From the NCBI GenBank assembly GCA_003214235.1, contig QCLW01000013.1, positions 1 through 33,425 on the forward strand: a DNA stretch of 33,425 bases. The letters run 5' to 3'. Source of the stretch: Prochlorococcus sp. AG-418-F16 (lineage in GTDB: Bacteria; Cyanobacteriota; Cyanobacteriia; PCC-6307; Cyanobiaceae). Positions 1 through 33,425 of this stretch are shown here, in pieces. Positions within the stretch are counted from its first letter, which is position 1, and each line of letters starts with the position of its first letter. The notes beneath the pieces are model-generated. The model was not told the DNA's origin, did not search any database, and saw nothing but the letters and a program-made list of their open reading frames with translations. The translations under genes were made by a program, and so were the position numbers.

Positions 1-465
1 TTGTAAGTTTAGATGAAGAAATAAAACCCCAACTAAATAAAGCTATAAGTTGCTTATCTAAAGGAGACGAATTAATAATATCTAAGCTTGATCGAGCATT
101 TAAAAATAAAAAAGAATGTTTGATGACAATAAATAAACTCATTAATAAGGATATTAATTTGCGAACTCTGACTGGATTTTTTGCAGATTATGATTCCTCT
201 AAAACAAGTTCTTCAATTTTTAAGATTTTATATGAATTAGATAATTTAGAAGACAACAGTTTAGGGGAAATAAATAAAGAAAAAACTATTACGTAGAAAA
301 TTATCTGGGAATAATCTAGGGGGAAGGCCAAAGATCAGTCCTTTAAAAGAATCTCTAGTAATCAGATTACGCAATGAGGGATATTCATATCGATCAATAA
401 GAGCACAAACAGGAATTGCATTGTCAACAATTAGGAGAGTAATTTTGGAAGGAGAATTCAAATAA
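1..465 (+). pseudogene. Serine recombinase (resolvase family), 5'-truncated by the window edge and frameshifted
   Basis: The frame opening at base 3 runs to a TAG at 294-296 and encodes the end of a resolvase catalytic domain: GDELIISKLDR matches the conserved GD..LV.KLDR stretch of Tn3/gamma-delta resolvases, followed by a long E-helix-like segment. The C-terminal helix-turn-helix is in a different frame, from about 283 to TAA at 463-465: GGRPKISP, then a helix ending in STIRRVILEGE, the usual GRPK linker and DNA-binding domain. Removing one A from the A5 run at 281-285 joins the two frames. The N-terminal nucleophilic serine lies outside the window. The arginine three residues after KLDR in active resolvases is lysine here (codon 102-104). 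The gene is probably broken or mis-sequenced; the family assignment is fairly sure. Confidence 0.75.
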
Positions 466-466
466 A

Positions 467-679
467 ATGAGGGATAAAGAAATTAAAAACTTAATTAAAG
501 AAAATTTAAAAGATACAGCATTGCGTATTTATGAATTAGATAATGAAGATAGAAAAAGTTTGTTAGCAGAATATAGAGAATGGATTATGAATGATTTAGA
601 TTTTGAAGAAGTAATGATGCTACCTTATGAAGCCTATACTAACAAATTAGATTCTAATTTCTTAGACGATTCACTTTAG
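467..679 (+). CDS. Small acidic hypothetical protein, 70 aa
   Basis: A 70-residue protein that I do not recognise. It is rich in Glu, Asp, Lys and Leu, has no membrane segment, and most of residues 1-50 looks helical (LKDTALRIYELDNEDRKSLL). The ATG lies one base after the TAA of the recombinase frame, so it is probably translated from the same message; the GGAGAA at 450-455, inside the end of the recombinase frame, could serve as its ribosome binding site. Its stop overlaps the 3' end of the convergent serine hydrolase gene by four bases. Position and spacing suggest a real gene that travels with the recombinase, but nothing in the sequence gives a function. Confidence 0.6.
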   Translation: MRDKEIKNLIKENLKDTALRIYELDNEDRKSLLAEYREWIMNDLDFEEVMMLPYEAYTNKLDSNFLDDSL

Positions 680-1584
680 TCCTCAAAAACATATCTCTTA
701 TTAAATTCATATACTTCTTTTGCTATTAAAGGAAGGAGGGAAGAATCTTTGGAATATTTTTCTCCATTACAAAAAACGACTAATAAAGTTTGTAGAGATT
801 GACTATTAATCCACCAAGCAGAATCATGTCTAACTTCAGACATTAAGCCTGCTTTACTCCAAAGATTAATGCTTTCTGGTAATCCTGCACCTAAAAAACC
901 ATCTATTTGATTAAGAGAATCGTTTTTAAGAGCAACTTTATTTAAACTTCTTTTTAAAAAACTTCTTAAATTTAAATCATTTTTCTGATAATCAATATGA
1001 ATCATAATTTGCTCCAAAACCCTTGCAGCTGAATCAGTAGTCATTGCATTCCTGTTTTTATTTTCATATCCATAAAATTCTTTTTCACGCCCAAATGGTC
1101 CATCATCCCAGGTCTTCTGACAGCAATTTATACCAATCAATTCCTCCCAATATAAATCATGCAGCCAATCATTTATTATACTTCTTTGATATTTCCAATT
1201 TTCCCATAATTCTCCCTCAATACATGGTCCACTTGTGGTTCCAGTAAGTAAATCAATTAAAAAGCTTGTCGCATTATTACTTGAGAAAGTCAACATTTTG
1301 CTCACGGCATCTATAATCTCATCCGATAATAATAAACTTCCTTTTTCAATCCAATAATATGCGGCGAGACCATAAACCAACTTGACTATGCTGGCAGGAT
1401 ATATCATTTTCTTATTATTAATACCACATCCAAAACCTTTGAATACGCTTTTATTTTCACTTTTGTAGTTAATCCAAGTTATGGCAATATCTTCTCTTAA
1501 AATATCTTTATTATAAGAGCATACTCTCCCTAAAATATCATTTAAGGCTAGACCCATCTCTTTACTTAAATAGTAGAAGGACAT
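676..1584 (-). CDS. Beta-lactamase-fold serine hydrolase (class A-like)
   Basis: A 302-residue protein of the penicillin-recognising serine hydrolase superfamily. The nucleophile motif SxxK is S65-I-V-K68 (PASIVKL), the second motif is SNN at about 102-104 in place of SDN, and the KTG-like motif is KAG at 244-246 just before a predicted edge strand. No signal peptide is evident, which argues against a secreted resistance enzyme. Related cyanobacterial proteins are annotated as beta-lactamases, but a role in peptidoglycan peptide or ester hydrolysis is equally possible. The ATG at 1584 lies only three bases from the ATG of the divergent NlpC/P60 gene. Class is fairly sure, substrate unknown. 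Confidence 0.8.
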   Translation of the reverse strand: MSFYYLSKEMGLALNDILGRVCSYNKDILREDIAITWINYKSENKSVFKGFGCGINNKKMIYPASIVKLVYGLAAYYWIEKGSLLLSDEIIDAVSKMLTFSSNNATSFLIDLLTGTTSGPCIEGELWENWKYQRSIINDWLHDLYWEELIGINCCQKTWDDGPFGREKEFYGYENKNRNAMTTDSAARVLEQIMIHIDYQKNDLNLRSFLKRSLNKVALKNDSLNQIDGFLGAGLPESINLWSKAGLMSEVRHDSAWWINSQSLQTLLVVFCNGEKYSKDSSLLPLIAKEVYEFNKRYVFED

Positions 1585-1587
1585 TTT

Positions 1588-2347
1588 ATGGAAAATTATA
1601 AAGACCCTATCTCACTATTTAAACAAACTAATTTTTCAAAGACTATTTGGTGGAAATTAAAAGTTAATATTTCTGGATATCAAAATGAAAAAGAAAATAA
1701 GTTAGTGACAGAAATTTGTAAAAATAGAATTTTAAGACTGATTTACCCAGATATTCATCAAAGTACTCATAAATTTTCAAGGATTTTAGTTCAACTATAT
1801 GAAGATGGTTACGTCTGTTGGATAAATTTAGATGGATTGATTATTGAGAAATGCGAATTAAAAAAAACTGAGAATTTAAGAAATGAACACTTCTTTATAA
1901 AAGATAAAGTTCCCTTAATTATAAAATGGATACAAAAACAATCTGAGTTAACTAATGAATATCTTTGGGGGAGGTACATTAGGCCCCAATTTTGATTGTT
2001 CCGGGTTAATACAGACAGCTTTCTTCAAGCATCATATTCATATTCCTAGAGACTCTTATCAAATAAAAAGTTTTTGTAAGCACCTTTTTTCTTTAAAAGA
2101 ATTTAACAGAAAACTTGAGCCAGGAGACCTCTTGTTCTTCGGAAATAAACAACAATGTGATCACATTGGAATCTACAAAGGAGATGGATTATATTACCAT
2201 AGCTCTGGGAAAGAGTTTGGAAGAAATGGAATAGGATTAGATACTTTAAAAGAGACAAATCACCCAATTTCATTACATTATCAATCTAAGCTTATTTCTG
2301 CAGGAAAAGTTATTAGAGGATACAGATGGGATAGAACTATTAGATAG
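1588..2347 (+). pseudogene. NlpC/P60 cysteine peptidase split by a one-base frameshift
   Basis: Two overlapping frames make one protein. The first (1588-1995) gives an N-terminal SH3-like region and ends shortly after TNEYLW; the second continues as GGTLGPNFDCSGL to 2347. YLWGGT..G..DCSG is the signature of NlpC/P60 endopeptidases, with the catalytic Cys codon at 1997-1999 and the catalytic His in CDHIGIYKG. Reading through with one G removed from the G5 run at 1967-1971 restores a continuous protein of about 252 residues. The family cleaves cell-wall peptide cross-links (gamma-D-Glu-diaminopimelate bonds). As written, the catalytic domain could only be made from a fresh start at 1955 without the N-terminal half. 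A true mutation, a read error and recoding all remain possible. Confidence 0.8.
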
Positions 2348-2396
2348 CAGTCTTTTAATTATATTAAAAATATAATACCTTCTTTAAATTTTAAAA

Positions 2397-2987
2397 TTAA
2401 CCAGTAGTCCAAATATTCTGAATTAGTTGCATGATGCTGTTCAAATGCAGTGTTCCTACAAGAAGCCATGCAAAAACTGCACCACCGCAGCCGCCTAGCC
2501 AAAATCCACTGGTAAAGTCAGCCCAACCTGCTCTAGTAAATAAATCTGCAGGAGGGTTATTAACAGTAGCATCAGGAGGTTGCACATTAGGTGCTTTACC
2601 TGGGGCGTTATAAAGAACTAAAAGTGCTGTCAAAATATGAACCGCGCCTATAGCAGCAAGTAATCCTGCGGTTAATGCGAAATCAGAATTTCTTAAAGGA
2701 CCAGTCATAGTAAATGGACCATATAAGAGATAACCTAAAGCTGCTCCAGTTTCTAAACCTCTAAAATTTGGAGAAATTCCTTCTCTATAAAAAGGTAAAT
2801 TATTTATAAAAGCTTTGGTAAAATAACCACTATTAACTGGGGTAGCCAAATTACCAACAAACGGATCAGCAACTGTTTTAACAGCCCATTGTTCTGCGAT
2901 ACCAATATCTGTAGGCAAGACACTTTGATCTATATATTTTTCAGGAAATTTAGGATTGGCTCCTAATGGTGTTTTTGAATCGGTCAT
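2397..2987 (-). CDS. psaL: Photosystem I reaction centre subunit XI (PsaL)
   Basis: A 196-residue PsaL. The N-terminal stromal part contains [14 protein letters not shown] and the region around [16 protein letters not shown], followed by hydrophobic helices at about 80-95, 100-125 and 160-190, the three-helix plan of the family. PsaL sits at the centre of cyanobacterial photosystem I trimers, binds chlorophyll and carotenoid, and is needed for trimer formation. The gene follows psaI on the minus strand with a spacer of about 30 bases, so the two are probably co-transcribed. It converges on the broken NlpC/P60 gene, with about 50 AT-only bases between them. Confidence 0.97.
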
Positions 2988-3017
2988 TTTTAAAAAGGAT
3001 AATTTGATAATTAATTT

Positions 3018-3131
3018 TTATTCAGTAGCAGTTATGAATCTGCCTATTAAAACAATGAAAACAGCAGGTGCTACCAATCCAATCATGGGGACAAAGACCG
3101 AAGGCAGAAGATTTGAAAATTCAGATGACAT
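3018..3131 (-). CDS. psaI: Photosystem I reaction centre subunit VIII (PsaI)
   Basis: A 37-residue single-pass thylakoid membrane protein starting MSSEFSNLLPSVFVP and ending GRFITATE. The hydrophobic span MIGLVAPAVFIVLIG is the one transmembrane helix expected of PsaI, and the length fits the family. The frame is open further upstream to 3242, but the ATG at 3131 gives the expected protein and the extra residues look like untranslated leader. PsaI packs against PsaL and helps to hold it in the complex; psaL lies directly downstream, consistent with a psaI-psaL operon. Confidence 0.93.
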   Translation of the reverse strand: MSSEFSNLLPSVFVPMIGLVAPAVFIVLIGRFITATE

Positions 3132-3223
3132 AATTCGTTTAACATCTTTAAACACTTTAGTATTTATCTGATAAATAGTGTTAATTTTATTACTGGATGA
3201 TATAAAAATTATTAACTTTTTAC

Positions 3224-3604
3224 ATGTTAAATTTTTTCGCAATATTACTCATTATTTTTATTGTATTTTTACTATTAATTTTTAAAAAAAGACAGTTTAA
3301 AAATGCAATAAATTTAAAAAACTTATCTTCAAATAAAGTTATAAATAATAATAAAAATATATCTAAAAAGAATAATTTTTCTTACAAGCATGAAGATACC
3401 ATATACTCAGAATTTGATAAAAAGGCTCTAAGAAATACAATGTTTAAACTTTTTCAAAGCCATAAAGACGATAAATTAAAAGCTTTAAAAATTGCAGAGA
3501 AATTAGCTGATAAATCAATATTGCCTATTCTTAGAAGAGGTTTAAAAGATACATCTCCAGAGATAGTTGAAAGGTCAGCTTACTTAATTAGAAACTTTAA
3601 GTAA
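3224..3604 (+). CDS. Membrane-anchored HEAT-repeat-like hypothetical protein
   Basis: A 126-residue protein. Residues 3-20 are a strong hydrophobic helix (FFAILLIIFIVFLLLIF), followed by a basic, Asn- and Lys-rich linker to about 55. The C-terminal 60 residues are helical; LKALKIAEKLADKSILPILRRGLKDTSPEIVERSAYLIRNF has the paired-helix, PILRRGL-D pattern of HEAT or phycobilisome-lyase-type repeats. It probably sits on a membrane facing the cytoplasm as a protein-binding adaptor; that is inference. It is transcribed away from psaI and its 3' end overlaps the convergent glycosyltransferase gene by eight bases. The position between photosystem I genes is suggestive but does not prove a photosynthetic role. 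Confidence 0.75.
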   Translation: MLNFFAILLIIFIVFLLLIFKKRQFKNAINLKNLSSNKVINNNKNISKKNNFSYKHEDTIYSEFDKKALRNTMFKLFQSHKDDKLKALKIAEKLADKSILPILRRGLKDTSPEIVERSAYLIRNFK

Positions 3605-4571
3605 AAGTTTTATTATTATTGATACCTTGAATATTCCTGACCCTATAAATTGGTCTATCTTGACTTTCATGATATGTTCTTATTAAAAGTTCACTTAATA
3701 ATCCAAAGCTAAATAACTGAACCCCAGCGATTCCCAATATTAATGAAAACATAAGCATCGGACGATTTCCAATATCTTCACCCATTATTTTTAGAACTAT
3801 CAAATAAGAGCTCATTGCAAGGCTAATTAGTATACTTACAATTCCTACAAATCCAAATCCATACATTGGTCTTGTCAAAAATTTGGTCATAAACCAAACA
3901 GTTAGTAAATCCATTAAAACTCTAAAAGTTCTATCAATTCCATATTTACTAGATCCATATTTCCTACTTCTATGATTAACTTTAATTTCCTTTATTCTTG
4001 CTCCTTCAATATTTGCCAAAACTGGCAGAAACCTGTGAAGTTCTCCATATAGCTTAATGTCATCTATTATTTCTTTTTTAAAAGCTTTTAATGAACATCC
4101 ATAATCATGCAACTTTAAACCTGTTACCTTAGCTATTAATTTATTTGCTATTTTTGATGGAATCTTCCTATTAAGTAATTTATCTTTTCTATCAAACCTC
4201 CATCCACATATCAAATCGTAGCCTAAATTAATTTCAGCAATCAATTTAGGAATATCATTTGGATCATTTTGTAAGTCACCATCTAAAGTAAGGACAATAT
4301 CACCATTAGAATTATCAAAACCTGCAGCCATTGCTGCAGTTTGTCCATAATTTTTGCGAAGAGAAATAACTGATAATTCTTTAATTTTTAGAGTTAGTTC
4401 TTCTAATACTCTTTGAGTGTTGTCTTGAGAACCATCATTTACAACAATTAATTCAAAATTTAATTTATTAGTTGCCATTACACTTATAACTTCATCCAAT
4501 AAAAAACCAATACTCTCACTTTCATTGAAAACAGGAATAATAATAGAAATTAATTGCTCTGCATCTGCCAT
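3597..4571 (-). CDS. Family 2 glycosyltransferase, GtrB/DPM1-like, membrane-bound
   Basis: A 324-residue GT2 enzyme. The N-terminal GT-A domain has IIIPVFNESESI at 10-21, the nucleotide-binding NDGS at 45-48 and the metal-binding DGD at 97-99 followed by LQNDP. Residues 203-210 (RKYGSSKY) match the conserved R.YG.SKY motif of polyprenyl-phosphate sugar transferases. Two C-terminal transmembrane helices lie at about 236-262 and 271-297. This layout fits enzymes that move glucose or mannose from a nucleotide sugar to undecaprenyl phosphate for later use in envelope polysaccharide or lipid glycosylation. Donor and acceptor cannot be read from the sequence. It lies downstream of psaB beyond a terminator, so it is probably transcribed separately. 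Confidence 0.88.
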   Translation of the reverse strand: MADAEQLISIIIPVFNESESIGFLLDEVISVMATNKLNFELIVVNDGSQDNTQRVLEELTLKIKELSVISLRKNYGQTAAMAAGFDNSNGDIVLTLDGDLQNDPNDIPKLIAEINLGYDLICGWRFDRKDKLLNRKIPSKIANKLIAKVTGLKLHDYGCSLKAFKKEIIDDIKLYGELHRFLPVLANIEGARIKEIKVNHRSRKYGSSKYGIDRTFRVLMDLLTVWFMTKFLTRPMYGFGFVGIVSILISLAMSSYLIVLKIMGEDIGNRPMLMFSLILGIAGVQLFSFGLLSELLIRTYHESQDRPIYRVRNIQGINNNKTFT

Positions 4572-4625
4572 ATTTATTAAATAATAATTCTATAATTTTA
4601 ACTTAATTTAGAACAAGAAAATAAA

Positions 4626-4655
4626 CAAAAAAAAATCACCACATTTGTGGTGATT
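4626..4655 (-). terminator. Rho-independent terminator of psaA-psaB
   Basis: Bases 4634-4655 form a perfect inverted repeat, AATCACCACA / TGTGGTGATT, with a two-base centre (realistically a nine-pair stem with a four-base loop). Read on the minus strand it is followed by a run of about ten T (A run at 4626-4635 on the plus strand). It lies 20 bases past the psaB stop, in the right orientation to end the psaAB message. Confidence 0.88.
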
Positions 4656-4674
4656 TGTATTATTTAAAGGAATT

Positions 4675-6903
4675 TTAACCAAACTTACCTGAAGTTGATG
4701 CAATTACAAAGGCACCAAATGTAAGTATGTTTCCAATCGTGAAATGAGCTAATCCTACTAATCTTGCCTGAACAATTGAAAGTGCAACTGGCTTATCTCT
4801 CCATCCAACAAGGTTAGCGATTGGTGTGCGCTGGTGCGCCCAAACTAATGTTTCGATTAATTCTTGCCAATAACCACGCCATGAAATTAAGAACATAAAT
4901 CCAGTAGCCCAAACCAGATGGCCAAAGAGGAACATCCAAGCCCAAGGTGATAAGGAGTTGACCCCAAATGGATTATATCCATTTATTAACTGTGAGGAAT
5001 TAAGCCATAGATAATCTCTAAACCAACCCATTAAGTAGGTACCTGATTCATTAAATTGAGCCATATTACCTTGCCAAATTGTTAGGTGCTTCCAATGCCA
5101 GTAGAAAGTGACCCATGCCAAGAGATTTAATGCCCAGAACATTGCTAAGTACATAGCATCCCATGAAGAACTATCACAAGTACCTCCACGTCCTGGACCA
5201 TCGCAAGGGAAAGCATAACCTAAGTCCTTTTTATCAGGAATTAATTTTGTCCCTCTAGCATCTAATGCTCCTTTAATAAGTATTAGTGCTGTTGTATGAA
5301 GTCCAAGTGCGATAGCGTGATGTACTAAGAAATCTGCTGGTCCAATAGGTAAGAAAGAACTTAGAGCATCTTGTCTATTGATTAGATCCATCCAATAGTG
5401 ATTTCCTGGCATAGAATTTGCAGCTATAGTTGCAGAACTCGTAGGATCAGATAATAAAGCATCGAAGCCATACATCATTTTACCTTGGGCAGCCTGAACA
5501 AACTGAGCGAATACAGGTTCAATTAGAATTTGTTTTTCTGGATTTCCAAAAGCTACAACTACATCATTATGAACATAAATTCCAAGAGTATGGAATCCAA
5601 GTAACATTGTTACCCAACTCAAGTGACTTATTAGTGCTTCTTTAGTTCCTAAAACTCTGGCTAAAACATTATCTTTATTTAATTCTGGATCATAATCACG
5701 TACAAAGAAAATAGCTCCATGAGCAAAAGCTCCAACCATTAAAAACATTGCTATGTATTGATGGTGAGTATATAGAGCTGACTGTGTAGTGTAATCTCTA
5801 GCAATAAAAGCATATGAAGGAAGAGCTCCCATATGTTGAGCAACTAGAGAAGTCGCAACACCAAGAGATGCTAAAGCTAAACCTAATTGAAAGTGTAGTG
5901 AGTTATTTACTGTCTCATAAATTCCATCGTGACTAATACCAAAGGAACCTTTATGGGGATCATTAGGATGTCTAGTGTTATGTGCTTCAGTTATTTCTTT
6001 TAAAGTGTGACCTATACCAAATGTATTCCTATACATATGACCACCAATAATTAGTACACACCCTATAGCAATATGATGATGTGCAATATCAGTTAACCAT
6101 AAAGATTCACTTTGAGGATGAAGACCACCTAAGAAAGTAAAGATAGCTGTTCCTGCTCCTTGAGTTGAACCAAATACAGCATCTAATGAATCTGGATTTT
6201 GCGCATAAGCACCCCAATTTAAAGTAAAGAAGGGAGCCAATCCTGCAGGATGTGGAAGAACTGTTAACCAATTGTCCCAACCAACATGCTGACCTCTAGA
6301 CTCAGGGATTGCAACATGAACCAAATGTCCTGTCCAAGCAATACTACTAAAACCAAATAAAACAGATAAATGATGGTTTAACTGTGCTTCAGCATTTTTG
6401 AACCAAGCAAGTGTAGGTCTGAATTTAGGCTGTAAATGTAACCAACCACCAAATAAAACCCAACAAGCTAAAATGCTCATAAATATTGAAGCTTGGAAAA
6501 GTTGCTCGTTAGTTCTCATACCGATGGTGTACCACCAATGGTAAAGGCCTGAGTAAGCAATGTTAACTGGACCATTAGCTCCAGCTTGTGTCATTGCTTC
6601 TGTTATGCCTGTTCCGAAATGAGGATCCCAAATTGCATGTGCAATTGGACGGACATGAGTTGGATCAAGTACAAATTGCTCAAAGTTACCCTGCCAAGCT
6701 ACATGGAATAGGTTACCAGCTACCCATAGTGCAATAATTGCAAGATGACCAAAATGTGTAGAGAAAAGCTTCTGATAAAGCTTCTCTTCTGTCATTCCAT
6801 CATGACTTTCGAAGTCATGAGCTGTTGCTATTCCGTACCATATTCGGCGGGTTGTCGGGTCCTGAGCTAGACCCTGGTTAAATGATGGAAATTTTGTTGC
6901 CAT
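4675..6903 (-). CDS. psaB: Photosystem I P700 apoprotein A2 (PsaB)
   Basis: A 742-residue PsaB with the usual 11 transmembrane helices. The FX iron-sulfur loop [12 protein letters not shown] is at 565-576, giving cysteines 567 and 576, which share the 4Fe-4S cluster with two from PsaA. Histidine-rich helices such as IAHHHIAIG and HHQYIAMFL supply chlorophyll ligands, and [22 protein letters not shown] is the conserved stretch around A0 and the phylloquinone site. With PsaA it forms the core heterodimer in the thylakoid membrane that carries P700. The gene follows psaA after 27 bases and ends at the strong hairpin terminator. Confidence 0.99.
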
Positions 6904-6930
6904 TGAATTAAAAAGGTGAAGTTCAGATAA

Positions 6931-9234
6931 TTAGCCCAACCCGAAAAGGCGAGCGTGGAAGAAAGCCCAAGTAGTTGCTATACCTCCTAGAAGAAAGTGA
7001 GCTACACCAACGGCTCTACCTTGAGTGATTGAAAGTGCTCTCGGTTGTATCGTTGGGGCAACTTTAAGCTTGTTATGCGCCCAGACTATTGATTCGAATA
7101 ATTCTTGCCAATAACCTCTTCCACTAAATAGGAACATCAAACTAAATGCCCATACGAAGTGAGCTCCTAGGAACATCAATCCATACATGCTAATAGCTTC
7201 ACCATAACTTGTAAGAACCTGAGATGATTGAGCCCATAGGAAATCTCTTAACCAACCATTAATAGTAATAGCACTTTGTGAGAAGTTTCCTCCAGTTAGT
7301 CCCCAAACATCACTTTGCATTTTCCAAGAGAAGTGGAATATAACTATTGATATGCAGTTATACATCCAGAAAAGAGCTAAGAATACATGATCCCAAGATG
7401 AAACTTGACATGTACCACCTCTTCCAGGTCCATCACAAGGAAATCTAAATCCAAGAGATGCCTTATCAGGGATTAGTCTTGAACTTCTTGCGTAAAGTAC
7501 TCCTTTTAGAAGTATTAAAACGGTTACATGAATTTGGAAAGCATGAATATGATGGATCATCAAATCAGCAGTTCCAAGTTGAATTGGAGCTATTGCAACT
7601 TTTCCACCTACTTCAACTAAACTTCCATTAAAAACTTCACTTAAAGCTTTTTGAGGTAATCCCTCTGGAGTACCAGCTAAGATTGAAGTACCTACGGCAG
7701 AAGCTTGAATACTTTGAATCCATTGCGCAAATATTGGTTGAAGCTGAATTGCAGTATCACTAAACATGTCCTGAGGTCTACCTAAAGCTCTCATAGTATC
7801 GTTATGAATATAAAGTCCAAAACTATGGAAACCTAGCCACATACAAACCCAGTTAAGATGACTAATTAAGGCATCTCGCGCTTTTAAAATCCTATCTAAA
7901 ACGTTATCAATATGTTTTGCTGGATCATAGTCTCTAACCATCGCTATGCCAGCATGAGCTCCAGCTCCAACTATAAATAAAGCTCCTATCCACATATGAT
8001 GTGTGAATAAACCCAGAACAGTCATATAGTCCGTAGCTATGTAAGGATATGGAGGCATCGCATACATATGATGAGAAATTAAGATGCTAAGAGATCCAAG
8101 ACATGCAAGGTTTACAGATAGTTGTGCGTGTCTACTTTCAGCCATGAACTCGAAAAGACCTTGATGACCTTTTGGAGCTGGGAATAATATTGGATCTCCT
8201 TGATGAGCTTCTAATATCTCTTTCATACTTGAACCAATTCCATAGTTAGTTCTATATAAATGACCTCCAATAATGGCAATTACACCAAAAGCTAAATGAT
8301 GATGTGCAATATCAGTCATCCATAAACTTCCAGTAACAGGGTTCAAACCACCTTTAAAAGTTAAGAAATCTGAGAAAGCGAACCAATTAAGACTAAAGAA
8401 ATTACCAACTCCACTAGCTAAACCAGGAAAAATCTGACCAATTATTTGCGGATCGCAAAGCTGGTGAGGCATTGGCATGTCAGCAATAGTTGCAATCTCT
8501 TTACCATTAATAACTAAAGGCGATCCAGCGTCAATTGCATCAAGAAGTGCAGCTGTTGGCGCACCTATATGAATACAATGTCCTGCCCAAGCTAATGATC
8601 CAAGCCCAACCAAACCTGCAATATGGTGATTTAGCATTGACTCAATATTTTGGAACCATTCCATTTTTGGAGCCGCTTTATGATAATGGTAAATACCTCC
8701 ATGAAGCATAAGCGCAGCCATTATTACTGCACCAATAGCTAGAGCCATTAACTCACTTTCGTTAGTAATGCCCCAAGCTCTCCACATATGAAAAATTCCA
8801 GAGCTTATTTGGATACCGTTGTAGTCCGCACCAAGATTACCGTTTAGCATCTCTTGGCCTACAACAGCCCAAACTTGCTGAGCTCCTGGTTTAACATTAG
8901 TTGGATCAGCTAACCAACCTGTGTAATTTGAGAATCTTGCTCCATGGAAAAAAGAAGCACTCATCCATATAAAGATGATTGCAAGATGTCCAAAGTGAGC
9001 TGAAAAGATTTTTCTTGTTGCTTCTTCAGCATCGCCTGTATGCACATCAAAATCATGTGCATCAGCATGCAAATTCCAGATCCAAGTTGTAGTTTTTGGA
9101 CCCTTAGATAATTTAGTTGACCAGAAACCTGGCTTATCTAATTTGGCAAAATCAATAGGTCTTGGATCCGCCTTTACAGGCTCTTCCAAAACTTTCTTGT
9201 TTTTTTCTCCACTTTCTGGTGGGCTGATGGTCAT
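6931..9234 (-). CDS. psaA: Photosystem I P700 apoprotein A1 (PsaA)
   Basis: A 767-residue PsaA. The FX loop [12 protein letters not shown] is at 598-609 (cysteines 600 and 609); IAHHHLAFG and [10 protein letters not shown] are among the chlorophyll-ligating helices; [22 protein letters not shown] is the A0/phylloquinone region. The N-terminus ([23 protein letters not shown]) is the usual polar stromal extension. A short Shine-Dalgarno-like AGGT lies eight bases before the ATG. It is first in the psaA-psaB operon, with a 332-base upstream region likely to hold the promoter. The length and all core motifs appear intact. Confidence 0.99.
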
Positions 9235-9566
9235 CTAGCACCTCGAAAATAATTGACCTTAAAGCCTGTTGATTAAATCTTGGACTTATTTTTAATAATA
9301 ATGTTCAAGAAATGAATCATTAGGAACTTTAGATATTCGTTTCAAAAATAATAAGGCAAAGATTCTTTCGTTATGCATTAACGTAACAAATGTTCTAATG
9401 ATTGTTACTATATGAATATTTTGTAAATTCTTGTCTATGCAAGAGTTGTGAGTATTTTTACCCAAATTTTATATAAATTTCTTAAATTTTTTTTTATATT
9501 TCACACAAAAATTTTTGAAGACATTGACAGTATATAATTTCAACATAACAAACAATAGTTTCTGAT
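9235..9566. promoter_or_regulatory. Divergent control region between psaA and cbiG-cobJ
   Basis: A 332-base spacer without a convincing coding frame, AT-rich throughout. It must hold the psaA promoter (leftward) and the cobJ promoter (rightward). For psaA the minus strand shows a possible -10 in the TATTAT-like run at about 9293-9302, without a clear -35. Rightward, TATAAT at 9532-9537 is a good -10 match 29 bases before the cobJ TTG, and TTGACA sits at 9524-9529, too close to serve as its -35. Isolated TTTACAAA and GTTAC words occur on the minus strand at 9393-9427, but not as the spaced pair expected of an RpaB HLR1 box. Confidence 0.45.
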
Positions 9567-11387
9567 TTGAAAGGAATCGCAATAGGTCTATCTAGTAATT
9601 CAAAAGAAATTTTAAAAAGACTTAAAAAAACCGAATTTGTTAAAGAGATATATATTGCAAGCTGTTCAAAAGATGATGTATTAGAAAATGATCTTGTAAA
9701 AGTACAAAAGCCTAAAGAAATTTTACTGAAACAATGGATGGAACTAGATTTAATAATTTTCATAGGCTCAATTGGTGCATCAATACGCTTAATTAATTCT
9801 TTTTTAACCTCTAAAGATCAAGATCCAGGCGTGATAGTAATAGATAACAAATGTTCTAAGATAGTCCCTTTACTTGGATCACATCAGTCAAATACTCAAA
9901 ATATCGCATTTCAAATTTCTAATTTATTTGGGGGCCAAATAATAGAAACTAATAATTCACAATATCAAAGCTTGTTAAATCTTGATTCATTTGGCAATCA
10001 ATGGGGCTGGAAAAGATCTGGGACAATACAGAACTGGTCAAAACTAGTAATCAAACAAGCTAAGAAAGAAGAAATATTTTGCAAACAATTATCGGGTAAT
10101 AGTTTATGGAAAACTTCAGAATCAGGAGAGAGTATTAATCAAATATGTGACAAAGAAACTGAAAAACCAGATTCAACATTTCATGTGAGTATATTTGAAA
10201 ATCATGAAAAAACTTGGCATCCACCCATATTATGGATTGGCATAGGTTGTGAGAGAAATACCAGCAAAGAATTAATAGCAAATGCTTTAAATAATTTTTT
10301 GGAGTCAAGTAATATATCACCTCATTCAATTGCAGGATTTGCAACTATTGATATTAAAAAAGATGAGAAAGGAATATTAGAAATTGCTGAAGAAAAGAAC
10401 TTGCCTATCAAGTTTTTTTGTAAAGAAGACCTTTCAAAAATAATTGTGCCAAATCCATCAATTGTAGTGCGAAATGAAATTGGAACATCTTCTGTAGCAG
10501 AAGCTTCTTGTTTACTCGCAGCAGGAGAAGAATCAAAATTATTAAAAGAAAAAAGAATTTTTAAAAATAAAGATTTTTCAAAAAGTGAATCTGGCGCAGT
10601 AACTATCGCTATAGCAGAATCAAAAAATCAATATTATCCAAGAAATGGCGAAATCCATATTATTGGAAGTGGACCTGGAGATATATCCTTCCTAACCAAT
10701 CATGCAAGAAAAGCACTTTCAAAATGTACTGTTTGGATTGGATACAAAATGTATCTAGATTTAATTAAACCATTAAAAAGGAGTGACCAAGTTTTAATTG
10801 AAAGTAAACTTACTGAGGAAAAAGAAAGATGTAGCAAAGCAATAAAACTTGCCGAAGAAGGAATAAAGGTCGCTTTAATTTCCTCAGGAGAATCTGGCTT
10901 TTATGGCATGGCTGGTTTACTTTTAGAATTACTTCAAAAAATCAAAAAAGAATATAGGCCTTACTTTGAAGTTCATCCTGGTATAAGTAGTGTGCAATTG
11001 GCGGCTGCGCTTAGTGGGGCGCCACTAATGAATGACTTTTGTTCAATAAGCTTAAGTGACAAGTTAACACCTTGGTCTTTAATAGAAAAAAGAATTAAAG
11101 GAGCTCTTTTAGGTGACTTTGTAATAGCTTTGTTTAATCCCCAATCAATTGAAAGAAATTGGCAGTTAAAAAGTGCAATTGATATGTGTTTAAAATCTAG
11201 GAAAGGGGATACTCCCGTTTTAATAGCTAGACAAGTAGGAAGAGAAAATCAATCTAAAAAATTTTTTACTTTAAACAGCATTCCTCTTAAAGAAATTGAT
11301 ATGTTATCAATAATTATTATTGGTAATTCTCAAACTAAGTTGACAGATGAAATATTTCTTACTCCCAGAGGATATTTACAAAAATAA
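9567..11387 (+). CDS. cobJ: CbiG-CobJ fusion: cobalamin ring contraction, precorrin-3B C17-methyltransferase
   Basis: A 606-residue fusion. Residues about 50-125 resemble the CbiG N-terminal domain (FIGSIGASIRLI), 220-350 the CbiG C-terminal domain (GIGCER, GTSSVAEASCLLAAG), and 362-600 are an S-adenosylmethionine-dependent tetrapyrrole methylase (GSGPGD at 368-373, ISSGESGFYGMAG). CbiG opens the delta-lactone and CobJ/CbiH methylates C17 during ring contraction of the corrin pathway, so the two act on successive intermediates. The start is TTG at 9567; upstream, the frame has a TAA at 9546 and no ATG, so the TTG is the only good choice. Residues 130-215 are a poorly conserved linker. It shares a divergent region with psaA. 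Confidence 0.93.
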   Translation: MKGIAIGLSSNSKEILKRLKKTEFVKEIYIASCSKDDVLENDLVKVQKPKEILLKQWMELDLIIFIGSIGASIRLINSFLTSKDQDPGVIVIDNKCSKIVPLLGSHQSNTQNIAFQISNLFGGQIIETNNSQYQSLLNLDSFGNQWGWKRSGTIQNWSKLVIKQAKKEEIFCKQLSGNSLWKTSESGESINQICDKETEKPDSTFHVSIFENHEKTWHPPILWIGIGCERNTSKELIANALNNFLESSNISPHSIAGFATIDIKKDEKGILEIAEEKNLPIKFFCKEDLSKIIVPNPSIVVRNEIGTSSVAEASCLLAAGEESKLLKEKRIFKNKDFSKSESGAVTIAIAESKNQYYPRNGEIHIIGSGPGDISFLTNHARKALSKCTVWIGYKMYLDLIKPLKRSDQVLIESKLTEEKERCSKAIKLAEEGIKVALISSGESGFYGMAGLLLELLQKIKKEYRPYFEVHPGISSVQLAAALSGAPLMNDFCSISLSDKLTPWSLIEKRIKGALLGDFVIALFNPQSIERNWQLKSAIDMCLKSRKGDTPVLIARQVGRENQSKKFFTLNSIPLKEIDMLSIIIIGNSQTKLTDEIFLTPRGYLQK

Positions 11388-11477
11388 GATGAGATAATTC
11401 TTTATTGATCAAGAAAATTTTCTTTGCTTTTTTCTAATAAGAATACTAATCTTTTATAAAAAGCACTAAAAAGTTCA

Positions 11478-12266
11478 TTGAAAAATATTGGTTTAATTTT
11501 ATTTGACATAGATGGTGTAATACGTAGCGTAGAGAATAGTTACAGGCTTTCACTAAAAAAAACAGTTTACAAATTTTCTGGATGGAAGCCAAGTTATATA
11601 GATATTGATAGAGCAAAAAATGAAGGGATCTGGAATAATGACTGGGATTTAAGTTTAGAGCTTATAAAAAGATGCATAAAAAAAGATAACTTAAATCTTG
11701 AAATCCCTTCAAGAGAAGAAATAGTTAAATGTTTTGAAGAGTTTTACTTTGGGGGCGATCCTAATAAAGATAGTAAGTATTGGTCTGGATTCATAACAAA
11801 TGAAGAGTTGTTAGTTGATAAAAAGTTTTTTGATTTATTACAAAAAAATGGAATAATTTGGGGTTTTGTAAGTGGTGCAGAGTCTGCTTCTGCAAAATTT
11901 GTTTTAGAAAAAAGACTTGGACTAAAATCACCTCCATTAATATCTATGGGAGACGCTCCTGACAAGCCTGACCCTAAAGGTTTTATAAAATTATCAAAAA
12001 AGCTTCTTGGAGATAAACTTGGCCCATCAAATATTCCCATTGCATATGTAGGAGACACTATTGCAGATATAAATACAGTTATCAACGCTAGAAAGGAAAT
12101 ACCATCTCAAAAATTCATAAGTATTGGAGTAGCCCCCCCTCATTTACATTTAAAGTCTCGATTGAAAGAACGTAATTTATACGAAACAAACCTACTAAAT
12201 GCTGGGGCTGACTTGATTTTAAATTCTATAAATGACCTAAATGATATTAATTTTGACCTATTTTAA
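11478..12266 (+). CDS. HAD-superfamily subfamily IA phosphatase (TIGR01548-like)
   Basis: A 262-residue haloacid-dehalogenase-fold hydrolase. Motif I is LFDIDGVI with Asp10 and Asp12, motif II is in GFVSGAES, a lysine lies in the following KLSKKLLG region, and motif IV is AYVGDTIADI. The long helical cap between motif I and motif II fits subfamily IA. The N-terminus and the SVENSYR segment resemble cyanobacterial proteins assigned to TIGR01548, a group of unknown substrate. The start is TTG at 11478, with no in-frame ATG near it. It follows cobJ after 90 bases on the same strand and may share its message. A phosphatase activity is likely; the substrate is not visible. Confidence 0.85.
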   Translation: MKNIGLILFDIDGVIRSVENSYRLSLKKTVYKFSGWKPSYIDIDRAKNEGIWNNDWDLSLELIKRCIKKDNLNLEIPSREEIVKCFEEFYFGGDPNKDSKYWSGFITNEELLVDKKFFDLLQKNGIIWGFVSGAESASAKFVLEKRLGLKSPPLISMGDAPDKPDPKGFIKLSKKLLGDKLGPSNIPIAYVGDTIADINTVINARKEIPSQKFISIGVAPPHLHLKSRLKERNLYETNLLNAGADLILNSINDLNDINFDLF

Positions 12267-12299
12267 AAAATAAAAATTAAAAAAAATTTCTTAATTGAT

Positions 12300-12317
12300 T
12301 ACGGAGAGGGAGGGATT
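12300..12317 (+). repeat. att-like direct repeat, distal copy
   Basis: TACGGAGAGGGAGGGATT, identical to 12951-12968. After the shared 18 bases the sequence diverges from the tRNA (ATGCGAAG here, CGAACCCT in the tRNA), so this is only the last part of the tRNA gene and not a second tRNA. Confidence 0.8.
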
Positions 12318-12331
12318 ATGCGAAGACCTCT

Positions 12332-12424
12332 ATGGCTAAGTATGGCAAGGATTGTCATATAGAAGATGGAGAAAACAAAATATTTCCGACAACAGTTGAA
12401 CCATTCTATAAGGAGGAAATCTAA
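12332..12424 (+). CDS. Possible 30-aa peptide inside the tRNA-Ser element
   Basis: An ATG at 12332 opens a 30-residue frame (MAKYGKDCHIEDG, ending PFYKEEI) that stops at 12422-12424, immediately next to the stop of the opposing repeat protein frame at 12425. It is charged, with one Cys and one His, and matches nothing I know. There is no good ribosome binding site before the ATG. The DNA at its start contains two tandem TATGGC words ten bases apart. Its neat end-to-end fit with the opposing frame is the only support; it may be chance. Confidence 0.2.
   Translation: MAKYGKDCHIEDGENKIFPTTVEPFYKEEI
12383..12394 (-). repeat. Iteron TGTTGTCGGAAA, solitary copy
   Basis: On the minus strand TGTTGTCGGAAA, the same as the copy at 12827-12838; identity extends one base further, to 13 bases. 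It lies near the opposite end of the element in the same orientation as the tandem pair. Confidence 0.6.
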
Positions 12425-12634
12425 TTACTTTCCTATTTGTGAACCCATACCTTTGTTCTTGAGTTCCTTTTGATATGCCTCTTTGGTTGAGAGGATGAAA
12501 TCTTTAATCGAGGATTTATTAAATAATGACTTTCCTATTTGTGAACCCATACCTTTGCTCTTGAGTTCCTTTTGATATGCCTCTTTGCTTGAGAGTATGA
12601 AATCTTTAATCGAGGATTTATTAAATAATGACAT
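12425..12634 (-). CDS. 69-aa protein made of two 34-residue repeats
   Basis: After the initial Met the protein is two nearly identical 34-residue units beginning SLFNKSSIKDFILS and ending KGMGSQIGK, differing only at S/T and S/N positions. Each unit looks like two amphipathic helices followed by a glycine turn. I do not recognise it. It is encoded by a 102-bp tandem duplication with three base differences, so the duplication is recent. The ATG arises where a third, partial repeat copy has changed AAG to ATG. No clear ribosome binding site is visible. Low numbers of differences, two of which change the amino acid, say little about selection. It may be a real microprotein or an element remnant. 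Confidence 0.35.
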   Translation of the reverse strand: MSLFNKSSIKDFILSSKEAYQKELKSKGMGSQIGKSLFNKSSIKDFILSTKEAYQKELKNKGMGSQIGK

Positions 12635-12647
12635 TCTTATTTGTGAA
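12428..12647. repeat. 102-bp tandem repeat, about 2.2 copies
   Basis: Units 12428-12529 and 12530-12631 match at 99 of 102 bases; a partial third unit continues at 12632-12647 (about 14 of 16 bases). The unit length is a multiple of three, so the reading frame is kept through the two full copies, while the frame of the upstream 46-residue ORF crosses the partial copy in a different phase. Confidence 0.9.
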
Positions 12648-12777
12648 AATTGCTTTGTAGATGATCACTTAAGTTCTCAATTCTTTTATAACGCATAGCA
12701 ATTTGCTCTTCAACTATGTGAGATCTTTTTTGGAAATCTACATATCGAACTTTTGCAATTAAATCTGGACACCCCAC
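12637..12777 (-). CDS. Possible 46-aa helical protein with GTG start
   Basis: A frame read from GTG at 12777 (VGCPDLIAKVRYVDFQKRS) through IVEEQIAMRYKRIENLSDHL to a TAA at 12637. The frame is open further upstream to the TAA at 12853, but no ATG is present, so either GTG is the start or this is the tail of a lost gene. The product would be basic and helical. Its stop is two bases from the ATG of the repeat protein, as in a translationally coupled pair. The end of this frame overlaps the partial third repeat in a different phase, which suggests rearrangement of a formerly longer gene. Not recognised. Confidence 0.3.
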   Translation of the reverse strand: MGCPDLIAKVRYVDFQKRSHIVEEQIAMRYKRIENLSDHLQSNFHK

Positions 12778-12814
12778 TACTGCTTCTGTAGTAGGGTTTT
12801 GTGTGCAAATTTTT

Positions 12815-12838
12815 TTTACGACAACATTTCCGACAACA
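12815..12838 (-). repeat. Tandem iteron pair TGTTGTCG(G/T)AAA
   Basis: On the minus strand two 12-base words abut exactly: TGTTGTCGGAAA (12838-12827) and TGTTGTCGTAAA (12826-12815). With the solitary copy at 12383-12394 they make three same-direction copies in the bounded interval, a pattern typical of protein-binding iterons such as arm-type recombinase sites. Confidence 0.6.
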
Positions 12839-12915
12839 AATTTGGGTTTGGATTAAAAATCTAACCTATAAAAAATAAATCAAAAATTGCTCTAATTCTT
12901 TTAAGTCCAATTATT

Positions 12916-12940
12916 TTGACCCTTTCTGACGTTATCTGAC
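12916..12940 (+). repeat. Three TGAC words at 10-bp spacing beside the tRNA-Ser repeat
   Basis: TTGAC at 12916-12920, CTGAC at 12926-12930 and CTGAC at 12936-12940 fall on one helical face, ending ten bases before the att-like repeat. They could be core-flanking binding sites for a recombinase; chance is not excluded for such short words. Confidence 0.35.
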
Positions 12941-12950
12941 ACTAATAAAA

Positions 12951-12968
12951 TACGGAGAGGGAGGGATT
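12951..12968 (+). repeat. att-like direct repeat, copy within tRNA-Ser
   Basis: TACGGAGAGGGAGGGATT, covering the 3' part of tRNA-Ser (acceptor strand and start of the T arm) plus two bases beyond it; identical to 12300-12317. Confidence 0.8.
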
Positions 12969-13041
12969 CGAACCCTCGACAAAAGTTACCTCCTGTAACT
13001 CCTTAGCAGGGAGCCGCTTTCAACCACTCAGCCACCTCTCC
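12953..13041 (-). tRNA. tRNA-Ser (anticodon GCU)
   Basis: An 89-base class II tRNA. Acceptor strands GGAGAGG and CCTCTCC pair fully with discriminator G; the D arm contains GCTGAGTGG; the anticodon loop CTGCTAA (anticodon at 13005-13007) sits on the stem GCTCC/GGAGT; a long variable arm follows; the T loop is TTCGAAT. CCA is not encoded. It lies between alr and the bounded element and is the apparent integration target. Confidence 0.97.
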
Positions 13042-13102
13042 AGTTCTTATACATTATCAATTTTTTTGCAAACATTCAAAATTATTTATTTAATCGAAAT
13101 GT

Positions 13103-14302
13103 CTAATCAACTTTAACTCTCGGCAATCTATTTTTAAAAGAACAAAGAATTTCCCATGGAATAGTGTTAGATTCTTTTGCCCAATCAACAGGGGAAATTG
13201 TTTTGTCACCATCAGATCCTAGTAATATCATCGTACTACCAACTTTAATTTCATTTGAACATGTTATGTCCACCATCATTTGATCCATAGTTATTGATCC
13301 TACTTGGGGATAAAGTTGATTATTATGAATAACATTTATCTTGCCTGAGAGATTTCTTGGGACTCCATCTGCATAACCAATACTTAATACAGCCAACTTA
13401 GTTTCTCTACTACTTACAAATTTCCCTCCATAACTTACTCTTACCCCTTGATCAATAATTCTTATAAAAGCTACTTTAACCTTCAAAAATAAAGCTGGTT
13501 TAAGCGATAAATTTTTATCTATTTTTGCAAGAGGACTATAGCCATACATAGAAAGCCCAACACGTACCATATTAAAATGGAAATCTTTATTAAGAAGCAT
13601 GCCCGCAGAATTTGCCAAATGAATCTTGATACCGCAATTACTTTCAAAGTTAATTTGCTTTAATAATTGATGAAACTTATATCTTTGTAATTGTGTAATG
13701 CTTTTAGGATCTAATGAGTTCGGTTCATCTGCAGATGACAAATGACTATATATTCCTTCTATTGAAATGTTTTCAAAAGATTTTATCTTTTCAAATTGCT
13801 CAACAAATTTATTAAATTCAAATCCTAATCTTGACATTCCAGTATCAACCTTAAGATGTAAAGAAAATTTCAACCCAAAGTGCTTCCCAATATTATTGCA
13901 AATCAAACACTCTCTTAGACTACTGATAGTTGGCATAAGATTATTTTTTAATGAAATTATTAAATCTCTTTTCGTATATAAATTTCCGAGAATAAGAATT
14001 GGTTTTTTAACTCCAGAAGAACGAAGCCTAATCCCTTCTTTTAGAGTGGCAACTCCTAATTGCGAAGCTCCACCTTTGATAGCATAATCAGATACTACTT
14101 TTGCATCATGTCCGTATCCATCTGCTTTAACAACTGCCATAAATTGACAATTTTTACTTAATTTTGATCTTAACTGCCTTACATTTGTTTCTATTGCTTT
14201 ACCTTTAACTTCAATCCATGCTCTTTGTTTTGGATCTATATCTTTTTCAAAAGTTGAATATTTATCAAAATTAAATCCCTGATTTGTTTGCCGAATTTGC
14301 AT
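13103..14302 (-). CDS. alr: Alanine racemase
   Basis: A 399-residue PLP enzyme that interconverts L- and D-alanine in the cytoplasm, supplying D-Ala for peptidoglycan. The PLP lysine is K59 in AVVKADGYGHD, and the second catalytic base is Y291 in RVSYGGKF. LKVDTGMSRLGF and the barrel-closing SIGYADGVPR are also typical of Alr. About 27 residues precede the usual RAWIEV start of the domain; the assigned ATG at 14302 overlaps the longest possible form of the divergent HNH gene by 19 bases, so a later start for that gene is preferred. Length is slightly above the family norm because of the N-terminal extension. Confidence 0.96.
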   Translation of the reverse strand: MQIRQTNQGFNFDKYSTFEKDIDPKQRAWIEVKGKAIETNVRQLRSKLSKNCQFMAVVKADGYGHDAKVVSDYAIKGGASQLGVATLKEGIRLRSSGVKKPILILGNLYTKRDLIISLKNNLMPTISSLRECLICNNIGKHFGLKFSLHLKVDTGMSRLGFEFNKFVEQFEKIKSFENISIEGIYSHLSSADEPNSLDPKSITQLQRYKFHQLLKQINFESNCGIKIHLANSAGMLLNKDFHFNMVRVGLSMYGYSPLAKIDKNLSLKPALFLKVKVAFIRIIDQGVRVSYGGKFVSSRETKLAVLSIGYADGVPRNLSGKINVIHNNQLYPQVGSITMDQMMVDITCSNEIKVGSTMILLGSDGDKTISPVDWAKESNTIPWEILCSFKNRLPRVKVD

Positions 14303-14370
14303 TAATTTTGCACAAATATATGCGCCAATTGAAATATACAGTTAGCATGACATGTAAATTGTATTTTGGC

Positions 14371-14877
14371 ATGGGCCAGACTCTAGTTTTAAATGCATCT
14401 TATGAACCTTTAAACATCACTTCTTGGCGAAGAGCTGTTATTTTGATGATCAAAGGTAAAGCAGAAAGCTTAGAGGAAGATAAATCATATTCAATACATT
14501 GCGGAAGAAAATTGCCTACAGTTATAAGACTTCGTTACTATGTCAAGGTGCCTTTTAGAGAGGTTTCTTTAACAAGAAAAAATATTCTTCTAAGAGATAA
14601 TAATTCTTGCCAATACTGTAATTATAGGGGTGGTGACTTATCAATAGATCATGTTTTACCGAGAAGCAGAGGTGGGACTGATAACTGGGAAAATGTTACT
14701 ACAGCTTGTTTAAAATGTAATGTACAAAAAGGCAACCGTACCCCAGAAGAGGCAAAAATGCCTTTAAAACGAAAGCCTTACCGTCCACTAAGTAATCTCA
14801 ATTTTGAGGCTACAAGACAAATTGACTCTGGCAGACATAAAGAATGGAGTAAATACGTAATAGGGATTTCAATCTAA
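14371..14877 (+). CDS. HNH endonuclease family protein
   Basis: A 168-residue protein. The N-terminus MGQTLVLNASYEPLNITSWRR is the conserved opening of a widespread cyanobacterial HNH family, which is why the ATG at 14371 is chosen; in-frame ATGs at 14347 and 14284 are possible. The HNH nuclease core is at 80-125: CxxC at 80 and 83, the catalytic DH at 93-94 (IDHVLPRSRGG), Asn108 in WENVTTAC, and a second CxxC at 113 and 116, with Asn in place of the last His. It probably cuts or nicks DNA with a bound metal; the target is unknown. Its 3' end lies 13 bases from convergent prfA. Confidence 0.85.
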   Translation: MGQTLVLNASYEPLNITSWRRAVILMIKGKAESLEEDKSYSIHCGRKLPTVIRLRYYVKVPFREVSLTRKNILLRDNNSCQYCNYRGGDLSIDHVLPRSRGGTDNWENVTTACLKCNVQKGNRTPEEAKMPLKRKPYRPLSNLNFEATRQIDSGRHKEWSKYVIGISI

Positions 14878-14890
14878 TAAAAATAAAATC

Positions 14891-15985
14891 TTAATTAACT
14901 TCGTTATTAAAATCTTCCATCATCCTTTTTTGTTCTTGAGCTATACATGCATCAATTACTTCATCCAATTGACCAGCGAGAATTGGTTCTAGTGAAAAAT
15001 TGGAACCTAATCTATGATCAGTTGTTCTGTTATCTTTAAAATTATAAGTTCTAATTTTTTCACTCCTATCACCTGTTCCAACCTGTGAAAGCCTTTGTGA
15101 TCTCTCTTTGGCATTAGCTTCTTTTAATTGAATTTCATATAATTTAGCTCTTAAAATTTCCATTGCTCTTTCACGATTTTGCAATTGTGATCTTTCTTGA
15201 GTACAAAACACTCTTATTCCTGTTGGCTTGTGGAGAAGATCAATAGCAGTCTCTACCTTATTAACATTTTGTCCGCCTGCACCTCCTGATCTCGCCGTAC
15301 CAACCTCTAAATCGGTTGGATCAATCTTAACCTCAACAGGATCAGCCTCAGGCATTACCGCAACTGTAGCTGTAGAGGTGTGAACTCTTCCTTGAGACTC
15401 AGTAGCTGGAACTCTTTGAACTCTGTGTACACCAGCCTCGAATTTAAGTTGACTATATACAGAATCTCCCTTAACGGAGATAACTAACTCTTTGAATCCC
15501 CCCATATCTGACTCGGAAGCACTGACAGGTTTTACAGACCATCCAATTTTTTGTCCATATCTTTCATACATTCTTGCTAAGTCACCTGCCCAAATACAAG
15601 CCTCGTTACCTCCAGCACCGGCCCTGATTTCTAACATTACACTTCTCTCATCTCTTGGATCTTTAGGTAATAAGGCGATTGTGGTTTTTTGTATTAGTTC
15701 ATTCTTACATTCCTCTAGATTAGTTAACTCTTCATTTATCAAAGATTCCATCTCTTTATCATTTCTATTATCTTTAAGTAGATTTTTTGAATCTTCAATT
15801 TCCTTATCAGTATCAAGCAACTTATTAAAATCAACCACCAAAGGTTCCAATTTTGATCTTTCTCTTGCTATAGATTCTAATTTTTTAGGATCATTGGCTA
15901 TGTCTGGATCTGCAAGCTGCACTTCCAAATTTTCAAAACTTTCTGAAGCAGTTTTCAACCTTGCAATTAGTGTTGAGTATTCCAA
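14891..15985 (-). CDS. prfA: Peptide chain release factor 1
   Basis: A 364-residue class I release factor. The peptidyl-tRNA hydrolysis motif GGQ is at 237-239 ([14 protein letters not shown]), and the stop-codon recognition tripeptide P-A-T is at 193-195 ([12 protein letters not shown]), which identifies RF1 (UAA and UAG) and not RF2. The N-terminal coiled region 1-105 and the central GAGGNEAC segment match the family. It is the last gene of the long ribosomal cluster, about 28 bases after rpmE. No terminator is visible in the 13 bases before the convergent HNH gene. Confidence 0.98.
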
Positions 15986-16013
15986 TTGAAATTATGCTTA
16001 ATTTTTGAAAATT

Positions 16014-16274
16014 CTATTTATTAGAATCTTTTTCTTCTTTTTGCTCTTTTGATGTAGCTGAATTAGCTGAACCCATTCCATATTTTTTCATAAACCTATC
16101 AACTCTACCTTCTGTATCAAGAATTTTCTGAGTTCCAGTGAAGAAAGGATGATTACCACTCCATACATCAACATGTAATTCAGGCTGAGTTGAGCTTGTA
16201 GTCATTACAACTTCTCCATTACAAATAACTTTTGCATCTGGATACCATTTTGGGTGAATTTCTGATTTTGGCAT
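16014..16274 (-). CDS. rpmE: 50S ribosomal protein L31 (zinc-free type)
   Basis: An 86-residue L31, starting MPKSEIHPKWYPDAKVICNG; the ATG at 16274 is chosen because the family begins near this IHP motif, although the frame is open to 16334. The family Cys motifs are degraded: VICNG in place of a CxC pair, and VDVWSGNHPFFTG in place of V.S.CHPFYTG, so only one Cys remains and zinc is probably not bound. GRVDRFMKKYGM is conserved. The charged tail after residue 70 (SKEQKEEKDSNK) is longer than in E. coli. It bridges the subunits on the ribosome and lies between rpsI and prfA. Confidence 0.95.
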   Translation of the reverse strand: MPKSEIHPKWYPDAKVICNGEVVMTTSSTQPELHVDVWSGNHPFFTGTQKILDTEGRVDRFMKKYGMGSANSATSKEQKEEKDSNK

Positions 16275-16287
16275 AATTAAAATTCCT

Positions 16288-16698
16288 TTAACGTTTAGAG
16301 AATTGTGGAGCTTTTCTTGCTTTCTTAAGACCATATTTTCTTCTTTCCTTTGCTCTAGGATCTCTACTGAGATGTCCTTCAGTTTTTAGTGGTTTTCTAT
16401 TATCAGGAGATAATTCGCAAAGTGCTCTTGCCGCTCCTTGCTTAATAGCATCTGCTTGCCCTGTCAAACCTCCACCAAAAACGTTTACCAAGATATCATA
16501 AGAATTCTCAAGGCCTAACGTTTGCAAAGGTGCTTTTATTGAATTTAAGTGGAGAGGATTGAAGTTTAAGTAATCATCACCAGAACGGCCATTTATTTTA
16601 ATTTGTCCATTTCCCGGAATCAAGCGAACTCTAGCAACTGATGTTTTCCTTCTTCCAGTTCCCCAATAAACAGCTTTGTTTTTTATTTGACTATTCAT
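16288..16698 (-). CDS. rpsI: 30S ribosomal protein S9
   Basis: A 136-residue S9 with the opening [16 protein letters not shown], the central [19 protein letters not shown] and the conserved basic C-terminus ending PQFSKR; this tail reaches the P site and contacts the tRNA anticodon region. Length is close to the E. coli protein (130). It follows rplM after nine bases, the usual L13-S9 pair, and precedes rpmE. Confidence 0.98.
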
Positions 16699-16707
16699 TT
16701 TGATAAA

Positions 16708-17139
16708 TTAACTATTCAATAATACAGGATTCTGGGCAGCATGTGGATGATCAACACCTTTATAAACTTTTAGTTTTTTAAATTGCTGTCTTCCTAAAGA
16801 GTTATGTGGCAGCATACCTTTAACAGCTTGCTCGATGATTCTTTCAGGAATTCTTTCTTGAAGAGACTCAAATTTTTCAATTTTCATTCCTCCTGGTCTA
16901 CCAGAATGTCTTCTATATAACTTTTGGGATGCTTTTTTACCAGTTACTTCAACTTTTTCGGCATTTACAACAATTACAAAATCACCAGTATCTAAATGAG
17001 GAGTAAATGTTGGTTTATTTTTTCCTCTTAATACAGTAGCAATTACTGTAGCCAGTCTCCCTAGTGTCTTATCTTTTGCGTCTACTAAAAACCAATTTCT
17101 TTCAATAGTTTCTAAAGACGGAGTAATTGTTTTATTCAT
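16708..17139 (-). CDS. rplM: 50S ribosomal protein L13
   Basis: A 143-residue L13 with [19 protein letters not shown] near the start, the [18 protein letters not shown] core and the conserved [14 protein letters not shown] motif at about 108-121. Length equals that of the family. L13 binds 23S rRNA early in assembly of the large subunit. A 114-base spacer separates it from truA upstream, the largest gap in this part of the cluster, so a promoter for rplM-rpsI-rpmE-prfA could lie there, though I cannot point to one. Confidence 0.98.
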
Positions 17140-17253
17140 TTACCAAATTTATGCAAATAAATTTAAAGTTAGTTCTAAATTCTACCTTATTGGAGGAGTA
17201 TTAAACAATAATTTGGAATTTTTTAAACAAATAATTTTCTTAAATCAAATTAC

Positions 17254-18060
17254 TTAAGAAAAACCCTTAATTAAAAATACTGGGAAAAAATCGTTTTTAT
17301 TGATCTTTTTAAAAACATTTTCTTCATAAACAGCATTTACAAAACATAAACCCTTAGCTGGAGCAGATTCTTTAACATCATTTTTCTTTTTATTTAACCA
17401 TCTATCTGTAAAAAGTTCTTGCGATATTTTTTTTTCTCCAACTAACACTAGTTGTCCAACAATTAAACGGACCATACCATAGAGAAAGCCAGTAGCTTTA
17501 ATATCAACTAAAATCAAATCCTCTACTCTTTTTATATCTATATTTTTTATATGTGTAATAGAGTTTTTCCTGTTGCTTCCACTTTTCTGAAAAGCAAAAA
17601 AATCATGTTCTCCTTCCATTCTCTTTGATGCATTTGACATTAAAACTTCATCTAGCACTTTTTGGTACCTATGCCATGTCCAATTATTAATGAACAAGTT
17701 AGGGAATTTGCTGTTGTTGATTACATATCGATAATGTCTATATATTGCTGAATAGCATGCATGAAAACTATCTTTAACCTCAACCGATTCCAAGACTCTA
17801 ATAGTTGAAGGTAAAAGACTATTTAGCACATCTGAATATCTATTCCCTGGAATAACATGATCAATATCAAAGTGAACTACTTGACCCGATGCATGAACCC
17901 CCGCATCAGTTCTACCTGCTGCAAAAGTGTTTATTACTTGATGAGTAATTTTAAAAAGAGCGCTCTCTATTATTTCCTGGACTGTGGTTGCATTTTTTTG
18001 TCTTTGCCAACCTGAATAATTAGATCCATCATATTGGACTACTAAAGCTACCCTTTTCAA
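17254..18060 (-). CDS. truA: tRNA pseudouridine(38-40) synthase TruA
   Basis: A 268-residue TruA. The catalytic aspartate is D52 in AAGRTDAGVHASGQV; YDGSNYSGWQRQ at 10-21 and GFLYGMVRLIVG near 190 are the other family signatures. The enzyme makes pseudouridine at positions 38-40 in the anticodon arm of many tRNAs in the cytoplasm. Downstream of rplQ with a gap of about 40 bases, a common cyanobacterial order. Length matches E. coli TruA (270). Confidence 0.97.
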   Translation of the reverse strand: MKRVALVVQYDGSNYSGWQRQKNATTVQEIIESALFKITHQVINTFAAGRTDAGVHASGQVVHFDIDHVIPGNRYSDVLNSLLPSTIRVLESVEVKDSFHACYSAIYRHYRYVINNSKFPNLFINNWTWHRYQKVLDEVLMSNASKRMEGEHDFFAFQKSGSNRKNSITHIKNIDIKRVEDLILVDIKATGFLYGMVRLIVGQLVLVGEKKISQELFTDRWLNKKKNDVKESAPAKGLCFVNAVYEENVFKKINKNDFFPVFLIKGFS

Positions 18061-18100
18061 AAGTTCTATTTTCTAATATTTGCCGCTTTATTTAGCTAAA

Positions 18101-18451
18101 TTAGACAAGCTCAATTATAGCCATTTGAGCGTTGTCACCCTTTCTTGAGACGGTTCTAACTATACGAGTATAACCACCTTTTCTGTCTCCATATCTTTCC
18201 TTTGCTTTCTCAAATAATGAATGTACTAATTTTTTATCATAGATATATCCAATAGCCCTCCTCCTAGAAGCCAAACTACCCTCTTTAGCAAGAGAGATCA
18301 TTCTTTCAGCTTCGTTTCTTAAAGCTTTTGCCCTAGCTTTTGTTGTTGTTACCCTACCTTCCTTAATTAATTGTGTAGTCAAACCTCTTAAAAGTGCTTT
18401 CCTTTGGTCAGCAGGTTTACTCAATAATGGGATTCTAAGTTGGTGTCTCAT
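18101..18451 (-). CDS. rplQ: 50S ribosomal protein L17
   Basis: A 116-residue L17, with [20 protein letters not shown], the conserved [20 protein letters not shown] and a C-terminal [15 protein letters not shown] stretch. It binds 23S rRNA near the exit-tunnel side of the large subunit. It follows rpoA after 14 bases, as in the alpha operon of most bacteria. It is slightly shorter than the E. coli protein (127) at the C-terminus, which is usual. Confidence 0.98.
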
Positions 18452-18465
18452 GATCTTAAAAATTG

Positions 18466-19404
18466 TTATGCGGAGGTTCTGCTTTGTGGAATAGAAATTC
18501 CTATGCGCTCAAGAGCTTCAATAACTTCGTCTGCAGATTTCGAGCCAAAGTTCTTAATTTCAAGAAGATCTTCATAGCTAAAGCCCATTAAATCCGATAC
18601 TGAGTTTACTTGAGCTCTTTTTAAACAATTATAAGCTCTCACGGACAAGTTTAGTTCCTCTAAAGGAATTTGAGCTTCAGGTGATGGTTCTGGTTCTTCA
18701 GGAATTTCCTCTACCATTGTAACAGTAGCCAGTGGTTGAAAGAGTTCTATTAATTGGTTTGCGGCTTCAGCAATAGCATCATCAGGACTAGTTGAGCCAT
18801 CTGTTACTACTTCCATTGTTAATCTCTCTCTACCTGTTCCACCCTCTGCTACAGCAGTTTCATCAATCGTAAAATTAACTCTCTTCACCGGCATAAATAC
18901 AGCATCTATTTGGAGTAAATCAATAGCAGTTGTCTCTTCATTCTTACGATCGACGGGTCTATATCCCACACCTCTTTCAACATGAATTTCTAATTCTAAG
19001 TTATGACCATCCTGAATAGTTGCAATCGGTTTTTCACCATCAACAATTTCAACTTGTGATGAAAATTGAATATCATTTGCCTTAACCTCCATTGGTCCGC
19101 TCGCCACTAGCCTACCAATTTCGAGATCTGGATTAGAACTATTAATTGATAATTGCTTACAATTGAGAAGAATATCTAAAACGTCTTCTCTAACTCCAGG
19201 AATAGTGGCATATTCGTGGTTGATTCCTGCTATTCTAACTGCAGTAACTGCACTTCCTTCAAGTCCTCCCATAAGGACTCTCCTAAGCGAATTACCCAAA
19301 GTTGTAGCTTGTCCCCTTTCTAGAGGGCCAATTAAAAAAGTTCCTATTTGGGAGCGATCATCTGCTATTTGATGGTCGATTCTGTCAATCTGGTATTGCA
19401 ACAC
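18466..19404 (-). CDS. rpoA: RNA polymerase alpha subunit
   Basis: A 312-residue alpha subunit. The N-terminal assembly domain (1-235) has [22 protein letters not shown] and the dimer and beta-contact loops; an acidic linker ([13 protein letters not shown]) leads to the C-terminal helix-hairpin-helix domain at 245-305 ([31 protein letters not shown]), which binds UP elements and activators. The start is GTG at 19404, fixed by the conserved [10 protein letters not shown] opening. It lies between rpsK and rplQ as in other alpha operons; rpsD is absent. The leader from rpsK carries an unusual C10A9 run 20 to 40 bases before the start. Confidence 0.98.
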
Positions 19405-19421
19405 GGAAAAAATAAGGTTAA

Positions 19422-19443
19422 AAGTTTTTTTTTGGGGGGGGGG
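19422..19443 (-). repeat. C10A9 homopolymer pair in the rpsK-rpoA spacer
   Basis: On the plus strand nine T (19425-19433) are followed by ten G (19434-19443); the message therefore reads C10 then A9 between the rpsK stop and the rpoA GTG start. Such a C run is rare in this AT-rich DNA and is prone to slippage. Confidence 0.9.
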
Positions 19444-19460
19444 TGGAGAATGGTTAAGAA

Positions 19461-19853
19461 CTAAACGCGTCTTCGTTTAGGTCTTCTACATCCATTATGA
19501 GGTAATGGAGTTACATCTCTTATTAGAGTTATTTCTAAACCGGCCACTTGTAAAGCTCTTATGGCCGTTTCCCTACCTGAGCCTGGTCCTCTAACTAATA
19601 CTTCTATTTGTCTCATACCTTGATCAAGTGCTCTTCTAGCTGCAGCTTCGGCTGCTGTTTGTGCGGCAAATGGCGTACCTTTCCGAGCGCCTTTAAATCC
19701 AGTCGCTCCTGCAGAAGACCAAGAAATTACATGGCCAGAGGTATCAGTAATTGAAACAATAGTATTATTAAATGTGCTTTGGATATGTACCACGCCATTG
19801 GGTACATTACGTTTGGATTTCTTTGAACCTGTTTTTTTTACTGTAGCTGCCAT
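19461..19853 (-). CDS. rpsK: 30S ribosomal protein S11
   Basis: A 130-residue S11: [18 protein letters not shown] near the N-terminus, the [19 protein letters not shown] core, and the C-terminal [15 protein letters not shown] that forms part of the mRNA exit platform. The basic N-terminal tail ([13 protein letters not shown]) is usual. It follows rpsM after 44 bases. The next gene in many bacteria would be rpsD; here rpoA follows directly. Confidence 0.98.
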
Positions 19854-19897
19854 GATTTTTTAATTTAATAGCTGAATTTGTGAATAGATTTAATTAA

Positions 19898-20263
19898 TTA
19901 TTTTTTTCTACCCGCTACTGTTTTTCTTGAACCCCTTCTTGTTCGTGCATTAGTTCTAGTTCTTTGGCCTCTTACTGGAAGACTCATTCTATGTCTTCTT
20001 CCCCTAACACAACCAATATCTTGCAAGCGTTTTAAGGCCATTCCCTCTTTTCTTCTCAAATCTCCTTCTAAAGTGAACTCCTCTGTAGCACCTCTAAGTT
20101 TTTGCACATCTGAATCTGAAAGATCTTTGACACGAGTATCTGGGTTTACACCAGTGTTAGAAAGAATTAGCTTTGATCTTGTTAAACCAATTCCATATAC
20201 GTATGTAAGTGCAATTTCAACTCGCTTTTCACGAGGTATGTCAATTCCTGCAATCCTGGCCAC
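19898..20263 (-). CDS. rpsM: 30S ribosomal protein S13
   Basis: A 121-residue S13 beginning [19 protein letters not shown], with the helix-hairpin-helix [12 protein letters not shown] and the basic tail [20 protein letters not shown] that reaches tRNA in the P site; S13 also makes the subunit bridge to L5. It is in the usual place between rpmJ and rpsK. Length agrees with E. coli (118). Confidence 0.98.
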
Positions 20264-20305
20264 GTTTTTTGAGTAAGTAAAAGTTTGAATTAAAGGGGTT
20301 AGAAT

Positions 20306-20422
20306 TTAACCCTGACGCTGTTTATTACGAGGTCTTTTCTTGTTAATAACATAGATTTTACCTCTTCTCCTCACGATCTGATCGTCAGGACTTATTTTTT
20401 TGACTGAAGATCTGACCTTCAT
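20306..20422 (-). CDS. rpmJ: 50S ribosomal protein L36 (zinc-free type)
   Basis: A 38-residue protein, [20 protein letters not shown] at the start and ending RPRNKQRQG. The length and the KHKQRQG-like end are those of L36. The Cys and His zinc ligands of the common form are absent (ISPDDQ in place of IC.KC, and VINKKRPRN in place of VIC.NPKH), so it is the C-minus type. It lies between adk and rpsM with gaps of about 41 bases on each side; infA, found here in some other cyanobacteria, is not present. Confidence 0.95.
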
Positions 20423-20463
20423 AGGGGTTTTACGAATAAACGTTAATACTATATTCTACATCA

Positions 20464-21021
20464 TCATCCAGCCATTTTTTGTTTGATATCAGATGAAATA
20501 GTTTTTAAATCTCTATCAGCATCAATATATTCAAGCAATGAAAGATCTTTAAAATATTGAATTAATGGTTCTGTAGTTTTTTTATAAATGTCAACTCTAG
20601 TTCTAATAGTCTCTTCAGTATCGTCTTTTCTACCTCTTAAAAGTAAACGCTTAATTAGAACTTCTTCTGGAATATCTAAGTAAAAAACTACTTCTAAAGG
20701 TTGATTTATTTCATTTAAAACCTCATTCAATGAATTTGCTTGAGATAAATTTCTTGGGTAGCCATCTAAAATCCAACCTTTTTTATTATGATCCCTATCT
20801 AAATTTTGCCTTACTATTTTTAATACAAGTTCATCACTAACAAGTTCTCCACTATTAATAATATCCTTTACTTGTCTACCAAGGATAGTATTTATTTCAA
20901 TTTCTTTTCTTAATAATTCACCTGTAGAAAGGTGCAAATAAGAATTGTTTTGACTTAATAATTCTGCCTGAGTTCCTTTCCCTGCTCCTGGAGCTCCTAA
21001 AAATAGTAAATGTTTCTTCAT
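20464..21021 (-). CDS. adk: Adenylate kinase
   Basis: A 185-residue adenylate kinase, which balances ATP, ADP and AMP in the cytoplasm. The P loop is GAPGAGKGT at 9-17, the AMP-binding region includes LSTGELLR, and [10 protein letters not shown] is the DGFPR motif with Tyr in place of Phe. [18 protein letters not shown] shows a short lid: the zinc or insert-type lid of E. coli Adk (214 residues) is missing, as is common in cyanobacteria. Its start overlaps the secY stop by one base, so the two are probably coupled. Location after secY is typical. Confidence 0.97.
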
Positions 21022-22340
21022 TAATTGTTAATTAATCCCTCATACCTTTGAGAAATAACATAAGTTTGGATTTGCTTAGCAGTATCAATAGCAACTCCCA
21101 CAAGAATAAGTAGGGAGGTTGCTCCTAAACCTTGAAAAGTCTGGACATTTGTCGCTCTTTCTACTGCAGCTGGGATTATAGCCACTGATCCTAGAAACAA
21201 GCCTCCTAATAATGTCAACCTATTTTGTATCCCTGATAAGTAATTTGCAGTATTAGTTCCAGGTCTAACTCCCGGAATTGCTACTCCTCCTTTCTTTAAG
21301 TTTGATGCCACATCAACTGGATTAATTGTAAGAGATGCATAAAAATAGGAAAATCCCAAAATCAATGAAAAGAATGTGAGAGCATATGGCCATGGATTTG
21401 AAGATCCAGGATTTAAACTACTTGCTAATTTTATTAAAACTGGGTTTCCTGTCACATTTGCAATAGTTATTGGTAAAAAAATTAATGCCGACGCAAAGAT
21501 AATAGGCATGACACCTCCGGCATTTAATTTTAAGGGTAAATAACTTTGCCTTGTAGGAAGTAATGTTGCATTTCCTATTTGCCTTTTTGCACTAACTATA
21601 GGAATGCGTCTCGCTCCCTCTTGGACAAAAATTATCCCAACAATTGTAAGTAAAAAGACTCCAAGTAAAACTGCTATACCTAAAACATCCCCTCGATCAC
21701 CAGTTTGAGCTTTTTCAATAGTTGAACTTAGAGCCTTTGGCAACGTCGAAACAATATTCAAAAAAATTACCAATGAAGCTCCTTGCCCTATACCTTTCTC
21801 TGTAATAATTTCACTAAACCACATCACTAACATTGAGCCAGTAACTAAGGCGATAGAGGTTTGCAAGACAAATGTAGTTTCACTTATCCCCTGAATTGCA
21901 TATTGTCTAAGAATTAAAGAGAAAATAATACTCTGCAAAAACCCCCATCCTAAGGCAACGTATCTAGTTATTTGAGCAATTTTTCTTCTACCTGCTTCTC
22001 CCTCATTTTTTTGCAAATCTTCAAGGATAGGCAATGAAGCTGTAAGAAGCTGAATAATAATTGATGCATTAATAAAAGGAAGTATACCTAATGCGAATAT
22101 TCCTAGGGTTGAGATTCCTCCGCCAGTAAAAATATCTAAAAAGCCTATTAATTGGCCACCTTGATCTATAAAACTTTTGAAAGCAACCCTATCAATACCT
22201 GGCATGGGGATATAAATGCCAAGTCGTACTAGTAGAAGAAGACCAAAAGTTGTTAAAACTCTGCTCCTTAGTTCTTTATTTAAAAATAATTGAGAGAGTA
22301 TTTCAGAAGCGCTAGGATTTCTACTTTTGTTGACAAACAT
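21021..22340 (-). CDS. secY: Preprotein translocase subunit SecY
   Basis: A 439-residue SecY with ten transmembrane helices. [10 protein letters not shown] is in the first periplasmic or lumenal segment after TM1, [18 protein letters not shown]-like sequence (here [16 protein letters not shown]) marks TM2, and [16 protein letters not shown] is the TM5 region; the cytoplasmic loop [10 protein letters not shown]-type motif appears as [15 protein letters not shown]. It forms the protein channel in the plasma and thylakoid membranes with SecE and SecG. It follows rplO after about 30 bases, and adk overlaps its stop. Confidence 0.98.
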
Positions 22341-22370
22341 TTTGAAGCTTAACTAAATTCTTGAGTAAAT

Positions 22371-22829
22371 TTATTTATTATTTATAAGCTCACAAGATCC
22401 ACCTGCATCCTCAATTTTTTGTTTTGCAACTTTTGTAAATGCGTGAGCTTGGACTGTTAGTTTTAAATTAACTTGTCCATTACCAAGAATTTTTAAAGGA
22501 AATTTTGGCTTAAAAATCAATCCTTTTTTAACTAATGAATCCAAGTTAACAGTATCATTATCTTTGAAATCATTTAATTTATCTAAATTTATTATCGAAA
22601 AGTTCTTTTGATTGATTATTTCAAAGTGCTTTAATTTTGGAACTCTCCTATACAAAGGCATTTGTCCACCTTCAAAACCTGGACGTGTCGGTCTTCCAGA
22701 ACGTGACTTTTGTCCTCTCATTCCAAAACCACATGAAGCGCCCTGTCCCGCAGCAATGCCTCTACCCTTTCTTAATTTTTTCTTTCTGGAACCAGAGTTT
22801 GATTTAAGTGTATTTAATGTTGAAGTCAT
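22371..22829 (-). CDS. rplO: 50S ribosomal protein L15
   Basis: A 152-residue L15. The glycine- and arginine-rich N-terminal arm [20 protein letters not shown] and [22 protein letters not shown] threads into 23S rRNA; the C-terminal globular part ends with the [19 protein letters not shown] motif. It follows rpsE after five bases. L30 (rpmD), which lies between S5 and L15 in E. coli, is absent. Confidence 0.98.
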
Positions 22830-22834
22830 AATTT

Positions 22835-23458
22835 TTAAGAATAGAGCTGTTCAAGTGAGATTCCTCTCTCCCTTGAGGCAGATTTGTGTGTTCTTAATTG
22901 AGATAGAGCTACCATAGCAGCTCTTGCATTATTTAAAGGTGTTTTACTACCCAATCTTTTTGCTAAGACATTTTTTATACCAGCTAATTCTAAAACTGTT
23001 CTAATTGAACCACCCGCTATTACACCTGTACCTGGAGCGGCTGGCCTAATAAGGACATTAGCAGCACCATCTCTACCTTTAGATAAAGTTGGTATTGAAT
23101 TATTTGTAGTTAAAGGAACTCTGACGAGATTCTTTTTGCCATCTGAAACTCCCTTTCTTACTGCACCAATAACATCTCCAGCCTTACCAACTCCAACCCC
23201 AACTTGACCTTTCTCATTGCCAACAACAACAATTGCTCTAAAACTCATTTTTTTTCCACCTTTAACAGTTTTAGATACGCGTCTTATTTGAACAACCCTT
23301 TCTTGCCATTCAGAATCTCTCTCTTGATTTTTTGAATCACCTCTTCTATTTCTTTTTCGATCATTATTTCGATTATTCTTTTTTTGTTCGTTAGGGTTAG
23401 CAACGGGAACGTTACTATTCTTGGTTTGAGTTTCCTGTTGTATTGGAGTGTCAGTCAT
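22835..23458 (-). CDS. rpsE: 30S ribosomal protein S5
   Basis: A 207-residue S5, longer than the E. coli protein (167). The double-stranded RNA-binding domain is at about 50-115 ([34 protein letters not shown]) and the C-terminal domain has [20 protein letters not shown] and [14 protein letters not shown]. The first 48 residues are a low-complexity, Asn-, Lys- and Arg-rich extension ([18 protein letters not shown]) typical of cyanobacterial S5. S5 takes part in decoding accuracy and mRNA unwinding at the ribosome entry site. It follows rplR after 16 bases. Confidence 0.98.
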
Positions 23459-23474
23459 AGTAAAAAATTAAAAG

Positions 23475-23843
23475 TTAGAATTTTAGGCCAGCTTCACGAG
23501 CAGCTTCTGCAAGTGCCTTAACTCTCCCGTGATATAAATTTCCTCCACGGTCAAAAATTACTTGCTTGATCCCTTTTTTTATTGCTCTCTTTGCTAATAA
23601 TTTTCCAACAATAGAAGAAGAATTACAATCAGAAGGTAATTTCTCTGATTTTTCTCTAAGTTCCTTATCAACAGTTGAAGCCGAACAAATAGTTTTTTGA
23701 GCACTATCGTCTATAACCTGTGCATAAATATGGTTATTCGAGCGAAAAACAGACAATCTTGGACGTGTTGCATCTCCAATTAAGAATCTTCTTAATCTTT
23801 TGTGTCTTTTTTGAGTTTGTAATTTCCTGGAAAGTTTGGTCAT
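23475..23843 (-). CDS. rplR: 50S ribosomal protein L18
   Basis: A 122-residue L18 with the basic N-terminal [20 protein letters not shown], the conserved [16 protein letters not shown] strand and the C-terminal [24 protein letters not shown]. It binds 5S rRNA together with L5 and joins it to the large subunit. It lies between rplF and rpsE with short gaps (14 and 16 bases). Confidence 0.98.
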
Positions 23844-23857
23844 TTTTTTAAGTGGAA

Positions 23858-24397
23858 TTATTTTTTGCCAGATTTGCCGGCTTTTCTTAGAATTCTCTCA
23901 TCATGGTATTTAATTCCTTTACCTTTATATGGCTCTGGAGGTCTAATTGATCTGATTTTTGCTGCTTCATTGCCAACAATTTCCTTATCAATTCCAGATA
24001 CAGTAACGTTTGTATTACTCTCAACCTTGTATGTTATACCATCAGGGGGGATCATTTCTACAGGATGACTATATCCTGCACTCACAATAAGATTTTTGCC
24101 TTTTACTTGTGCTCTTGATCCAACGCCTACAATTTCAAGTTTTTTTGAAAAACCTTGACTAACCCCTTCAACCATATTGGCAATTAAGGCTCTACATAAA
24201 CCATGTCTTTGTCTGGAATGTATTTTGGTTGTTGTAGGACTAACTACAATTCTATTATCTTTTTTATCAAAACTAACTCCTTCAGGCATCATGCGTTTTA
24301 ATTCACCCTTAGGGCCTTTAACTGTTACCATCGACCCATCTAAATCAACTGTAACTTTCTCTGGAATAAGTACTGGTGTTTTTCCGATTCTTGACAT
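23858..24397 (-). CDS. rplF: 50S ribosomal protein L6
   Basis: A 179-residue L6 with its two similar domains; [17 protein letters not shown] opens the first and [20 protein letters not shown] opens the second. The C-terminal [20 protein letters not shown] is the conserved signature near the sarcin-ricin loop and factor-binding site. Length equals the E. coli protein (177). It follows rpsH after 12 bases. Confidence 0.98.
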
Positions 24398-24409
24398 AAT
24401 TAATTCTCC

Positions 24410-24811
24410 TTAATAAACATAGCAAAGGACTTCGCCACCTATTCCTTGCTTCCTTGCATCGCGATCACTCATGACGCCTTTGGAGGTTGAAATTATAGCA
24501 ACTCCAAGACCTCCAAGAACTTTTGGCAAGCCTTTTGTATTCTTATAAATTCTTAAACCAGGTTTACTAACTCTTTGCATAGATCGAATAGTTGGGAATT
24601 TATTTTTGCCACTATATTTGAGCCCAAGTATTATTTCTGATTTATAACCTTCACCTTCCTCATTAATATCAGAAATAAACCCCTCTTTTTGAAGCACTTT
24701 GGCAATACTTAAGGACATTTTTGAGCCTGGAATTGTTGTTGTTGTATGCTTTTTTTGACTCGCATTTCTAATTCGAGTAAGCATATCTGAAATAGGATCG
24801 TGATTTGACAT
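24410..24811 (-). CDS. rpsH: 30S ribosomal protein S8
   Basis: A 133-residue S8 with [18 protein letters not shown] at the N-terminus and the C-terminal [33 protein letters not shown] end, which is highly conserved. S8 binds the central domain of 16S rRNA and, in E. coli, represses the spc operon by binding its message near rplE; whether that control holds here is not visible. rpsN (S14), which lies upstream in E. coli, is absent. Confidence 0.98.
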
Positions 24812-24820
24812 AGTTTTAAT

Positions 24821-25360
24821 TTAATTCTTACTAAAAGGCATACCTAACTCTTGCAAGAGAGCTTTACCTTCCTGATCTGATCTTGCACTCGTGACAATAG
24901 TTATATCCATACCTCTTATTGAATCTATCTTATCAAAAGAGATCTCAGGGAAAATCAATTGCTCTTTGACTCCAACAGTGTAATTACCCCTTCCATCAAA
25001 ACTTTTTGGATTAACTCCTCTAAAGTCTCTTATTCTTGGTAAAGCTAAATTTATAAATCTCTCTAAAAAGGAATACATCCTGTCTCCCCTCAAAGTTACA
25101 GTACAGCCAATCGGCATGCCTTCACGAATTTTAAAACCGGCGATGGCTTTTTTAGCCCTAGTAACTAAGGCCTTTTGTCCTGTAATTGTTGCCATTTCTT
25201 TTAAAGAAGCTTCGAGAGATTTTGAATTTGAAGCAGCTTCACCAAGACCTCTATTAACGTTGACTTTAACAACTTTGGGTACTTGATGAATATTTTTAAG
25301 ACCAAGATCTTTTAAAAGTTTTGGTCTAATTGATTCTTTGTAGCGATTTTTTAGAGTCAT
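24821..25360 (-). CDS. rplE: 50S ribosomal protein L5
   Basis: A 179-residue L5, the same length as in E. coli. [20 protein letters not shown], the [20 protein letters not shown] loop and [20 protein letters not shown] near the end are family motifs. It binds 5S rRNA, contacts P-site tRNA and makes the bridge to S13. It follows rplX after 76 bases, a longer gap than its neighbours, and precedes rpsH by nine bases. Confidence 0.98.
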
Positions 25361-25436
25361 AATTTTTTTTGTTAATTCTGGTCTTTGTCAGAATTGATAA
25401 ATTAGCAAAAGTTGAAATCTGGTTTTTGATGAAAAA

Positions 25437-25793
25437 TTAATCAATTACTTCACCAGTTTTTTTCAATCTTCTTTTCTTAACTCCCTCTTTATCAATAAAG
25501 TATTCTATCTTACTTGTCTGATTTTTATCCTTTGAGAAAAACATTACATTTGATACATGTAAAGATGCTTCTTCTGTCAGTATTCTGCCAGTTTCTCCTT
25601 CCTGAGTTGGTTTTACATGTTTAGTCCTAAGGTTGATTCCCTTAACTACTACTCTATTTTCAAGAGGGATGGTTTTTAAAACCTCGCCAGTTTTCCCTTT
25701 TTCCTTTCCATTAATTACTTTTACTAAATCTCCAGTTTTAATTCTCATTTTTATTCTTTGGAAATTTTTCTTTTGTTTTAATGAATCCAACAT
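25437..25793 (-). CDS. rplX: 50S ribosomal protein L24
   Basis: A 118-residue L24 of the KOW type: [19 protein letters not shown] with [20 protein letters not shown] is the KOW fold that starts large-subunit assembly on 23S rRNA domain I. The assigned ATG at 25793 directly follows the rplN stop (TAAATG), giving a 15-residue extension before the usual MRIK start; an internal start at 25748 would give the conventional length, so which is used is uncertain. The coupling to rplN favours the long form. Confidence 0.96.
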
Positions 25794-26159
25794 TTAAATC
25801 ACCTCCGGAGCAAGAGAAACTATCTTAGTATAATTTTTATCCCGCAGCTCTCTCGCTACAGGACCAAAAACTCTAGTGCCCTTTGGATTCTTATCTTCAT
25901 TAATCAAAACGGCAGCATTATCATCGAATCTAATTGAATTGCCAGTATTTCTTCTTAATGTTGCTTTCGTTCTGACGATAACAGCTTTTACAACTTCAGA
26001 TTTCTTAACTCCCATGTTGGGAAGGGCATCTTTTACAGTTGCTACAATTACATCCCCAACATGCGCGTATCTTCTATTAGATCCTAAAACTCTAATACAC
26101 TGTAGCCTTTTAGCACCGCTGTTATCAGCGACTGTTAAATAAGTTTCTTGTTGAATCAT
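25794..26159 (-). CDS. rplN: 50S ribosomal protein L14
   Basis: A 121-residue L14 beginning [20 protein letters not shown], with [20 protein letters not shown] and the conserved [20 protein letters not shown] segment. It binds 23S rRNA and bridges to 16S helix 44. Its start overlaps the rpsQ stop by four bases and its stop abuts the rplX start, so all three are probably translationally coupled. First gene of the spc part of the cluster. Confidence 0.98.
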
Positions 26160-26422
26160 TTTTGAACCTCCTTAATCTGACTTGTTTTATTAAGAATCTC
26201 TTCTATTGCCCATCTTTTATGAGCACTAAGTGGTCTAGTTTCTTTAATCTTAACTCGATCACCTAAAACACATTTATTTTCTGGATCATGAGCCTTATAT
26301 CTTGTAGTTCTACTTACAATTTTTTTATAAGTAGGATGTGGATATCTGTTAATAACAGCAACAACAACTGTTTTATCCATTTTGTCGCTGACAACAGTTC
26401 CAATTCTTTCTTTAAGTGCCAT
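26156..26422 (-). CDS. rpsQ: 30S ribosomal protein S17
   Basis: An 88-residue S17 with the OB-fold core [19 protein letters not shown] and [19 protein letters not shown], then [18 protein letters not shown], all family signatures. It binds the 5' domain of 16S rRNA early in assembly. It follows rpmC after nine bases and overlaps rplN by four. Length matches E. coli (84). Confidence 0.97.
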
Positions 26423-26431
26423 AACTAGTAA

Positions 26432-26650
26432 TTAATCAGAGGTTGTTTGAGAAGCAGATTGACTCTTACTGAGAGTTAGTAATTGTGCAACTTGTTTCTT
26501 TATGATTTTAAATTTATGAGTTTCATTGAGCTGTCTAGTAGCTTGCTTGAATCTCAAATCAAAAAGATCTTTTCTTAATTGATCAATCTTTTCAGTAATT
26601 TGAGCAGAATTTAATTTTTTAAATTCTTTAAGTGAATCTGAGTTTTTCAT
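26432..26650 (-). CDS. rpmC: 50S ribosomal protein L29
   Basis: A 72-residue L29 made of two long helices; [20 protein letters not shown] and the preceding LNSAQITEK segment are the family signature. L29 sits beside L23 at the tunnel exit. Its start overlaps the rplP stop by four bases (ATGA-type). The C-terminal [12 protein letters not shown] is a short polar tail. Confidence 0.96.
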
Positions 26651-27126
26651 TGTTTAACCTCCTCTTGAGATTCTTTATTTTTTACCTTTTTCTCGGAGGG
26701 AACTTCTAGATTTTTATCATTAGAAATAAATTTTGTTTTTACAGGAAGTTTGTATTGAGCAAGACGCATAGCTTCTTTTGCAATTTCCTCAGTGATATCT
26801 TCTCCACCCATTTCAAAAAGTATTCTACCTGGTTTTACAACTGCAACCCAAAACTCGGGATTACCTTTACCAGAACCCATCCTAGTTTCAGCAGGCCTCA
26901 TGGTGACAGGTTTATCAGGAAAAATTCTTATCCAGATTTGACCTCCACGTTTAATATATCTAGTCATAGCTCGTCTACTTGCCTCAATCTGACGAGCAGT
27001 TACCCATCCACAGTCTTGAGCTTGGAGAGCAAATTGACCGAATGCAATTGTATTACCTTTGGAAGCTACTCCCCTCATCCTGCCTCTATGTTGTTTACGA
27101 AATTTTGTTCGTTTTGGACTAAGCAT
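26647..27126 (-). CDS. rplP: 50S ribosomal protein L16
   Basis: A 159-residue L16, longer than the usual 136-138. [37 protein letters not shown] and the [20 protein letters not shown] segment near the peptidyl transferase centre are conserved. The last 20 or so residues ([20 protein letters not shown]) form a charged extension without counterpart in E. coli. It follows rpsC after 11 bases and overlaps rpmC by four. Confidence 0.98.
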
Positions 27127-27137
27127 TTTTATACCTC

Positions 27138-27869
27138 CTATGAATTCTCATTTGAACGATCCTCAAATTGCTGAGGTCTTCGACTAGCTTTTCTCTTAGG
27201 GATTGCACCCACAGGGACTGGTTGTTCTTCTTTAGGAAGAACTTCACCTTTAAAAACCCAAACTTTAATGCCTAGAACACCGTAAGTTGTATTGGCTTCA
27301 CGAGTTGCATAGTCAATTTCAGCTCTCAATGTATGTAAAGGGACTCTACCTTCTCTAGTCCATTCAGTTCTAGCAATTTCAGCACCATTTAACCTACCAC
27401 CTACTTGTATTTTTAAACCTAAGACTCCAGCCCGTTGAGCCCTTTGTAAGGCCATCCTTATAGTTCTTCTAAAAGCGACTCTTTTTTCAAGTTGTTGAGC
27501 TATATATTCAGCAAGTAAAAAAGCGTCGGCATCAACACGCTCAACTTCAACAACATTTATCCTAACTTGCCTTGTCCTATCTCCTATAGTTTTTTGAATT
27601 CCAGATCTTAATTCTTCAATACCACTTCCTTGTCTTCCAACTATAACTCCTGGTCTTGCTGTTTTTAATTCAAGTTCCAGTTGATCAGCTTTTCTAGCTA
27701 TCAAAACATCGCTAATTCCTGCTGCTGCATATTTTTTCTGTATGAAAGTACGAATTTTAAAATCCTCTTGAAGAAGCATTGGATATGTCTTTGAAGTAGC
27801 AAACCATTTAGAACGATGCTCTTGTGTAATTCCTAATCTTAGTCCAGTAGGATGTATTTTATGTCCCAT
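27138..27869 (-). CDS. rpsC: 30S ribosomal protein S3
   Basis: A 243-residue S3: [20 protein letters not shown] at the start, a KH domain around residues 40-110 with [14 protein letters not shown], and the C-terminal domain with [20 protein letters not shown] and [20 protein letters not shown]. It forms part of the mRNA entry channel. The start shares a base with the rplV stop. A basic tail ([17 protein letters not shown]) ends the protein. Confidence 0.98.
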
Positions 27870-28255
27870 TAGTTTTGTACCTCCACATTTGTTTGAGTAG
27901 GAGCAGATTCAACAGAAATACTAATATGGCAAGTCTGTTTTTTGATAGAAAAAGCTCTACCTTGGGCTCTAGGCCTATACCTTTTCATTACAGGACCATT
28001 ATTAGCCCATGCAGAGGAAATAACTAAAGTAGATGGATCCATGCCAAGATTATGTTCTGCATTCGCAACTGCAGATCTTAAAACTTTAGTAATCGGATCA
28101 GTAGATCTATAAGGCATAAATTCCAACATAATCAAAGCATCTCTATAAGACTTACCCCTTATTTGATCCAAAACTCTTCTAACTTTAGAGGCTGATCCAC
28201 GAACATAGTTTCCATGAGCAATAGCTTTTTTGGTTGTTTCAGTTGTTTTTGTCAT
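27869..28255 (-). CDS. rplV: 50S ribosomal protein L22
   Basis: A 128-residue L22 with [20 protein letters not shown] at the N-terminus and [20 protein letters not shown], the beta-hairpin that lines the peptide exit tunnel, followed by ISISVES. Slightly longer than in E. coli (110) because of short extensions at both ends. It overlaps rpsS by four bases upstream and rpsC by one base downstream. Confidence 0.98.
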
Positions 28256-28530
28256 GATTTTGCTCCTTTCTTATCTCTTATATGACCACGGTAAGTGCGT
28301 GTAGGAGCAAATTCTCCGAGTTTATGGCCAATCATTTGTTCGGTAATAAATACTGGGATATGAGCCCTACCATTGTGTACCGCGATTGTATGGCCAATCA
28401 TTAAAGGTAAAATCGTGGAGGATCTAGACCAAGTTTTGATAACAGACTTGTCATTATCAGTATTTTGTTTTTCTACCTTTTTGAGCAAGCTATCTGCTAT
28501 AAAAGGTCCTTTTTTTAGTGAACGTCCCAT
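28252..28530 (-). CDS. rpsS: 30S ribosomal protein S19
   Basis: A 92-residue S19, the E. coli length. [40 protein letters not shown] and [16 protein letters not shown] are family signatures. It binds the head of the small subunit with S13. It follows rplB after 37 bases and overlaps rplV by four. Confidence 0.98.
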
Positions 28531-28567
28531 GTTTATAAAATAGAAATTAAAGTAATAAATGAAAAAA

Positions 28568-29431
28568 TCAAGAGTCTCTTCCTCCTCTACTCCTCTTAGA
28601 AACGCGACGTCGTCTTCGAACTACTAATTTATTACTTGGTTTGTTCTTTTTACGTGTCTTTAACCCAAGAGCTGGTTTACCCCATGGAGTAACAGGGCCC
28701 GCTCTACCAATTGGTGCTTTTCCCTCTCCTCCTCCATGTGGATGATCACATGGGTTCATTACACTTCCTCTTACTTGAGGCCTTCTTCCAAGCCATCTTC
28801 TTCTTCCTGCTTTACCTAAGCTAGTATTTCTTATTTCTGAGTTACCAACTTCTCCAAGAGTTGCGTAGCATTCTTTTCTAACCAGTCTTACCTCAGTAGA
28901 TGGGAGTTTTAAAGCAACATAATCTCCTTCTTTTGCCATAACTTGGGCACTAGCTCCTGCGGATCTAACCATCTGAGCACCTCTGCCTGCATATAACTCA
29001 ACACAATGAACACTAGATCCTAATGGCATAACAGATAGTGGCATTGCATTTCCATCTTCAATTGGTACACTTTCTCCGGAAATTACATTTTGGCCGACTT
29101 TTACTCCAGCTGGAGCGATAATATATCTTTTCTCTCCATCTTCGTAAAATAAAAGTGCAAGCCTTGCATTTCTATGAGGGTCGTAATGAATAGCTGCAAC
29201 TTTAGCATTAATGTTTCTTTTATCTCTTCTAAAGTCGACTAATCTATATTGCCTTTTGTGACCACCTCCACGATGTCGGCAAGTAATAACACCACGATTA
29301 TTTCTGCCTTTAACTCTATGTTTTGAGACTATTAGTGATCTCTCAGGTTTTGCACTTGTTATTTCACTAAAATCAGTAACTACTCTCTGTCTAGTGCCAG
29401 GTGTATAAGGTTTAAATTTACGAATTGCCAT
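28568..29431 (-). CDS. rplB: 50S ribosomal protein L2
   Basis: A 287-residue L2 with the N-terminal [20 protein letters not shown], the SH3-like core, and the C-terminal [20 protein letters not shown] loop close to the peptidyl transferase centre, including the conserved His. A basic tail ([20 protein letters not shown]) follows. L2 is required for subunit joining and peptidyl transfer. It follows rplW after 12 bases. Confidence 0.98.
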
Positions 29432-29443
29432 GATTAAAACTCC

Positions 29444-29746
29444 TTAAGATTCTGGAAATAGTTGGATTTTGTCTCCTTCAGCAAGACGTACAATTGCCTT
29501 CTTGACCTGAGAACGTTTACCGGAAAATTTCCCGACTCTTCTTGTTCTCCTAGGAGGATTCATAGTGTTAACTCCTATGACTTTAACACTGAACAAGGCT
29601 TCAATAGCAGCCTTTATTTGCGGCTTTGCCGCTCTATGATCTACTTCAAAAGTATATTGGTTAAGATCTAGTGCATTTGTAGCTTTCTCAGTAATAATTG
29701 GCTTTTTTATTACATCGGCTAAACGAGAATCGAATAATTTGTTCAT
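29444..29746 (-). CDS. rplW: 50S ribosomal protein L23
   Basis: A 100-residue L23 with [20 protein letters not shown], the [19 protein letters not shown] helix and a C-terminal [19 protein letters not shown]. It lies at the exit of the peptide tunnel and is the docking site for trigger factor and the signal recognition particle. It overlaps rplD by four bases. Length equals E. coli. Confidence 0.97.
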
Positions 29747-30375
29747 GATGCATAAACCTCCTGAATTTTATTTATTGCTGATTGACCTATGACCAACTTA
29801 TTAGCGTTGAGAATATCAAATACATTTAATTGATCGGCAGCTATTAATTTTACTTTTTCTATATTATTTATAGATTTTTTTACTACATCTGAAGGACTAT
29901 CAAGAATAACCAAAACTTTTTCAGTTTTTTGTATTCCTAATCGAGCAAGGCCATTGATGATATCACTTGTTTTAGGCTGCTTTAAGGTAGATCCAAAATC
30001 TTCAACAGCCTTGATATCAGATACTCTGGACATAAGTGCTGTTCTAAGAGCTAATCTGCGTTCCTTTCGATTCATATCAAGATTGTAAGAACGTGGCTTA
30101 GGTCCAAAAATAATTCCACCACCAGGTCTTAAAGGTGTTCTTATTGATCCTTGACGTGCTCTTCCTGTGCCTTTCTGTTTGTATGGTTTTCTACCACCAC
30201 CTCGAACTTCAGATCTTGTCAAAGTTGATGCAGTCCCTTGTCTTTTGTTTGCTAATTGTCTAAGAACTGCTCTATGGATTAAGTCTGCCGAAGAAGTTTC
30301 CTTAGCAACTGATAAATCAAGGGTAACTTTGCCTGCTTTTTTACCATCCCACTTAAGAGTATCGAGTGTTGTCAT
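29743..30375 (-). CDS. rplD: 50S ribosomal protein L4
   Basis: A 210-residue L4. The extended loop [20 protein letters not shown] followed by [17 protein letters not shown] lies in the exit tunnel; the C-terminal part ([18 protein letters not shown]) is the globular surface domain. In E. coli L4 represses the S10 operon by binding its leader; the same role here is possible but not visible. It overlaps both rplC and rplW by four bases. Confidence 0.98.
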
Positions 30376-31028
30376 GATTTTTCACCTCCTTCTTTTTTGC
30401 CTACAACATTGTTTGGCTTAATATTGACAATTGTGCCAGGCTTACCTGGGACAGAACCCTTTACTACAAGCAAATTTTTCTGGTCATCAATTTTCAGAAC
30501 TAACAAACCTTTCGTAGTTATCTGTTTCCCTCCATATCTTCCTGCCATTCTTTTCCCAGGATAAATTCTGCCTGGAGTTGTTCCTGCTCCTGTAGAACCT
30601 GGAGCTCTATGATTTTTGGAACCATGACTCATAGGACCTCTGCTAAAGCCATGTCTTTTCTGGTAACCAGCAAAACCTCTACCCATAGATTTGCCACTGA
30701 TATCAACTTTTTGGCCAACCTCAAAGTTTTTTACAGTTATTTGTTTTCCAATTTCATAAGATGCAGTTTCTTCAACTCTATATTCTTTTAAGTGCTTTAA
30801 AAGTTCTTCACCTGACTTCAATAAATGTCCCTTTTCAGGTTTACTAATATGCTTCTCTTTGGACAAGCCATAGCCTATCTGAACAGCAGTATAACCATCC
30901 AAAGCTGTAGTTTTCAATTGAGTGACACGGCATGGACCAGCTTCAATAAGAGTAACTGGTACTGCATTACCTTTTTCGTCGAAGAGTTGGGACATGCCCA
31001 ATTTCTTTCCTAAAATTCCTATAGACAT
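30372..31028 (-). CDS. rplC: 50S ribosomal protein L3
   Basis: A 218-residue L3 starting [20 protein letters not shown]; the frame is open to 31064, but the conserved opening fixes the ATG at 31028. [20 protein letters not shown] and [20 protein letters not shown] form the long loop that reaches the peptidyl transferase centre. It is the first gene of the 16-kb cluster; rpsJ (S10), first in E. coli, is not present here. There is no clear Shine-Dalgarno sequence before the start. Confidence 0.97.
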
Positions 31029-31306
31029 AAGGCTAAAATAGGCTAGCTCGTAATGATTTTTCAATTATCTAAACCCTTTTCATTTATAAAGGTCTAGTTA
31101 GCAAAAAAACTATTAATAAGGTTGAGACTTATCTAAAAAAATAGATAGTTTCTCGTTGGGTAAACCCTCCTGAGTTTTTAACGAAACGCTAAAAATGCGA
31201 AATTTGTAGAGGCTCGGCTAGCTTGCGAGCTTAAAAATTCACTGAGTTACAATTGTACATCATCAAGTACCATAAAATAAAATAAAATATAAATAAAGGA
31301 AATTTT
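31029..31306. promoter_or_regulatory. Divergent leader region between the ribosomal cluster and ndhN
   Basis: A 278-base spacer that must carry the main promoter of the leftward ribosomal cluster and that of ndhN-ldpA. It is locally richer in G and C than other spacers. A seven-pair hairpin (AGGCTCG/CGAGCTT with a nine-base loop) lies at 31210-31232 without a following T run, so it is not a simple terminator. AGCTAGCC-type words occur in this hairpin and again at 31039-31047 just before rplC on the minus strand. TATAAA on the minus strand near 31090 is a possible -10. GGAAA precedes ndhN by six bases. Confidence 0.45.
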
Positions 31307-31783
31307 ATGCCATTACTGCTCACAGGGAAAAAGTTTCATAACGATTTAAAAACAAAAAAATGTCTTGCAATCTTTGCTCCGCTTGAAGGTGGTTACGAAA
31401 CTCGTCTATTAAGAAGAATGAGGGCTAAGGGCTTTAAAACTTTTATAACTTCAGCAAGAGGGCTTGGAGATCCAGAAGTCTTCTTGCTAAAATTGCATGG
31501 CGTAAGGCCACCTCATCTTGGTCATCAAAGCGTGGGGAGAAACGGAGCGCTTGGTGAAGTTCAACAAGTCATCCCGCAAGCTTCTGAGTTATTTAATGAA
31601 AATGATAAAAATAAATTACTGTGGTTATTAGAAGGTCAAGTATTGTCTCAATCTGAGTTAGAAAGCCTGATAGATATTTGCAAAAAATATAACAAACTAA
31701 CAATAGTTGTTGAGATGGGAGGTTCAAGAAAACTTGAATGGAAGTCATTAAATGATTATATTTTGGATGAATTTCTGAGTTAA
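31307..31783 (+). CDS. ndhN: NAD(P)H-quinone oxidoreductase (NDH-1) subunit N
   Basis: A 158-residue NdhN, a cyanobacteria- and plastid-specific subunit of the NDH-1 complex on the thylakoid membrane that serves respiration and cyclic electron flow around photosystem [21 protein letters not shown], the [18 protein letters not shown] segment and [20 protein letters not shown] with [17 protein letters not shown] are the conserved core. A ribosome binding site, AAGGAAA, precedes the ATG. The ldpA GTG starts five bases after its stop, so the two are probably an operon. Confidence 0.96.
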
Positions 31784-31788
31784 ATTAT

Positions 31789-32784
31789 GTGATTAAAACT
31801 AAGAAAAAGGATAAATGGATTAAATTGATTTGTGGAGCCAGTAACGAGGATATTGTTGCTATTGAAGATTTATGTGCAATTTATACTGCTGCTGGTATCG
31901 ACTACATAGATGTTGCCGCTGAAGAATCTATAGTTCAAGCAGCAAAAAAAGGGATCGAGTGGGCAAAAGATATCTTTAAAAACTCCCCTGGGTTAATGAT
32001 AAGCATTAGTGATGGTAATGATATCCACTTTCGTAAAGCAAAATTTGATCCATTAAAATGCCCTCCTCATTGTCCAAGACCGTGCGAAAAAGTATGTCCC
32101 ACCTTTGCAATTGATAACTCTGGAATCAAAGAGAGTAAATGTTATGGATGTGGAAGATGTATAAATAGTTGTCCCCTAAATCTAATTAGTGAATATGAAT
32201 ATAATTTATCAAAAGATGATTTAGCATCAACACTTCACAAAATAAAGCCTGATGCAGTAGAAATTCATACAGAGATCAATCGAATAGATTCTTTTACAAA
32301 AGTTGTAAGTATCATTAAAAGTTCTCAAACGAAATTAGAGAAAATATCGATCAGTTGTGGATTAAATCAATCGGTCAAAAAATGGCAAGAGCCTGAAGAT
32401 CTTTTGAAAGCTCTTTGGGAAAGATACGAAATTCTTAATGAACTAAATATTCCCCTTATTTGGCAACTAGATGGAAGGCCAATGTCTGGTGATCTTGCTC
32501 CTACAACAAGTAGAGATACCGTCAAGTTATTCGAAAGAATCGGTTCACACCTTCCACCAGGATTAATTCAATTAGCAGGTGGAACAAATGAAAAAACTCA
32601 TGAATTTTTGAAGTCAAACAATCTTCCAGATGGAATAGCATTTGGAAGTTCTGCAAGAAAAATTATGCAGCCACTAATTGAATTTGCTAACAAAAATAAC
32701 AAAAGACTCTACGATTATCCAGAAAAGATGGCTTTAGCAATCAACAAAGCTCAGAAATTTCTAGAGCCATGGAAAATGAGCTAA
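31789..32784 (+). CDS. ldpA: Light-dependent period protein LdpA, iron-sulfur protein
   Basis: A 331-residue protein of the LdpA family. Two ferredoxin-like Cys clusters occur: C91, C95, C99 and C103 (CPPHCPRPCEKVCP) and C118, C121, C124 and C128 (CYGCGRCINSCP), fit for two 4Fe-4S centres. In Synechococcus elongatus LdpA senses redox state and adjusts the circadian period in response to light. Prochlorococcus has a reduced clock without kaA-type input as I recall, so its role here may be redox sensing more generally. The C-terminal half, with LAGGTNEKTHEFLKS, is a barrel-like domain. The start is GTG at 31789; an overlapping ATG at 31787 is out of frame. Confidence 0.9.
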   Translation: MIKTKKKDKWIKLICGASNEDIVAIEDLCAIYTAAGIDYIDVAAEESIVQAAKKGIEWAKDIFKNSPGLMISISDGNDIHFRKAKFDPLKCPPHCPRPCEKVCPTFAIDNSGIKESKCYGCGRCINSCPLNLISEYEYNLSKDDLASTLHKIKPDAVEIHTEINRIDSFTKVVSIIKSSQTKLEKISISCGLNQSVKKWQEPEDLLKALWERYEILNELNIPLIWQLDGRPMSGDLAPTTSRDTVKLFERIGSHLPPGLIQLAGGTNEKTHEFLKSNNLPDGIAFGSSARKIMQPLIEFANKNNKRLYDYPEKMALAINKAQKFLEPWKMS

Positions 32785-32843
32785 TTCAAAATAAAATTTA
32801 TTTTACAAAAGCTATTCAGAGTTTATAAAAACTTTGTATTTTT

Positions 32844-32873
32844 TTGATAGAAAAAAATCTTTTCATGTATTAA
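32844..32873 (+). promoter_or_regulatory. Candidate promoter of tRNA-Gln
   Basis: TTGATA at 32844-32849 and TATTAA at 32868-32873 are 18 bases apart and end 13 bases before the tRNA gene, a fair sigma-70-type arrangement. TAAAAT at 32871-32876 is an alternative -10. Confidence 0.4.
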
Positions 32874-32886
32874 AATAGAAATTCAA

Positions 32887-32958
32887 TGGGCCGTCGCCAA
32901 GTGGTAAGGCATCGGGTTTTGGTCTCGACATTCCTAGGTTCGAATCCTAGCGGCCCAG
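32887..32958 (+). tRNA. tRNA-Gln (anticodon UUG)
   Basis: A 72-base tRNA. Acceptor strands TGGGCCG and CGGCCCA pair fully with discriminator G; the D arm has GCCAAGTGGTAAGGC; the anticodon stem TCGGG/CTCGA holds the loop TTTTGGT with anticodon TTG at 32919-32921; the T arm is CTAGG/CCTAG with loop TTCGAAT. The first pair U-A is typical of glutamine tRNA. CCA is not encoded. Confidence 0.97.
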
Positions 32959-32974
32959 TTCTAAAATTTAATTG

Positions 32975-33425
32975 GTGTCTATTCCAAAACTATTTCTATT
33001 TGATTTTGATGGCGTTATAGTGGATGGAATGCATGAATATTGGCATAGTTCTTTGCTGGCTTGCGAAAAATATTTAAATTCACCATGCACCACGGTTGAT
33101 CAAACACTTTATAAAAAAGTACCAAATACTTTTAAAGAAATCAGGCCTTGGGTTAAATTTGGTTGGGAAATGGTTCTAATAGTTCACGAAATTATAAAAA
33201 CAGAAAATCCATTAAAAAATTTCAATAAAGATGATTTCATTACTAATTATCATCAAAACTGCCAGAGGATATTACAAAATAATTCTTGGAGTGCCGAAGA
33301 TTTACAGAAAATATTAGATAAGACTCGCAAATACCAAATTGATAAAGATTTTGAAACGTGGGTAAACTTACACAATCCATTTATTGAAGTTATAAATTTT
33401 ATGGAAGAATTAAAGAAAAGAGAAA
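32975..33425 (+). CDS. HAD-superfamily hydrolase, N-terminal part (cut by the window end)
   Basis: The first 150 residues of a haloacid-dehalogenase-fold phosphatase. Motif I is LFLFDFDGVIVDGM, with the nucleophile and acid Asp in the DxD; a helical cap follows (EYWHSSLLACEKY to WVNLHNPFIEVINFMEEL), as in phosphoglycolate-phosphatase-like subfamily IA enzymes. The later motifs are beyond the window. The GTG at 32975 is taken as start, with TTG at 32972 as an alternative; no ATG is near. It begins 16 bases after tRNA-Gln. Substrate unknown. Confidence 0.8.
   Translation, partial: MSIPKLFLFDFDGVIVDGMHEYWHSSLLACEKYLNSPCTTVDQTLYKKVPNTFKEIRPWVKFGWEMVLIVHEIIKTENPLKNFNKDDFITNYHQNCQRILQNNSWSAEDLQKILDKTRKYQIDKDFETWVNLHNPFIEVINFMEELKKRE

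Follow-up and report, generated by a model that had tools for sequence, protein, structure and literature searches.

A short interval at the tRNA-Ser(GCU) gene

The window analyzed here, a 33,425-nucleotide stretch of Prochlorococcus sp. AG-418-F16, carries a tRNA-Ser(GCU) gene that ARAGORN places at 12952-13042 on the minus strand (tRNA-Ser(gct)). The interval next to it is flanked by alr (13103-14302, minus strand), beyond the tRNA, and by a HAD-like hydrolase gene (11478-12266, plus strand). The 18-mer TACGGAGAGGGAGGGATT is present in two exact plus-strand copies, at 12300-12317 and 12951-12968, with a start-to-start spacing of 651 bases. Given the ARAGORN coordinates, the second copy corresponds to the tRNA 3′ end plus one base, and the statement of the sequence-only reading that this end is repeated 651 bases away in the same orientation was confirmed. 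Read on the minus strand, like the tRNA, both repeats contain a 12-bp core, CTCCCTCTCCGT, at 12952-12963 in the tRNA-proximal copy and at 12301-12312 in the distal copy. The tRNA 3′ end is the putative attachment site and the distal repeat the other putative attachment junction, with an interior of 633 nt between them (12318-12950). No third copy of the 18-mer was found in the window at up to three mismatches, 100 dinucleotide-preserving shuffles gave no match, and the rest of the genome has one more near copy, with one mismatch, at another tRNA-Ser gene (cga).

The largest open reading frames (ORFs) of the interval encode 69 and 46 amino acids (aa), both on the minus strand, and neither has a Pfam match above the curated cutoff. 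The earlier description of an interval with no ordinary gene therefore holds, with the refinement that the 69-aa ORF is a member of a repeat-gene family present elsewhere in the genus. An RNA-family search returned the tRNA itself, a subthreshold match to a plastid UTR family on the other strand of the tRNA, and nothing else. A phage origin was also considered and set aside, as the interior had no blastn match in a phage collection of 50,697 records; in viral contigs, both the repeat protein and the end pattern were without a match.

Empty and occupied sites in relatives

An alr search of the named genome contigs returned 279 relatives, from which the best 80 loci were taken. The HAD gene was not on the locus in four of them (L012, L018, L060, and L063), leaving 76 scorable alr-HAD intervals, and a site was called empty when the HAD C terminus lay within 80 nt of the tRNA end. 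By this measure, 47 sites are empty and 29 are occupied. With size taken as the distance that separates the HAD match and the tRNA end, occupants measure between 217 and 7,978 nt, with nine below 1 kb, six of 1 to 2 kb, and 14 larger. The sequence-only reading had proposed an alignment of this interval across Prochlorococcus genomes, and the empty alleles and larger occupants (up to 8 kb) that it anticipated were both found; an identical interval in all relatives, which it had named as the outcome that would speak against it, was not. The presence/absence polymorphism is direct, and the 651-bp interval is a real insertion. That the two 18-mers are a chance repeat, or a segmental duplication in which recombination at the tRNA end played no part, is left with virtually no weight: the shuffles already speak against it, the existence of empty and alternative alleles refutes it, and other occupants at the site are bounded by the same core.

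Among the cargos of the site, a carbamoyltransferase gene (PF02543/PF16861, five ORFs) recurs in L025, L036, L041, L053, and L062, on scattered alr backgrounds and in both orientations. Its partner is a 130-aa ORF, also found five times, that matches the Pfam family named SxtJ.

Core-bounded modules and conserved ends

The core is rare in this context. At up to two mismatches, it occurs at none of 782,145 positions of background (the 80 loci, read on one strand and nearly to the end of alr), and a further core at the same threshold is present in 23 of the 29 complete occupants. Six occupants (L004, L024, L030, L053, L054, and L070) have three or more cores in all, forming core-bounded tandem modules. 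The second core is missing in another six (L025, L027, L043, L062, L064, and L077), which counts against the mobile-cassette reading discussed below. We refer to the occupant stretches obtained by cutting at the cores as modules.

We built a profile of the left end of the occupants, comprising 48 nt inside the tRNA-proximal core and trained on 21 nonredundant occupants with the window family excluded. The corresponding end of the window interval (12904-12951, minus strand) scored 14.1, the highest of 66,754 window positions on both strands, while all 47 empty sites scored −12.0 or lower; left-out training members ranged widely, from −27.2 to 31.1. This conserved inner end resembles a recombinase-recognition motif. 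A profile of the distal end was weaker, with 8 to 144 of ∼66,750 positions equaling the window score depending on the profile length, and this counts against the mobile-cassette reading. Applied to internal modules outside G090, the profile of tRNA-adjacent ends placed six of eight left ends in the top 0.15% of the background and did not recover the motif in L030 and L054, which again counts against that reading. For the stretch that follows the last core, L063 scored 34.7 and L012, L024, L029, and L041 were unremarkable.

Both ends of the window interval were then compared with those of 33 modules. A far core was required of each, and occupants lacking a second core were left out. By summed ends, the best was a 5,280-bp module of L070 that encodes a tyrosine recombinase. 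Its left end matches that of the window at 23 of 40 positions, a value reached by 11 of 520,028 sampled background positions, and its right end matches the distal inner end (12313-12352, minus strand) at 24 of 40, a value reached by none of them. The window cassette and a recombinase-bearing element at the same site thus have in common a core and both inner ends. Second by summed ends was the third module of L053, which has no gene (left 23, right 21, or 23 when the G019 right end is used), and for the left end alone one L014 module was better than L070, with 24.

The interior of this L053 module is gene-less and 206 nt long; on the left it aligns at 82% identity with the leftmost 138 nt of the L070 module and on the right at 79% with the rightmost 95 nt. 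Similarly, the two terminal parts of the L019 module, the left one at 97% identity and the right one at 96%, make up the first module of L030. Gene-less modules with 165 to 206 nt inside were also noted in L073 and L004 besides L053 and L030, and the first L004 module and the L073 module, both of 206 nt, have a single inner repeat pair each.

Paired inner repeats

At an offset of 113 from the core, the left side of the window cassette has a pair of 12-bp direct repeats, TGTTGTCGGAAA and TGTTGTCGTAAA (12815-12838, minus strand), that agree at 10 of 11 positions, a score reached in none of 300 shuffles. The right side has one unit, TGTTGTCGGAAAT (12382-12394, minus strand), 82 nt from the right end; a second unit is unrecognizable, and the match at period 12 is just 6 of 11, which counts against the mobile-cassette reading.

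Comparable repeats are a general property of modules at this site. Among modules of at least 400 nt, 24 of 29 share an exact repeat between their left and right subterminal regions, and shuffled sequence equaled it in no more than 7 of 200 cases; the exceptions are L012, the internal modules of L024 and L030, L041, and the first G090 module. The repeats lie mostly 103 to 135 nt from the left core and 78 to 104 nt from the right core. In many cases they are tandem 12-bp units whose sequence is specific to the family, for example AGGGGATAAAAT, TGGTGGGTAAAT, TGTTGTTGGGAA, and TGGTGTGGCGAA. Thirty-four modules are 200 nt or longer; they are not independent, since several are near-copies, and in the ∼206-nt modules the left and right sides are the same pair. 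Among them, agreement of at least 9 of 11 at period 12 was observed on the left in 24, on the right in 22, on either side in 28, and on both in 18. Without the window family, the figure for either side is 26 of 30. As controls, 316 of 20,000 random 70-nt windows and 20 of 1,800 windows from module interiors gave this agreement; none of the 47 empty sites did at the corresponding offset.

While position and period are similar between families, sequence is not, as illustrated by TGTTGTCGGAAA of the window, GGGGATGAAATG of L070, and TGTTGTTGGGAA of L080. The inner repeat sequence of the window was detected in carriers of the window-type cassette alone, and no integrase-bearing element with it was found; this and the difference from L070 count against the mobile-cassette reading. 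Attachment sites of the lambda and Tn916 type comprise a core and direct repeats some 80 to 140 nt away on the arms. On the basis of this anatomy, the paired inner repeats may be arm-type integrase sites; the cassette is alike in having a core and distant direct repeats, and the likeness is one of geometry alone.

The cargo is a chimeric rpsO/ruvA repeat gene

Between the inner repeats lie a hairpin, the 46-aa ORF, and the 69-aa ORF. The hairpin (12777-12794, plus strand) is followed by the T-rich tail GGTTTTGTGT, with a folding energy of −17.2 kcal/mol and a z-score of −3.45 for the 51-nt context; directed towards the tRNA, it may be a terminator. The 46-aa ORF (12637-12777, minus strand, GTG start) contains an rpsO-like fragment (12644-12714) that is 76% identical over 71 nt to the rpsO of one genome. 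The Pfam S15 match of this ORF is below the cutoff (E of 0.001), with an E of 1e-4 for the ORF of a relative. The 69-aa ORF (12425-12634, minus strand) consists of two 34-aa repeats, encoded by two tandem 102-bp units that are 96% identical (12422-12625) and vary in copy number among relatives. Each repeat has a ruvA-like fragment, 88% identical over 43 nt to the ruvA of one genome, which we take to be the helix-hairpin-helix part of RuvA. In L162, ruvA and rpsO look adjacent.

As a whole, the repeat-gene family looks protein coding, because there is a strong third-position excess in the pooled units: pair differences number 14,497 at third codon positions versus 3,034 and 938 at the other two (75 equal-length units from the 49 loci with units, those of one locus or of related genomes being nonindependent). 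That constraint is absent from the first unit of the window, which compared with other units has a median dN of 0.08 and a median dS of 0.11 over 33 codons, and the 46-aa ORF is interrupted by stops in two of seven gap-free aligned sequences. For these reasons, we claim no function for the window copy; the right arm and the cargo gene look partly decayed. The 69-aa ORF had no match among solved structures up to an E value of 10, and its AlphaFold model has three helices at middling confidence (mean pLDDT of 73.5, pTM of 0.38). Part of the tRNA-proximal region is 79% identical to the chlL 3′ end of one genome over 81 columns with 12 gaps. Weak matches only were obtained in the own assembly, and an origin from the chlL 3′ end is a weak lead.

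The same cargo is widespread. The interior was matched at an E value of 0.001 or below in 102 of 266 assemblies, mostly to its body, some of the weakest matches being ruvA or rpsO themselves or unrelated places. The chimeric rpsO/ruvA gene (12422-12761 in the window; loci L104 to L161) is dispersed with a variable number of 34-aa repeats, and parts of this body at most of 60 fetched places are about 85 to 96% identical over the matched part. A tRNA is present in the fetched stretch at 19 of the 60 places and not at the other 41 (up to ∼4 kb per side, some stretches cut by a contig end). Besides tRNA-Ser, the body is found near tRNA-Cys and tRNA-Asn. Far copies of the tRNA-Cys 3′ end have 2 mismatches of 18 in L108 and 1 in L113, L114, and L119, while L115 has none; in L113, the far copy precedes the body, which reaches the contig end. 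The body thus lies within an interval bounded by an imperfect tRNA 3′-end copy in three of the five tRNA-Cys loci tested. The tRNA-Asn examples are weaker, with far copies at 2 (L117) and 4 (L110, weak) mismatches of 18 and no clear inner pair. The tRNA-Cys site varies as well: among the 30 best loci, taken from 110 genomes with a match, the gap between the neighboring gene and the tRNA is 264 to 408 nt in 21 and 678 to 1,231 nt in three, and the remaining six have no tRNA-Cys within 1.5 kb. In an uncontrolled count, the tRNA-Cys elements have an 11-bp pair, TGGGCGGTTAG and variants, at places like those of the 12-bp pairs, each element having it on a single side, the left for L108 and the right for L114 and L119.

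This dispersal could be taken to mean that the repeat gene itself is the mobile unit, a chimeric rpsO/ruvA cassette that spreads by its own means and has landed beside tRNA genes, the tRNA repeat being incidental. Recurrence of body parts at many places, 41 of 60 of them without a tRNA in the fetched stretch, is what such a unit would give. At tRNA-Ser, however, the common unit extends to the cores in all four carriers, and at three of the five tRNA-Cys loci the body lies within the bounded interval described above, L115 and L113 being the exceptions. We consider this explanation improbable.

Recombinases at the site

The sequence-only reading had an interval without its own recombinase, and no integrase is indeed encoded in it: the three integrases found at the site gave no tblastn match inside the interval at E values up to 10. 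Pfam and PHROGs scans covered every occupant ORF that reaches 80 aa, 63 in total, of which 58 belong to the 29 complete occupants. PF00589 and PF00239 were each assigned to three ORFs, as was the PHROGs integrase annotation, and by similarity both Pfam sets belong to L024, L070, and L080. A tyrosine recombinase is thus observed in these three complete occupants only, and 26 of the 29 are without a detected integrase. The L070 integrase is above the Pfam cutoff of 27.1, and those of L080 (26.6) and L024 (25.7) are just below it, which counts against the mobile-cassette reading.

The own assembly (71.75% complete) has no relative of the L070 integrase at E values up to 1e-3, and its one PF00589 gene is of another type, both of which count against the mobile-cassette reading. 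The one phage-integrase-family gene of the own genome encodes 389 aa (G000:C27, L164 829-1998), and the gene that follows it is presumably a cobalamin adenosyltransferase. At the edge of the window, an ORF that runs off the contig (3-296, plus strand) is weakly similar to the L070 serine recombinase (E of 7e-5). Relatives of the L070 integrase at E values up to 1e-40 are present in 17 of 266 assemblies, and no tRNA was found in the fetched flanks (up to 1.5 kb per side) of the 19 loci that carry them.

Carriers of the window-type cassette

The entire interior is found at tRNA-Ser in 4 of the 266 genus assemblies, namely the window's own, G020 (where the element is divided over two contig ends), G019, and G090. 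A search with the end pattern returned the same four carriers and G055 (three mismatches), whose copy is also at tRNA-Ser(gct). G090 has a tandem array in the order tRNA, core, other cassette, core, window-type cassette, core; the module between the tRNA and the window-type cassette is 1.47 kb long, has a 288-aa ORF, and is bounded by an exact core on each side.

The four carriers are dispersed over an 83-row alr tree and require four changes, at least three of which are forced by well-supported branches. G020 clusters with four empty sites (99/91), G090 pairs with L011 (100/100), which has a different occupant, and the row closest to the window is the carrier G019, at a weakly placed fork. 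Cassette segments are 77 to 93% identical between the window and the other carriers, and alr and HAD are 90 to 93% identical. The cassette is thus no more alike between carriers than its flanks are, so a recent jump is not indicated, and this speaks against the mobile-cassette reading. The pattern fits an old polymorphism reshuffled via insertion, loss, and homologous exchange.

These data also bear on whether the interval is what remains of an element that was once autonomous, had its integrase removed by an internal deletion, and can no longer move, with the differences between genomes due to loss and homologous exchange of the region. A divergence of the cassette equal to that of the flanks or exceeding it is compatible with such a history, as are the half-lost right inner repeat, the 1, 1, and 2 mismatches of the distal core in the other three carriers, the near equality of dN and dS in the window cargo, and the several losses that could be among the changes in the alr tree. 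Against this, neither 18-mer of the window has a mismatch, the cassette has kept its left end and left repeat pair intact, the interval has no trace of an integrase, and the site often holds integrase-less modules, whose cargos are of many kinds. On balance, an immobile remnant is unlikely. The sequence-only reading had left the choice between a small passenger and a decayed remnant, and it is the passenger that gains: exact cores, the end motif, and the left inner repeats point to a complete nonautonomous cassette. Some decay nevertheless stands, with one unit of two in the right repeat and a cargo in which dN is close to dS.

A probable nonautonomous cassette, proposed to move in trans

We therefore favor, with a probability of roughly three in four, a small nonautonomous, integrase-less Prochlorococcus cassette that is moved in trans by tycheposon-like integrases. 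A tyrosine recombinase from another element would recombine the cassette core, within the 18-bp repeat, with the end of tRNA-Ser(GCU), restoring the tRNA and leaving the second core at the far side. The cassette ends would supply what the enzyme needs, namely the core-adjacent motif and the inner 12-bp repeats at the positions of arm-type sites, and ∼420 bp between the inner repeats would be cargo, consisting of a short chimeric gene of rpsO and ruvA fragments with tandem 34-aa repeats. We infer the action of the recombinase in trans, the role of the paired repeats as arm sites, and the ability of the cassette to move still.

A broader model is possible and is offered tentatively, as we would not yet bet on it. 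The tRNA-Ser 3′ end may be the insertion point of tandem cassette arrays in which a cassette is approximately a portable attachment site, a core with paired 12-bp inner repeats, that carries optional cargo and is moved by the integrases of a minority of cassettes. The joined-ends modules of 165 to 206 nt (the third of L053, the first of L030, and probably that of L073) would then be empty vectors, the inner repeats would be a second exchange point at which cargo is swapped, and the cassette of the window, with its 0.4 kb of cargo, would be a unit of this kind.

Tycheposons of Prochlorococcus were reportedly presented by Hackl and colleagues in Cell in 2023. In PMC10872708, they are cargo-carrying elements of 4 to 200 kb at seven Prochlorococcus tRNA genes, with a tyrosine recombinase. 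The tRNA-Ser occupants resemble them in tRNA insertion, tyrosine recombinases, and variable cargo. The cassette itself has the integration at a tRNA 3′ end with direct repeats, but its ORFs are of 69 aa or less and include no tyrosine recombinase, and its 651 bp are far from the ∼4 to 200 kb given in that account (PMC10872708). It is probably best filed as working like a miniature tycheposon minus two defining features, an own recombinase and size. Another picocyanobacterial integrase, distinct from those of tycheposons, is described in PMC10187409; it lies near tRNA-Phe or tRNA-Cys and is frequently accompanied by a small serine recombinase, which recalls the tyrosine and serine recombinases of L024, L070, and L080.

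Similar arrangements are known from other systems. Island fGI-2 of Methylopumilus, at tRNA-Lys, has recurring copies of the last 20 nt of the tRNA and ranges from 330 bp to 42 kb (PMC10872708, in excerpt); it is like the cassette site in the recurring tRNA-end copies and the size range, whereas end motifs and inner repeat pairs are absent from that excerpted description. CALINs, which are integrase-less arrays of integron cassettes, and MITEs are nonautonomous elements mobilized in trans (PMC11389934). The likeness lies in nonautonomous units whose enzyme is encoded elsewhere and, for CALINs, also in the arrays; the units at tRNA-Ser differ by description in being bounded by a tRNA-derived core. 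An island of MIT9313 has five pseudo-tRNA-Met genes (PMC2784084). Among the titles and abstract openings returned by literature searches, the primary tycheposon study lying outside this set, none dealt with ends-only or sub-kilobase cassettes at Prochlorococcus tRNA genes, which is a weak indication that such cassettes have not been described.

The genome of Prochlorococcus is very small, and these observations bear on how such an organism goes on gaining and losing genes. If cassettes of a few hundred bases are moved by recombinases from elsewhere, the mobile fraction at tRNA genes would be larger than counts of integrase genes suggest, and the 26 of 29 occupants of one tRNA site without a detected integrase would be an example of such an undercount. 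The combination of a core, an end motif, and an inner repeat pair may serve as a search pattern for such cassettes.
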